Shown here piece by piece: positions 1-49,817 of a stretch of DNA of 49,817 nt. Every line of letters starts with the position of its first letter. Position 1 is the first letter of the stretch. The notes under the pieces were generated by a model, which searched no databases, was not told the DNA's origin, and worked only from the letters and a program-made list of their open reading frames with translations. The DNA lies in the NCBI GenBank assembly GCA_020630065.1, contig JAHDCC010000024.1, positions 1-49,817 on the forward strand, given 5' to 3'. The stretch comes from Acidimicrobiales bacterium. GTDB taxonomy: Bacteria > Actinomycetota > Acidimicrobiia > Acidimicrobiales > SZUA-35. The translations under genes and the position numbers were made by a program.

Positions 1-78
1 GTTGAGGAGACTACGACGACTGAGCGTCCTACGACTACGGTTGAGGAGACTACGACGACTGAGCGTCCTACGACGACT
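1..78 (+). repeat. 39-bp in-frame tandem repeat
   Basis: Two copies of a 39-bp unit (1-39 and 40-78) differ only near the end of the second copy. Each encodes the 13-residue unit VEETTTTERPTTT. The window starts inside the array, so more copies may lie upstream. Such Thr/Pro arrays act as extended, often glycosylated stalks in secreted proteins. The length of the array is probably variable between strains (inference). Confidence 0.9.
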
Positions 79-681
79 TCTGGTCCGACTACGACTGTCG
101 GAGTTACTGATCCGGTGAGCGAACGTGTGGCCAACATCAGCGTCCGAGACTACATTACGTTAGATCTTAACAATGGTTTGGTGCGGCGTTCGATAGCAAT
201 TGTCGAGATGGACGATGGCACAGTTACCCGCGACCTCAACAACCTTTACCAGCTAGGGATTGAACAATCACGTATCCAGAATCCAAATGACTGGGGCGTG
301 TTGTCCCGCATAGGTAACACGGAAGATTTCAGAGTGCGTTGGGGAAATGCGGAAACCGTCAATTACCTAGACACGACGGTTGGGCAACCCGGGTCCGTCG
401 ACGAGAAGCTGGATGGGTGTTTCAACACGAATAGGGCCTTCAGAGGAGTTGACGATAACGCCGCCGAAAGCCTGGATGGGACTGTATGTTTCAAACCGGG
501 TGGAACTTTCACTGCTTCCAGAGGTCGTGTCGCCGGGAGCTACTCAATCAACAAATTTGTTATCGAACTCGATTTCGAGAACGGTTCTGTAGTCAAAGTC
601 CCGTTCAGTATGAACAAGCAAGGGAATTCAATCGATGGAATAACTGTCGGCAAAGGTGTCTTCGCTAAACAAGACGCCTAA
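1..681 (+). CDS. Thr-rich secreted/surface protein, 3' part
   Basis: The frame is open from base 1 to the TAA at 679-681, so this is the C-terminal 226 residues of a longer protein. A Thr/Pro stalk (about residues 1-35) precedes a roughly 190-residue domain that I do not recognise. The domain is rich in beta-prone segments and has two cysteines (in DGCFN and TVCFK) spaced for a disulfide, which suits an extracellular fold. A GTG at 115 could serve as a start but lies after the stalk in the same open frame, so I treat it as internal. A strong terminator follows 28 bp after the stop. Function unknown; secretion is inferred from composition only. The Thr-rich style recurs in the protein at the other end of the window. 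Confidence 0.7.
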   Translation, partial: VEETTTTERPTTTVEETTTTERPTTTSGPTTTVGVTDPVSERVANISVRDYITLDLNNGLVRRSIAIVEMDDGTVTRDLNNLYQLGIEQSRIQNPNDWGVLSRIGNTEDFRVRWGNAETVNYLDTTVGQPGSVDEKLDGCFNTNRAFRGVDDNAAESLDGTVCFKPGGTFTASRGRVAGSYSINKFVIELDFENGSVVKVPFSMNKQGNSIDGITVGKGVFAKQDA

Positions 682-709
682 GCGAAAGACATAGGCAGAT
701 AGGTACGTG

Positions 710-735
710 GGGCCTGGGGTAACCCAGGCCCTTTT
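710..735 (+). terminator. Rho-independent terminator
   Basis: A perfect 9-bp stem, GGGCCTGGG (710-718) with CCCAGGCCC (723-731), has a 4-nt GTAA loop and is followed directly by TTTT. It lies between the stop of the Thr-rich protein and the stop of the convergent beta-propeller gene. The U-tract is on the + strand side, so it terminates the + strand gene. Confidence 0.85.
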
Positions 736-737
736 CG

Positions 738-2336
738 TTAGTCGTTGATGGCGTAGAAGTCGCCGTTGCGTGAACCGACAAAGATTTCTCCACCCCAAAC
801 AGCTGGCGTCGACTCGATACAGCCACCTAGCTCGAACTCCCATAGCTCGACGGGAGTAGCGTCTGGCACGATCTCAAAGGCATGCAAAAACCCGTCACAA
901 TCGCCCTGTAAAAGTACACCATCGATAACTATCGGAGAAGACCAGAGAGGGCCAGGCAGATCCAAAACCCATCGTTGGTCACCGGTAGCTCGATCCAACC
1001 CGAGAACCCGACCGTCGTTGGTGCTGACAATCACTAAATCTTCGTAAAGGGCAGGGGTCGCCCAAACACCCGAGTCGATTCCGTTGTTGGCTTCTCGGCT
1101 CCACACCACCGGGTTTTCTTCGTTGGAAGGGTCGAGTTTTATAACTTGCCCCAACTCTCGAGATCGGGCCGTTCCACGTTCGAACTCCGAGCCTATATAT
1201 AGCATGCCTTCGTCGTCGATCACGATCGAAGCATCAGTGTCGTCGCCCGTCCAGTATCGGAAAACACGTTCCGGTTCGACCCCGGACTCTAAACCTTTGA
1301 TGCTCCAGCCCTGAACTAAACCGGCCGAGTTGGTGAAATAGACAACGTCGCCGCTGATAGCGATCGAGTTCTCAATCGACATTTCCTCGTCGCCGACATC
1401 AGCAAGAATTTGGTCGTCCCACGACGGTGCACTGAAAACGATTTCAGGGTTGACGATGACGTTGTTGTTCGCATCGAAATTTCGGTTCAGTTTGATTATG
1501 AAGAAACGAGAGTTCTCACCGCCAACGAACAGAAAGTCCTCCAAAACTAGGGCAGACGAATCCCAATCGTTGTTCCACTTGGTTGGTTGGATAGCGTCGG
1601 CAGAGAGTTTCCAAAGGACGGTGGGTTCATCTTGATCCATAGCGACGATGTGAAAGAACCCATCACGACTTCCGGTGTACAACAACGGAAAACCGTCCGG
1701 GTCGGCTGAGACAGAACCTTTGATAATGTCACCGGTTTCGTAGCGGTCGTACACGGTTTCACCGGTGCGAGGGTCGTAAAAATTGACCGCCTTGTTGTAA
1801 CCTCCAACCGCCAGCCACCAACCATTGGTTTGTCCCGGTGGCCGGAAAATGGCGGGTTGGCCCGTCCACCCAGTCCCGCACCAAATTTTAGACTCGGTTC
1901 CCACCGCAGACGACGAACAACCTATGTTGGCGGTCCACGATAACTGGGGACTTTCTGGAATCGGGCCTGATCCATAAAACGTTCGAGTCGGGTTACCTCG
2001 AAACGTTAGAAGGCCGTCGGATTTATCTTGATCACTCCACGGCGAACCAGAACTCTCCGGAAACACCCACGGCACGTTCGGGTCTTTGGTCGATTCGGTA
2101 CGTAACGCAGGATCAATCGGCTCAAGCGACGACCCGGAACCATCGACGGTGACAGGTCCGACCGGAAACTCGGTCACATCATCGTCGGTGGGAACAGCGA
2201 CCTCGGTCGCTGCTTCTGCTTTCGAAGCGATGAGTTCGTCGAACTGGGTTCGGGTCTCTAACGCCCCGACTGCCGCCAACGCGCAAAGCATAGCTCCCGC
2301 TGTCCAAGATGGAAAAGCTCGCCGATTTAACTCCAC
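738..2336 (-). CDS. Secreted PQQ-type beta-propeller protein
   Basis: A 532-residue protein. Residues about 8-26 form a hydrophobic signal or anchor segment, followed by an acidic, low-complexity stretch to about residue 90. From about 95 onward it consists of repeated blades with the PQQ/BamB pattern: short strands, then Asp/Gly-rich turns and a Trp, as in DRATGDQRWVLDLPG and SRNGDFYAIND. PQQ-like propellers serve as secreted dehydrogenases or as BamB-type scaffolds. No heme-binding motif or quinoprotein disulfide signature is evident, so a scaffold or binding role is as likely as catalysis. It is transcribed alone on the minus strand, 89 bp downstream of prfC. Fold call is good; substrate unknown. 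Confidence 0.75.
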   Translation of the reverse strand: MELNRRAFPSWTAGAMLCALAAVGALETRTQFDELIASKAEAATEVAVPTDDDVTEFPVGPVTVDGSGSSLEPIDPALRTESTKDPNVPWVFPESSGSPWSDQDKSDGLLTFRGNPTRTFYGSGPIPESPQLSWTANIGCSSSAVGTESKIWCGTGWTGQPAIFRPPGQTNGWWLAVGGYNKAVNFYDPRTGETVYDRYETGDIIKGSVSADPDGFPLLYTGSRDGFFHIVAMDQDEPTVLWKLSADAIQPTKWNNDWDSSALVLEDFLFVGGENSRFFIIKLNRNFDANNNVIVNPEIVFSAPSWDDQILADVGDEEMSIENSIAISGDVVYFTNSAGLVQGWSIKGLESGVEPERVFRYWTGDDTDASIVIDDEGMLYIGSEFERGTARSRELGQVIKLDPSNEENPVVWSREANNGIDSGVWATPALYEDLVIVSTNDGRVLGLDRATGDQRWVLDLPGPLWSSPIVIDGVLLQGDCDGFLHAFEIVPDATPVELWEFELGGCIESTPAVWGGEIFVGSRNGDFYAIND

Positions 2337-2425
2337 GACTGACTAGTGTGCCCGGAATCTGACACAACCCGGTGCGTGACTGGCATCAAAGATCTTTAGT
2401 TAGTTCGTTTGGCCCAGCCAGACCT

Positions 2426-4012
2426 TCAACTGAGGCCACCCTCAGCGACCATCCGTTTCAGGGTGAGATCAGGATGATCAGCCAGAACACGGTCCATCCA
2501 ATACGAGCTTTCAAACAGTGCCAACAGTGAGCCGTCTTTGCGGGCCAGTACGGCTACTCCCTGCATGGAGTTAAGTTTAGTTTCGCTCTCTTTATCGGTA
2601 CTGCGGGCGATCGTGTAGCTTGTTGACGTCAACTCCATCGGAGCGCCGAAATCGTTTTCGAGGCGATGAGAAGCTACCTCGAACTGCATAGGGCCGACGG
2701 CAGCCAAAATAGGGGCCTGGTCACCGAGATCGGCATCTCTCAAAACCTGGATGGCACCTTCCTCATCGAGCTGGTCTATCCCTTTGCGGAACTGCTTGAA
2801 TTTGGAGGTGTCCTTCACCCGGGCACGCATAAAATGTTCGGGCGCAAATGCCGGCAGCGTAGGGAATTTAGCTGGCTCATCTACATAGACGGCGTCGCCA
2901 GCCCGTAGATCGTTCGCATTGACCAGACCCAATATGTCGCCCGGAAACGCTTCTTCGACTGTGTCACGGTCTTGGCCAAACAGTGTCTGAGCGTATTTAG
3001 TTGAGAACTGTCGACCGGTTCGTTCAGCAATGGCGACGATGCCGCGTTCGAATCGACCAGAACAGACCCGCACAAACGCAATACGGTCACGATGTTTCTT
3101 ATCCATTCCGGCCTGGATCTTAAACACCAGTCCAGAAAAAGGGGCGTCTAACGCTCTGCGTTCACCGTCGGCGAGGAGGCGAGGAGTGGGCGCCGGGACA
3201 AGATCAACCACGCCGTCGAGCAGGAAACGAACCCCAAAGTTTGTTAATGCAGAACCGAAAAAAACTGGGGTAGATTCACCCGCAAGAAAAGTTTCTGTAT
3301 CAACGGCCCGTCCAAGTTCGTCTAATAAAGCAACCTCTTCTTTGGCTTCGGCCAATAGAGGTTGTTCATCAACTTCAGCCTGCTCGGGGCTTACGACTTG
3401 CTCGGGGGCAATCGTGGAGCCTCGAGCGGTGCGTTCGAATCGGGTGTAGTCTCCGGTATCTCGGTGAATGACACCTCGGAAATCGCCTGGAATGCCGACT
3501 GGCCACGTAACCGGGGTTGGTTCCACGATAAGGGTTTCTTCGATTTCATCCAGCAAGTCCAACGCCGACTTGCCAGGACGGTCAAACTTGTTGATAAAGG
3601 TCATGAACGGGATTTCACGCTCGCGACAAACTTCAAACAGTTTTAGTGTTTGGGCTTCGATACCTTTTGCGGCATCGAGAACCATAACAGCGGCGTCAGC
3701 GGCTGCTAAAACCCGGTAGGTGTCTTCGGAGAAATCTCGGTGACCGGGAGTATCCAACAAGTTAACGACACAATCCCGATACTCGAACTGGAGTGCGGCT
3801 GAGGTAATCGAAATACCTCGCTGCTGCTCAAGATCCATCCAGTCAGAGGTAACCGATTTACGGCCCTGTCGAGCTTTCACCGTGCCCGCCTCTTTCGCTA
3901 ACGCGCCACCATAGAGAAGGAACTTCTCAGTGAGGGTGGTCTTGCCAGCGTCGGGATGCGAAATGATGGCGAACGAACGCCGCCTTTTTGCCTCCGCTAT
4001 AGGGTTGCTCAT
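2426..4012 (-). CDS. prfC: Peptide chain release factor 3 (RF3)
   Basis: A 528-residue translational GTPase that recycles RF1/RF2 from the ribosome after peptide release. The G1 loop HPDAGKTT (about residues 19-26), the SVTSDWMDLEQQRGISIT switch region, G3 DTPGH (about 86-90) and G4 NKFD (about 140) are all present and in order. The C-terminal part has the RF3-type domains 2 and 3, ending in the SYWMDRVLADHP block. Length matches the family (about 525-530). ATG start at 4012. It is monocistronic as far as can be seen. RF3 is patchily distributed in bacteria, so presence is normal but not universal. High confidence. Confidence 0.96.
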   Translation of the reverse strand: MSNPIAEAKRRRSFAIISHPDAGKTTLTEKFLLYGGALAKEAGTVKARQGRKSVTSDWMDLEQQRGISITSAALQFEYRDCVVNLLDTPGHRDFSEDTYRVLAAADAAVMVLDAAKGIEAQTLKLFEVCREREIPFMTFINKFDRPGKSALDLLDEIEETLIVEPTPVTWPVGIPGDFRGVIHRDTGDYTRFERTARGSTIAPEQVVSPEQAEVDEQPLLAEAKEEVALLDELGRAVDTETFLAGESTPVFFGSALTNFGVRFLLDGVVDLVPAPTPRLLADGERRALDAPFSGLVFKIQAGMDKKHRDRIAFVRVCSGRFERGIVAIAERTGRQFSTKYAQTLFGQDRDTVEEAFPGDILGLVNANDLRAGDAVYVDEPAKFPTLPAFAPEHFMRARVKDTSKFKQFRKGIDQLDEEGAIQVLRDADLGDQAPILAAVGPMQFEVASHRLENDFGAPMELTSTSYTIARSTDKESETKLNSMQGVAVLARKDGSLLALFESSYWMDRVLADHPDLTLKRMVAEGGLS

Positions 4013-4047
4013 CGTGTGAACGGTAGCCGACGAAACGATGGAATGTA

Positions 4048-4140
4048 GCTACAGATCTGTTGCAGCGACCCTTCAGCAATTCAGCGATCGCTTAACTAGT
4101 CGAAAACGTGCTTAACCGTCACTACTAACCCAATAGTGAC
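4048..4140. promoter_or_regulatory. Inverted repeats in the prfC/GH26 divergent spacer
   Basis: The 304-bp spacer 4013-4316 separates divergent genes and contains no ORF I believe. It holds a 16-bp imperfect palindrome at 4048-4063 (GC-T-ACAGATCTGT-T-GC, 36 bp upstream of the prfC start). It also holds a 7-bp inverted repeat GTCACTA (4118-4124) / TAGTGAC (4134-4140) with a 9-nt spacer. These are plausible operator sites. No confident -35/-10 pair is visible for either gene, although TACACT lies shortly upstream of the GH26 start. Confidence 0.35.
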
Positions 4141-4316
4141 AAAGAACATAATCATCTGGTTGCAACCCTCATGCCCTGGGTAAACGTCGATATCACCGCC
4201 AGTTGTCGTTTGGTTCGCTCAAGCCATTTGTTGCATAGGTCGTAATATTTGCTAACGTCGTGTGTTGGGTAGGTTAAATATCCCAAATTCGACGGCGAGT
4301 ACACTTAGGGTGGGAA

Positions 4317-5831
4317 ATGAAATTAGGTCTAAAAAAGAAGCGCAACGTCGTTTTGGCGCTGTCCTTGTTTGGTGTTCTACTAGTCGTTATACCCCAACGA
4401 GTTTTAGCCTCGGACTCTCGTCCGCTCGCGCCATCGGCCTGCACGGCAATTCGGTCCCTCGATGGTTCGTCAATCGACGTCGAGTGGAAACCGGCTAACA
4501 AAGACAACGCTGACCGCTACATCGTCGAACGACGACGCAACGAAGGTCGCTGGTATTGGGCTGGTCGAGCCGAAGCGCCTGCCACCAGTTTCACCGACAA
4601 CACGCTGCGAACGCAGGACGACTACAAAATTCGGGTTTACACCCGTCGAGCCGACGGCGTGAAATCTGGTGTTCGTCCATGTGTCCTAACTACCCAATCG
4701 GTGCCGTCGCCTTCCGGTTCACCCGACCGAGGCAAGGTACCTGAGTCGTCTAGTTCTGGCGCAGATGCAGCACCAGTGCCGTCGCCAACTGAACAGGATT
4801 CATCGAATGCCGGTTCAGAGGTCGATTCTCCAGAACCGCCGAAAGAAACCAGCCCAGCAGCTACCCCTAAACCAGTACAGGCTTCTGGCCCAGTGCCGGT
4901 TCCAGCATGTGGTGCGTACTGGGGAAGTTACGTAAACTCTCGGATACACGGAGGTGGCAATGACGCCTCTGCCCGTTTGCGAGCGATCAACAACGTCGAA
5001 GGTCAGATTGGCCGCACGTTTGACATCGACCACCAGTTCTACCGGTGGGACGATTTCGCCACAGATCACAACGTCGAGAACTACATAACCAAGACGATCG
5101 AACAAGGTCGTATTCCGTTCCTGTCGTGGAAACCGGTCAACAGGGACAACAGTAACGTTTCATGGAAATCCATATCAAACGGTCAATTCGACAACATGAT
5201 CAGAAAAAACGCTGCTACCGTCAAATCGCTCGGTGTGCCAGTGATGATGGTATTTGACCACGAAGCTAACGGACGTGTCGGGGGATACTCCGCAGATAAA
5301 TCTGCTACCTCTCACGTAACAACGAAGTCAGGTTCAGAAGCCGAATTCGTAGCCGCATGGCGACACGTGCATAACGTATTCGCCCAAGAAGGTGTCACTA
5401 ACGTCAGCTGGGCGTGGGTGATGACCCGAACCCCATTCGCAGGGGACGCAACGTTCGCCGATCGTATGTACCCCGGTGACGCCTATGTTGACTGGGTCGG
5501 CTTGGATCCATACAACTTCTTCCACGGTGGAAAAACTTGGCGAGACCTAGATGAGCTCATGGGTGGATTCACTAACTGGGTAGACACCAGAGGAATCGAC
5601 AAGCCATGGATTCTAGGCGAATGGGGATCGGTAGAAGACCCGAACAACCCGGGACGCAAAGGCCAGTGGTACAACAACGCCGCCAACTACATCAAGTCGG
5701 AGCCACGTTTGAAAGCGTTAGTCCACTTCGAATCCTCACCAACCTACAACTGGCGATTCGATTCAAGCTCCAGCTCTAAAGCTGCGTTCATCGCCGCTGG
5801 TAACCAGTCATACTTCGAACAATCCTGTTAA
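4317..5831 (+). CDS. Secreted FN3-GH26 glycoside hydrolase
   Basis: A 504-residue protein. Signal peptide: residues 1-32 (KKKR then a hydrophobic run ending VLASDS). A fibronectin type III-like domain spans about 37-125, then a Pro/Ser/Glu linker (about 128-200), then a GH26 domain to the end. GH26 enzymes are retaining beta-mannanases or related beta-glycanases using two Glu. The acid/base Glu is seen in MVFDHEANG and the nucleophile Glu in ILGEWGS. The motif DAYVDWVGLDPYNFF is also typical of the family. A GGGTGGGAA tract precedes the ATG. The usual RxxHEMNG is altered (Phe-Asp for Arg, Ala for Met), so substrate preference may differ. A second GH26 gene in this window (27302) is broken. 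Bacterial beta-mannan or related glycans are likely substrates (inference). Confidence 0.85.
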   Translation: MKLGLKKKRNVVLALSLFGVLLVVIPQRVLASDSRPLAPSACTAIRSLDGSSIDVEWKPANKDNADRYIVERRRNEGRWYWAGRAEAPATSFTDNTLRTQDDYKIRVYTRRADGVKSGVRPCVLTTQSVPSPSGSPDRGKVPESSSSGADAAPVPSPTEQDSSNAGSEVDSPEPPKETSPAATPKPVQASGPVPVPACGAYWGSYVNSRIHGGGNDASARLRAINNVEGQIGRTFDIDHQFYRWDDFATDHNVENYITKTIEQGRIPFLSWKPVNRDNSNVSWKSISNGQFDNMIRKNAATVKSLGVPVMMVFDHEANGRVGGYSADKSATSHVTTKSGSEAEFVAAWRHVHNVFAQEGVTNVSWAWVMTRTPFAGDATFADRMYPGDAYVDWVGLDPYNFFHGGKTWRDLDELMGGFTNWVDTRGIDKPWILGEWGSVEDPNNPGRKGQWYNNAANYIKSEPRLKALVHFESSPTYNWRFDSSSSSKAAFIAAGNQSYFEQSC

Positions 5832-5881
5832 GCAGCGGGCCCGTCCCGCTCCAGACGTGACTTAGCTGTGAATAACCTTGT

Positions 5882-5912
5882 GTCTGCTGCACCCCGGTCG
5901 GGTGTAGCAGAC
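5882..5912. terminator. Hairpin between convergent genes
   Basis: A 13-bp stem (one G.T pair) is formed by 5882-5894 and 5900-5912, with a 5-nt loop CGGTC. It lies midway between the GH26 stop (5831) and the stop of the convergent GGDEF-EAL gene (5926). No clear U-run follows on either strand, so it is called a bidirectional terminator by position and strength only. Confidence 0.6.
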
Positions 5913-5925
5913 CACTGGTTGAATA

Positions 5926-8301
5926 TTACTTTGAGGGCCTGACCCGTTGCTTCGGTTTCTTCGTCGACCGGGTCCGCCATGAGGTGATGTACTGCTCCAT
6001 TGGGTGCGGTCCGGCTGAGAGGAAACCTTGGACGTAGTCAACTCCGGAATCTTTTAGCCAGCGAAGTTGTTCGACGGTTTCAACTCCTTCTGCGATCACC
6101 TTGATATTGTCTGGGCTTTGTTGGAGGGCCCCAACAATACCTTGAACTATCGAAGCAAATCTAGGGTCGCTTTCGACGTGTTCAATTAACTTCCGGTCGA
6201 TCTTGATGGCATCGACTTCAAGGTCGAACAGTAAACCAAGCGGACTGTGCCCGGCCCCAAAGTTATCGATCGCAACACCCATTCCATAGCTCCGTAGCCT
6301 CGAACTCACATCGTTAAAGGTTTTGCTGTTGTCGACTACCGAAGTTTCGTTGATTTCGACGCCCAAACGATGGGGGTCTAGATTGTGCGACCGTATCTTG
6401 TCCAGTACCTGCGTCGCTAGTTCGGCTTGTTCAAATTCTTTCGCCGAAACATTGAACCAAATATTGACGTCGGATGGGAACGATGGATGGTGCATGAACC
6501 TCGCTATATCTTCGATTACTCGTGACATGAGGTCAGTCGTGAGCCCGAACAACTCGATAATTGGAATGAATTCTGCGGTTGGGATCGATGTTCCGTCGGG
6601 TTTTATCCATCGAGCAAGAGCTTCGAGGTGGTGGAGCTGTCCGGTAGCCAGGTCAGAAATCGGTTGGTAAAAACACGTAATCTCCCCGTTTTCTAGTGCC
6701 GTCGGTAGCGCTTTTAGCAGCTCGGAGGATCGGGTAGTCGCACGGTCATATGAGTTAGCGGTTCCTCTGGCTGAGCGTTTGCTGAGGATGAGGACCGTGT
6801 CAGCTTCTAACAAAAGCTCTTCCGAGGTACTAGACGGGTCGGAGACGGTCACACCAGCGGTCGCCGACACGTTGAACTGTTGTTTACCGACAGCTATCGG
6901 TTGACTGATGATATCGATGACGTGTTCACCAAGTTGGATTGCTGACGAAACAGTCGCGTTTTCTTTGTTGCCGAAGAGGATAAATTCGTCGCCTCCGAAC
7001 CGAATGGCCGAATAGCCTTCCAGGCTCCTGCCTCGTAGACGATCGGAAACGACCTGAAGGATCTGGTCACCCATCGCGTGTCCCCAAATATCGTTGATGG
7101 GTTTGAACTGATCTAAGTCGATGTACAGCAGAATCACCGGGCCGTCGGATTCTTGACGGTCGAGACATCGCTGCAGTTCATCGTTGAGCTGTCGGCGGTT
7201 CCACATTCCGGTTGCGGGGTCTCTTCTTGCTCGTTCATCTAGGGCGTTGAGGGCGTCGCTGTGGGCTCGTTCGACAGCACGACGATGGCTAATTTCGCTT
7301 CGGGAAACGATAAACAAGAGCCCGGCCAGTAAAACCACGACTCCGGACGTGGCGACGATAAGAGTTTGCCGCCTCTTCAAGTCGTTAAGGTGGTCGTTTC
7401 GTAGTTCGGCTGACCGTTGGGCAGATTGTCTGATGTCGGTTTGAGATAGGTCTGATCGTTCGACTGCATCTCGGACCCAGCGGTTCATCGGCACATGACC
7501 GTCAGGGACGGATGCGGCTAACACCGTGGCTTGGTCGATTCGACTTTCAGCTAAAAGCCGGCTTTCGAGAGGTTGAATGTTTTCTGACGCCAGGATTGAA
7601 CGAAACGCTTCGGTCCGTTGTAGCTCCTGAAACTGTGATCCTCCGTCTCCGATTTGGCCCAGGTATTCGCGTACGATCGCCTGACGTTCCAGCATCCACG
7701 CCTGTTCATATTTTGCGCTGCTCAAATAGAATCGATCGTAGGGGGACCACGGTGTTGTTCCCGCCGACGAGTTCGCAGACACGTTGGCGGCGGACTCCCA
7801 AAGCGGTCGAATCGTAGCAGAGAAACTATCGAGTCGGTCAAGTTCAACGGTGTAGTTGATGTCGTCGGTTGAGCCGAGGGCGGATTCTGCGATCTCGAGC
7901 CGCTCGTCCAAAAATGCGGCCAGTGTTTCAGGGTCTCGTTGTCCGGAGATTGGGGCCAGTAGCTCGGCGGTGTAGTCAATCTGGGAACGTAATTGCTGGA
8001 TTGCCTCAAGTGCCTCTCTTCGGTCTGCTTCGGCTTGGGCAGCAAAAATATTGTTCCCAGGTTTGGTGATCTTGGAGGTCGCTACGGCTTGTGAAGTTTT
8101 CGACTCAACCTCAAGCAGTTGAGCCGATAAGAGTAGATAGTCGGCCTGGTCGCGGGTGTCATTAATCGATTCGTTAGTGATGGACCAGAAAACCATGGAC
8201 AGAATCGACATTCCGAGTACCGGAATCAGCCCGAGAACAAGCATCACTCGGGCTCGGTCTAGCCTGCCTAACGGCCGTGTCAGCTTTGCGAACCGTTCCA
8301 T
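5926..8301 (-). CDS. Membrane GGDEF-EAL protein, EAL site altered
   Basis: A 791-residue c-di-GMP protein. TM1 is at about 17-40, followed by a largely helical extracytoplasmic sensor region (about 45-310) and TM2 at about 313-333. GGDEF follows (about 360-520), then EAL (about 535-785). The cyclase site is intact: YIDLDQFK with metal Asp and GGDEF at 436-440. The RxxD inhibitory site is absent (LEGY at the equivalent place). The EAL domain keeps E560-A-L, E738 of AEGVE and K700. However, the metal-binding DDFG motif reads DNFG at 679-682. Cyclase activity without product inhibition and weak or no phosphodiesterase activity is therefore predicted (inference). It has its own transcription unit or is read through from the upstream hydrolase gene 92 bp away. 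Confidence 0.9.
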   Translation of the reverse strand: MERFAKLTRPLGRLDRARVMLVLGLIPVLGMSILSMVFWSITNESINDTRDQADYLLLSAQLLEVESKTSQAVATSKITKPGNNIFAAQAEADRREALEAIQQLRSQIDYTAELLAPISGQRDPETLAAFLDERLEIAESALGSTDDINYTVELDRLDSFSATIRPLWESAANVSANSSAGTTPWSPYDRFYLSSAKYEQAWMLERQAIVREYLGQIGDGGSQFQELQRTEAFRSILASENIQPLESRLLAESRIDQATVLAASVPDGHVPMNRWVRDAVERSDLSQTDIRQSAQRSAELRNDHLNDLKRRQTLIVATSGVVVLLAGLLFIVSRSEISHRRAVERAHSDALNALDERARRDPATGMWNRRQLNDELQRCLDRQESDGPVILLYIDLDQFKPINDIWGHAMGDQILQVVSDRLRGRSLEGYSAIRFGGDEFILFGNKENATVSSAIQLGEHVIDIISQPIAVGKQQFNVSATAGVTVSDPSSTSEELLLEADTVLILSKRSARGTANSYDRATTRSSELLKALPTALENGEITCFYQPISDLATGQLHHLEALARWIKPDGTSIPTAEFIPIIELFGLTTDLMSRVIEDIARFMHHPSFPSDVNIWFNVSAKEFEQAELATQVLDKIRSHNLDPHRLGVEINETSVVDNSKTFNDVSSRLRSYGMGVAIDNFGAGHSPLGLLFDLEVDAIKIDRKLIEHVESDPRFASIVQGIVGALQQSPDNIKVIAEGVETVEQLRWLKDSGVDYVQGFLSAGPHPMEQYITSWRTRSTKKPKQRVRPSK

Positions 8302-8310
8302 CCATCTAGT

Positions 8311-8373
8311 TATCGGCCTATATGGGTCTGTATAAAGCGATTACGAGGGAATATAGGTATTTAGCGGCCGATA
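8311..8373. promoter_or_regulatory. Spaced inverted repeat upstream of GGDEF-EAL gene
   Basis: TATCGGCC (8311-8318) and GGCCGATA (8366-8373) are perfect inverted 8-mers 47 nt apart in the 92-bp gap between the hydrolase stop and the GGDEF-EAL start. A TATATT hexamer lies between them on the minus strand. This could be a pair of operator half-sites flanking a promoter. Evidence is the sequence symmetry only. Confidence 0.3.
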
Positions 8374-8393
8374 CTAATCCGGGCGAACTAGCC

Positions 8394-9311
8394 TCAGGTT
8401 GACACCGCGTTTGCCGTTTGGGGTTTGTGGTTCAAGCTGCGCACAAAAAGGGCGAGTTCTCGGTTGAATTCTGTTGTCAGATCGAAGTAAAACGGGTGGG
8501 TATTGCTTTCAAAAAGCTTGATTTGGCTGTCCGGAATTTTGGAGGCGAGTAGCTCTGCTTGGCTTGTCGGTATCGCTGGATCGTTGTCGGCCCACATGAT
8601 GAGCGTTGGGATAGTTGTTTCGGGGGTTAAACCAGCAAACGTGGGTACCCCTTTTGGTGAAATGGCGACATAGCCCGCCAACGTCGGTGGAGGGTCGAGT
8701 TCTAACATTGCTAGTGAATGGAATCCTGACAACGATGGCGATACGAGTACCACAGACTCTGGGGAAAGTCCTAATGCTTGTATGGTGTCGGCCAGGAATT
8801 GGCCGTTTTCGGATGTTGTAGCAGGTGTATCGCCATATCCGGGGAGGTCGATGGCGATTGCCTTATTGCCGGCGCGAGCCGCTTTGCGGAGTATGCCAGA
8901 GTCGATCCAGTCCTGTTTTGTGAATGCTCGTCCGTGGAGGAACAGAAGGGTTTTCCCCTTTGTGTATCGGTCGGAACGGGCACATTGGGATCGTCGCGGC
9001 CGGTGGCATCTTGCCCGCTTGATCTTGCCGGTTTCGACGTAGGAGACTGTCGTGTCGGAAACTTCGACACTTCGTTCACAGATTCGGTACCACCGACAGT
9101 TTGATTGATTCGGGTATCTGTTCGTAGATCGGTGGTGGTCACCGAAGCTGTTTTGCGATTCTTGAGTAGCGTGGTTGGGTGGGTAACTCCATGCAGTGAG
9201 TAGCAGTAATGCCGTGATAGTTACAACAAGTAACGATCGTGCTGACCGGGGTTTTTGTGAGCGTCCCGTAGGTTCGGTTGGCGGGCGATCAGGGGCGAAT
9301 ACGATATGCAT
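8394..9311 (-). CDS. ABHD14/CIB-like alpha/beta hydrolase, membrane-anchored
   Basis: A 305-residue protein. An N-terminal anchor lies at about 25-42 (SLLVVTITALLLLTAW). The hydrolase domain runs from about 80 to 295. The nucleophile motif is SPSLSG rather than the usual GxSxG, with LLFLHGRAFTKQDW before it, MWADNDPA for the acid and NTHPFYFD for the histidine. That combination is characteristic of the ABHD14/CIB family, whose mammalian member ABHD14B is a hydrolase reported to act on acetylated lysine. Residues about 55-120 are oddly basic and Cys-rich. Another reading frame there gives a more ordinary acidic linker, so compensating indels are possible. The gene is divergent from the SpoU methyltransferase gene. 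Confidence 0.75.
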   Translation of the reverse strand: MHIVFAPDRPPTEPTGRSQKPRSARSLLVVTITALLLLTAWSYPPNHATQESQNSFGDHHRSTNRYPNQSNCRWYRICERSVEVSDTTVSYVETGKIKRARCHRPRRSQCARSDRYTKGKTLLFLHGRAFTKQDWIDSGILRKAARAGNKAIAIDLPGYGDTPATTSENGQFLADTIQALGLSPESVVLVSPSLSGFHSLAMLELDPPPTLAGYVAISPKGVPTFAGLTPETTIPTLIMWADNDPAIPTSQAELLASKIPDSQIKLFESNTHPFYFDLTTEFNRELALFVRSLNHKPQTANAVST

Positions 9312-9355
9312 GTGGCGAAATGTAGAGAAAATTAGTGTTTCAATGTTGGATGCTG

Positions 9356-9381
9356 CTGTCTTTAACAGCTGAGAAAGACAG
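9356..9381. promoter_or_regulatory. Inverted repeat in hydrolase/methyltransferase spacer
   Basis: CTGTCTTT (9356-9363) and AAAGACAG (9374-9381) form a perfect 8-bp inverted repeat with a 10-nt spacer. It lies in the 167-bp divergent gap between the hydrolase start and the SpoU start. It is a candidate operator or small hairpin. No confident promoter hexamers were found beside it. Confidence 0.35.
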
Positions 9382-9478
9382 TTGTGTTACATGGTTCGGT
9401 GGCGGCGGTTTGATGGTCTAAAGGGTTGACGGTCACGGGTGAAGGGACTGTTCCGGCCTGCTGTAGGGTTAGATCCTC

Positions 9479-10309
9479 ATGAGAATCGACGTCACCGACC
9501 CTGAAGATCCACAGATCGAAGTATTTCAGGGGTTGAGAGATCACGTGTTGCGGCAGAAACGCGAACTGCCTAATGGTGATATGGCCGGAGTTTTCATTTG
9601 TGAAGGTGACATTGTGGTTGAGCGGGCGCTCGCAGCCGGGTACCGGTTGGAGTCCATGTTGGCGGACGCTCGACGTACGAAACCGTTGCCCGTGAGTGTG
9701 CCTGATGAGGTTCCGTTGTTCGCTGCTGGCCCGAAAGTGTTGCAGCGAGTTACCGGATACCACCAGCATCGTGGCGTCTTAGCCTGTTTCCGGCGCCGTG
9801 ACGTTCCAAGCGTCGACGAAGTGGTGGCTACGTTGTCTGAGGCTGCGACCGTGCTCGTGGTCGAAGGCGTGAATAATCCAACAAACATGGGTGTGATTCT
9901 TCGATGCGCCGCTGCGTTAGGGGTTGAAGCTTTCTTTCTCGATCAACGCTGTTGTGATCCCCTATACCGTCGTTCGGCTCGGGTCTCGATGGGGGAAGCT
10001 TTTGCGTTGCCGTACGCCCGGTTTGGGCAATGGCCAGAAGGCTTGTCTGGGCTTCACTCGGCCGGATTTGAGACGTGGGCGCTGACTCCCGACAGCGCGG
10101 CAGAAGATATTGGTCGGCTGTCGATCGACCCAACTGCACGGGTGGCGTTACTTCTTGGAGCTGAAGGTCCTGGGCTGAGCGACGACGCTCTGAGTGCTGT
10201 CACCCGAAAAGTTCGTATTCCTATGTCTGGAACTGTCGATTCAATCAACGTTGGTTCCGCTGGTGCGGTGGCGTTTTATGCCGTCCAACAAGCCCGCCTG
10301 CGGACATAA
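9479..10309 (+). CDS. SpoU/TrmH-family RNA 2'-O-methyltransferase
   Basis: A 276-residue protein. The N-terminal substrate-binding region (about 15-100) is L30e-like. The SPOUT catalytic domain (about 125-275) has motif 1 VEGVNNPTNMGVILRCA, motif 2 LLLGAEGPGLSDDAL and motif 3 MSGTVDSINVGSAGAVAFY. Motif 1 carries the catalytic/SAM-knot Asn and the Arg of ILR; motif 3 differs slightly from the common DSLNVSVA form. These enzymes methylate a ribose 2'-OH in rRNA or tRNA using SAM. The specific target cannot be read from sequence. The ATG start is chosen because the N-terminal region matches the family in extent; the ribosome site is weak. It converges with the SulP gene, 38 bp between stops. Confidence 0.88.
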   Translation: MRIDVTDPEDPQIEVFQGLRDHVLRQKRELPNGDMAGVFICEGDIVVERALAAGYRLESMLADARRTKPLPVSVPDEVPLFAAGPKVLQRVTGYHQHRGVLACFRRRDVPSVDEVVATLSEAATVLVVEGVNNPTNMGVILRCAAALGVEAFFLDQRCCDPLYRRSARVSMGEAFALPYARFGQWPEGLSGLHSAGFETWALTPDSAAEDIGRLSIDPTARVALLLGAEGPGLSDDALSAVTRKVRIPMSGTVDSINVGSAGAVAFYAVQQARLRT

Positions 10310-10315
10310 CAAAAA

Positions 10316-10356
10316 GCCCACACGTTGCTGTTGGTTTGTGTTGAGAGTTAGTGGGC
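10316..10356 (-). terminator. Weak terminator-like hairpin
   Basis: On the minus strand GCCCAC and GTGGGC pair across a 29-nt loop and are followed by TTTTTG (10310-10315 on the + strand reads as an A-run). The stem overlaps the last codons of the SulP gene. The loop is long, so efficiency is doubtful. It is the only terminator candidate between the convergent SpoU and SulP genes. Confidence 0.35.
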
Positions 10357-11892
10357 GGCTGAAAGTCGGCCCGAAGTTCGGACGTGAAGTCGTTGTGAAC
10401 TATCGTTCAGTCCAACAAGTTCGGCCGAGATGCCACGCTCTTCAAATTTCTTGACGACAGCGTCCAGCGCTACTACTGCAGACGAGTCCCATATATGAGC
10501 GTTGCTTAGGTCGATTTCGACGCGTTTCACTTTGACCGAGTCGTAGTCGAATGAGTGGACAAGATCGTTGGTTGAAGCGAAGAACAGTTCACCACTAACG
10601 GCAAAGAGTCGTTCGACGTTGTCTGGGTCGACGACACTGGTGACTTGTACGACGTGTGAGACGTGGCGAACGAAGAACACAGCGGAAAGAACAACTCCGG
10701 CAAAGACGCCGTAGGCCAAGTTGTGGGTTAGCACGACGATGGCGACGGTAGCTACCATGACAGCGGTCTCGGTCCGAGGCATGGTCTTGATCGCTTCTGG
10801 TTTGATCGAGTTCCAGTCGAATGTGCCGATCGAAACCATGATCATAACTGCTACGAGTACAGCCATTGGGATCTGGGCGACGAGACTACCGAGGGCAAGA
10901 ATGAGGATTAGTAGAAATACGCCGGACGCCAAGGTTGATAGTCGGGTGCGTCCGCCTGACCGGAAGTTGATCATCGACTGGCCGATCATCGCGCAACCTG
11001 CCATTCCACCGAGAAACCCGGTGGCGACGTTGGCGATTCCCTGACCCGTTGACTCTACGTTCTTGTTTGAGTTCGTGTCGGTCAAATCGTCGAGGAGTTG
11101 TGCGGTGAGTAGTGACTCAAGCAATCCGACAAAAGCGAGGGTTAAGGCGTAGGGGAAGATAATTCTGAGAGTTTCGAACGTTAGTGGGACTTCAGGCAGA
11201 GCGAACCAAGGCAGGGCCGACGGCAAGTCGCCCATGTCGCCGACGGTCGGAATTTCAAAACCCATGCCGATCGTCAGAGCGGATAGTACGACAATGGCGA
11301 CGAGTGGCGACGGAATCGCTTTAGTGATCCGTGGAAGACCATAGATGATGGCTAGGCCAGCAATGATAAATATGGCATTCATTTGGAGCTGGCTTGCTCG
11401 GTTTGCGTTGTCGGAAAGAAGGATGTGCGGCACTTGAGCGAGGAAGATAAGAATGGCGAGAGCGTTTACGAAACCGACCATGACCGTGCGGGGCACGAAC
11501 CGCATCAGTTCGCCGACCCGTAAATAGCCAAAGGCGATCTGGAACAGGCCAGCCAAGATGGTAGCGGCGAAAAGGTAGCCGAGAGCGAGCGTAGGGTTGT
11601 CTTTGTACTCTGCGACTAAGTCGACTACGACAAGTGCCATTGCCCCGGTCGCAGCCGAGATCATTCCTGGCCTTCCACCAGCGATCGAAATGATGATAGC
11701 GATTGAGAACGAAGCGTAAAGGCCGACTTGCGGGGCGACGCCTGCGATGATTGAGAATGAAATGGCTTCGGGAATCAGGGCGAGCGCTACCACTAGGCCT
11801 GACAGTAAGTTTGCTTTAGGTTCGGAAAGCCAGGCTTCGCGTAAGTCCGCTGGTTGAATACGCGGCATCAGCGTAGATGGGATGAAAGACAT
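10348..11892 (-). CDS. SulP-family anion transporter with STAS domain
   Basis: A 514-residue polytopic membrane protein. The transporter core (about 15-400) opens with the [20 protein letters not shown] stretch and contains repeated hydrophobic segments and the [12 protein letters not shown] motif. A cytoplasmic STAS domain follows (about 425-505: [12 protein letters not shown], then [17 protein letters not shown]). SulP proteins move sulfate, bicarbonate or other anions, often with H+ or Na+. The substrate cannot be fixed from sequence. Length is that of the shorter bacterial SulP group that includes bicarbonate carriers of the BicA type. An AGGAG site lies 9 nt before the ATG at 11892. Transcribed singly. 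Confidence 0.9.
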
Positions 11893-12183
11893 TGGCTAGC
11901 TCCTAGTACCAGGCGAAACGCGCCCTGAAACGCAGAGCTTAAACCCAAGCATACGCTCGTAGTGGCGATGCCAAGACGTGCAGTGGTCACACCATCGGCT
12001 GGAATCCGCTCCGGTGAATAGGTCGTCTGGATCTCTCATTCAGCATTGGTAGGGCGGATGGAATACGTCGCTGCTACCTGTTCTCGTGTGGTGTTAAGTC
12101 GACCGAGAATATGCCGATCTAACGGAGACGCCCAATCCTTTTGTTGTTGGTTTTGCCGTGGTATGCGGAGAAAAGAGCGAGCT

Positions 12184-13587
12184 ATGTCGTTGACGTTGGC
12201 GGAGGAGCAGGTCCTGGCCGACGATGTTCGGGGGACACCAAAGAGGGCACTTCGGCGACGACTGATGATCGTCTCTGCCGATATCGGTTCGCTTGTGTTA
12301 GCGAACGTTGTTCTCCAGCTGACGGCCTCTTGGTTTACGATCGGGGCCGCCTTATCGATTCTGTTCGTCGCGAGTTTCTGGGTATCAATTCTATGGAGTC
12401 GGCTCTACAACTCCCGTTTGGTGACCAACAGGATGGAAGAGTTGACGCGTGTGATTCGTTCTGGTGTTCGGGCGGTATTGGTTGTGGCAGCTGCGGTGGC
12501 GGTGACAAACGCTGAGACTGATATCCGTTCGTTGGTGGCGCTGCTGAGTGCCTCTATTTTTATGGTGCTTGCTGAACGAGAGTTTTTTCGTATGTGGTTC
12601 AAGCGGCGACGTCGAGCGGGTCGAAGTCTTTGGGGTACCGTTTTGGTCGCTGATGTCGAAGGTGGTAAGCAGCTTCGAGAATCGATTCACGCGAACCACA
12701 CCATTCCATACAATATGGTGGGCCACGTCAGCCCTGATTTAGCGAACCCCGAGGCGCTGCTGACAAAAGTTTTGGCGACAGCGCGAGAAAATAATGCGAC
12801 TGGTGTGATGGTGGTTGAGTCGTCGCTCGACACTGTCTCGACCAACTTTTTGGTTCGAGGGCTTTTGGAGGCGGGACTCTACGTTGATTTAGCGTCGGCG
12901 CTGGCTGGAATCGCTACCGACCGTTTGGCGACTCGGAATCTGGGCCCAAGTATCGCTACTTGGATTGAACCTCGTCCTCGTCACGGTTGGCGGGCTCACG
13001 CGAAGCGTGCGTTTGATGTTGTGGTGGCGTCGGTTGGTTTGGTCATGATTTCCCCGGTCTTTGTTGGCGTAGCGTTGGCAGTGAAGTTGACTTCGCCGGG
13101 TCCGATCTTTTTCTTACAGGAACGGGTGGGCAGAAACGGCGAGCTGTTCAGGATGAGGAAGTTCCGGTCGATGGTGGTTGACGCTGAAGAGCGGCTAGCC
13201 AAATTGGAGGCTCAGAATGAAGGCTCCGGTCCGTTGTTCAAGATGAAAGACGACCCTCGAATAACAAAGGTCGGCAACTTTATCCGGAAGACGTCCCTTG
13301 ATGAGTTGCCGCAGTTAATAAACGTGTTGTTGAACGAGATGAGTTTAGTGGGTCCTCGTCCTGCTCTTCCGGCTGAGATGGCTCAGTGGGATTCTGATTT
13401 GTATGCGCGTCTTCATGTGCAGCCGGGAATTACCGGTATGTGGCAGGTGTCGGGGCGTAGTTCGACGTCGTTTGACGAGTACACCCGTCTCGATTTGTAT
13501 TACGTGCACAATTGGTCATTGATCGAAGATTTGACGATTTTGGCTAAGACGATCCCGGCGGTAGTTAAGAGTGATGGGGCGTACTGA
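12184..13587 (+). CDS. Polyprenyl glycosylphosphotransferase (EPS priming enzyme)
   Basis: A 467-residue protein. It transfers a sugar-1-phosphate from a UDP-sugar to undecaprenyl phosphate, the first committed step of exopolysaccharide or capsule repeat assembly at the membrane. The N-terminal half has four hydrophobic segments (about 30-130) and a Rossmann-like region. The C-terminal catalytic domain (about 275-467) has KRAFDVVVASVGL, the SPGPIFFLQERVG loop, FRMRKFRSM, SLDELPQLINV, MSLVGPRP and PGITGMWQVSGR, all hallmark blocks. The frame is open upstream to 12046, but ATG 12184 is preferred because GGAG lies upstream and the extra 46 residues look non-protein-like. The 291-bp gap before it (11893-12183) shows no other gene or clear promoter. 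Confidence 0.92.
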   Translation: MSLTLAEEQVLADDVRGTPKRALRRRLMIVSADIGSLVLANVVLQLTASWFTIGAALSILFVASFWVSILWSRLYNSRLVTNRMEELTRVIRSGVRAVLVVAAAVAVTNAETDIRSLVALLSASIFMVLAEREFFRMWFKRRRRAGRSLWGTVLVADVEGGKQLRESIHANHTIPYNMVGHVSPDLANPEALLTKVLATARENNATGVMVVESSLDTVSTNFLVRGLLEAGLYVDLASALAGIATDRLATRNLGPSIATWIEPRPRHGWRAHAKRAFDVVVASVGLVMISPVFVGVALAVKLTSPGPIFFLQERVGRNGELFRMRKFRSMVVDAEERLAKLEAQNEGSGPLFKMKDDPRITKVGNFIRKTSLDELPQLINVLLNEMSLVGPRPALPAEMAQWDSDLYARLHVQPGITGMWQVSGRSSTSFDEYTRLDLYYVHNWSLIEDLTILAKTIPAVVKSDGAY

Positions 13588-13607
13588 TGCTGTATCGGTT
13601 GCCGGTG

Positions 13608-14219
13608 TTAGCGGGCGGCGTATCCGTAGAGCATAAGGTCGGCGAATCGGTCTATTAACTCGGCGGCCGCTTCGGTGGGTTCGGTGCCGTCTTGGGTAAC
13701 CATCGGCATGCTCGTGATTAGGAGTGCTAGGCCGTGAACGGATGACCAGGTCATGGCGGCTGCCGCCTCTATGTCGAGGTCTGGGTTGTGGGCGGCGCTG
13801 ATCACTTCGATTGCTTCGAGGAGTCGGGTGTATGAAGAGCCGCTGGCTTCGGTGAAGTCTGGGTTGTCGGTGTCGAGTAGTTCTTTATTGCACATCACCC
13901 CGAAGTGGCCGGGGTTGGACAGGGCAACCGAGACGTAGGCCTTGCCCATTGCTTTCAGTCTGGTTATTGGGTCGTCGATATCGGCCACCGCTTCATCAAA
14001 AGCGTTGGATAAAAGTTGGTAGCCTTCGGCTGCTACTGAAGTCAAAAGTCCGGTCGTTGTTCCGAAATGATGGGCGGGCGCGGCGTGGGACACCCCAGCA
14101 CGACGGGCAACTTCTCGGAGACTGAATCCCGTTGGACCTCGTTCTGCGATGAGCTCGGCAGAGGCTGAACGGAGCGCGGCAGGTAAGTCGCCGTGGTGGT
14201 AGCTGCTGCTGGTCGTCAT
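13608..14219 (-). CDS. TetR-family repressor, likely local
   Basis: A 203-residue regulator. The N-terminal helix-turn-helix (about 10-58) includes the recognition block FSLREVARRAGVSHAAPAHHFG, typical of TetR proteins. The C-terminal part is a WHG-type ligand/dimer domain. It is divergent from the MMPL exporter gene, and the 108-bp gap carries dyads overlapping both promoters, so it very likely represses itself and the exporter. The start is supported by a TACAGT -10 ending 6 nt before the ATG, giving a leaderless mRNA. The inducer is unknown. Most TetR/exporter pairs of this design respond to a transported lipophilic compound (family knowledge). Confidence 0.92.
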   Translation of the reverse strand: MTTSSSYHHGDLPAALRSASAELIAERGPTGFSLREVARRAGVSHAAPAHHFGTTTGLLTSVAAEGYQLLSNAFDEAVADIDDPITRLKAMGKAYVSVALSNPGHFGVMCNKELLDTDNPDFTEASGSSYTRLLEAIEVISAAHNPDLDIEAAAAMTWSSVHGLALLITSMPMVTQDGTEPTEAAAELIDRFADLMLYGYAAR

Positions 14220-14221
14220 TG

Positions 14222-14305
14222 TTCCACTGTAGCAAAGGAAAATATGTCTTGACAGTGGAAGGATTTGTTCATATAGTTTGGTCGATAGAAACTTTACAGT
14301 GTCAA
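14222..14305. promoter_or_regulatory. Divergent promoters with TetR operator dyads
   Basis: Plus strand: TTGACA (14249-14254), 17 nt, TATAGT (14272-14277), a near-consensus promoter for the exporter. Minus strand: TACAGT (14226-14231) 6 nt before the tetR ATG. A perfect 9-bp inverted repeat TTCCACTGT (14222-14230) / ACAGTGGAA (14252-14260) covers the tetR -10 and the exporter -35. A second dyad, TTTACAGTGTCAA (14293-14305), sits just after the predicted exporter start site and shares the ACAGTG core. This is what a repressor controlling both genes would need. Confidence 0.8.
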
Positions 14306-14327
14306 TTTGGGAGAAGGTTTCCTCGAC

Positions 14328-17009
14328 GTGTCAGAAAAACTGTCAGCATGGCTATACAGCAATTTGAAGCTTGTTCTGGCTGGTGTGGCCGTACTAACCG
14401 GGTTTCTCCTACTGCCGTTCTTGTTGATGGCCCCAACGGTTTCAGCATCGACAGAACCCGAAGGCGACGTCTTCACTGCGCGAGACCGTATTGACGAAAC
14501 CTTCGTACCCTCAGTTCATCCGACCTTCTTGATCGCCGAATATGAAGGCGGAAACGTCTTGACCTCAGATGCTCTTACCTCACTGCTTGAGGCAGAAGAT
14601 CGGCTTCGCTCCGACCCCGATTTGAGTCCAAACCTTGTCCAATACTTCGACCCAGAATCTCAGACCGAGATCAATGGGGTGGTCAGTCTGGCCGATCTGA
14701 TCGAGACACAACTCGCAAGTCAAGGCATTGAGGTATCCGACGCCTCTGACGGCCAGTTGGCAGACGTTGCCCAACAGATCATCGACCGATTCGGTGAACG
14801 TAGCGAACTGCTCGGTCTGTCGGCGGAATCAACCCAGCAACCGGATGGAACCTGGACAGTTCCGGCGCTGACCTTCATCGTGCTGTCAGACAACGAAGTG
14901 CTTGGGTTTGGTAACACCTCAGTGAACCTAGGTGGCGATACCGCAGTTGAAGAATACGACCGTGAGATACAAGAGGTCTTCCGCGGGTCCCCCGGTTGGC
15001 GAGTGAACGGCGTAGCCATCGACGTAAACCTTACTTCCCAGGAGCAAGGGGCTATCGCTGGGCCCTTCATCGGTTTCACCATTCTGGCCGTCTTGATACT
15101 TGTGGGGCTGACCTTTCGTAGCTACTGGGTTCTGGCCACGGTCAGCGTCTTATTTCTCGTGCTGATCGTTTGGCTGAAAGGTATCAGTAACCTCATTGGA
15201 CTCAAAGACGATCTGGTATTGAGTCTGATTGTTCCAGTGGCCATGATCAGCTTCGGGGTTGACTTCGCATTCCATTCGATAGGCCGTTACCGAGAAGAAC
15301 GGGCCGCCGGTTGGCACTCGGCTACCGCTGTCGTAAAAGGGTTGGCCGCAGTTTCCGGCGCGCTTATCTTGGCGTTTGTCTCGGACACGATGGCGTTTCT
15401 TGCGAACCTGTCATCTGACATCGAATCGATCCAACAATTCGGGATTGGTGCAGCGATTGCGCTCGCATCGGCGTATCTGCTGTTAGGTGTATTGGCGCCG
15501 CTGATAGTCGCCAGCATCGAGTCCCAAGTGCCGCAGCGTAAACCCGGTACGAAATGGACGATACTGCGGCTAAGTGGCGGTGTCTTTGCCGCCCTGGCAA
15601 CAATGGCTTCGGTATTACTCCTAGTTTTTGTGTTGCCATGGTTGGGGGCGGTTCTGGCAGTGGCCACAGTATGTGGTGTCGTGATCATCCCGGTTTTGGT
15701 TCAGCGCCGAAAGGTCGGCACAACGGTTGCAAATATTGCGATAGAAGAAGGTGAAACCACGTTCGCCAAACCAATAGGACGAGCGATAGCGGCAGTAGCT
15801 GGCCGTCCATTTGTTGTGCTGCCAATCACAACAGCACTAACCGTCGTCTGCGCGTTCTACGCATTGCAAGTGCCGGCAGAGTTCGATGTCGAAGATTTCT
15901 TCTCAAGCGACACCGACTTCGTTCAAGGACTTGAACAGCTTGATACTCACGTCGGTGATCGAGGCGGAGAACCAGCCTTGATCTATATCGAAGGCGACGT
16001 AAGTAGTCCCGAAAACCTTTCACTCCTCCAAAGTCGAATAGAAGAAATCAAGGAACTTGATACAGAAACACTGGCAAGGGATGCCGATGGGGTAATCGTT
16101 CGTGAAGGTATCTTCACTGTCTTAGACGCAATCTGGGAATCGGAACCAATGATGCAACTAGTGCTCGACGAGTCAGGTGTTGCCTTGACCGACGACAACG
16201 GCGACGGCATACCGGACACCTCCGAACAAGTTGATGCAGCCTTACTTGTCGCCTCGAACTTTGGTGTGCCGTTCGATGCGAATCGATTAGTGCTGACCCC
16301 GGATGATGTCAACACAGTCGTTTCGTTACGCACCGATCCGGATCTACCTGATGTAACCGTCTTTGAAATGAATGTCGTGGACAGCCGATCGCAGACATCG
16401 GTCGCCGAATCTCGAGACTTGTTAGAACCCATCGCTGCTTCGATTTCTGACGACCTAGATGGATCATTTGTTCAAGTAACAGGAAGTGCGTTCGTCCGGG
16501 ACGCATCGCTTGAGGGAACAAACCAAGCACTTTCGGTTTCGCTGCCGATAGCCCTTGTTCTGTGTCTATTAGTCAGTACGTTCTTTCTTCGATCATTGCG
16601 CTATGGCTTGGCAAGCGTGGTTCCAATTCTTATGGTCGTCGCCTGGCTATACGCCTTCATGTACGTCGCCGGTTTCGCTATTAACTTAGTGACAGCAACT
16701 ATTGCGGCGGTGTCTATCGGTATAGGTATTGACTTTGCTATTCACTTTATTGCTAGATATAGAGAAGAGCTTGACCGACACAAAGTCCGGTCCAAGGCGG
16801 TTCGTATTACTGGCGAAAGTACTGGATTAGCGCTAGTGGCATCGGCTATCAGTTCCGCAGTTGGTTTTGGAATACTCGCTTTCGCTCCGATGCCGTTATT
16901 CGCAGCTTACGGTCTGTTGACCATGTTGATGATCCTGATGGCGCTAGTGGCGACCTTGGCGGTATTGCCAAGTCTGTTGTTCGTTATCACCTCAGACATA
17001 GACGCATAA
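14328..17009 (+). CDS. MMPL/RND-superfamily exporter
   Basis: An 893-residue protein with the two-fold RND plan: TM1 (about 10-30), a large extracytoplasmic domain, TMs 2-6 with a sterol-sensing-like block (FDLxxH/IGRYREE type), then a second half repeating the arrangement (FAIHFIARYREE). Family members export lipids, hopanoids or drugs using proton motive force. The second outer loop contains DDNGDGIPDTSEQ, an EF-hand/thrombospondin-3-like Ca2+ loop. The start is GTG 14328: GGAGAAGG lies 10 nt upstream, whereas a TTG at 14307 would place the ribosome site inside the gene. Controlled by the divergent TetR protein. It ends 5 bp from the convergent NTF2-like gene. Substrate unknown. Confidence 0.9.
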   Translation: MSEKLSAWLYSNLKLVLAGVAVLTGFLLLPFLLMAPTVSASTEPEGDVFTARDRIDETFVPSVHPTFLIAEYEGGNVLTSDALTSLLEAEDRLRSDPDLSPNLVQYFDPESQTEINGVVSLADLIETQLASQGIEVSDASDGQLADVAQQIIDRFGERSELLGLSAESTQQPDGTWTVPALTFIVLSDNEVLGFGNTSVNLGGDTAVEEYDREIQEVFRGSPGWRVNGVAIDVNLTSQEQGAIAGPFIGFTILAVLILVGLTFRSYWVLATVSVLFLVLIVWLKGISNLIGLKDDLVLSLIVPVAMISFGVDFAFHSIGRYREERAAGWHSATAVVKGLAAVSGALILAFVSDTMAFLANLSSDIESIQQFGIGAAIALASAYLLLGVLAPLIVASIESQVPQRKPGTKWTILRLSGGVFAALATMASVLLLVFVLPWLGAVLAVATVCGVVIIPVLVQRRKVGTTVANIAIEEGETTFAKPIGRAIAAVAGRPFVVLPITTALTVVCAFYALQVPAEFDVEDFFSSDTDFVQGLEQLDTHVGDRGGEPALIYIEGDVSSPENLSLLQSRIEEIKELDTETLARDADGVIVREGIFTVLDAIWESEPMMQLVLDESGVALTDDNGDGIPDTSEQVDAALLVASNFGVPFDANRLVLTPDDVNTVVSLRTDPDLPDVTVFEMNVVDSRSQTSVAESRDLLEPIAASISDDLDGSFVQVTGSAFVRDASLEGTNQALSVSLPIALVLCLLVSTFFLRSLRYGLASVVPILMVVAWLYAFMYVAGFAINLVTATIAAVSIGIGIDFAIHFIARYREELDRHKVRSKAVRITGESTGLALVASAISSAVGFGILAFAPMPLFAAYGLLTMLMILMALVATLAVLPSLLFVITSDIDA

Positions 17010-17014
17010 GTTGC

Positions 17015-17482
17015 TTAGGAGATGATCGGCTCAGCTAGTGCTTCTGGTTCTAAGCTTCCAAGCTTTTGAAGATACCCGGCCATGTGCTGAGTGTCGGTGT
17101 AGATGTGAACGGACTGAACTTTGCCCCAAGAAAGCTCGATCACGTTGACACCCGAATTCTTGTATTGTTCCGATAGCGACGTTGTCGAGGAGTCTTCCCA
17201 AACGGCGATCGCCGTAGTCCGGGATGGGAGACCCTTCACGATGACGTCGTGAACCACGAACGACAAGTCAGGGAAAAGAGTGAAGAGTCGAGCGTACCAG
17301 GCAGCGATATCTTCGGGGTTTGAACGCGTGCCAGATAATGCGTGGTCACCGTCAACCACGTGAACCGCATCGTCGGACATGCCGGAGAGCAATAGCGCAC
17401 TGTCGCCTTTAGAAAGTTCCTCGAAAACCTGTTGGACTCTTCCTGAAACGATTTTCTTATACATCAAATTTGCTTTCTTCAT
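17015..17482 (-). CDS. NTF2/SnoaL-like protein
   Basis: A 155-residue small protein with the cone-shaped NTF2-like pattern: an N-terminal helix with VQQVFEELSKGD, then LLSGMSDDAVHVVDGDHALSGTRSNPEDIAAWYARLFTLF-type segments, and C-terminal strands ending in a helix. The family includes SnoaL polyketide cyclases, ketosteroid isomerases and many binding proteins. No definite catalytic Asp/His pair is visible, so no reaction is assigned. ATG 17482 is used as the start; a TTG one codon upstream is also in frame. No clear ribosome site. It lies tail to tail with the exporter gene. Confidence 0.6.
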   Translation of the reverse strand: MKKANLMYKKIVSGRVQQVFEELSKGDSALLLSGMSDDAVHVVDGDHALSGTRSNPEDIAAWYARLFTLFPDLSFVVHDVIVKGLPSRTTAIAVWEDSSTTSLSEQYKNSGVNVIELSWGKVQSVHIYTDTQHMAGYLQKLGSLEPEALAEPIIS

Positions 17483-17572
17483 CAATCAAGGCGAGAGAGC
17501 GATTCTTGCCTGCTTGCCGACAAATCTAGTGCATGTCATGGCTTTGAGCTAGACGCGGCGGTAGGTCAGGGG

Positions 17573-18250
17573 TTACAGGAGGTGTTTGAGAGCTTCTCGT
17601 TTGGTGAGGCCCGACAGGTTGTTTTCGTTGGCGGCAACATAGTTTTTCACGGCTTCAGGCTCGACACGAGCGTATTGGCGTAGAGCCCACCCCAACGCTT
17701 TGCGGATAAAGAACTCATGGTCGCTGCACCGCAGGTCACAATAGCGGAATAGTCGTTCGCCGTCGGTCTGGTCTTTATACATCAGCTGATGCAAGATGGC
17801 CGATCGGGCTAACCAGATGTTGTCGTCGACTACCCATTCGTCCATCAGCGATGTCAGCTCAGGGTTTCGTTTGACGAGTGAGCCGACAATGTGCGGGCCG
17901 AGAAAATCGATGGTATCCCACCAAGGTTTTGTCGTGATCCATCGGTGTACGTCAGGCACCGATTGGAGGGTCAACGTTTTGTGGTTCTTGCGAAGCACAT
18001 CCACCGCGCAGTACTGAAATTCTCGTTGAGCCTGTCCCCAGCATCGGTCAACGAAGGCGGCCAGCCCAGTCTCAGATAGTTGCCGGGATTCGATCAGAAC
18101 CGGTTTTTGGGCGGCTCGTCGTTGCGGGGAACGAATACCGAAATACTTGAACTGGTTACGTTGGTACGTTTCCATTGCCGGCGCCGCATCAGGGTCGGCG
18201 GCCTCTCTCAACGCCTGGTTAAGCTTTGAGAAGAGAAGTTGTTCGGTCAT
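17573..18250 (-). CDS. DNA alkylation repair protein, AlkD-like
   Basis: A 225-residue all-helical protein with the AlkD/AlkC HEAT-like repeat pattern. Recognisable blocks are YQRNQFKYFGIRSPQRR near the N-terminus, the helix LWDxxPWWDTIDFLGPHIVG (seen as TTKPWWDTIDFLG), LARSAILHQLMYK, and HEFFIRKALGWALRQYAR near the C-terminus. AlkD-type enzymes remove N3- and N7-alkylated bases without flipping them. The Trp and Asp of the WWDxID motif, needed for lesion contact in AlkD, are present. ATG start at 18250. Divergent from tadA with a 62-bp gap. No operon partner. Confidence 0.9.
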   Translation of the reverse strand: MTEQLLFSKLNQALREAADPDAAPAMETYQRNQFKYFGIRSPQRRAAQKPVLIESRQLSETGLAAFVDRCWGQAQREFQYCAVDVLRKNHKTLTLQSVPDVHRWITTKPWWDTIDFLGPHIVGSLVKRNPELTSLMDEWVVDDNIWLARSAILHQLMYKDQTDGERLFRYCDLRCSDHEFFIRKALGWALRQYARVEPEAVKNYVAANENNLSGLTKREALKHLL

Positions 18251-18299
18251 AGGGTTCTACAGTATCAACCGTCATCACATGCTGGGCGAGGCGCTGAGA

Positions 18300-18305
18300 T
18301 ACAAT
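18300..18305 (+). promoter_or_regulatory. -10 element of tadA
   Basis: TACAAT ends 7 nt before the tadA ATG, so transcription would begin at or beside the start codon (leaderless). No good -35 is visible. The same -10-to-start spacing recurs at four other genes in the window. Confidence 0.5.
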
Positions 18306-18312
18306 CCAACCG

Positions 18313-18783
18313 ATGGGTAGCGGTCATACAGAGTGGATGCAGATAGCGTTGGACGAAGCCCGCTCGGCCCAGCAACACGGCGACGTTCCCGTCGGGGCGG
18401 TGGTTGTTAAGGACGGCCGGATGGTGGCTGCCCGCCACAACGAACGCGAGTTAACTAACGATCCGACTGCTCACGCCGAAGTTTTGGCGTTGCGTGATGC
18501 AGCCGAAGTTTTGGGTTCGTGGAGGCTTGAAGGGTGTTCGCTGTATGTGACGTTGGAGCCGTGTGTCATGTGTGGGGGAGCGTTGGTGAACTCTCGGATA
18601 CATAAAGTCATCTATGGCGCGGCCGACGAAAAAGCGGGAGCGTGTTTGAGTTTGTATAACGTTGCCGACGACCCTCGTCTAAACCATCAGTTCGAACTTG
18701 TTCCAGGGATTTTGGCGGACGAGTGTTCGCAGATCCTTCTCGACTTTTTCCAGTCGGTACGCGCTGACCGGTCAGCTACCTGA
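18313..18783 (+). CDS. tadA: tRNA adenosine(34) deaminase TadA
   Basis: A 156-residue enzyme that deaminates A34 to inosine in tRNA-Arg(ACG). Zinc and catalytic motifs are present: HAE (TAHAEVLAL, about residue 54) and PCxxC (LEPCVMCGGALVNSRI, about 84-99). The N-terminal DVPVGAVVV segment is typical. Length matches TadA. The ATG is 7 nt after a TACAAT -10 hexamer. The common neighbour in actinobacteria, a tRNA-Ser, is not adjacent here. High confidence as TadA over other cytidine/guanine deaminases because of the NDPTAHAE and VNSRI blocks. Confidence 0.95.
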   Translation: MGSGHTEWMQIALDEARSAQQHGDVPVGAVVVKDGRMVAARHNERELTNDPTAHAEVLALRDAAEVLGSWRLEGCSLYVTLEPCVMCGGALVNSRIHKVIYGAADEKAGACLSLYNVADDPRLNHQFELVPGILADECSQILLDFFQSVRADRSAT

Positions 18784-18788
18784 CAGGG

Positions 18789-19253
18789 TTATCGCTTTCG
18801 CCAAGGTTGAGGAACAAACCTCGGTGTACGTTTGGCGTAGTCGATGTAACCCGGGTAGGTCTTTGCGAGTTGTGCTTCTTCCCATTGCGCTTTTGCGTTG
18901 AAGAAACCTATGGCGACGATGGCCACCGTTGCGGTGATGAAGCTGCCTGAACGGATGGTGAGCCCGACGATGGTCGCCAGTACTCCGGTATAAATCGGGT
19001 GTCGTACGAACTGATATAGGCCGTTGGTTTGTAACTCGCCTGAGGTCTTCGGTACTGGTGTTGGAGTTAATGATCGGCCAAGCCGAAGCGCAGCGACACC
19101 CATGATCACAAACCCGGCGATGATTACTCCAGAACCTACCGCTGTTACCCCGGTTGGGGTAGGCCAGTCATTACGCCCAGGTAGTACGACGAGGGCGATG
19201 ATGAGAATAGCTTGAACCGCCACGAACCCCCAGCCGGTTACCTGCCTGCTCAT
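18789..19253 (-). CDS. Isoprenylcysteine-methyltransferase-like membrane protein
   Basis: A 154-residue protein with four hydrophobic segments (about 8-24, 38-60, 90-120). The motif LYQFVRHPIYTGVLATIVG (about 79-97) is the signature of the ICMT/phospholipid-methyltransferase membrane family, which uses SAM. Bacterial members are mostly uncharacterised. It ends 5 bp from the convergent tadA stop. Methyl acceptor unknown; a small-molecule or lipid substrate is likely because prenylated proteins are absent from bacteria (inference). Confidence 0.8.
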   Translation of the reverse strand: MSRQVTGWGFVAVQAILIIALVVLPGRNDWPTPTGVTAVGSGVIIAGFVIMGVAALRLGRSLTPTPVPKTSGELQTNGLYQFVRHPIYTGVLATIVGLTIRSGSFITATVAIVAIGFFNAKAQWEEAQLAKTYPGYIDYAKRTPRFVPQPWRKR

Positions 19254-19336
19254 GTCGAGGGTGAGCGTGTTGTGTGGGAGGACATGATGTCACCGTAGCC
19301 GAAAAGTCTTGCCTTTAGCACACCTCAGAAAACCTG

Positions 19337-19876
19337 TTAAAGCTCGCTGTCGGTTCTATTTTGCTTACGTCTGGCGAGTGTCAGTGCCACGATAGCGCCG
19401 ATAGGTCCTGCTAGCAGTCCGACGAAAAGACCTTCCTGTGCACCTCCGATAAATGAAGCAAATGGCTGGCCATCGTCGGAGGGTAAATCGAGCACAGCGC
19501 GGCAAGCCCCCGACAGCCAGAACACGGTTGCCGCTATAGCCGTGATGCCGCGACTTCTCGTGAAGTCTTCTCGGCCAGGCCAGTACATGGCGCGTCTTTG
19601 TTTAACTGAAGATTCGACGATGATTGACGCTGCCACGGTTGGAACGAAGAACGCCAACGCATAGGGCAACCCAGAAGCTCCACCGATCCACAATATGAGC
19701 CCCATCGAAACGAAGTTAGCTACAAGTAGAAACTGAAAAGATATAGCTGATGCTTCGTACCAGACGAACCGGTTTCGTTCATCGTCGTAAAAGGGGTGGT
19801 CAAGGTCGCCAACCCACCGAAGAGCGTTTTCTGTTCTGGTAGGTTTGTTGCTGTCAGGGGTTATCGCATGGCTCAT
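19337..19876 (-). CDS. Small polytopic membrane protein, partner of XRE regulator
   Basis: A 179-residue protein with four predicted TM segments (about 48-68, 72-90, 108-128, 143-163) and short charged termini. I do not recognise a named family. Its start overlaps the stop of the upstream XRE gene by 4 bp (ATGA), so the two are translationally coupled. Pairing of a short Cro/XRE regulator with a small integral membrane protein is a recurrent bacterial arrangement, in which the membrane protein may sense a signal or be the regulated target (general knowledge). Function otherwise unknown. Confidence 0.7.
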   Translation of the reverse strand: MSHAITPDSNKPTRTENALRWVGDLDHPFYDDERNRFVWYEASAISFQFLLVANFVSMGLILWIGGASGLPYALAFFVPTVAASIIVESSVKQRRAMYWPGREDFTRSRGITAIAATVFWLSGACRAVLDLPSDDGQPFASFIGGAQEGLFVGLLAGPIGAIVALTLARRKQNRTDSEL

Positions 19877-20097
19877 TGTGTAGGTTCCTTTTGCGCTGTG
19901 AATAACTCTTCGACGGTAGTTTCGAGTGTGGAAGCCAGTTTTAGTGCCAGGTAAACCGAGGGTGCGTAATCGCTGCCTTCGATCGACACGATGGTTTGTC
20001 GACTCACGCCGACGGTCTTGGCCAGTTCTGCCTGGGTCAAATCGGCGATGCGACGAAATCGTCGGACATTATTGGAGGGACTCCCATCAATGCTCAC
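19873..20097 (-). CDS. XRE/Cro-family regulator
   Basis: A 74-residue DNA-binding protein. The helix-turn-helix LTQAELAKTVGVSRQTIVSIE (about residues 21-41) is followed by PSVYLALKLASTLETTVEELF, matching the short one-domain XRE type (ends with the EELF helix). An ATG at 20115 would add six residues but lies inside the operator and upstream of the predicted transcription start. GTG 20097 is preferred because TTGACA-17-TACATT ends 6 nt before it, giving a leaderless mRNA. Operator sites flank the promoter, so autoregulation is likely. It forms an operon with the membrane protein that overlaps its stop. Confidence 0.88.
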   Translation of the reverse strand: MSIDGSPSNNVRRFRRIADLTQAELAKTVGVSRQTIVSIEGSDYAPSVYLALKLASTLETTVEELFTAQKEPTQ

Positions 20098-20103
20098 ACC
20101 GGA

Positions 20104-20145
20104 AATGTAAAACATAATTGACTAAATGTCAACTATGTTTTACAT
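20104..20145 (-). promoter_or_regulatory. Promoter inside a double palindromic operator
   Basis: Minus-strand promoter: TTGACA (20127-20132), 17 nt, TACATT (20104-20109), start of transcription expected at about 20097. Two 11-bp operator-like dyads, each ATGT-AAA-ACAT or its complement, lie at 20105-20115 and 20135-20145, centred 30 bp apart (about three helical turns). Together they make perfect inverted 12-bp arms (20105-20116 / 20134-20145) around an inner TTGAC/GTCAA dyad. By symmetry the + strand also carries TTGACT-17-TACATA. One site covers the -10 and the other abuts the -35. Confidence 0.8.
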
Positions 20146-20169
20146 AGGTTGCTGGTTGGGGTTGCGTGG

Positions 20170-22074
20170 TTATTCAAACGGGATTGCGAGCTTGACGGTG
20201 TCGTCGTTATCTATCTCGTCCCAGTTTTGGGTGCAGACAGTGATGGAAGTGCTCTGTCGGCAAAGGCTTTCAAGCGGCTTCGAAGTGCCGGTGGAGCTGT
20301 CGCTAAGGCTTACCGAGCCAAAATAGAATCCGATCATTCCCGGTGAAAGGTCGACGGTTTGAACATCTAGACAGGTCACCTTGTTCTTCGTTTTTATTCG
20401 GGGCTCGTCCATGTTGTCGATCGGTTTTGCGTCCAACGAGGCAGCCGTAAGCACGTTTTGGAATCGTTGAATATCGTGTCCCCCAAGGCAAGCAAGGTTA
20501 TTGGGCATCGTGACACGGTCGTGGCGCGCAATCAGGGAGTCGAACGTTGTAACGTCTGCTACCTGTTCAGGCCGTGAATCAAAGTTTGAACGAGCGTTGA
20601 TTCGATTCTGTTCAACGTCGACGAGTTGAATAAGCGCAATGAGTACGGCGACGCCGATCGCTAGCTCTTTGCGGCTAATGCGGTCTATGGCCACAAACGT
20701 AACTATCATCAGGCCATAGCCGATCGCCCAGAAGAGACGTCCTGAAGCCCGAAACTGGCCGGTGAAACTCTGCAACAGGGTGGGCATCCACGTGGCCGAA
20801 AATCCGACTGTCACAGCCAATCCTGCAGCGACAGGGATTACGGGCCAACGTCGGATCAACGTCGAACCGGCCTTCAACAAATACAGGCTCGCCCCCAGGG
20901 TCGCCAAACCGACAAGCACCATAGATATCGAAATCGGGATTGGCCCCAACCGGTTGTCCAGAAGGCTAAACGAGCTGTTGTTGTACAGATGTACGACCGG
21001 TGTGATGGCATAGAAATATAAACAAACCATGCACAATGCCAGCAGCTGATGGTTCTGAACGATCTGCCAGCTTCTAGACCGATTCACCGCAGCAGCCCCG
21101 ACAACAAAAAGTAGCCCGACGAGTAAGCCGAATCCGAGCCACACGTACGATTCAAGCGAACCGTTGACTGCGATAATGTTCTCGTCGCCCGGGAAAACAT
21201 CGGATCGCTGAGGAAGTAGCGGTCCGAACGCGACCATACCGAACAGTCCGTAGCCTTCAGCCGAACCCGCCCCACTGGTCAGATAACCGCCCCCGTATGC
21301 GATCGCCCCGACTGCAGCCACCAGTCCCGAAAACCAGGCTCCGCCTTGTACATACGACAGGCGAGATGTGCGAACGAGGTCGGCGATGACGGGGATCACA
21401 ACGACGCCAGTCATAACAATAAAGTACGGGTGGATCAGAAACGAAACGACTATGGCCGCCACGGCCGCGACCTGAAGGCCTAAGCGAGGTTTGTCGGGTG
21501 AAATCGTGCGAAGATGGCCGGCGACAGTCCATGCCGCCAAAATAATGAAGTGACCGGTGAGTGCCGGGTGAAATACCCGGTGTATGAAGAACGGCATCGA
21601 AACGGCGACGGCGGACCCGGCGAGCAAACTCGATGTATGTTTTACCCCCCACGCTCGCAACGCCTCAACCGCGAACAGTCCTTGAAGTACATAGACGGCG
21701 AGAAACCACAGCCCGAACCAGGTAGCCGGTTCGAGCCCTAACGGGCCCATAGTTTTAGCGAACAGTGACCAGATAGGAATACTGTCGGTGAACGCTATCG
21801 GCACGCCGTCGGGGGCGTTAAGGTTGCTGACTTGCAAAAACGGCCACTGCCATTCTTCAGCCAAGAAATAGCGCATACCGGTCAAGGTGGTGCTGGAGTC
21901 GCCGCCTACATTGCCGACCGATTCGGTGCGGCCAAAAACAACTCCCGTGCCGAGTGTGTGAGCCCCGGCGACGGCCCCTATCAGTCCACCCAACAGTGGT
22001 GTGACGAGTCTCTGTGGTTTTGTTCGAAGCACCAAGGTCTCCACTGTTGTCGGGTTTGACCAAGCGTAGAACAT
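20170..22074 (-). CDS. DUF6311-like polytopic membrane protein
   Basis: A 634-residue protein with about 11-12 hydrophobic segments from residue 28 to about 480, then a soluble C-terminal domain (about 490-634) with several Cys. The first outer loop has NVGGDSSTTLTGMRYFLAEEWQWP and FTDSIPIWSLFAK, blocks I associate with the uncharacterised DUF6311 family. The architecture resembles GT-C glycosyltransferases, in which an Asp in the first loop is catalytic (here GGDSS is a candidate). It is divergent from the GT2 gene at 22187, which suggests joint work on a lipid-linked glycan (inference). Family call is moderate; reaction unknown. Confidence 0.65.
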   Translation of the reverse strand: MFYAWSNPTTVETLVLRTKPQRLVTPLLGGLIGAVAGAHTLGTGVVFGRTESVGNVGGDSSTTLTGMRYFLAEEWQWPFLQVSNLNAPDGVPIAFTDSIPIWSLFAKTMGPLGLEPATWFGLWFLAVYVLQGLFAVEALRAWGVKHTSSLLAGSAVAVSMPFFIHRVFHPALTGHFIILAAWTVAGHLRTISPDKPRLGLQVAAVAAIVVSFLIHPYFIVMTGVVVIPVIADLVRTSRLSYVQGGAWFSGLVAAVGAIAYGGGYLTSGAGSAEGYGLFGMVAFGPLLPQRSDVFPGDENIIAVNGSLESYVWLGFGLLVGLLFVVGAAAVNRSRSWQIVQNHQLLALCMVCLYFYAITPVVHLYNNSSFSLLDNRLGPIPISISMVLVGLATLGASLYLLKAGSTLIRRWPVIPVAAGLAVTVGFSATWMPTLLQSFTGQFRASGRLFWAIGYGLMIVTFVAIDRISRKELAIGVAVLIALIQLVDVEQNRINARSNFDSRPEQVADVTTFDSLIARHDRVTMPNNLACLGGHDIQRFQNVLTAASLDAKPIDNMDEPRIKTKNKVTCLDVQTVDLSPGMIGFYFGSVSLSDSSTGTSKPLESLCRQSTSITVCTQNWDEIDNDDTVKLAIPFE

Positions 22075-22129
22075 AGCGACTTGAAGGAAAGGTCGCTACC
22101 GAAAGTTCTCTCCGGCGTCGTGGTGTAAG

Positions 22130-22147
22130 GGTCACATAGTGGTGACC
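22130..22147. promoter_or_regulatory. Inverted repeat between divergent glycan genes
   Basis: GGTCAC (22130-22135) and GTGACC (22142-22147) flank a 6-nt spacer in the 112-bp gap between the DUF6311-like gene and the GT2 fusion gene. It is placed for control of both. A TAGACT hexamer lies 11 nt before the + strand ATG. Symmetry is the only evidence. Confidence 0.3.
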
Positions 22148-22186
22148 TAGATCGCCCAAAATCTGAATGTAGACTGTTGTCCGCCC

Positions 22187-23668
22187 ATGTTGAAGAATAT
22201 GCGAACCCGAACGCGTCTGGTATTGGCGCTCCTATTTGGTGTCGTCGTATGTGGGGTTGGTCGCGTTGTCGGGGTTTGGCAAGCAGCCGAGCCGTCTGCC
22301 CTGTCGCTGGCATTTGTGGTAGCTATTCTTCTTATCTCATATGTTATTGCCGTTAAAATGACGGTTCCGGTGGCCGGGTTGCATCTCTCGGCGGGCCTAC
22401 TTTTCGACCTCTATATTGGGCTGGGCGTCGCCGTTTCGGGAGTCTTGTTATCGACTGTCTTGACGCTCCAGGGGCACAATGTGCCGTGGTTTGCTCGGGC
22501 AGTGTCTGATCTGGGTTATCGGTGCCAGTCCCGCCAAGCAGGTATCGTGACCGATAACCGTCTGCTGCATGCCTTGCAGGTTGGGGTTGGCGTTCCCGCT
22601 AATCTTCTGGTCCGAGCAGCCGAAGCAAGCAATATGGATCGTCGGCATTACCTTGCTCTTTCTGCCCTAGTTACTTCGCTGGCGCTGCTTCCGCTGGTGG
22701 TCATCGGAGTGGGTGTCAAACGGATGAACTCTTCAGGTAGTCCATGGTTATTGATCGGCTCCGTTGGGGCTGTAATGCTTCTCGCCGTCGGAGGTGTCTG
22801 GTATCGACGTCGAGTTCTTCTTCGCCGCGACGAGTTGATTCAGGCTGGCCCGCATGACCAACTTTTTTCGACGGGACCAGATGACGGGATCGGGCTATCG
22901 GTTGTTATACCGGCCTATAACGAAGCGCTGCGTTTACCGACCTATTTGACTTCAATCGTTGCGTATCTTCGTAAGCGAGGTGAACGATTCGAGGTGGTTG
23001 TCGCCGACGATGGCTCTACTGACGACACGGTTGAAGTGGTTAACCGTATGGCACAGACGATGCCCGAGATTCGTACCGTCGCCAATCCAAGAAATTTTGG
23101 TAAAGGTTTTGCAGTGCGAACAGGTATTGCCAATAGTTACGGCAAACGGGTTCTTTTTGTTGATGCCGACGGGGCAACACCTATCTCGGAGATCGAACGG
23201 TTGGAACATGCCATGCGCGACGGGGCTTCGATTGTGATCGGTTCACGGGCCGTTAGCGGACCGGGGATAGTCCGCTCGACCCAGTCACATCGTAAAGTTA
23301 TCGGCCGGATATTTAACGGCATCGTGTCGACCCTTTTGTTGCCGGGTTTGAAAGACACACAATGTGGGTTCAAACTGTTTACCCGTGATGCTGCAGGGGC
23401 GACGTTTGGACGCCAAAACCTCGACGGGTTTAGTTTCGATGTTGAGCTTCTTTTTATAGGCCGCCGTATGCGGTACCGTCTCGACGAAGTTGCGGTCAGC
23501 TGGTCGGACGTGTCAGGTTCGAAAGTGAATCTGGTCCGCGACGCAGCTCGAATGCTGGTCGACATTTTTCGTATAGTGGGTCGAGATATAGCGGGAGGAT
23601 ACGAGACCGACAGCGATGTCAGTTCCGTTACCCGCAACGTTGACGAAGTCGAGCTGTGTAAAGCCTGA
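22187..23668 (+). CDS. Membrane domain fused to dolichyl-P-glucosyltransferase-like GT2
   Basis: A 493-residue two-part protein. Residues 1-210 are membrane-embedded, with hydrophobic segments at about 10-28, 38-58, 62-95, 158-178 and 185-203. The stretch around VAGLHLSAGLLFDLYIGLG and the later Arg/Asn-containing helix resembles a TVP38/VTT-type domain, though weakly. Residues about 235-470 are a GT-A fold family 2 transferase: SVVIPAYNEALRLP, VVADDGSTDDT, FVDADGATP (DxD) and DTQCGFKLF, closest in pattern to DPG/DPM synthases that glycosylate a polyprenyl phosphate. Product is likely a polyprenyl-P-sugar used by a GT-C partner such as the divergent gene (inference). ATG 22187 lacks a strong ribosome site. 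Confidence 0.8.
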   Translation: MLKNMRTRTRLVLALLFGVVVCGVGRVVGVWQAAEPSALSLAFVVAILLISYVIAVKMTVPVAGLHLSAGLLFDLYIGLGVAVSGVLLSTVLTLQGHNVPWFARAVSDLGYRCQSRQAGIVTDNRLLHALQVGVGVPANLLVRAAEASNMDRRHYLALSALVTSLALLPLVVIGVGVKRMNSSGSPWLLIGSVGAVMLLAVGGVWYRRRVLLRRDELIQAGPHDQLFSTGPDDGIGLSVVIPAYNEALRLPTYLTSIVAYLRKRGERFEVVVADDGSTDDTVEVVNRMAQTMPEIRTVANPRNFGKGFAVRTGIANSYGKRVLFVDADGATPISEIERLEHAMRDGASIVIGSRAVSGPGIVRSTQSHRKVIGRIFNGIVSTLLLPGLKDTQCGFKLFTRDAAGATFGRQNLDGFSFDVELLFIGRRMRYRLDEVAVSWSDVSGSKVNLVRDAARMLVDIFRIVGRDIAGGYETDSDVSSVTRNVDEVELCKA

Positions 23669-23731
23669 CATCGGTCTAGGCAGTGAATGTTGCTGTTTCT
23701 AGCTGGCAGCTGAAGGGTCTACTATAGAAAG

Positions 23732-24130
23732 ATGACGACTCTTACAGAAATACCTGGAATCGGTCCGGCCTTAGCTGAAAGGTTGGAGTCGGCTGGAGTG
23801 GCAACAGTTCCCCAAGTTGCGTCATCGCCACCCGAGGCGTTGGCAGAAGTGCAAGGGGTAAGTTTTGCGTTGGCTGAACGGATCATAGCTTACGCCGCTG
23901 AGATCTCTGTTGCGTCGGCAACCGGAAAGGCGACGAACGACAAGGTTGCGTCCGAACAGCTGCAGCCAGACCTCGACAGGGTCGTTTCGCTTGAACGTAA
24001 AGTCAAAAAACTCGAAGCGAAGAACGCCAAACTACGGAAGGCGTTAGCGAAGTCGAAGAAGGCGTCCAAATCGTCGTCTTCGAACAAGAGTAAGAAACAT
24101 AAGAAGTCTAAGAAGCGAAAGAAAAAGTAG
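23732..24130 (+). CDS. HhH protein with Lys-rich tail, likely DNA-binding
   Basis: A 132-residue protein. Residues 1-60 hold two helix-hairpin-helix units (LTEIPGIGPALAERLESAG, then EVQGVSFALAERIIAYA). A spacer (60-85) leads into a short coiled coil (about 86-108, SLERKVKKLEAKNAKLRKAL). The last 30 residues are almost only Lys/Ser, like histone H1 or actinobacterial HU tails. HhH pairs bind DNA backbone non-specifically, and a basic tail would add affinity, so a nucleoid-associated or repair-accessory role is inferred. Leaderless start: TACTAT ends 6 nt before the ATG. No named family recognised. Confidence 0.7.
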   Translation: MTTLTEIPGIGPALAERLESAGVATVPQVASSPPEALAEVQGVSFALAERIIAYAAEISVASATGKATNDKVASEQLQPDLDRVVSLERKVKKLEAKNAKLRKALAKSKKASKSSSSNKSKKHKKSKKRKKK

Positions 24131-24136
24131 GCTTCG

Positions 24137-24613
24137 CTACGAGAGTTTCTCGACCTCGTTCATTCGGGAAAGGTTCCGACTGCTGAGATACGCAGCGGCT
24201 ATGAACATCAACAGTTCGACAGCTACGCCGGGTAGCACAATGGCAGTGAACGGGTTGATGGCGAACATTTCGAGTCGAACTGGGTAAATCAGTTCAAGAC
24301 ACAAGCGAGCTGTCCATAAAGCGCACTTAATTATGAGATACGGGACAAGCAGCTCAAGGTGTCTGGCCGGACGGCGGGCAAAGCTCAGGGTTGTCGCTCC
24401 GAACGCTATCAGTAGGATTCCGACAGCGTAGGTGACGAGGACAACGAAATCGCTTTCATCGCTGCTCAGATTAGTTAGCCCGGGAGCTTTCCGATAAAAC
24501 GGCGGCATCAAAAAATGAAGGAAACCAAGTGCAACTTCAACTACGCCAGCAACGATCAGTATCTGTTTGAGTCGAGTTATCGACAGGTGGCCGGTGGATG
24601 GGTGATGGGTCAT
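24137..24613 (-). CDS. Four-TM membrane protein coupled to sigma factor
   Basis: A 158-residue protein with four hydrophobic segments (about 15-35, 55-75, 88-108, 120-145). It is not assigned to a family. Its ATG overlaps the TGA of the upstream ECF sigma gene by 4 bp, so the two are co-translated. That position is where anti-sigma factors usually lie, but there is no zinc-binding HxxxCxxC or cytoplasmic anti-sigma domain. It may be a sensor or simply a member of the regulon (inference). Confidence 0.65.
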   Translation of the reverse strand: MTHHPSTGHLSITRLKQILIVAGVVEVALGFLHFLMPPFYRKAPGLTNLSSDESDFVVLVTYAVGILLIAFGATTLSFARRPARHLELLVPYLIIKCALWTARLCLELIYPVRLEMFAINPFTAIVLPGVAVELLMFIAAAYLSSRNLSRMNEVEKLS

Positions 24614-25413
24614 CGCTCGCTCATCAGAGTTGGTGAAGCGTCAAGAATCGCTCTCCAGCAGTACAGCACATCGTCCGGAGCGCCGCTCAGAGTGGATTGC
24701 ATGAGGTGTTCTGTCTGTTGGAGCGTTCTGATCTCGTCGACCGCTTTTTCGGCTCGTCTGGAATTGGTTGATGATCTGACGTCTATTCGGCCGAGTTCGA
24801 TAGCCCGGTTGACGCGTCGACGGCAATGGCAGGCGGCGCTTGATGAAACGAGTCCACAGCTATCTTTCATGAATCGTCGAATGTCAGTTCTGGCCCGTTG
24901 AAGCCTTTTCCGATAGGCAGCGGCATCTATTTCAAGTATGTCCGCTGCTGTTGGCCCAGGTAGTTGTAGGACGTCGCCCAGTAGGTACGCCACCCGATGT
25001 GGTCGATCTAGGCATAGCAGCATTGCCCCGGTGCAGGTCACCATCACGTCTTGTGCCAATAGCTCTAACTCGGGTTGGTACTGCGGATGCGGGTCGGCTA
25101 GTCCATCAATTAGATCTGCAGCCAACGCGTCGAAGGTTAGGTTTTCGTACGGACGTCTACGTCGGTCGAGCAGGTGGTTGACTGCGACTCGGTATACCCA
25201 CGTTTTGAATGAGCTGCGCTCCTCGAACGAGCTAAGCCTCGTTACCACTTTCGTCAGGATCTCCTGAGTAGCGTCTTGGGCATCGTCTCGGTTCCAAACC
25301 ATACGTACCGCTATTTGGTAGACGTCGTCTATGAGACTGCCGACGAGATCGTCCAGGGCCGCCTTATCGCCTTCGAGTGCTCTGGCTCGTAGTTGTTCCG
25401 AGTCATCTTCCAA
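24610..25413 (-). CDS. ECF sigma factor with Cys-containing C-terminal extension
   Basis: A 267-residue protein. Sigma region 2 (about 22-90) has DAQDATQEILTKVVTRLSSFEERSSFKTWVYRVAVNHLLDRRRR, a classic ECF block. A region 4-like segment follows (about 125-180: LLCLDRPHRVAYLLGDVLQL, then AAAYRKRLQRARTDIRRFM). After it comes a roughly 80-residue extension that opens with CGLVSSSAACHCRRRV, a C-x8-C-x-C cluster seen in a subset of ECF factors that I recall but whose role is not established. The cluster could bind metal or respond to redox. Co-transcribed with the four-TM protein. ATG start at 25413. Confidence 0.85.
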   Translation of the reverse strand: MEDDSEQLRARALEGDKAALDDLVGSLIDDVYQIAVRMVWNRDDAQDATQEILTKVVTRLSSFEERSSFKTWVYRVAVNHLLDRRRRPYENLTFDALAADLIDGLADPHPQYQPELELLAQDVMVTCTGAMLLCLDRPHRVAYLLGDVLQLPGPTAADILEIDAAAYRKRLQRARTDIRRFMKDSCGLVSSSAACHCRRRVNRAIELGRIDVRSSTNSRRAEKAVDEIRTLQQTEHLMQSTLSGAPDDVLYCWRAILDASPTLMSER

Positions 25414-25498
25414 TTTGGGTTCCTTATCTGCTCTGCCTTTAACCTATTAGACGCAGATCGATGAAGGATTGTGACTGAGGTAGACCTTGTGACGTGTT

Positions 25499-27274
25499 CT
25501 AAGAAAATAGTTGGCGGCTCAGTTCACCTCGACCCTGCCATTGGCCTTCTACGAACTCTAACGACAGGTCGGTTCCGCCCCGACGACAGATATGAGCTTT
25601 CAATTCGACTATCGAATCGTCCGATTCGAACAGCATCGAAACTTCGTCTGTCGTGTAGGTCAAACCCACGTCAAATTCGGCTGCTGCGGGCACGTACCCT
25701 CCGCTGAGCGACGGCGAGATCAGTTTCGTTTTCCGCGAACCGAGCAAGATCGGTAGCGAGTCGTTGTTGAAACGGCGAGCGCCTCGACGCTCAGAAGCAA
25801 ACGAAAGCCGGGTCGCTCGACCGATGGCCAGCATGATGGTGGCGGCGTTTAAACCGAGGAAAAACATGGCGAGCGCCACCGTTGAGGTGTCGGAGTACGA
25901 CACCGGCGTGACCCCCAGCAGCGAGGCAAAAAACCAGAACGCTCCGACAAAGGCAACACACACCAAGCTGACGAGAGAAATAGGTAAACGGGTCCGTACA
26001 CGTTCGGTCCCCGTGCGGCCTTTAGGGGTGACTCGAAATGGGGACGCTTTGGGCCAGACCAACTGTAGAGCGGCCCGTAAACTGGCGGGTACCCGATACC
26101 AGTCGAATAACATGCCGGGCAGCGTTCGATGGTATCCCTGAGAGAGCAGTCGCATCGCTGCTTGTTGTGTGGCAAGCGTAGTCAGGAAGAAAGCTGCGAA
26201 TACCCACACTGGGGCGTGTAGCGGAATAGCTCCGGTGAGAACAACTAGGAACGCGACCATCAGGTATGCAACGGTTCGCCATCCTTCCATCCAGCCAGAA
26301 AGTGTGGCAGCGTACGCCAGCTTTTGTCGACCCGTCAGGCCTTTTGATGTGAACGGGTTGTCGCCTCGTAGAACTTGCATTGCACCCGCCGCCCACCGTT
26401 TTCGTTGAACTAAATATTCGTCGTAGCTTTGCGGGGCGAGGCCTTGTGCTAGAACTTCGTTGTGGAAGATGGTCGACCAGCCTTGGCGGTGCAATCTCAA
26501 TGTCGTGTGCAGATCTTCGGTTAACGATTCGGTCGCTACACCGCCGACTGATCGTAGAGCGTCGACTCGCACGACGGCACTGGTGCCGCACCAAAACGCA
26601 GCGTTCCACCGGTTTTTACCCGGCTGGATCACACGGTAGAACAGTTCTTCTTCTTGATAGTTCGATCCGACATCTTCAAACGAGTCGTTGTTGTAGAAGG
26701 CTTGGGGGGTTTGAACAAGAGCGACGTACGGGTCGTCGAAATAGCCGACAGTGTTTCGGAGCAGGTTTCGTTTAGGCACATGGTCGGCGTCGAGAATCGC
26801 AACCAGGTCGGCGTCGATTTGGTTGAGGGCGTGGTTTAAGTTCCCGGCTTTGGCGTGACTGTTGTCGGGACGGATCAGGTAGTGGGCGCCAACTTCGCGT
26901 GCCATCTCTTCGACCCACGGGCGTTTGCCGTCGTCGAGAACCCACGTTTCGTGAGGTAGGTCGACTGCGAGCGCGGCTGCCACGGTGGGGAGAAGAATTT
27001 CGGGGTCTTCGTTGTAGGTCGGAATCAGAATAGCGACCTTGTTGGCGGTATCGTGTCGGGGTTCGGCGACGCGTAGATGGTCGGTGTCCCACACCGAATA
27101 GATAAACAGGCCGAGGCTGAACAGGCCGGTCAGTTCTAATAAGTAGAACGGTACGGAGAGCCACAACGCGTCGGTGTTGATTGTCCAGAGTCTCCAGGTG
27201 AGGTAGCTTACCGAGACTGCGAAGGCGAGTAGGCCGAGACCGCGGCGCAGCGTTTCAGATGTGGTCGACCCCAT
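25499..27274 (-). CDS. BcsA-like processive GT2 synthase with degenerate PilZ tail
   Basis: A 591-residue membrane glycan synthase. TMs lie at about 12-30 and 40-62, the GT-A domain at about 75-300, then TM pairs (about 328-375, 432-485). Catalytic motifs are complete: DDG (114-116), DAD (162-164), TED (252-254) and QRKRW (290-294), as in cellulose synthase. After the last TM, RRGAR (496-500) and ISPSLSGG (519-526) match the PilZ RxxxR and DxSxxG motifs, except that Ser replaces the Asp. c-di-GMP control is therefore possible but uncertain. The product could be cellulose or a related beta-glucan or mannan. Divergent with 27 bp from a broken GH26 gene. No bcsB is visible nearby. Confidence 0.88.
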   Translation of the reverse strand: MGSTTSETLRRGLGLLAFAVSVSYLTWRLWTINTDALWLSVPFYLLELTGLFSLGLFIYSVWDTDHLRVAEPRHDTANKVAILIPTYNEDPEILLPTVAAALAVDLPHETWVLDDGKRPWVEEMAREVGAHYLIRPDNSHAKAGNLNHALNQIDADLVAILDADHVPKRNLLRNTVGYFDDPYVALVQTPQAFYNNDSFEDVGSNYQEEELFYRVIQPGKNRWNAAFWCGTSAVVRVDALRSVGGVATESLTEDLHTTLRLHRQGWSTIFHNEVLAQGLAPQSYDEYLVQRKRWAAGAMQVLRGDNPFTSKGLTGRQKLAYAATLSGWMEGWRTVAYLMVAFLVVLTGAIPLHAPVWVFAAFFLTTLATQQAAMRLLSQGYHRTLPGMLFDWYRVPASLRAALQLVWPKASPFRVTPKGRTGTERVRTRLPISLVSLVCVAFVGAFWFFASLLGVTPVSYSDTSTVALAMFFLGLNAATIMLAIGRATRLSFASERRGARRFNNDSLPILLGSRKTKLISPSLSGGYVPAAAEFDVGLTYTTDEVSMLFESDDSIVELKAHICRRGGTDLSLEFVEGQWQGRGELSRQLFS

Positions 27275-27301
27275 AGTAGTAACGTCGAGCGGTTAGAAGC
27301 C

Positions 27302-28303
27302 ATGCCCTATAGGTCGATCGGCCCTTTCAGGCGTGTTGGGCTGGCGAGTTGGCGGATGCTGGGCGACGCCCGTAAAGTCCGGGTCGATACGTCCCGATGG
27401 TTTCGTTATGGAGACGTCTCGTTGAGTACCCGCATGTCGATGGTCGCGATGTGCGCCACTTTCATGGTTTTGGCGGCGTGTCTTTTTCTTTTCGCGTCCC
27501 GGCAGGCTGAAGGGCCGACGTTGGGGAACATATACGCTTCCGAACCGTCTTCGCCCGTTGGGGACCCGACGTCGGAGGAGTTGTTTCCGTTCTTAACCGA
27601 GTTTCCTGGTGATGGACGTATCTACGGTGTGATGACCCAAACGGGGGAGTCAGCCGAACTTGATGCTTTTACTGCCGCGGCGGGTAAGGCCCCGAATTTG
27701 GTTGGCGTCAACGTTGACTGGACGACCCCGTATGATCCGTGGCATACCGAACGGTTAGCTGAACGGGGTGCAATGCCGATGATTTCGTGGGAGCCGTGGG
27801 ACGCCAATCAGATCAGTACTGTCGATCAGCAACGAAGCGAACAACCCGATTATGCGGTCGATGAAATCTTGTCGGGTCGGTACGACGACTACATCGACGA
27901 GTGGGCGGCCGACTTGGCCGAATGGGAACATCCAGTGATGTTGCGGTTCGCTCACGAGATGAATGGGGGTATCCGTGGGCCGATAACCGGAACGGGAACG
28001 CCGCTGGCAGTTATGTCGAGTTGTGGCGTTACGTCCACGACAGGTTTGATCAGGTCGGCGCCGACAACGTGATTTGGGTGTGGTCGCCGAACGTTTCGTA
28101 TGGAGGGGTCGACGGCGTTGGCTGGTTTGTATCCGGGCGACGAGTATGTGGATTGGGTTGGCCTGGTCGGGTATTTCGGTCATTTCGAGTCGGGTCCGTC
28201 GGCGAGTCCCGGTTTTGATGGCGTGTTCGCTCCGACTCTCGATGAGCTGGCTGCTATCACCGGCAAACCCGTGTTCATTACCGAAACCGGCCCACAACCG
28301 TAG
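27302..28303 (+). pseudogene. Frameshifted secreted GH26 glycosidase
   Basis: The N-terminal frame gives a signal/anchor (about residues 48-68) and a GH26 domain up to LRFAHEMNG (acid/base Glu). Homology then jumps to the next frame (YPWADNRNGNAAGSYVELW ... SPNVSYGG) at the GGGGG run 27965-27969. It returns to the first frame (TALAGLYPGDEYVDWVG ... VFITETG with the nucleophile Glu) at the GGGG run 28105-28108. Thus a 1-nt loss and a 1-nt gain restore the frame. The gene then ends at TAG 28301-28303, only three residues after ITETG, so the last part of the GH26 barrel is missing. It could be genuinely decayed, or the indels could be homopolymer sequencing errors. Its position beside the BcsA-like gene suggests a synthase-linked glycanase. 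Confidence 0.8.
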
Positions 28304-28463
28304 CCGTCGTCTAATCGAGCTAAGTCAAGTGTCGACGCTGATATCTCGGTCTTCTGTACATTGGGCTTTTGGCAGTCGCCTAGTCTGGGATTGTCACGGT
28401 GAGGTCGCAGAAATAGGTGAGTCTGATGCGGATCGGTGAGAGCGTCCACTAGGGTACGTGGGT

Positions 28464-29468
28464 ATGTCTAGGGCTCTGGACCTCGTTCATGTTCCACGCA
28501 AAAGTCGTCGGCCTGGCGTCGACGTCTTCCGGCGCGTTGGCCTGGCTGCTGGCCTAGTTGTGTTCGTTGCCCTCGTCGTTTTTTTGGGTAGGGACGGCTA
28601 CACGGACTCTACAGACAGTCAAATTTCAGCTCTTGATGCGTTCTACTATGCATCGGTGACGGTCACGACCACTGGTTACGGCGACATTACTGCGGTTAGT
28701 GATGGCGCTCGATTAGCGACGGTCTTGCTGATCACTCCGGCTCGTATCATGTTTCTTATATTGGTGGTGTCGACAACGGTCGAAGTGTTGACTGTTCAAG
28801 CACGAGAGAATGTTCATAAACGTCGTTGGAGGTCAGGGTTGAAAGATCACATCATTATCTGTGGTTACGGGGCAACCGGACAAAGCGCCGCTGACGATTT
28901 GTTGCGGCGAGGTGTTTCGCCCGACAAGATCGTGCTCGTTGACTTATCGGAGCAAGCGGTAAAGTCGGCCACCGAACGGGGGCTGACGGCAATCCGAGGT
29001 GACGCAACGAGGAGCGATATTTTGACCACTGCGGCTGTTCGTGAAGCGCAGGCCGTAATTGTTGCGCCAAACCGCGATGACACCGCTGTGTTGATCACGC
29101 TGACCGTCCGAGAGCTCAACAGTGACGTGCATATTGTTGCCGGTGGTCGAGAGCAGGAAAACCTTCACCTGTTGAGACAAGGTGGTGCCAACGAGGTAAT
29201 CGACGCCACAGCCGCCGTCGGGCGAATGCTTGGTTTGGGGACGTACGCTCCGGGTGCTGTTGGTGTAATGGATGAAATCTTGGACGCTGGTCGTGGGCTT
29301 GAACTTGTCGAGGTTTCTCCGGTGGAAGTTGATGGTCAGTTCCAGGCGCCTGAAGATTCGAACCTGGTTGCGGTGATTCGCAGCGAGAAGCGTTTGCCCG
29401 CAGCCGACGTCGGATCAGTCTCATTGCAGCGCAATGATCGGCTAGTAGTCGTGCGCGACGCTAACTAA
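28464..29468 (+). CDS. Two-TM potassium channel with RCK/TrkA domains
   Basis: A 334-residue protein. TM1 (about 24-42), pore helix and selectivity filter TVTTTGYGD (about 63-75), TM2 (about 85-108). A TrkA-N/RCK domain (about 125-245) has the Rossmann signature IICGYGATGQSAADDL and a TrkA-C domain lies at about 255-334. This is the MthK/Kch architecture: tetrameric K+ channel gated by ligand binding to the RCK ring (Ca2+, nucleotides or c-di-AMP in different members; ligand here unknown). ATG 28464 has AGGG 9 nt upstream; a GTG two codons earlier is also in frame. Monocistronic. The 160-bp gap before it holds no gene. Confidence 0.93.
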   Translation: MSRALDLVHVPRKSRRPGVDVFRRVGLAAGLVVFVALVVFLGRDGYTDSTDSQISALDAFYYASVTVTTTGYGDITAVSDGARLATVLLITPARIMFLILVVSTTVEVLTVQARENVHKRRWRSGLKDHIIICGYGATGQSAADDLLRRGVSPDKIVLVDLSEQAVKSATERGLTAIRGDATRSDILTTAAVREAQAVIVAPNRDDTAVLITLTVRELNSDVHIVAGGREQENLHLLRQGGANEVIDATAAVGRMLGLGTYAPGAVGVMDEILDAGRGLELVEVSPVEVDGQFQAPEDSNLVAVIRSEKRLPAADVGSVSLQRNDRLVVVRDAN

Positions 29469-29652
29469 GCCGTCATGCTCACAAGGCGACGGCATGTCGA
29501 GCAGCGTCGGCTGGGAGGAAGTGTCTCGTGGTCTGGCGATTGCTTGCCAGCCGTTTGGCGGAGGATTGCAGAGTTAAAGAGCCGATTTGGAGCGTGGCTA
29601 CGATGTTTTGGTGGAGTCGAAACTCGGTTAGGGGCAGCGAAGTCGCCCAGGA

Positions 29653-29735
29653 GCGGAGGAGGTAGGATTTCGAACCCAGGGAAGGTTGCCCTTCACGCGC
29701 TTTCCAAGCTCGTTCACTTCGGCAGCTGGTGTCGG
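29653..29735 (-). pseudogene. Degenerate tRNA-Ser copy
   Basis: The first 58 nt or so (+ strand from GCGGAGGAGGTAGG) match the intact tRNA-Ser at 32381 with only a few substitutions and one inserted T. They cover the 3' acceptor, T arm, variable arm and anticodon arm. Similarity then fades across the D arm and the 5' acceptor is lost, so it cannot fold as a tRNA. The CCA-side bases are also changed (GAG for TGG). It is read as an attachment-site remnant of an integration event. Confidence 0.8.
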
Positions 29736-29889
29736 TTGTCCGTTGTCCGTTGAAACCGTGTTGGAGACGGCGACGATCGTCGCTCATTGGTAGAACGTAT
29801 TGGGTATGAAGGCTTGCTGCATGGGTTTCTTAGGTTGTGGTAGTCATGGCTGAGCTTTTGGAACCCCCTTTGAACCCTTATTCAAGTGG

Positions 29890-29926
29890 TTTGGCCTTCA
29901 AAGGCCAAAGGTCGATACTTTGGCCT
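29890..29926. promoter_or_regulatory. TTTGGCC palindrome plus third half-site
   Basis: TTTGGCCTT (29890-29898) and AAGGCCAAA (29901-29909) are perfect inverted repeats only 2 nt apart. A third TTTGGCCT lies at 29919-29926. The tight spacing suits a protein-binding site better than an RNA hairpin. It is 129 bp upstream of the chosen start of the nuclease-like gene, in the 585-bp non-coding stretch 29469-30054, which otherwise holds only the tRNA remnant. Confidence 0.4.
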
Positions 29927-30054
29927 GCCTAATTACCTATGGCAAGTTACCGACTGGTCACATAACGTATTTTGAATTATCGAGTTCGAAGTCTTGAGTG
30001 TCACACGTAACTGAAGACTTGTGCTCGTTTCATCGAGACTGGAGCACTCCCGCC

Positions 30055-31518
30055 GTGACAACCGAAATGCAAGCTGCCCGCCTGATCCCTACTACTGGTA
30101 TTGGTTCTGATACTGAAGCAGAGCAAAGGGCAACATCTGCCTTGTTGGCTGTTGTGTCTATTGTAAGACCGTTCTCCAAAGCGTTGCTCGACGCCTTTGG
30201 TGCACCGAGAGCTCAGAAAGCTGAAGTTGAGACCTTTGTTGAAGTCACTTTCAAACTACCCAATGGCAAGAAGGTGCGACCGGACGGTCTGATAAGGGTT
30301 AGCTACGGCAAGGCCGTTTTTACTGCTTTGGTAGAAGTCAAAACAGGAAACGCCGCACTTTCTGCTGACCAACTCAATTCGTATTGGGAAATTGCGCGGA
30401 CCGAAGGGTTTGATTGTGTCCTGTCCATCTCAAACGAAATTCCTCCTTCGCCAGGTGTTCACCCAACCGAAGATCTCAAAGTTCGGTCGAACTCGAAAAC
30501 AGCGGTTCATCACATCAGCTGGACAGAGATCCTCACCAAATCAATAATGCATAAGGTCCACCGAGGGGTAGAAGATCCTGAACAGGCATGGATCTTAGGG
30601 GAACTTATTCGATATTTAGAACACCCGAACTCGGGTGTCGTTAGTTTCGACGATATGGGAACACACTGGGTCGATGTTCGAGAAGGAGCAAAAAACGGCA
30701 CCCTAAATCTGCGAGACGCTGGGGTTCAAGACATCGCAATGAAATGGGATCAACTGCTTGGATTTGCCGCTCTCAAGCTCGGAGCCGAAATAGGTGACGA
30801 CGTTACTGAGCTAGTCCCAAGAAAACACCAACTCGATCCTAAACTCCGTACGAAAGATTTTTGCCAATCGCTCGTTCAGGGTGGGTGCCTTGATGCCAAA
30901 TTTAGAATTCCGAACGCTGCTAGCGACCTTAATTTAGTTGTCGACCTGAAAGCTCGACAAAGTGTCGTCTCGACCACTTTGAAAGCACCTAACAACAAAG
31001 GCGCCAAGGGTCGCATCGGCTGGCTGGTCCGACAGCTAGCCGAAGCGCCCGAAGACCTTGTAGTCGAGGCATACCCAAAGAACAGCCGATTACCGATTGT
31101 AAGCACACTAGAGATAATCCGGGAAGACCCCACTTCCATTCTTGGTGAAGACAAGAAAGAACCAGTAAAGTTCGTTCTTCTTCTAAGGAGAGACTTAGCC
31201 ATGAATCGTAGGAACGGAACCCGGCCGGGGTTTGCTGAATCAACGCAAGCAGCTCTGAAAGACTTCTACGGACAAGTTCTGCAGAATTTATCTGAATACC
31301 GCCCAAGCGCCCCACGGCTTAAAACGCAGGCCCCCTCAGTCAAAGCACAGCTAGAGGACCAGTCAAGTTTTGGTCAACCAACGCCAGATGACAGAAACGT
31401 TGTAAATGCCACAGCACCAATTGGTGCTCAGCCGTCGGTTGGTGCTGGCGAACCGGGTGCATCTGCAATAAACCAGGAATCAGATATTAGTAGTAGTCCG
31501 AACCTAGCGGCTCGATAG
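30055..31518 (+). CDS. PD-(D/E)XK nuclease-like protein, uncharacterised family
   Basis: A 487-residue protein. The N-terminal domain (about 10-170) has VRPDGLIRVSYGKAVFTALVEVKTG: an Asp, then 16 residues later ExK after a hydrophobic strand, followed by a Gln/Tyr helix (ADQLNSYWEIA). That is the PD-(D/E)XK nuclease active-site plan. The middle has WILGELIRYLEHPNSGVVSFDDMG, a block I recall from a conserved but uncharacterised actinobacterial family. The last 80 residues are disordered (Pro/Ser/Gln). GTG 30055 is chosen as start because GGAG lies 10 nt upstream and the following MTTEMQAARLIPT matches the family-like N-terminus; the frame is open from 29998. It lies in a tRNA-bounded insert next to a toxin-antitoxin pair, which hints at defence or element maintenance (inference). 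Confidence 0.75.
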   Translation: MTTEMQAARLIPTTGIGSDTEAEQRATSALLAVVSIVRPFSKALLDAFGAPRAQKAEVETFVEVTFKLPNGKKVRPDGLIRVSYGKAVFTALVEVKTGNAALSADQLNSYWEIARTEGFDCVLSISNEIPPSPGVHPTEDLKVRSNSKTAVHHISWTEILTKSIMHKVHRGVEDPEQAWILGELIRYLEHPNSGVVSFDDMGTHWVDVREGAKNGTLNLRDAGVQDIAMKWDQLLGFAALKLGAEIGDDVTELVPRKHQLDPKLRTKDFCQSLVQGGCLDAKFRIPNAASDLNLVVDLKARQSVVSTTLKAPNNKGAKGRIGWLVRQLAEAPEDLVVEAYPKNSRLPIVSTLEIIREDPTSILGEDKKEPVKFVLLLRRDLAMNRRNGTRPGFAESTQAALKDFYGQVLQNLSEYRPSAPRLKTQAPSVKAQLEDQSSFGQPTPDDRNVVNATAPIGAQPSVGAGEPGASAINQESDISSSPNLAAR

Positions 31519-31636
31519 ACGGTTATCCAGAAGATTTGGCGTTGCCTATGACATCATTGGAGTCTTGTGTTTGGCGATGCTGGAACGTTATCTGCTCTAG
31601 GGGAGCACGGTTCGCCTAACCTGACTGCACATACGA

Positions 31637-31665
31637 TTGCTTTTATATATGGTCTAATTTATAAT
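31637..31665 (+). promoter_or_regulatory. Promoter of the toxin-antitoxin operon
   Basis: TTGCTT (31637-31642), 17 nt, perfect TATAAT (31660-31665). Six nucleotides later lies GTG 31672, so transcription should begin at the start codon. It decides the toxin start and implies a leaderless mRNA. Confidence 0.8.
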
Positions 31666-31671
31666 CGAGTG

Positions 31672-32019
31672 GTGTGGGAAGTTGTAGTAACTAATGAGTT
31701 TAAGGAATGGTATCAAGCGCTAGATGAAGCAAAGGGAGATGCCGTTTACGGTGCGGTTGAGATGCTCCAGCAAGTCGGCCCTAACTTGGGGCGACCACAC
31801 GCCGATCGGTTGCATCGATCTGAAATTCACAACCTAAAGGAACTTCGTCCTAGAGGTGAAGCTAAGAATGTGAGGATCCTGTTTGTGTTTGATCCGCTGC
31901 GGCAAGCGATTCTTCTTGTCGGTGGAGATAAATCCGGGCAGTGGAACGACTGGTACGAAACGGCTATCCCGCTAGCAGAAAAACTTTACGCACAATATTT
32001 GAAGGAGGCCAAACAATGA
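31672..32019 (+). CDS. HigB/Gp49-type toxin of a TA pair
   Basis: A 115-residue RelE-superfamily ribosome-dependent mRNA interferase candidate. It reads WEVVVTNEFKEWYQAL at the start, then LGRPHADRLHRSEIHNLKELRP, NVRILFVFDPLRQAILLVGGDKSGQW and WYETAIPLAEKLY, the typical order of the phage Gp49-like HigB family. Basic residues Arg/Lys of KELRP and the GGDK loop are in place. The start is set by the TATAAT -10 six nt upstream; longer upstream frame (from 31567) would include the promoter. Its stop overlaps the antitoxin ATG by 4 bp. Toxin-first order is usual for hig-type loci. Confidence 0.92.
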   Translation: MWEVVVTNEFKEWYQALDEAKGDAVYGAVEMLQQVGPNLGRPHADRLHRSEIHNLKELRPRGEAKNVRILFVFDPLRQAILLVGGDKSGQWNDWYETAIPLAEKLYAQYLKEAKQ

Positions 32020-32351
32020 CTAATAAAACGAAATTCCACAAATGGGACGACATTAAAGGCGACGTCACCCCTGAACGTCGAGCACGAATCGACGCTATCA
32101 AGGGCGAAATGCAAGCCGAGCAGATCGCCTACTCTTTGGCCGAGATCCGCCGCGCCTGTGAAGTCACGCAAACAGCGCTCGCTGACCGTTTAGGAACAGC
32201 GCAACCAAATATCTCGGCTATCGAAAAATCAGCTGACCATAAACTGTCCACAATCAACGAGTTGGCTGCCGCTCTCGGTAGAGAACTCGGTGTTGAAGGT
32301 CGGGTCGAAATAACTATGGTGCTAGGCGAAGACCGTTACCCGCTGCGATAG
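32016..32351 (+). CDS. XRE-type HigA antitoxin
   Basis: A 111-residue protein. The helix-turn-helix (about 55-78) reads CEVTQTALADRLGTAQPNISAIEK, followed by LSTINELAAALGRELGV, as in HigA antitoxins. The N-terminal 45 residues (KWDDIKGDVTPERRARIDAIKGEM) form the extended arm that binds the toxin in related pairs. GGAGG lies 8 nt before the ATG and the start overlaps the toxin stop (ATGA). It should neutralise the toxin and repress the operon (family knowledge). Confidence 0.92.
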   Translation: MTNKTKFHKWDDIKGDVTPERRARIDAIKGEMQAEQIAYSLAEIRRACEVTQTALADRLGTAQPNISAIEKSADHKLSTINELAAALGRELGVEGRVEITMVLGEDRYPLR

Positions 32352-32377
32352 TCTCGACCCTTAACCTTTGTATAACT

Positions 32378-32465
32378 TGGCGGAGGAGGTGGGATTCGAA
32401 CCCACGGAAGGTTGCCCTTCACACGCTTTCCAAGCGTGCCGATTCGGCCGCTCTCGCACTCCTCC
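32378..32465 (-). tRNA. tRNA-Ser(GGA)
   Basis: Type II tRNA with a long variable arm. The 5' acceptor GGAGGAG (from 32465) pairs with CTCCTCC, discriminator G at 32381 and encoded CCA at 32378-32380. Anticodon stem CACGC/GCGTG closes the 7-nt loop TTGGAAA, anticodon GGA (Ser, UCC/UCU). The T loop TTCGAAT is intact. It lies 26 bp after the antitoxin stop and is the presumed integration target of the adjacent insert. Confidence 0.97.
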
Positions 32466-32576
32466 AGAACTAACAAATATGAAGTTCGGCTACGAACTCT
32501 ACCCCGAACGGCGTCAATCTCGTCTTCATTTGCTAGGATACGCCAAGTCGTAAAACTGTGTTGTCTGCTTTGGCAG

Positions 32577-32682
32577 GTGATGGTCGGGTCCTGTGCAACA
32601 TTGGCTCGTGAACCGAGTCAGGGCCGGAAGGCAGCAGCTCTCAGCGGAATCCTCTGTGTGCCGCAGGTCGCCTGGCCATCAC
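32577..32682 (+). ncRNA. ffs: Signal recognition particle RNA (small, 4.5S type)
   Basis: The conserved apical domain is present: GTCAGG...CCGGAAGGCAGCAGC with the GGAA tetraloop and the internal-loop bases that bind Ffh. The terminal stem pairs GTGATGG (32577-32583) with CCATCAC (32676-32682). The block GTGCAACATTGGCTCGTGAACC matches other actinobacterial small SRP RNAs. It sits 114 bp before dnaX, the usual place in this phylum. A T6 run at 32712-32717 may be part of its termination. The rest of 32683-32796 holds nothing else that I recognise. Confidence 0.95.
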
Positions 32683-32796
32683 TTGCGAGAGTAGGTGACA
32701 CAGTTTGCGGCTTTTTTAGACCCAGTCGACGGTCCTTCAATATTCGACCCCCATCCGAGAAGCCGCTGACCGTCATCTGCGGTAGGATCGAGGATC

Positions 32797-34896
32797 GTGG
32801 CTTATCAATCGCTTTACCGGCGCTATCGGTCTAAAAATTTCGCAGAAATCAAAGGGCAACCACACGTCACCTCGGCGTTGCGGACAGCGGTGGCTGAAGG
32901 CCGACACGGTCACGCCTACCTGTTCAGCGGCCCCCGAGGAACTGGCAAAACCTCGTCGGCTCGTGTTCTCGCCAAAGCCCTCAACTGTGAAAACACAGTC
33001 GACGGTGAACCGTGCACCACCTGCGATAGTTGCATTTCGATCGACCAAGGTAAATCGTTCGACCTTCACGAGTTAGACGCCGCCAGTAACAACAAAGTCG
33101 ACGACATTCGTGACCTGATCGCTAAAGTCCAGCTCGGCTCACCCGGCCGCACCAAAGTCTATATTTTGGATGAGGTGCACATGCTCAGCACGGGCGCCGA
33201 AAACGCGCTGCTGAAAACGTTGGAAGAACCACCCGACCACGTCGTGTTTGTGCTCGCCACCACCGAACCCCACAAAGTGGTTCCCACAATCCGCAGCCGG
33301 ACACAACACTTCGAATTCCATCTACTGCCCGCCGATGATCTGGCTGAACACGTCGCCTACGTCATCGACGACGCCGGGCTTGACGTTGACGCAGACGCCA
33401 TCGAATACGCGTTGGCTCAGGGTGGCGGGTCGGCACGCGACACCTTGTCGGCGCTCGATCTGGTCGCCGCAGCCGGTGGTGTGCCCACTGGTTCTAACGC
33501 CGGTATCGAACTGGTTCGTTCCATCGGGGCCGGTGACGCCGCCGCGTCGATCAGGCTAATCCAGGAAGCGTTAGTTAACGGCTTACAGCCCCGCCTTATC
33601 GGCGAACAAATGTTAGACGTTCTTCGCGACACGTTCCTCGCCGTTATGGGGGCAAGTCTCGACCATCTCAGCGACACGGCCCGAGCCGACATCGAAGGTT
33701 TAGCCGCCGATCTGAAACCGGCCACGTTAACCCGTTCGATGGAAATGGTCGGCCAAGCGTTGATCGAAATTCGTCAAGCCCCCGACCCTCGGGTCCCGCT
33801 CGAGGTAGCCGTGCTGCGACTCGCTAAACGAGATGGCACCGACCTTGCCGGTTTACTACAGCGCATCGAAGCGTTGGAGGCTCAAGTGTCGTCTGGTGTG
33901 GTCGCCCAAGCCCCCGCCGCTTCGGCCTCTGCATCGGCAGAACCGGCACCAACCCCAGCTTCGACGACTACGGCCGCCGCTCAGCCTGCGCCAGTAGCGA
34001 GCCCGGCAGTGTCGAGTGCGGCTGTGCCCACCGGTGCAGGTTCGGCTAGTGGCGAAGATACCCAACCGAGCCCGGCCGCCCAGCCAGCCCGCTCCGCTGC
34101 GCCTCCGGCTAGTCCTGCTGCCAACAAGCCTTCCGCTGATACCCCGGCACCCGCCCGCCGACCCCGATCACCTCGAGCCGCCCGCCCAGCCCCGACAGCT
34201 CAAACACCGTCTGCCCAAACACCGTCTGCCCAAACACCGTCTGCTCAAGCAGCAAGCTCCGAACCGGCCTCGCAGCCCACTGAACAAACCGCCCAACCCG
34301 CAGCTCCTCAAACAAACGAACCAGCCCCGCAGTCTCAACCCGAGCCTGCACCGGCAACGTCTCAACCCGCACAGCCAGCTGCTGCACCGAATCCGGCACC
34401 GGCAACGTCTCAACCCGAGCCTGCGGCCCCTCAACCAGCCCCAGCTGCTGGTGCCGCCCCAACACAAAAACTCACTGTTGCCTCAGCTCAAGATGCGTTA
34501 GCAAAAAGCCTCGAACGTGTCAGCCAAAAAGCGAGAGTCCGTTTTAAAGGCGGGACCGTAAGCGCAGCTGAAGACACAACCGTCATCTTCGCCGCACCCA
34601 ACCAAATTCACCGCGACCGATGCGCCGAAGTTAAACACGACGTCGAAGCAGCCCTATCAGAACATTTCGGCGCATCCATCACCGTCGAAGTGGTAGTCGA
34701 CGGTGACGCCCTGGGGTCCACCATCATGGACCCCACAAAGATTGACCGCAGCGCCCGCAAAGAACCCGAAGCCGCCGAAGATATCGGCCCAGTGTCCGAA
34801 TTGGCGGACGCCGACGACACCGCCTCAACTGGCGTCGATCGACTCACCAAAGCTTTCCCCGGGTCAAAAGTTATCGAACACAACTCATCGGACTAG
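32797..34896 (+). CDS. dnaX: DNA polymerase III gamma/tau subunit
   Basis: A 699-residue clamp-loader ATPase. Walker A GPRGTGKT (45-52), zinc-binding cysteines C64, C73, C76, C79, Walker B LDEVH (124-128) and the arginine-containing TIRSRTQHFEF sensor segment are all present in the first 230 residues. Domains II-III follow to about 370. A 190-residue Ala/Pro/Gln/Ser linker (about 372-560) contains repeats, then a small C-terminal domain (about 565-640) probably contacts the polymerase. GTG start at 32797 with GAGG just upstream. First gene of a dnaX-ybaB-recR operon. No slippery A/T run for gamma production is evident. Confidence 0.96.
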   Translation: MAYQSLYRRYRSKNFAEIKGQPHVTSALRTAVAEGRHGHAYLFSGPRGTGKTSSARVLAKALNCENTVDGEPCTTCDSCISIDQGKSFDLHELDAASNNKVDDIRDLIAKVQLGSPGRTKVYILDEVHMLSTGAENALLKTLEEPPDHVVFVLATTEPHKVVPTIRSRTQHFEFHLLPADDLAEHVAYVIDDAGLDVDADAIEYALAQGGGSARDTLSALDLVAAAGGVPTGSNAGIELVRSIGAGDAAASIRLIQEALVNGLQPRLIGEQMLDVLRDTFLAVMGASLDHLSDTARADIEGLAADLKPATLTRSMEMVGQALIEIRQAPDPRVPLEVAVLRLAKRDGTDLAGLLQRIEALEAQVSSGVVAQAPAASASASAEPAPTPASTTTAAAQPAPVASPAVSSAAVPTGAGSASGEDTQPSPAAQPARSAAPPASPAANKPSADTPAPARRPRSPRAARPAPTAQTPSAQTPSAQTPSAQAASSEPASQPTEQTAQPAAPQTNEPAPQSQPEPAPATSQPAQPAAAPNPAPATSQPEPAAPQPAPAAGAAPTQKLTVASAQDALAKSLERVSQKARVRFKGGTVSAAEDTTVIFAAPNQIHRDRCAEVKHDVEAALSEHFGASITVEVVVDGDALGSTIMDPTKIDRSARKEPEAAEDIGPVSELADADDTASTGVDRLTKAFPGSKVIEHNSSD
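34201..34245 (+). repeat. 15-bp tandem repeat in dnaX linker
   Basis: Three copies of CAAACACCGTCTGCC encode QTPSA x3. A further 22-bp direct repeat occurs at 34348-34369 and 34396-34417. Both lie in the disordered linker and keep frame. Copy number is likely to vary between strains. Confidence 0.9.
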
Positions 34897-34905
34897 GAGA
34901 AAACA

Positions 34906-35253
34906 ATGAGCGACACCCCTAACCAAGCCGGTCTCGGCGGCGTAGATTTCGGCGCTTTGATCGAACAAGCACAAGCCATGAAATCACAGGTCGACGACGC
35001 CCAACAGCAGATCGCCGACGAAACGTTCATCGGTTCAGCCGCAGGCGACAAAGTCACTGTCGAAGTGACCGGAGCCCACGAATACACCAGCATTAAAATA
35101 AGCCCCGAGGTTGTCGACGCCGACGACGTCGAAATGTTAGAAGATCTGATCCTCGCAGCCCTGCGTGACGCCAACACCAAAATGGGTGAATACCAAGAAG
35201 AGACGATGGGTAGTCTCGACATGCCTGACTTGGGTGGAATGCTAGGTGGATAG
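34906..35253 (+). CDS. YbaB/EbfC nucleoid-associated protein
   Basis: A 115-residue DNA-binding protein that forms a tweezer-like dimer. Residues 15-40 form the first helix (LIEQAQAMKSQVDDAQQQIAD), then the strand TFIGSAAGDKVTVEVTGAHEYTSIKISPEVVD, and the second helix EDLILAALRDANTKMGE with a Gly-rich end (LGGMLGG). This matches YbaB closely and in length. Lies 9 bp after dnaX and 21 bp before recR, as in most bacteria. ATG preceded by GGAGAAAA. Confidence 0.95.
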   Translation: MSDTPNQAGLGGVDFGALIEQAQAMKSQVDDAQQQIADETFIGSAAGDKVTVEVTGAHEYTSIKISPEVVDADDVEMLEDLILAALRDANTKMGEYQEETMGSLDMPDLGGMLGG

Positions 35254-35274
35254 CGGGAAAAGGTCGGAGGCGTC

Positions 35275-35877
35275 GTGAGCGTTTACGCAAAACCGGTCGA
35301 AGTCCTTATCGACGAGCTGGGTCGCCTTCCCGGCGTCGGACCGAAATCAGCTCAGCGAATAGCCTTTCACCTTCTCAAAGCCGAAACCGTCGACGTTAAA
35401 CGCCTCACCGACGCGCTCACCGACCTGAAAGAATCGGTCTCGTTCTGTTCCCGCTGTTTTAACGTCGCAACCCAAACCGAGTGCCGCATATGCACTAACC
35501 CGCAACGAGACGACACGATTCTTTGTGTTGTTGAAGAACCTAAAGACATTTCAGCGATTGAGCGAACCGGCTCGTTCAAGGGCCGGTACCACGTGCTGTT
35601 GGGGAGCATCAACCCGCTTGAAGGCATCGGCCCTGACAAACTGAAGATCCGGGAGTTGGCTCACCGGGTAGCAGCCGAAAACATTACCGAAGTTATTCTC
35701 TGCACAAACCCGAACCTCGAAGGTGAAACAACGGCGGCGTTTATCGCTCAGAAAGTTCTTCAACCGTTTGAGATCAAGGTGACCCGGTTAGCGTCGGGGC
35801 TCCCGGTTGGTGGCGACCTCGAATACGCCGACGAACTGACATTGGGCCGAGCGTTACAAGGCCGTCAGAGCCTGTAG
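35275..35877 (+). CDS. recR: Recombination mediator RecR
   Basis: A 200-residue protein that loads RecA at gaps together with RecO/RecF. Helix-hairpin-helix [14 protein letters not shown] (about 18-31), zinc finger C58-C61-C70-C73, Toprim domain starting at [15 protein letters not shown] and containing [13 protein letters not shown], and the C-terminal Walker-like region [26 protein letters not shown]. Length matches. GTG start with GGAGG upstream. The stop abuts the stop of the convergent ferredoxin gene with no gap. Confidence 0.97.
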
Positions 35878-36222
35878 TTAGCCGGTCTGTTCCACCGGTT
35901 GGGTTCGGTCGATGCGATGAGGCGCTATTTGTTCAGGTAACGTTGGCGCCCCGTCGCGAAGCCAGTCGCAAACATCACTCAAGATTGTGTCGTCAACGAT
36001 CCAACCCAGCCATTCAGCCTCCCGTTCGGGTTGAAGAACTACGACGACGTTTGAAGCATGGCATTCACCCAAACAATCCACGACCCGTGAAGTTCCGCCA
36101 CCGGCTGTAGCGGCTGCGGCGATTTCGTCACGCTGACGTTGGTGGTCGATGTTTGGATGTTTCTCGGTTGTGCCACAGCAACAGGCGTCGCACATTTGAA
36201 CACGAAAGGCTGGAGAGGTCAT
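35878..36222 (-). CDS. Thioredoxin-like [2Fe-2S] ferredoxin
   Basis: A 114-residue protein. Cysteines in CDACCCGT (residues 11-17) and DCLGEC (about 49-54) give the C-x(n)-C-x3-C spacing of thioredoxin-fold [2Fe-2S] ferredoxins. The strand SNVVVVLQP and a C-terminal region with a Trp-Leu-Gly turn follow. Electron-transfer partner unknown. GGGAG lies 3 nt before the ATG. It converges with recR. The non-coding stretch upstream holds a chain of strong hairpins that may be its leader or a separate RNA. Confidence 0.8.
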   Translation of the reverse strand: MTSPAFRVQMCDACCCGTTEKHPNIDHQRQRDEIAAAATAGGGTSRVVDCLGECHASNVVVVLQPEREAEWLGWIVDDTILSDVCDWLRDGAPTLPEQIAPHRIDRTQPVEQTG

Positions 36223-36330
36223 TGCTCCCAGTCTGTCAACGTTTAGTGGATGAGCGTCGGTTGAGTGTCCAATATCCTTTGCCGCTATTGGTCGACGGCG
36301 GCAGGTGCCTCAGAACTGATGAAGCCGGTA

Positions 36331-36542
36331 AAAACCCTAAAGACCAAGAGTGTGCTTGCGGCAGCTCTTGGTCTTCAGGAAACTACAAGGCGTATGTTCG
36401 GAGAGATTCAAATACCTTGCTGCTATTGCGATCCGGGTCGGCGGGGAGAGGGTACACCGACCCGGTTCGTTCACTACGACACCCCAGTGACTGTGGCGCG
36501 GGCGGTATGGGTAAACCAGTCACTGGAGCGTCGTAGTGTGTT
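36331..36542 (-). ncRNA. Candidate structured RNA with three hairpins
   Basis: Read on the minus strand from about 36542 there are three perfect-stemmed hairpins. Hairpin C: 9 bp (36530-36538 with 36472-36480), a 3x3 internal loop, 10 bp (36517-36526 with 36484-36493), 23-nt loop. Hairpin B: 9 bp (36457-36465 with 36433-36441), 15-nt C-rich loop. Hairpin A: 11 bp (36365-36375 with 36340-36350), followed by TAGGG then TTTTT, a weak terminator. A promoter precedes hairpin C. Strand is inferred from promoter and U-run, since hairpins are symmetric. It matches no RNA family that I can name. It could be an sRNA or the leader of the ferredoxin gene. Confidence 0.55.
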
Positions 36543-36548
36543 GCCTTT

Positions 36549-36577
36549 ATGTTACAACAATAACGATCCAATGACAA
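36549..36577 (-). promoter_or_regulatory. Minus-strand promoter before hairpin array
   Basis: TTGTCA (36572-36577), 17 nt, TAACAT (36549-36554) on the minus strand. The expected start, near 36542, falls 4 nt before the first hairpin, which supports transcription of the hairpins as an RNA. Confidence 0.55.
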
Positions 36578-36662
36578 GTAAGTCGGCGCTTCTAGTCAAA
36601 AAATGTCGCTGAACAGCGAAAATAGCACAAAAAATATTCGATGTCGTGACACTAAATAATAA

Positions 36663-36677
36663 TTCATTCGGAATGAA
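36663..36677. promoter_or_regulatory. 15-bp palindrome upstream of metY
   Basis: TTCATTC and GAATGAA flank a single G (TTCATTC-G-GAATGAA), 105 bp upstream of the sulfhydrylase start. It is a likely repressor or activator site for a sulfur/methionine regulator (inference). A smaller dyad, TCGCTG/CAGCGA, lies at 36606-36619. Confidence 0.5.
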
Positions 36678-36782
36678 CCGTCATATTTGGCACGATTCTG
36701 TTGCATGGGCGGCGGAGGGTCCCCAATGGCGTCAACCGGTAGCCGGTATCGTCGTACTAATCGAATATTTTGGGAGGCTATT

Positions 36783-38093
36783 GTGAGCGAGTCGGAGTGG
36801 GGTTTCGAAACCCGTCAGATACATGCTGGTCAAGTTCCGGACGAAACGGGGGCAAGAACGGTACCTATCCATCAAACGACGGCATACGTGTTTCGTGACG
36901 CAGAACATGCAGCCAACCTTTTTGGATTAGCTGAAGTCGGAAATATCTACACCCGCATCATGAACCCCACCCAAGCGGTGCTTGAGGCGCGGATATCTGC
37001 CCTTGAAGGCGGGACCGAAACCGCTATCGGGATTCCCGGAGCCCTCGCGGTCAGCTCGGGGCAAGCGGCCGAAACAGTCGCCATTCTCACCTTGGCCGAA
37101 GCCGGCGACCATATCGTGGCGTCGTCAGCCCTCTACGGCGGAACCTACAACCTCCTGCACTACACGCTCCCAAAGATGGGAATCGAAGTTAGCTTCATCG
37201 AAGACGCCGATGACCTCGACGCATGGCAGGCAGCAGCACAGGACAACACCAAAGCGTTCTACGGGGAAGGTATCGGTAACCCCAAAAACAACTGCCTAGA
37301 CATTGAAGGAATCTCAAAGGTCGCCCACGAAATCGGTGTGCCACTCATTGTCGACAACACCGTTGCATCCCCATGGCTGTTTAACCCATTCGACTTGGGA
37401 GCCGACATTGTTTTGCACTCGATGACCAAATTCATTGGAGGACACGGCAACTCGATCGGCGGGGTAATCGTCGACGGAGGCACATTCGACTACGGGGCAA
37501 GCGGCCGATTCCCCAACTTCACCGAACCAGACCCTAGCTACCACGGCCTGGCATACTGGCCAGCCCTCGGTCACGGAGCATTCATCATCAAAGCACGAGT
37601 GCAAATGCTTCGAGATTTAGGCCCAGCAGTCACCCCACACAACGCCTTCTACTTCTTGCAAGGCCTCGAAACGCTAAGTATGCGAATGGAACGGCACAGC
37701 GCCAACACAAAAGCCGTCGTTGACTACCTTGCCACTCAAAGCCAAGTCGAGTCCATCCAATACGCCGGATTGGCAGATAGCCCATGGCATGAACGGCTCA
37801 CCCGATACGGTCAGGGGAAAGGCTACGGCTCAGTTCCGGCTTTTGTCATCAGCGGTGGCGCCGAAGCAGGCAAGAAGTTCGTTGAAGGGCTCAGTCTTCA
37901 TAGTCACGTCGCCAACATAGGCGACGTTCGAAGTTTGGCCATCCACCCGGCAAGCACAACCCATTCACAGCTCTCGCCCGAAGAACAAGAATCTTCAGGC
38001 GTCCCAGCTGGTCTCGTCCGATTATCGGTAGGGCTAGAGACGATCGACGATATTATCGCCGACCTCGAACAAGGTTTCGCCGCTTCAGCGTAG
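36783..38093 (+). CDS. metY: O-acetylhomoserine sulfhydrylase (MetY type)
   Basis: A 436-residue PLP enzyme that makes homocysteine (or cysteine) from O-acetylhomoserine/serine and sulfide. PLP Lys216 is in LHSMTKFIGGHGNSIGG; YTRIMNPT (phosphate binding, Tyr/Arg), IVDNTVASP (Asp to the PLP nitrogen) and NIGDVRSLAIHPASTTH (substrate-binding Arg) follow the Cys/Met-metabolism family. The 430-residue length and the GGHGNSIGG motif favour MetY over MetB. Start GTG 36783 is preceded by GGGAGG at 6 nt; the frame is open to 36687 but the extra residues are not protein-like. Probably regulated through the palindrome at 36663. Confidence 0.93.
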   Translation: MSESEWGFETRQIHAGQVPDETGARTVPIHQTTAYVFRDAEHAANLFGLAEVGNIYTRIMNPTQAVLEARISALEGGTETAIGIPGALAVSSGQAAETVAILTLAEAGDHIVASSALYGGTYNLLHYTLPKMGIEVSFIEDADDLDAWQAAAQDNTKAFYGEGIGNPKNNCLDIEGISKVAHEIGVPLIVDNTVASPWLFNPFDLGADIVLHSMTKFIGGHGNSIGGVIVDGGTFDYGASGRFPNFTEPDPSYHGLAYWPALGHGAFIIKARVQMLRDLGPAVTPHNAFYFLQGLETLSMRMERHSANTKAVVDYLATQSQVESIQYAGLADSPWHERLTRYGQGKGYGSVPAFVISGGAEAGKKFVEGLSLHSHVANIGDVRSLAIHPASTTHSQLSPEEQESSGVPAGLVRLSVGLETIDDIIADLEQGFAASA

Positions 38094-38122
38094 ATTCACG
38101 AACCAGAAAAAGTTACTGAAAG

Positions 38123-38146
38123 GGGTCGGCGGGTTTCCGCCGGCCC
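38123..38146. terminator. Bidirectional terminator
   Basis: A 10-bp stem (one G.T pair), GGGTCGGCGG (38123-38132) with CCGCCGGCCC (38137-38146), has a 4-nt GTTT loop. It lies between the metY stop and the convergent stop at 38166. On the minus strand the stem is followed by CTTTCAG and later TTTTT; on the + strand by TAATCAACTTTT. Confidence 0.7.
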
Positions 38147-38165
38147 TAATCAACTTTTGGGTGCT

Positions 38166-39143
38166 CTACGGTTGCACGACTATTTTGAACCGTAGGGCAG
38201 AATGATTAGATCCCTCAACTGGGAAGGTCTCTCGGCTCCACACGTCGATGCCGACACTATGAGCTGCGTTATCTATCGGTAGTCGCAGCAGCCCGGGCGC
38301 TGAAGTCGGCCACGTATTTTGCAAGCCATACCCGTTCATCGATTCGGCCAGGCTGCCATCGTCCAACATACGCTTATAACGCGAAGACCACGGAGTGACG
38401 TTCAGATCGCCAACGACGACTACATCGCGGCCGTCGCTGCGAACCTGTTGACTCCATGTCGCTATCATCTCAAGTTCATCTAATTGGCTGTCGTTCGTAG
38501 CCGAATTTGTTGGACGTGTAGCGTGGGCGCTCAAGAGGGAAACCGTTCGCTCACCCACCTCTACCTGGGCCGTCAACATGGTTCTGTTGCCCGTTGACGC
38601 CACTAAAGGTTCAGTCGAGGTCACCGGAAACTCGGTGTCGTTCTTGGTTAGGATCGCCGACCCTTCGCCGCCGTCAGCAGGGTTCGAGTCGACCATCGTG
38701 TAACCGGCAAGGCCGGTAAGTTTGTCATTGAATTGGGGTGTGACTTCTTGAAGAAGGACGACATCGGCGCCGTCAGAAATAATAGTCTCCACATCAATGC
38801 CGCCCTCATTGGTGTTGATGTGGAGAACCGTGAACGTGCCGAGGGTGCGTCCCGAATGATTAGCTGGGAGAAAGAACGGGAACACGATGATGGCGTTAAA
38901 CAACAACACCATGGCAGAAACGACAGCCATAGTTACGTACTTGCGTGCAGCGAAGCCGACGCCAGTCAACATGGCGACGATCATAAACGCCGGACGCGGG
39001 CTGCTTAGAAGCTCAATCTGCCAGCCGAGCCCGTAAAAAAACCCGGCCAGCGATAGCACCGCAAGCACGATAATCACAGCCGAAACGATGTACAAGGCAC
39101 ACTGGCCTAGCACATGTAGAACCGTGAACAGCTGTTCCCTCAT
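38166..39143 (-). CDS. Membrane-anchored EEP-family hydrolase
   Basis: A 325-residue protein. Three TM segments (about 8-36, 50-66, 70-92) precede an endonuclease/exonuclease/phosphatase domain (about 100-322). Active-site pieces are present: HINTN (Asn), VVLLQEV (metal Glu), LLSAHATRP (His), VVVGDLNVTPWS (Asp, Asn), PIDNAAHS and the catalytic SNH near the end (usually SDH; the His is kept but Asp is Asn). The family covers DNases, phosphatases and sphingomyelinases. With an outward-facing domain it may act on nucleic acids or phospholipids outside the cell (inference). The start is supported by TAGGCT 6 nt before the ATG, suggesting another leaderless mRNA. Confidence 0.82.
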   Translation of the reverse strand: MREQLFTVLHVLGQCALYIVSAVIIVLAVLSLAGFFYGLGWQIELLSSPRPAFMIVAMLTGVGFAARKYVTMAVVSAMVLLFNAIIVFPFFLPANHSGRTLGTFTVLHINTNEGGIDVETIISDGADVVLLQEVTPQFNDKLTGLAGYTMVDSNPADGGEGSAILTKNDTEFPVTSTEPLVASTGNRTMLTAQVEVGERTVSLLSAHATRPTNSATNDSQLDELEMIATWSQQVRSDGRDVVVVGDLNVTPWSSRYKRMLDDGSLAESMNGYGLQNTWPTSAPGLLRLPIDNAAHSVGIDVWSRETFPVEGSNHSALRFKIVVQP

Positions 39144-39225
39144 TAAAACAGCCTACGCACAGGACAAACAGAGTTGTCGAAACCCTAACCGTAGGTAGGC
39201 GATTCTGCCTATCTACGGGGTAACG

Positions 39226-41325
39226 CTAATTGTGGGTTTCCGAGCCGCCTTTGGCGCTCTCGACCGCCCGTTTCATGGCCTCTTGTACCAGACGTGACAA
39301 TGCGTCTTCGTCTTGGGGTTCGATGGCTGGTTCAGAAAGCACCTGATCGACTTCGTTGATCGGGTCGGTCACCGTGCTCTTCTCTTCCAGCGTTGTTTTT
39401 GCCGGGGCGTCCATGCCGGTTCGTAACTCGGATGGGGCGACAGTCGGCGTTGTGCCCGGAGGAGGCGGCATAGGGGGCTTCGTTGAAAGCCCAGGCTGAT
39501 CGGCAGTAATCACTGCGTCGATCGTCGTCTGAGAGGCCGATGTGTCAGAGTTGTCGACGATGATCTTTGGTCCCACGACTCCCTGTTCGGTCAAATCGAC
39601 TGTTTCTTGCTCGTCGGCCGCGGTTTCTTCTGCAGCGAGTTCTTCTGATTCGTCCAGATCGATGGTTACGTCGTCGCTGTCGACAGCTGAGTCGTCTTCT
39701 TCGGCTGCTGGTGGTGTTGCGTTACCAGAGCCGTAGTCGGCGGCAGAGATGGCGGTAATACCGGCCTCGGGGTCAAATACTTGACCGGACTCGATGACTC
39801 GTTCGCGGGCCTCGGTAATGACCGAATCGCTGGTTCCGTCGCCAAGTTCCGCCATCGGTTCATTGTCGAGACGGACGATAGCGCTTTGTAGTTCTTTCTG
39901 AGCGGCCAATATTCGGTCACGAGAAGCTTGCTCGGTGACTCGTAGTCGGGCGATCCGACGTTCAGCTTGGTCGATGTTGGCTCGAACCTTGGCCCGAATA
40001 ACTTCTTCAGCTTCTTGGCGAATAAATTCGCTTTGAGCCCGAGCCTGTTCTAGAAGCTCAGCAACCTGGCCTCTAGCGTCAGAGATTTCGACGAATGCTT
40101 GGTCTCGCGCCGTCTGGGCCTCTTCGGCGTCTTTGAAGACTTCGCCTTGGCGAGCCGCCACGTACTCTTCGGCTTCCTGATAGCGCTTGTCGTAGAACTC
40201 GTCTGCTTCGGCTCGACGAGCTTCGACATAGTCGTCACCCTCTTTGGTCATGGTCGAAACGTATGCGTCGGCTTCTTCGTGTTTGGCGGCGATCTGTTGA
40301 TCGGCCTCAGATCGAAGTTGCATGACTGAAGTTTCACCGTCTAGGCGAATTCGATCAACCTCGGCGAACGCGTCGGTCATAAGCCGTTCAGCTTCGCCGT
40401 TAGCGTGGGCCAGAATCTCGGTGGCCTGATTCTGATGATCGGCCAAGGTTCGTTCCGCTTCGACGAGGCGTTCTTTGCATTCCACGTCGTTGTCGACCCG
40501 AATGCGTTCAACCTCATCGGCCGCCTGCTGACGGAGTAGAGCGATTTCTTCGTCACATTTTTGACGAAGCTCTTCGGTTTCGGCTTCGATGGCTGCGATG
40601 GCGTCAACCCGCTCTTGTTCAGCGATCTGCTTGATCTCCGCTGACTCTGCCCGACTAGCTTCGCGTACCTTGTACGCTTCGGCTTCAGCCGAATTCCAAA
40701 GTTCGTCCGCTTCTGCCTGTTTATCGGCCAAGATCTTGTCGGCGGCGTCGTACCGTTCTTTGGTTTCGATCTCACATTTTTGTTGACGTTCGGCAATCTC
40801 GGCGTCAACGGTCGACTTGATCAACGCGGCCTCGGACTGGGCAGCTTCGATTCGGGCTTTGGCGTCGGCCTCGGCTGTTTCGGTTTTGCTGTTCGCAGCC
40901 AAAATGATTCGGTCGGCTTCAGCTTGGGCCGCTGCTAGTTGCTGTTCGGACTCGGAACGAGCTTGTTCAAGTAGTGCCTGCGATTCGAGGTCGGCCTGAG
41001 ATTTCGTCTGTGAGGCCGAATCCCGAGCATCTCGCAGCAGTCCAGCGATCTGGAGACCGAACTGGTCGAACTGGTCGGTGTCAAAAGCGCTTACAGCGTT
41101 GCTGTCGCCAACGTCTATTGGAGGGGCCTCTGTGGGGGTGGTAGGGGCCGCTGGTTGAGGTTTGGCGGCTGAGAGCTGGGCAACCTTTGCTTGTGCTTCA
41201 GCGAGCTTTTGTTGAAGTGCCGCATATTCACGGCCAAGTCGTTGAAGATACACGCGCACTTGCTGCTTGTCGTATCCACGTAGTGCTGGCGGAAACTCCG
41301 CCTTTTCGATTGCCTCGGGGGTCAT
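39226..41325 (-). CDS. DivIVA/Scy-like long coiled-coil polarity protein
   Basis: A 699-residue protein. The N-terminal 45 residues match the DivIVA membrane-binding domain: LTPEAI-type start (MTPEAIEKAEFPPALRGYDKQ then VRVYLQRL). A Pro/Ala spacer leads to a roughly 380-residue continuous coiled coil (about 95-485), rich in Glu/Ala/Gln/Lys with no Pro. Two similar stretches, KERYDAADKILADKQ (189-203) and KERLVEAERTLADHQ (284-298), are offset by 95 residues, compatible with one heptad plus eight hendecads, the register used by Scy/FilP. The last 200 residues are acidic and disordered. Predicted role: scaffold at the pole or growth zone, as DivIVA/Scy do in actinobacteria. GGAGAGG precedes the ATG. 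Confidence 0.8.
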   Translation of the reverse strand: MTPEAIEKAEFPPALRGYDKQQVRVYLQRLGREYAALQQKLAEAQAKVAQLSAAKPQPAAPTTPTEAPPIDVGDSNAVSAFDTDQFDQFGLQIAGLLRDARDSASQTKSQADLESQALLEQARSESEQQLAAAQAEADRIILAANSKTETAEADAKARIEAAQSEAALIKSTVDAEIAERQQKCEIETKERYDAADKILADKQAEADELWNSAEAEAYKVREASRAESAEIKQIAEQERVDAIAAIEAETEELRQKCDEEIALLRQQAADEVERIRVDNDVECKERLVEAERTLADHQNQATEILAHANGEAERLMTDAFAEVDRIRLDGETSVMQLRSEADQQIAAKHEEADAYVSTMTKEGDDYVEARRAEADEFYDKRYQEAEEYVAARQGEVFKDAEEAQTARDQAFVEISDARGQVAELLEQARAQSEFIRQEAEEVIRAKVRANIDQAERRIARLRVTEQASRDRILAAQKELQSAIVRLDNEPMAELGDGTSDSVITEARERVIESGQVFDPEAGITAISAADYGSGNATPPAAEEDDSAVDSDDVTIDLDESEELAAEETAADEQETVDLTEQGVVGPKIIVDNSDTSASQTTIDAVITADQPGLSTKPPMPPPPGTTPTVAPSELRTGMDAPAKTTLEEKSTVTDPINEVDQVLSEPAIEPQDEDALSRLVQEAMKRAVESAKGGSETHN

Positions 41326-41349
41326 TACCTCTCCGAACTCCTAGACCGG

Positions 41350-41427
41350 GTCACCAACTTGGTGACAGCTCGAAACCCTATACTTGCCCGCGCCTACTCT
41401 GAAATAGAGCAGTCCTTTCCAGAGTAG
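41350..41427. promoter_or_regulatory. Palindromes upstream of the DivIVA/Scy-like gene
   Basis: The 207-bp gap 41326-41532 holds a perfect 17-bp palindrome GTCACCAA-C-TTGGTGAC (41350-41366) 25 bp before the gene. Just upstream is a minus-strand TATAGG -10 (41377-41382). The palindrome would therefore fall at about +5 to +20 and could act as a roadblock operator. Further up is an inverted repeat CTACTCTG (41394-41401) / CAGAGTAG (41420-41427). No -35 is convincing. Confidence 0.55.
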
Positions 41428-41532
41428 CCCCAGAAGGGATCACACATCCAAATAGGTCCGCTTTTAGTCCTAAAGTAGCTGTGAGAACTATAGGAGATCC
41501 TAGCGAAGGCGGGCAATATTACCTACATGGAT

Positions 41533-44175
41533 CTAGGTGGTTGGCAGTGACTCTTCTTCGTCGGCGTCGATAAGCCAAATCTTCTGAGCGACCTCAATCG
41601 AAACTGGACGGCTCAGTAAGAAGCCCTGAGCGTAGTGGCAGCCCAGACGACGCAGCTCCCGAAGCTGATCTTGACTCTCAACACCCTCGGCGACCACCTG
41701 CATCCCGAGTGAAGTAGCCATCGCGATAGATGCGGCAACAATTGCCGAATCTTCTCTGACCGTCGCAAGGCCACTAGTAAACGAACGATCAATTTTGATG
41801 GCACTAGCCATCGAGAATCGTCGTAAATAGTCAAGCGTGGCATGTCCGATCCCAAAATCGTCGATCGCTACCCGGCATCCGAGTGCGGTAATTCGACGCA
41901 GAGTCTCGCACGCTAAATCAAGGTCGTTGATTTGGGCTGATTCGGTAATTTCAAAACCTAGTCGGCTTGGCGGCAGATCAAACCGTCGCAGCGACTCTTC
42001 AATAGTGGTCACGAGCCCGGTGTCGGCCATCTGTCGAGCGGAAAGGTTGACCGTCACGATTGGGAACCGGCCGTCGATCTCCGGCCAAGATGCGGCCGCC
42101 TCAGCCGCCTTATTGATGATCCAGTCCCCCATTGGGATAATCAGACCGCTTTCCTCAGCGAGATCCATAAAGGCGGCCGGGCTAATCAGGCCTTCTTCGG
42201 GGTGCGTCCAGCGAACCAAGGCCTCAGCCCCAACCATCTGACCAGTCTCTAAGCCGAACACTGGCTGATAGTGGAGCAGTAGCTCCTCATTCATGATTGC
42301 CCGATGCAACGCTTGTTCCAGCGTCTGAGATTCTGCACTGTTTCGTTGAAGCTCTGAATCAAACATGGCGAACTGTCCACGGCCCGACTGCATCGCAGTC
42401 AACATCGCAGATTCAGCCTTGCTTACTATTTCAGTTGGATCTTCTTGGTCATCGTCTACAACCACCACACCGATCGAGGCAGTGAGGAACAGCTCTGTGC
42501 CATCGTCAAGCTCAATAGGTTCAGATATAGAACGAGAGATTCGACGGGCTAAACCGGCCACATCATGATCACCGTTAGTGGCGACACAAACCAGAACAAA
42601 CTGGTCCCCGCCGATACGTCCCACTGTGTCGCCTAGCCGCACCGAGTTATGTATCCTCGCAGCGACTTCAATAAGGATCTCGTCGCCTAACGACGCCCCA
42701 TAGGTGGTGTTGATCGACCGGAAGTTGTCGATATCGATCATGAGTACAGCAAGCGGAGAGCTATCTCGACCCAGTCGGGCGGTTGCCTGTTCGAGCCGGT
42801 CCAACAGAAGTGACCTATTAGGAAGCCGGGTCAACTGGTCATACAACGCAGCAGAATTAGCCATATTGAGCTGAGCGTGGTTAGTTTGGCGCTCGTTAGT
42901 GCGAGCGATCAAGGCTGCAAACTCTCGAACCGTTTTCTGGTGACCTGCCGAAGGCTCGTCCGTGCCCGGTAGAGCGATAATGATCGCGCAATTAACCGAC
43001 CCGTCTTGACCGACTGCGGGAAACCCCCACAACGACTCGATCGATTCGTCCGAGGTCAATTTCCGAAGGTCAGCGGGCAGATCCTCGACAAGAGTGCAAC
43101 GGGCGCTCACCTTATCTTCGGTATTGAACATGGCGGTGAGGAGCCGTTTGACTAACCCCTCCCGTGCCCCCATAGTTACCACCGGCTCTAACGCGTATCG
43201 GTCGCCGGTCGCCTGATTTGATATCCCGATCCAACACTGGCTCGTCGGGCCAAGTTCTTTCTTCACGTGTTCTGAAATGTCATAACACAGCGAGCCGAGA
43301 CTGCTGCCATGGGCAAACGAATCTAACAGGCCGGGGTGCTGCTTAGAGTCGGATTCATCCAATGTTTGACTGGAATCGACCCGATAGAGCGCTATCACAT
43401 AGCTAGCCTCAGAATAAAGAGTGGGGATAGCCGAGTAGCTAACGGAGACAGGTAGTTCACGGTCGTCGATGGTCCGAAGTGAACCATTGTCGGAATGCTC
43501 TCCAGTTGACTCATCCAGAACAACGTTGACGAGAAGTTCCCGAGCGTCATCAATGCTCGATGGGCCCGCTAGCGAACCCAACGGCTGTCCGAGAAGGTCC
43601 GCTGCAGAGAACCCGAGTGTTTCTGCTAACCCATCGCTGATAAACACGACATTGGCTTCGCTCGTTGTTGACGTGGTGAAGAACACGACGGCGCCATCTA
43701 TCGGCCCGTCAAGTGCTTCATCGAAATCCCATGTTTCGGGGTCCTCTAAATCGATGGCATCTAAGAGTGATCGTTCCTTGGCTTCCCACGGACGATCGGT
43801 CATCGGGATCGGGTCAACCCACGTCGTTTCGGTCGGGTCCAGGACAGGAAGCTCAGAAACGTTGTGGGTCTCGGTAGGGAAAGGTTCGACATTGTCATCA
43901 CCGACCAGACTGAGATTGACGGGCGTGTTCTGCTGAACCGGTTCAACAGAAGCATAAATATCAGAGTTCCCGTTTAGTCGAATATCAGCCAGCTGAGCGC
44001 TCGACGAATTACTAGTCCCTATATGTCCGAGTGCCGGAATCTCATCTGTATCCGAGGGAGGGAACCTAATCTGGCTGCTGTCACCTGTAGTGCTATTCGA
44101 TTCGGATTGATTATCGGGAAGCGAACTTGATCCCTGAGTCACGTAGTTGCCTTTGATCGGCCCGCCGGTCGACAT
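41533..44175 (-). CDS. PAS-GGDQF-EAL cytoplasmic c-di-GMP protein
   Basis: An 880-residue protein without TM segments. Disordered acidic N-terminus (1-155), PAS domain (about 160-268), GAF-like region (about 285-430), GGDEF domain (about 445-605), EAL domain (about 620-870). The GGDEF signature reads GGDQF (522-526), losing the catalytic Glu, while the RxxD site (RLGD, 513-516) is kept. The EAL domain looks complete: E651-A-L, DDFG (772-775), K794, AEGVES. It should act mainly as a phosphodiesterase, possibly with c-di-GMP or GTP binding at the inactive GGDQF domain (inference). It lies upstream of, and in the same direction as, the DivIVA/Scy-like gene. Confidence 0.92.
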   Translation of the reverse strand: MSTGGPIKGNYVTQGSSSLPDNQSESNSTTGDSSQIRFPPSDTDEIPALGHIGTSNSSSAQLADIRLNGNSDIYASVEPVQQNTPVNLSLVGDDNVEPFPTETHNVSELPVLDPTETTWVDPIPMTDRPWEAKERSLLDAIDLEDPETWDFDEALDGPIDGAVVFFTTSTTSEANVVFISDGLAETLGFSAADLLGQPLGSLAGPSSIDDARELLVNVVLDESTGEHSDNGSLRTIDDRELPVSVSYSAIPTLYSEASYVIALYRVDSSQTLDESDSKQHPGLLDSFAHGSSLGSLCYDISEHVKKELGPTSQCWIGISNQATGDRYALEPVVTMGAREGLVKRLLTAMFNTEDKVSARCTLVEDLPADLRKLTSDESIESLWGFPAVGQDGSVNCAIIIALPGTDEPSAGHQKTVREFAALIARTNERQTNHAQLNMANSAALYDQLTRLPNRSLLLDRLEQATARLGRDSSPLAVLMIDIDNFRSINTTYGASLGDEILIEVAARIHNSVRLGDTVGRIGGDQFVLVCVATNGDHDVAGLARRISRSISEPIELDDGTELFLTASIGVVVVDDDQEDPTEIVSKAESAMLTAMQSGRGQFAMFDSELQRNSAESQTLEQALHRAIMNEELLLHYQPVFGLETGQMVGAEALVRWTHPEEGLISPAAFMDLAEESGLIIPMGDWIINKAAEAAASWPEIDGRFPIVTVNLSARQMADTGLVTTIEESLRRFDLPPSRLGFEITESAQINDLDLACETLRRITALGCRVAIDDFGIGHATLDYLRRFSMASAIKIDRSFTSGLATVREDSAIVAASIAMATSLGMQVVAEGVESQDQLRELRRLGCHYAQGFLLSRPVSIEVAQKIWLIDADEEESLPTT

Positions 44176-44195
44176 TTATCCAATAGAACTGTAGT

Positions 44196-44213
44196 CACTC
44201 TGATCACAGAGTG
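44196..44213. promoter_or_regulatory. CACTCTG/CAGAGTG hairpin or operator
   Basis: Perfect 7-bp arms (44196-44202 and 44207-44213) enclose ATCA, 20 bp upstream of the PAS-GGDQF-EAL start in its divergent spacer with the polyprenyl synthase gene. The ACTCTG/CAGAGT arms are shared with the inverted repeat at 41394-41427 upstream of the next gene. Rest of the 171-bp spacer: nothing definite. Confidence 0.4.
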
Positions 44214-44346
44214 CTGGGATAGGACAAACTTAAATTGAGGCGGCTACGTTGGACTCCTAGAAACAGATTTTTAGACCGTTGTTCAGACGAACAATGAAAG
44301 AGTCGATGGTTGTTATGAGAGCTGAGTCGAATATAAACGGGACCAG

Positions 44347-45441
44347 ATGAATAAGCCTGTACAACCGCAACAGTCACGGCTTGTCGCCGATCTGGTAGAT
44401 AATCGTCTCCTTGATTTCTTAGAAGGCGAAAATAAGAAATGGGTTGAAGTCGACAATCGGATGGCTGAAGCGGTGTCATACCTTCAGTCCGTGGTCGAAA
44501 GCGGCGGGAAACGGCTTCGAGCCTCGTTCTGCTACTGGTCGTGGTACGGGGCGAAAGTGACCGAGGACCCAACATATGAGCCGCAGGACCATCCAGAAGA
44601 CCTTTCAGGAATCGTCGACGTCTGCGCCGCTTTAGAGCTTTTACACACCTTCGCGCTGATACACGACGATGTGATGGACGATTCCAACATGCGTCGAGGG
44701 CAAACAACGGTTCACCGCGGGCAGATCCAACGGTTCACCGAAAAGGCCTGGACGGGCGAATCAAGAAGGTTCGGCGAGAGCATAGCGGTACTAGTCGGGA
44801 ACCTCGGTCACGTCTACAGTGACATTTTGATGGCTAACGCTCCGCTTGAGGCCCGGACTATCTGGAACGATCTTCGTGTCGAACTCAACCTAGGGCAATA
44901 TCTCGACATACGTTCCGCCGCGGCGTCCGATCTCGACTTTGAAACCGCGAAACAGGTGGCGTGGTACAAATCGGCTCTCTACACGATCTATCACCCGATG
45001 CAGCTCGGTTTTGTGATGTCGTCAAACACAACTCCCGGAATCAGTCGCTCCGTCGCCCGGTTCAGTGAACCGCTCGGTCGAGCATTCCAGCTTCGCGATG
45101 ACTATCTGGGCATCTTTGGGGACGCCGAACGGCTAGGTAAACCCATCGGAGATGATCTCCGTGACGCAAAACCCACTGAATTGATGGCCTATGCGTTGCA
45201 GCATGCAGACCAGGATCAACGGTTGATCTTGTCAAAGGTCGGCTCAGCAGACCTCGTCGAATCGGACATTGCTGCGATCTCCGAGGTGATTCGGGCTACC
45301 GGGGCCGTAGGATATGTGGAACAAGAGATAGAAAGTCTTATTGTTTCCGCCGAGAGGGTGCTCGACGAAATGCCGTACGCAACAGTGGCTAAACAGGCAC
45401 TGTCGTCACTTGCCCGATATGTGGCATCGCGAAACGTCTGA
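44347..45441 (+). CDS. Trans-polyprenyl diphosphate synthase
   Basis: A 364-residue isoprenoid chain-elongation enzyme. First Asp-rich motif LIHDDVMDDSNMRRG (DDxxD, about 103-107) and second motif LRDDYLGIFGD (DDxxx, about 253) are present, with the GKRLRASF substrate-binding Lys/Arg near residue 58. Residues just before the first motif (LLHTFALIHDD) suggest a chain length around C20 or above; the exact product cannot be told. It condenses IPP onto allylic diphosphates for carotenoids, quinones or membrane lipids. ATG start with GGGA upstream. Two-component genes follow at 25 bp, so co-transcription is likely though functional linkage is not obvious. Confidence 0.9.
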   Translation: MNKPVQPQQSRLVADLVDNRLLDFLEGENKKWVEVDNRMAEAVSYLQSVVESGGKRLRASFCYWSWYGAKVTEDPTYEPQDHPEDLSGIVDVCAALELLHTFALIHDDVMDDSNMRRGQTTVHRGQIQRFTEKAWTGESRRFGESIAVLVGNLGHVYSDILMANAPLEARTIWNDLRVELNLGQYLDIRSAAASDLDFETAKQVAWYKSALYTIYHPMQLGFVMSSNTTPGISRSVARFSEPLGRAFQLRDDYLGIFGDAERLGKPIGDDLRDAKPTELMAYALQHADQDQRLILSKVGSADLVESDIAAISEVIRATGAVGYVEQEIESLIVSAERVLDEMPYATVAKQALSSLARYVASRNV

Positions 45442-45466
45442 CGTATTCGTTCAGTATCGGTGACTA

Positions 45467-47323
45467 ATGTTTGCACTAAAAAACAAGCGGTCTAGGTTCA
45501 ACAAGCGTAAAGGCGCGAACAAACCATCGCCGTTGTCGGCATTTGTGACCGGAGAATTTTCCCCGCTTGTGACCGGCGACTTCTCACCCGACACCACAGG
45601 TGAATTTGTGTACGCGTTGCGGGCAGCAAGGCAACAAGGTTCGTCGTCGCCTCTGTCGTTTCAATTAAGCCCGACCGTTATTTCACCTCTTGCGACCGTA
45701 GTGCTGGTACTACGGTGGGGTGCATTGCTGACCGGAATGGCATGGCTCAGCTACGAGGCTACCCGCCGTTCCGACACCCAAAACATTATTGTCCCAACGT
45801 TGGTAGCGACATTAGCGGTCTCAGTTTTTGTTACGTCATGGCGAACCATCCAGCCGATAAAGCTGGGTGATCCTGGCCGGTGGACGGTGGTTCGATCGAT
45901 CGTTGACGTGATGGTGTTGGCCGTTGCGGTTGGTTTGAATGGAGACGGCGGCCTGTCCAGCCCTTTCGTGGGCTGTCTATATGTTGCGGTTGCGACCGCT
46001 GCTTTTGGTTGGGGGCTGCGTCCGGGACTGATAGCGGCTGCCGTGGCGCTGGTTATGTCATCGATCACGAACTATATTGTGGCCGACGGCTGGTCGGTTG
46101 GGGTTCTGGCCGGAAGTTTCAGCCTCGATAACCCGCTGACCATTATGGCGTTGGCTGCGGTCGCCATCTTGCCTGGTGTAGCCCTAGACCGTTTAATAGA
46201 AATGGAAGAACGGCGCCGTGTGGTGGCGTTCCAGCGAGATCGTTTAGCTGAAACGAACCAACTTCTCGAAGCGTTGAATGAGCTGGCTCGTTCGTTGCCT
46301 TCGTCGTTAGATCTGTCGGATGTTCTCAAAGCTACCCGCACGCAACTTATGTCCACCTTTCGGGCATCCCGCCTCGTGTTGTTGTCCTATGAGGACGGTA
46401 AGTGGTCGCCGCTCATTCAGGAAGGGTTTTCCCTTCGCCCAGAATTGACGACTCGTGAACTGCCGCCAGCGTTAGCGCAAGCGGCCGGAGCAAGTGATCT
46501 TCAACTGCTGCCCGACCTAACCCCTTTCGGCGGGACCGGTAGCGGCCTCTACAGTCGTCTTCTAGTGAACGGTTCTGACACCGGGTTGGTAGCTATCGAA
46601 CACCGAGAAACCCGGTTCTACAAAAAGTCGGACGTCGACCTTCTGCGAGGAACCTCAGACGTTTTGGCTCTCACATTAGCTAACGCTCGGGCCTTTCGTC
46701 GGCTTCGTTCGTTGGCGGCCGCTGAGGAACGAACCCGAATCGCTCGAGATCTCCACGACAGGCTAGGTCAGTACCTCACATATATCGCTCTAGAACTTGA
46801 ACGAATCAACAACAGTAAACCTCAACCGTCTGAGGAGCTAACCGAGCTACATGGAGACGTCCAGGGCGCAATTGGAGAGTTTAGAGACACTCTTATCGAG
46901 CTTCGGACCTCGGTAACACCCGAACGTCCGCTCTCGGTTGTCTTGGGTGAAGTGGTCGAACGTTTCCGTAAGCGAAGCTCGCTAGAAATAGACCTAGTTG
47001 TGCCTACCACCGCTGTCCGGCTACCTTCGTTGGTAGAAAATGAACTTTTACGAATCTCCCAAGAGGCACTAAATAACATTGAGAAACACGCCGCAGCGAC
47101 CAGAGTGCATCTTGCATGGTCGGTCGAAGCAGGACGCGGCGTGCTGGTAATACAAGACAACGGTCGAGGTTTCGACACCGGTAAAGGCATCCGGGGTAAC
47201 GCTTATGGTCTAGTAGGTATGAAAGAACGCGCTGCAGCAATCGGTGCTGTTCTGGAAATCGCTAGTAGACCTGGGGCGGGAACAGCCATTACGGTACAAA
47301 CTATCCAACCCACATATAGGTGA
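45467..47323 (+). CDS. NarL-type membrane sensor histidine kinase
   Basis: A 618-residue kinase. A basic N-terminus carries three short repeats (VTGEFSP, VTGDFSP, TTGEFVY; about residues 24-46). Six hydrophobic segments (about 80-235) form a MASE-like sensor with little outside the membrane. A linker helix and GAF domain (about 275-405) come next. The HisKA_3 box RIARDLHDRLGQYL (His about 430) and an HATPase domain (ISQEALNNIEKHA, VIQDNGRGFD, YGLVGMKERAAAIG) complete it. It phosphorylates the partner regulator encoded 3 bp downstream. Signal unknown; multi-TM without outer domain suggests a membrane-borne or cell-envelope cue (inference). Confidence 0.92.
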   Translation: MFALKNKRSRFNKRKGANKPSPLSAFVTGEFSPLVTGDFSPDTTGEFVYALRAARQQGSSSPLSFQLSPTVISPLATVVLVLRWGALLTGMAWLSYEATRRSDTQNIIVPTLVATLAVSVFVTSWRTIQPIKLGDPGRWTVVRSIVDVMVLAVAVGLNGDGGLSSPFVGCLYVAVATAAFGWGLRPGLIAAAVALVMSSITNYIVADGWSVGVLAGSFSLDNPLTIMALAAVAILPGVALDRLIEMEERRRVVAFQRDRLAETNQLLEALNELARSLPSSLDLSDVLKATRTQLMSTFRASRLVLLSYEDGKWSPLIQEGFSLRPELTTRELPPALAQAAGASDLQLLPDLTPFGGTGSGLYSRLLVNGSDTGLVAIEHRETRFYKKSDVDLLRGTSDVLALTLANARAFRRLRSLAAAEERTRIARDLHDRLGQYLTYIALELERINNSKPQPSEELTELHGDVQGAIGEFRDTLIELRTSVTPERPLSVVLGEVVERFRKRSSLEIDLVVPTTAVRLPSLVENELLRISQEALNNIEKHAAATRVHLAWSVEAGRGVLVIQDNGRGFDTGKGIRGNAYGLVGMKERAAAIGAVLEIASRPGAGTAITVQTIQPTYR

Positions 47324-47326
47324 ACA

Positions 47327-47971
47327 ATGATCAAGATTTTGTTGGCAGACGACCATAAGTTGATGCGAGAGGGCTTACGTAAGTCTTTCGAGTCGGCGGG
47401 CGACATCGTTGTAGGCGAAGCAGCGAACGGTGAAGAGGCTGTTCGTCTTGCTAAGGCGCTTCGGCCAGAGGTCATCTTGATGGACCTCTCGATGCCGGTG
47501 ATGGACGGAATCGAGGCCACTCGAAATATCGTGGCAGAGGTTCCAGGTGCTCGAGTGGCGGTGCTGACCATGCACGACGACGTTGAAAAAACCCGTGAAG
47601 CGATCGAAGCGGGCGCTAAAGCCTATCTCAGTAAGGGTACGTCGTTTACCGATGTGCGTGAGACCGTGATTCGGGTTGTTGAGGGCGATACCGTAATGTC
47701 GCCAGCCTTAGCTGGAGCCATGATTACTACCGCTTCTGCTCCTAATGTGCAGAACGTGCTCTCAGATCGTCAGATCGAAATCTTGCAAGCGATTGCTGAT
47801 GGGATGACTGTTAAACAAGCGGGGCGCCATCTTGGTATCACCCGCAAAACCGTCCATAACCATCTCAATACGATCTACCGCAAGCTTGATACCCAATCGA
47901 TGACACATACAATCTTGAGTGCGGTTCGTATGGGCATTATTGACTTGAACCCGGTCGATAGCCAGGACTGA
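47327..47971 (+). CDS. NarL/FixJ-family response regulator
   Basis: A 214-residue regulator. Receiver domain (1-120): acidic pair in LLADDHKLM, phosphoacceptor Asp in VILMDLSMPVMDG (about 53), Thr in VLTMHDD, Lys in KAYLSKG. LuxR-type helix-turn-helix (about 145-205): LSDRQIEILQAIADGMTVKQAGRHLGITRKTVHNHLNTIYRKL. It pairs with the kinase just upstream (3-bp gap). Targets unknown. An unusual feature after the stop is a pair of mutually exclusive hairpins. Confidence 0.95.
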   Translation: MIKILLADDHKLMREGLRKSFESAGDIVVGEAANGEEAVRLAKALRPEVILMDLSMPVMDGIEATRNIVAEVPGARVAVLTMHDDVEKTREAIEAGAKAYLSKGTSFTDVRETVIRVVEGDTVMSPALAGAMITTASAPNVQNVLSDRQIEILQAIADGMTVKQAGRHLGITRKTVHNHLNTIYRKLDTQSMTHTILSAVRMGIIDLNPVDSQD

Positions 47972-47976
47972 TACCG

Positions 47977-48005
47977 CTCGACAGACGTTGTCGAGTGACA
48001 ACGTC
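47977..48005 (+). other. Two mutually exclusive hairpins after the response regulator
   Basis: Hairpin 1: CTCGACA (47977-47983) with TGTCGAG (47989-47995), loop GACGT. Hairpin 2: GACGTTGTC (47984-47992), which uses the loop and the 3' arm of hairpin 1, with GACAACGTC (47997-48005), loop GAGT, 9 bp. They cannot coexist. No U-run follows, so neither is a classic terminator. The arrangement resembles a conformational switch or an mRNA 3'-end structure. Confidence 0.55.
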
Positions 48006-48089
48006 AGGCCAGTTAATCGTCTAGGCTTTGCCGCTTTGCCAGTGACTGCCATACATAAATATCGGTAGGAATGTTAGACTACATATTCT

Positions 48090-48120
48090 CGCGCTGGGCG
48101 CAATTCGTTGCACCAGCGCG
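48090..48120 (+). promoter_or_regulatory. UUCG-capped hairpin in 5' leader
   Basis: CGCGCTGG (48090-48097) pairs perfectly with CCAGCGCG (48113-48120). Inside, a 2x1 bulge leads to GCAA (48100-48103) / TTGC (48108-48111) closed by a TTCG tetraloop (48104-48107). This is a stable RNA hairpin 25 nt before the ATG of the next gene, likely to affect translation or mRNA stability. The gap 47972-48145 holds no gene. Confidence 0.6.
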
Positions 48121-48145
48121 TTGTGGGAAGAGTTAAGCTAACAAG

Positions 48146-49081
48146 ATGGCGGGTGTCACTGTGGGGCAGTCTGAGTTTACGAAGTATGACCTGAAAGGCT
48201 TGACGGGTAAGGTCTATTTCTCCGGTGCTCCAGGTGGTGCCCAACCTGGATACGGAGGCCCTCCTCCAAGCGGTCCACCTCCAGGAAACCCGAGCCCCGG
48301 GTGGGGCCAGCCCAACCCTCAGCCATCAGGTTCCAACCTAGGTATCCTCATTGCGGTTGCCGGGGTATTTGTGGCATTGGTGTTGATCGCCGCAGTGGCG
48401 CTGTTTCTGACGTTAAACAACGATTCTGAAGCGACGACCAGTCAGATTTCGGACACGACAGTGGTAGCCGAGCCCGTCGCTGCCCCCGAAACCACCGCGC
48501 CTAGCGAAGCTCCGAGTGAGCCGGCGGCTCCACAGGCGGTTCCCGAGGGCGAGTTTGCCCTCACCCTTGATGAGGTGACCGTTCTACCATCAAACAGTTC
48601 TATTGTCACGGACACCACCGAGTTCCTTGAAGGCTATTGTGGGTTCCCGGTGAGTGATACTGGGTTGAACGAAATTAGGATGACGACATTCGAGAATCCG
48701 GACTTGACGCAGCCACAAGTCCCGTATTTGTTAAGCCAGGCCGTTCTGGATTTTGATAGCCCAGAAAATGCCCGCGAGTATTTCAAAGATCTCGTTATCG
48801 ATAACTCGTGCACCGAGAGTGTCTACGAAAGAAACCCGGGCGATACCTACGACCACACGATCGTGGTCGAGTCGCCGACCGTGTATGGCGATGAAACGAT
48901 GGAGGTCGCGGTCAACGCGGTTGGTGGTCAAACAGGTGACCAATTCTTCTTCAGCCGGGAATTTGTGATTCTCGACGGGAGCTACATCTATTTCTCGTGG
49001 CTGCAGAGCGACGAAGAATTCCCTCGTCCGGTTATCACTGAGCTGCTTGATAAAACAGCCAGCAACCTTGGCCTCAGCTAG
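48146..49081 (+). CDS. Single-pass membrane protein with extracellular sensor-like domain
   Basis: A 311-residue protein. The cytoplasmic part (1-65) is Pro/Gly rich (PGYGGPPPSGPPPG). One TM (about 68-93: LGILIAVAGVFVALVLIAAVALFL) is followed by a Thr/Glu/Pro/Ala stalk (about 95-135) and an outer domain of about 175 residues with two cysteines (EGYCGFP and DNSCTES). The layout and the Cys pair recall the PknH-type outer sensor domain of actinobacteria, but I cannot confirm that. No kinase domain is present. Leader carries a strong hairpin. It is tail to tail, 5 bp apart, with the last gene. Confidence 0.65.
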   Translation: MAGVTVGQSEFTKYDLKGLTGKVYFSGAPGGAQPGYGGPPPSGPPPGNPSPGWGQPNPQPSGSNLGILIAVAGVFVALVLIAAVALFLTLNNDSEATTSQISDTTVVAEPVAAPETTAPSEAPSEPAAPQAVPEGEFALTLDEVTVLPSNSSIVTDTTEFLEGYCGFPVSDTGLNEIRMTTFENPDLTQPQVPYLLSQAVLDFDSPENAREYFKDLVIDNSCTESVYERNPGDTYDHTIVVESPTVYGDETMEVAVNAVGGQTGDQFFFSREFVILDGSYIYFSWLQSDEEFPRPVITELLDKTASNLGLS

Positions 49082-49086
49082 ATCGA

Positions 49087-49817
49087 CTAACCGCCGAGTT
49101 GAACTTCTCTCGGAATGCTGACCGTCGGGACACCGCCTGGCAGGGTTGGCAGGGTAACGTCTGCTTTAGTAGTCGTCGGGTCTTTCGCCTCGGTTGTTGT
49201 TGTATCTAACTCTTCTTCAGTCGTTGTGGTCTGTCGACTAGTTGTGGTGGTCTGATTCTGATGGCTGTTGTTTTTGTTCGTGGTGTTGGTGTTCTGTTCA
49301 TTGTTGGCAGTCGCACCAGTTTGGTTATCTGAGATCGTGCTGTCGCTTGGATCTTCGTCAGAGTCGATGTCGACTTGGTTGAGTTCCAAGCTTTCAGGGT
49401 CGACTACGGTTGTGTCGGTCGTGGACGGTTCGTCGTTGTTGTTCATCGACGCGTAAGCCACACCTCCTATTGCCAGTGTGGCTACCGCAATCGTGCCCGC
49501 TAGCACGGCGCGAGTGCCGCCGTTTTTAGATCGTGGCTTTTCTCGCACCGAACCCTGGATCAGGGGCTGGCTGGTAGCTGAAGGACGGAACGGCTGCGGA
49601 TTCGGCTGTGTGGATTGTGCCTGGTATGGGTTGGCCTGCTGGCTGGTGGGCTGGGGTGTTGCCGGCGGGGTCGCAGGTGTTGTCTGGTTTGGGGTCGAAG
49701 AGTTATTTGTTGGCGGGATCGCTCCCAGAGTTTGTGATACTGGTCCGGCTTTGCGGTCGATGTTGGGGTCGTCGGGGATATTCGCTGAAGCAAACGATCC
49801 GGCCTGCTCTGTTTGGG
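49087..49817 (-). CDS. Membrane protein with Gln/Pro and Thr/Asn-rich arms, 5' end missing
   Basis: The frame is open from the stop at 49087-49089 to the window edge, so the N-terminus lies outside; a GTG at 49548 is internal. The visible 243 residues start with a low-complexity Gln/Pro/Thr/Asn region (about 1-88), then a basic stretch (REKPRSKNGG), one TM (about 102-122: AVLAGTIAVATLAIGGVAYA), and an outer tail of Asp/Thr/Asn with TTTT runs that ends in PGGVPTVSIPREVQLGG. No known domain is visible. It could be an envelope stalk or a membrane-anchored regulator. Function unknown. Confidence 0.7.
   Translation of the reverse strand, partial: QTEQAGSFASANIPDDPNIDRKAGPVSQTLGAIPPTNNSSTPNQTTPATPPATPQPTSQQANPYQAQSTQPNPQPFRPSATSQPLIQGSVREKPRSKNGGTRAVLAGTIAVATLAIGGVAYASMNNNDEPSTTDTTVVDPESLELNQVDIDSDEDPSDSTISDNQTGATANNEQNTNTTNKNNSHQNQTTTTSRQTTTTEEELDTTTTEAKDPTTTKADVTLPTLPGGVPTVSIPREVQLGG

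Follow-up and report, generated by a model that had tools for sequence, protein, structure and literature searches.

In the window, the 49,817-nucleotide stretch of Acidimicrobiales DNA analysed here, the minus strand between about 36542 and 36330 almost certainly carries a conserved RNA gene that is under selection. The RNA is a new family of a known general kind, which our sequence comparisons have placed so far only in Acidimicrobiales, a widespread and hardly studied order. The open literature that we searched contained nothing about this RNA and no publication on small RNAs of the order. Comparison with relatives shows a minus-strand RNA structure maintained by selection, with two strongly constrained loops, a conserved promoter of its own, independence of its neighbours and no consistent reading frame. 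The RNA very probably acts in trans, and there is about an even chance that it is an autonomous small RNA whose C-rich loops pair with mRNAs in the manner of 6C RNA. The features discussed below are as follows.

About 36542-36330, minus strand: small-RNA gene, about 213 nt, of which the conserved core (hairpins A and B) makes up about 120 nt
36549-36577, minus strand: promoter TTGTCA-17-TAACAT (pattern scan; genome-wide uniqueness; same in relatives)
36472-36538, minus strand: hairpin A, 22-bp stem and 23-nt loop (inverted repeat, fold, covariation)
36494-36512, minus strand: invariant core of loop A, ACCCAUACCGCCCGCGCCA (column identity, cross-family invariance)
36429-36469, minus strand: hairpin B, GC-rich stem and C/U-rich loop (inverted repeat, fold, compensatory changes)
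36443-36451, minus strand: CCUCUCCCC in loop B, a possible pairing sequence (conserved with hairpin B)
36330-36379, minus strand: terminator-type hairpin, 15 bp, 14-nt loop, T-run at 36334-36330 (inverted repeat, fold, sequence)
35275-35877, plus strand: recR, convergent to the RNA and its usual neighbour in relatives (Pfam RecR domains, synteny)
35878-36222, minus strand: thioredoxin-like [2Fe-2S] ferredoxin-type gene (sub-threshold Pfam match, E 0.17)

An earlier note on this DNA had proposed an undescribed structured RNA with three long stems, a minus-strand promoter and a T-rich stretch after the last stem, and these elements lie where it put them; if G-U pairs on the minus strand are counted, the stems are longer than claimed. 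With such pairs, the arms of hairpin A (36538-36517 and 36493-36472) form 22 bp. Hairpin B has 13-nt arms (36469-36457 and 36441-36429) with one mismatch, a consensus core stem of 11 bp and a loop that reads ..ACCCUCUCCCC.. on the minus strand. After a weak intervening hairpin comes the terminator-type hairpin (arms 36379-36365 and 36350-36336), followed by GTTTTT at 36335-36330 and probably forming the 3′ end of the RNA in the source genome; several relatives have other terminator-like hairpins in its place. The longest run of C in the loops of the source genome is CCCC. A genome-wide search found the element once in the 3.7-Mb genome, ruling out a scattered repeat, and stop codons in every frame, together with length changes among relatives that are not multiples of three, ruled out a protein-coding sequence. 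No Rfam family matched the source element at E 10, and none matched above its cut-off in 12 diverged relatives.

The promoter is of the sigma-70 type, with the −35 sequence TTGTCA at 36577-36572, a 17-nt spacer and the −10 sequence TAACAT at 36554-36549, from which the RNA would be expected to start near 36542. The pattern TTGTCA-N12..14-GTTGTAAC has its sole match in the genome at this promoter, and TTGTCA-17-TGTAACnT is found upstream of the RNA in relatives too.

Folding of 36300-36600 favoured the minus strand. The minus-strand fold reached −123.4 kcal/mol, with a z-score against dinucleotide shuffles of −7.3 (0 of 100 shuffles as good), whereas the plus strand gave −3.7 on the same measure because the stems of hairpin A and the terminator carry A-C mismatches there; the difference is due largely to G-U pairs that are present on the minus strand only. 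In the alignment of 17 sequences described below, about 77 cells in sum are G-U, equivalent to A-C mismatches on the opposite strand, compared with 4 that are unpaired.

Conservation and covariation in relatives, the main test that the earlier note had named for its candidate, bore the structure out. By DNA search, most of 39 genomes from this family carry the element, and the named carrier records are uncultured Acidimicrobiales, the SZUA-35 genome included. Over the 33 pairs of a 17-sequence same-family alignment, 99.3% of the 561 cells were paired and 14 pairs showed compensatory double changes, a result that none of 500 shuffles equalled; when the partners were slid by 1-3 columns, only 28-51% were paired. 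Hairpin A accounted for double changes at 12 of its 22 pairs, and the compensatory changes in hairpin B include G-C to A-U and U-A to C-G. Mean column identity was 0.99 in the core of loop A, 0.86 in the A stem and 0.55 in the linker, and almost every family member with a hairpin B keeps CCUCUCCCC, even where hairpin A is missing. The covariation support for this single-copy RNA is unusually strong.

Because model R1 picked up weaker members linked to recR in two further families (L041/L046 and L048), we examined the sequence 3′ of recR in 40 genomes sampled across the order. Thirteen of them hold CCGCCCGC in a stem-loop with at least seven of eight inner pairs, 11 at the end of recR; shuffled sequences gave a mean of 1.95 (maximum 5 in 100) and the opposite strand gave 0. 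Since plain MAFFT misaligned the stems of the diverged hairpins, we aligned 20 sequences from ten families manually, with the loop as the anchor. The inner A stem was 98.1% paired in this set, a value biased upward because the stem limits were chosen for pairing, and all 8 inner pairs were double-changed; slid-partner controls gave 22-47%, and these together with the shuffles indicate how large the effect is. The eight columns of CCGCCCGC are invariant throughout, and the deeper core of loop A across families can be written (A/U)CCGCCCGC(G/A)C. C-rich stretches occur in or next to a second hairpin in six diverged members (L095, L103, L107, L114, L122 and L124). Some members of the order have no RNA at recR, the thiolase gene abutting recR directly in L087, L090-L092 and L106.

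Beyond the order, a loop-core model searched against 396 genomes across the phylum yielded no credible member outside Acidimicrobiales; this search is insensitive, since it missed the known diverged member G138, and 8 weak model matches were rejected as sequence without recR, most of it evidently coding. The exact 19-mer loop occurs in 60 stretches among about 85,000 species genomes. Twenty of these match the structure strongly, all in Acidimicrobiales-type records, and the remainder do not match it strongly. The hairpin B pattern was absent from the viral contigs searched.

Within the family the RNA takes three forms. Hairpins A and B occur together in the source genome and in genera g2, g4 and g9; an ordinary terminator or some other sequence comes after hairpin A in g7 and g11 (L013, L015, L016, L021 and L022, which have no B); and hairpin B stands behind a different 5′ hairpin in g3, g8 and g10 (L023-L026 and L028, which have no A) and also in L053. 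In L023-L026 and L028, the 5′ part in place of hairpin A is unrelated. As some relatives have no A and others no B, neither loop is indispensable everywhere.

The gene neighbourhood also varies. The usual site is past the 3′ end of recR, convergent with it, after dnaX-ybaB-recR. In the source genome, a tRNA-Ser(GGA), the SRP RNA and the dnaX-ybaB-recR cluster occupy 32378-35877, just beside the RNA gene, and the ferredoxin-type gene, whose product is small and cysteine-rich, abuts recR. The RNA lies away from recR in L010, L011, L013, L015 and L053; the stretches read for the first four hold no recR, and in L053 the B form (1440-1640) lies between a thiolase gene and dnaX, indicating a rearrangement of either the operon or the RNA. 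DivIVA- or tadA-type genes flank the RNA in some relatives. The promoter and the structure are kept while the neighbours change, which identifies the RNA gene as an autonomous unit.

This mobility bears on the proposal of the earlier note that the RNA could be a leader of the ferredoxin gene, and on cis action in general. The RNA lies upstream of the ferredoxin-type gene on the same strand in the source genome and converges on recR in most relatives, as would be expected of a ferredoxin leader or of a convergent antisense RNA or double terminator serving recR and its neighbour. However, the ferredoxin and metY genes adjoin the RNA in the source genome only; in relatives the ferredoxin gene is not beside the RNA, which faces recR or other genes, so that a position upstream of the same gene is not conserved. 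Even in the source genome, a strong terminator-type hairpin separates the RNA from the ferredoxin gene. Because these neighbours are peculiar to one genome and the RNA has moved in some relatives, as to the site before dnaX in L053 or to those beside DivIVA- or tadA-type genes, we do not regard it as a leader of the ferredoxin gene or of metY. A terminator, for its part, needs neither invariant loops nor a conserved promoter. We consider a cis-acting element improbable.

Among known RNAs, the closest in design is 6C RNA (RF01066; B11 in mycobacteria, scr3558 in Streptomyces), likewise a small actinobacterial RNA with its own gene, in which two hairpins present C-rich loops (hairpins A and B here) and no adjacent regulated gene is implied. 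By its anatomy, the Acidimicrobiales RNA would work like 6C RNA, the C-rich loops of its two hairpins pairing with G-rich sites in mRNAs. The resemblance to 6C remarked on in the earlier note holds as an analogy of C-rich loops and does not extend to membership. The 6C model matched nothing in the window at E ≤ 10, nothing in the 12 diverged relatives and none of 41 related genomes, the last against a weak control in which 1 of 14 genomes matched, below the cut-off, such that the absence of 6C from the order is not proven. By definition, the loops of 6C RNA contain uninterrupted runs of six C or more; the source loops have no such run, which appears only in some relatives (L107, L114, L124 and L095). 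Loop A has instead the fixed mixed sequence given above and loop B has CCUCUCCCC, and stem A is 22 bp in the family of the source genome. The 6C locus lies beside Ms1 in mycobacteria or scr3559 in Streptomyces (PMC9569102, PMC8539372), whereas the Acidimicrobiales RNA is linked to recR or the thiolase-dnaX-recR neighbourhood. As the model is unmatched, the locus differs and the C6 run is missing here, we do not file the RNA as 6C. A very diverged descendant or member of 6C that moved to the recR locus would account for the two hairpins with C-rich loops and for the runs of six or more C in those four relatives; given the unmatched model, the different locus and a loop A that is CCGCCCGC rather than a run of C, such an origin seems to us a long shot.

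The loops are frozen on stems that drift freely, which indicates that something reads them. In the pairing mechanism that we favour, the RNA would be transcribed from the TTGTCA-17-TAACAT promoter, terminate either at hairpin B or at the hairpin further downstream, and act in trans. Its rigid stems would display two single-stranded C-rich loops for pairing with G-rich stretches of several mRNAs, in 5′ regions or coding sequence, and pairing would alter the translation or stability of these mRNAs, as with 6C/B11 in other Actinobacteria. B11, the 6C homologue, represses eccB4, whose 5′ UTR contains six consecutive G, and either C-rich loop suffices (PMC10470900). If the RNA had several targets, this would account for loops that stay frozen on varying stems. 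The RNA also offers what looks like an independent instance of the C-rich-loop design of 6C RNA, and comparison with 6C could show whether Actinobacteria repeatedly rely on small-RNA pairing with G-rich sites; the frozen loops also point to the features to be sought in partners.

The earlier note had suggested that loop B could pair with ribosome-binding sites, and the exact complements in the source genome are not placed as such sites. The complement of loop B, GGGGAGAGG, occurs 26 times genome-wide and the reversed pattern 9 times, an excess that codon usage can explain. The 25 other GGGGAGAGG sites are mostly inside coding frames, with no convincing ribosome-binding site among those of the source genome and no preference of the exact 9-mer complements for start sites. 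We accordingly rejected ribosome-binding-site targets reached through GGGGAGAGG or through GGGCGGTATG, the exact complement of part of loop A, the sites being mostly within coding frames. A C/U-rich loop that could in principle pair with G-rich ribosome-binding sites is also a feature of CcsR1 (RF02791), an RNA with a conserved CCUCCUCCC motif. CcsR1 differs in architecture and comes from a different phylum; its model matched a single relative, and that below the threshold (20.1 bits, where the cut-off is 65.3; E 0.27).

The frozen loops would fit a protein partner just as well. It is possible, if doubtful, that the RNA is of a housekeeping type, its two loops being recognised by a conserved protein that the RNA titrates or regulates. 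This protein might be RNA polymerase, the partner of 6S and Ms1, or one that binds RNA or associates with the ribosome. The single-copy gene with its conserved promoter, the loop letters fixed across families while the stems drift, and the lack of exact target sites in start regions are all consistent with this. Ms1 and the 6S-like scr3559 are structured, stable RNAs of Actinobacteria, about 200-300 nt long and with promoters of their own; they have 6S-like folds and bind RNA polymerase (PMC8539372). The present RNA, in contrast, has two or three separate hairpins, not the one long hairpin with a bubble at its centre that marks a 6S-type fold, and matches no 6S family in Rfam. Unstructured C-rich loops are a more typical feature of RNAs that act by base pairing, and many genomes of the order have no RNA at the recR site, which likewise speak against a housekeeping role. 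Also doubtful is a new order-specific class of global regulator RNA, in which two modular hairpins are gained and lost separately, the fixed loops are read by a partner that is itself conserved, either a protein or a single core transcript and not assorted mRNAs, and a dedicated promoter carries repeated TGTCA boxes.

Loop A and the 1400 region of 16S rRNA share ACCGCCCG, an eight-letter sense match to the source genome's 16S, which would fit an RNA that is antisense to, or a mimic of, ribosomal or SRP RNA. Shuffled loops match 16S equally well in 121 of 500 cases, however, and neither 16S nor the window's SRP RNA gives duplex energies better than those of shuffles, making such a role highly improbable. 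Pairing with mRNAs through the C-rich loops remains the reading that we prefer.

The promoter region has features of its own. In many relatives, a TGTCA box is repeated about 11-12 bp apart (TTGTCA-N5/6-(C/T)GTCA) before TGTAAC; this observation covers the source promoter (36577-36549) and L002-L022, L104, L122 and L124. In some relatives, a TGTTG...CAACA inverted repeat spans the −10 sequence. The repeated box or the inverted repeat might serve as the target of a regulator. On the minus strand of the source genome, the RNA promoter is closely preceded by a terminator-like hairpin, TCGCTGTTCAGCGA (36619-36606), with a T-run after it; no minus-strand gene is evident ahead of this hairpin.
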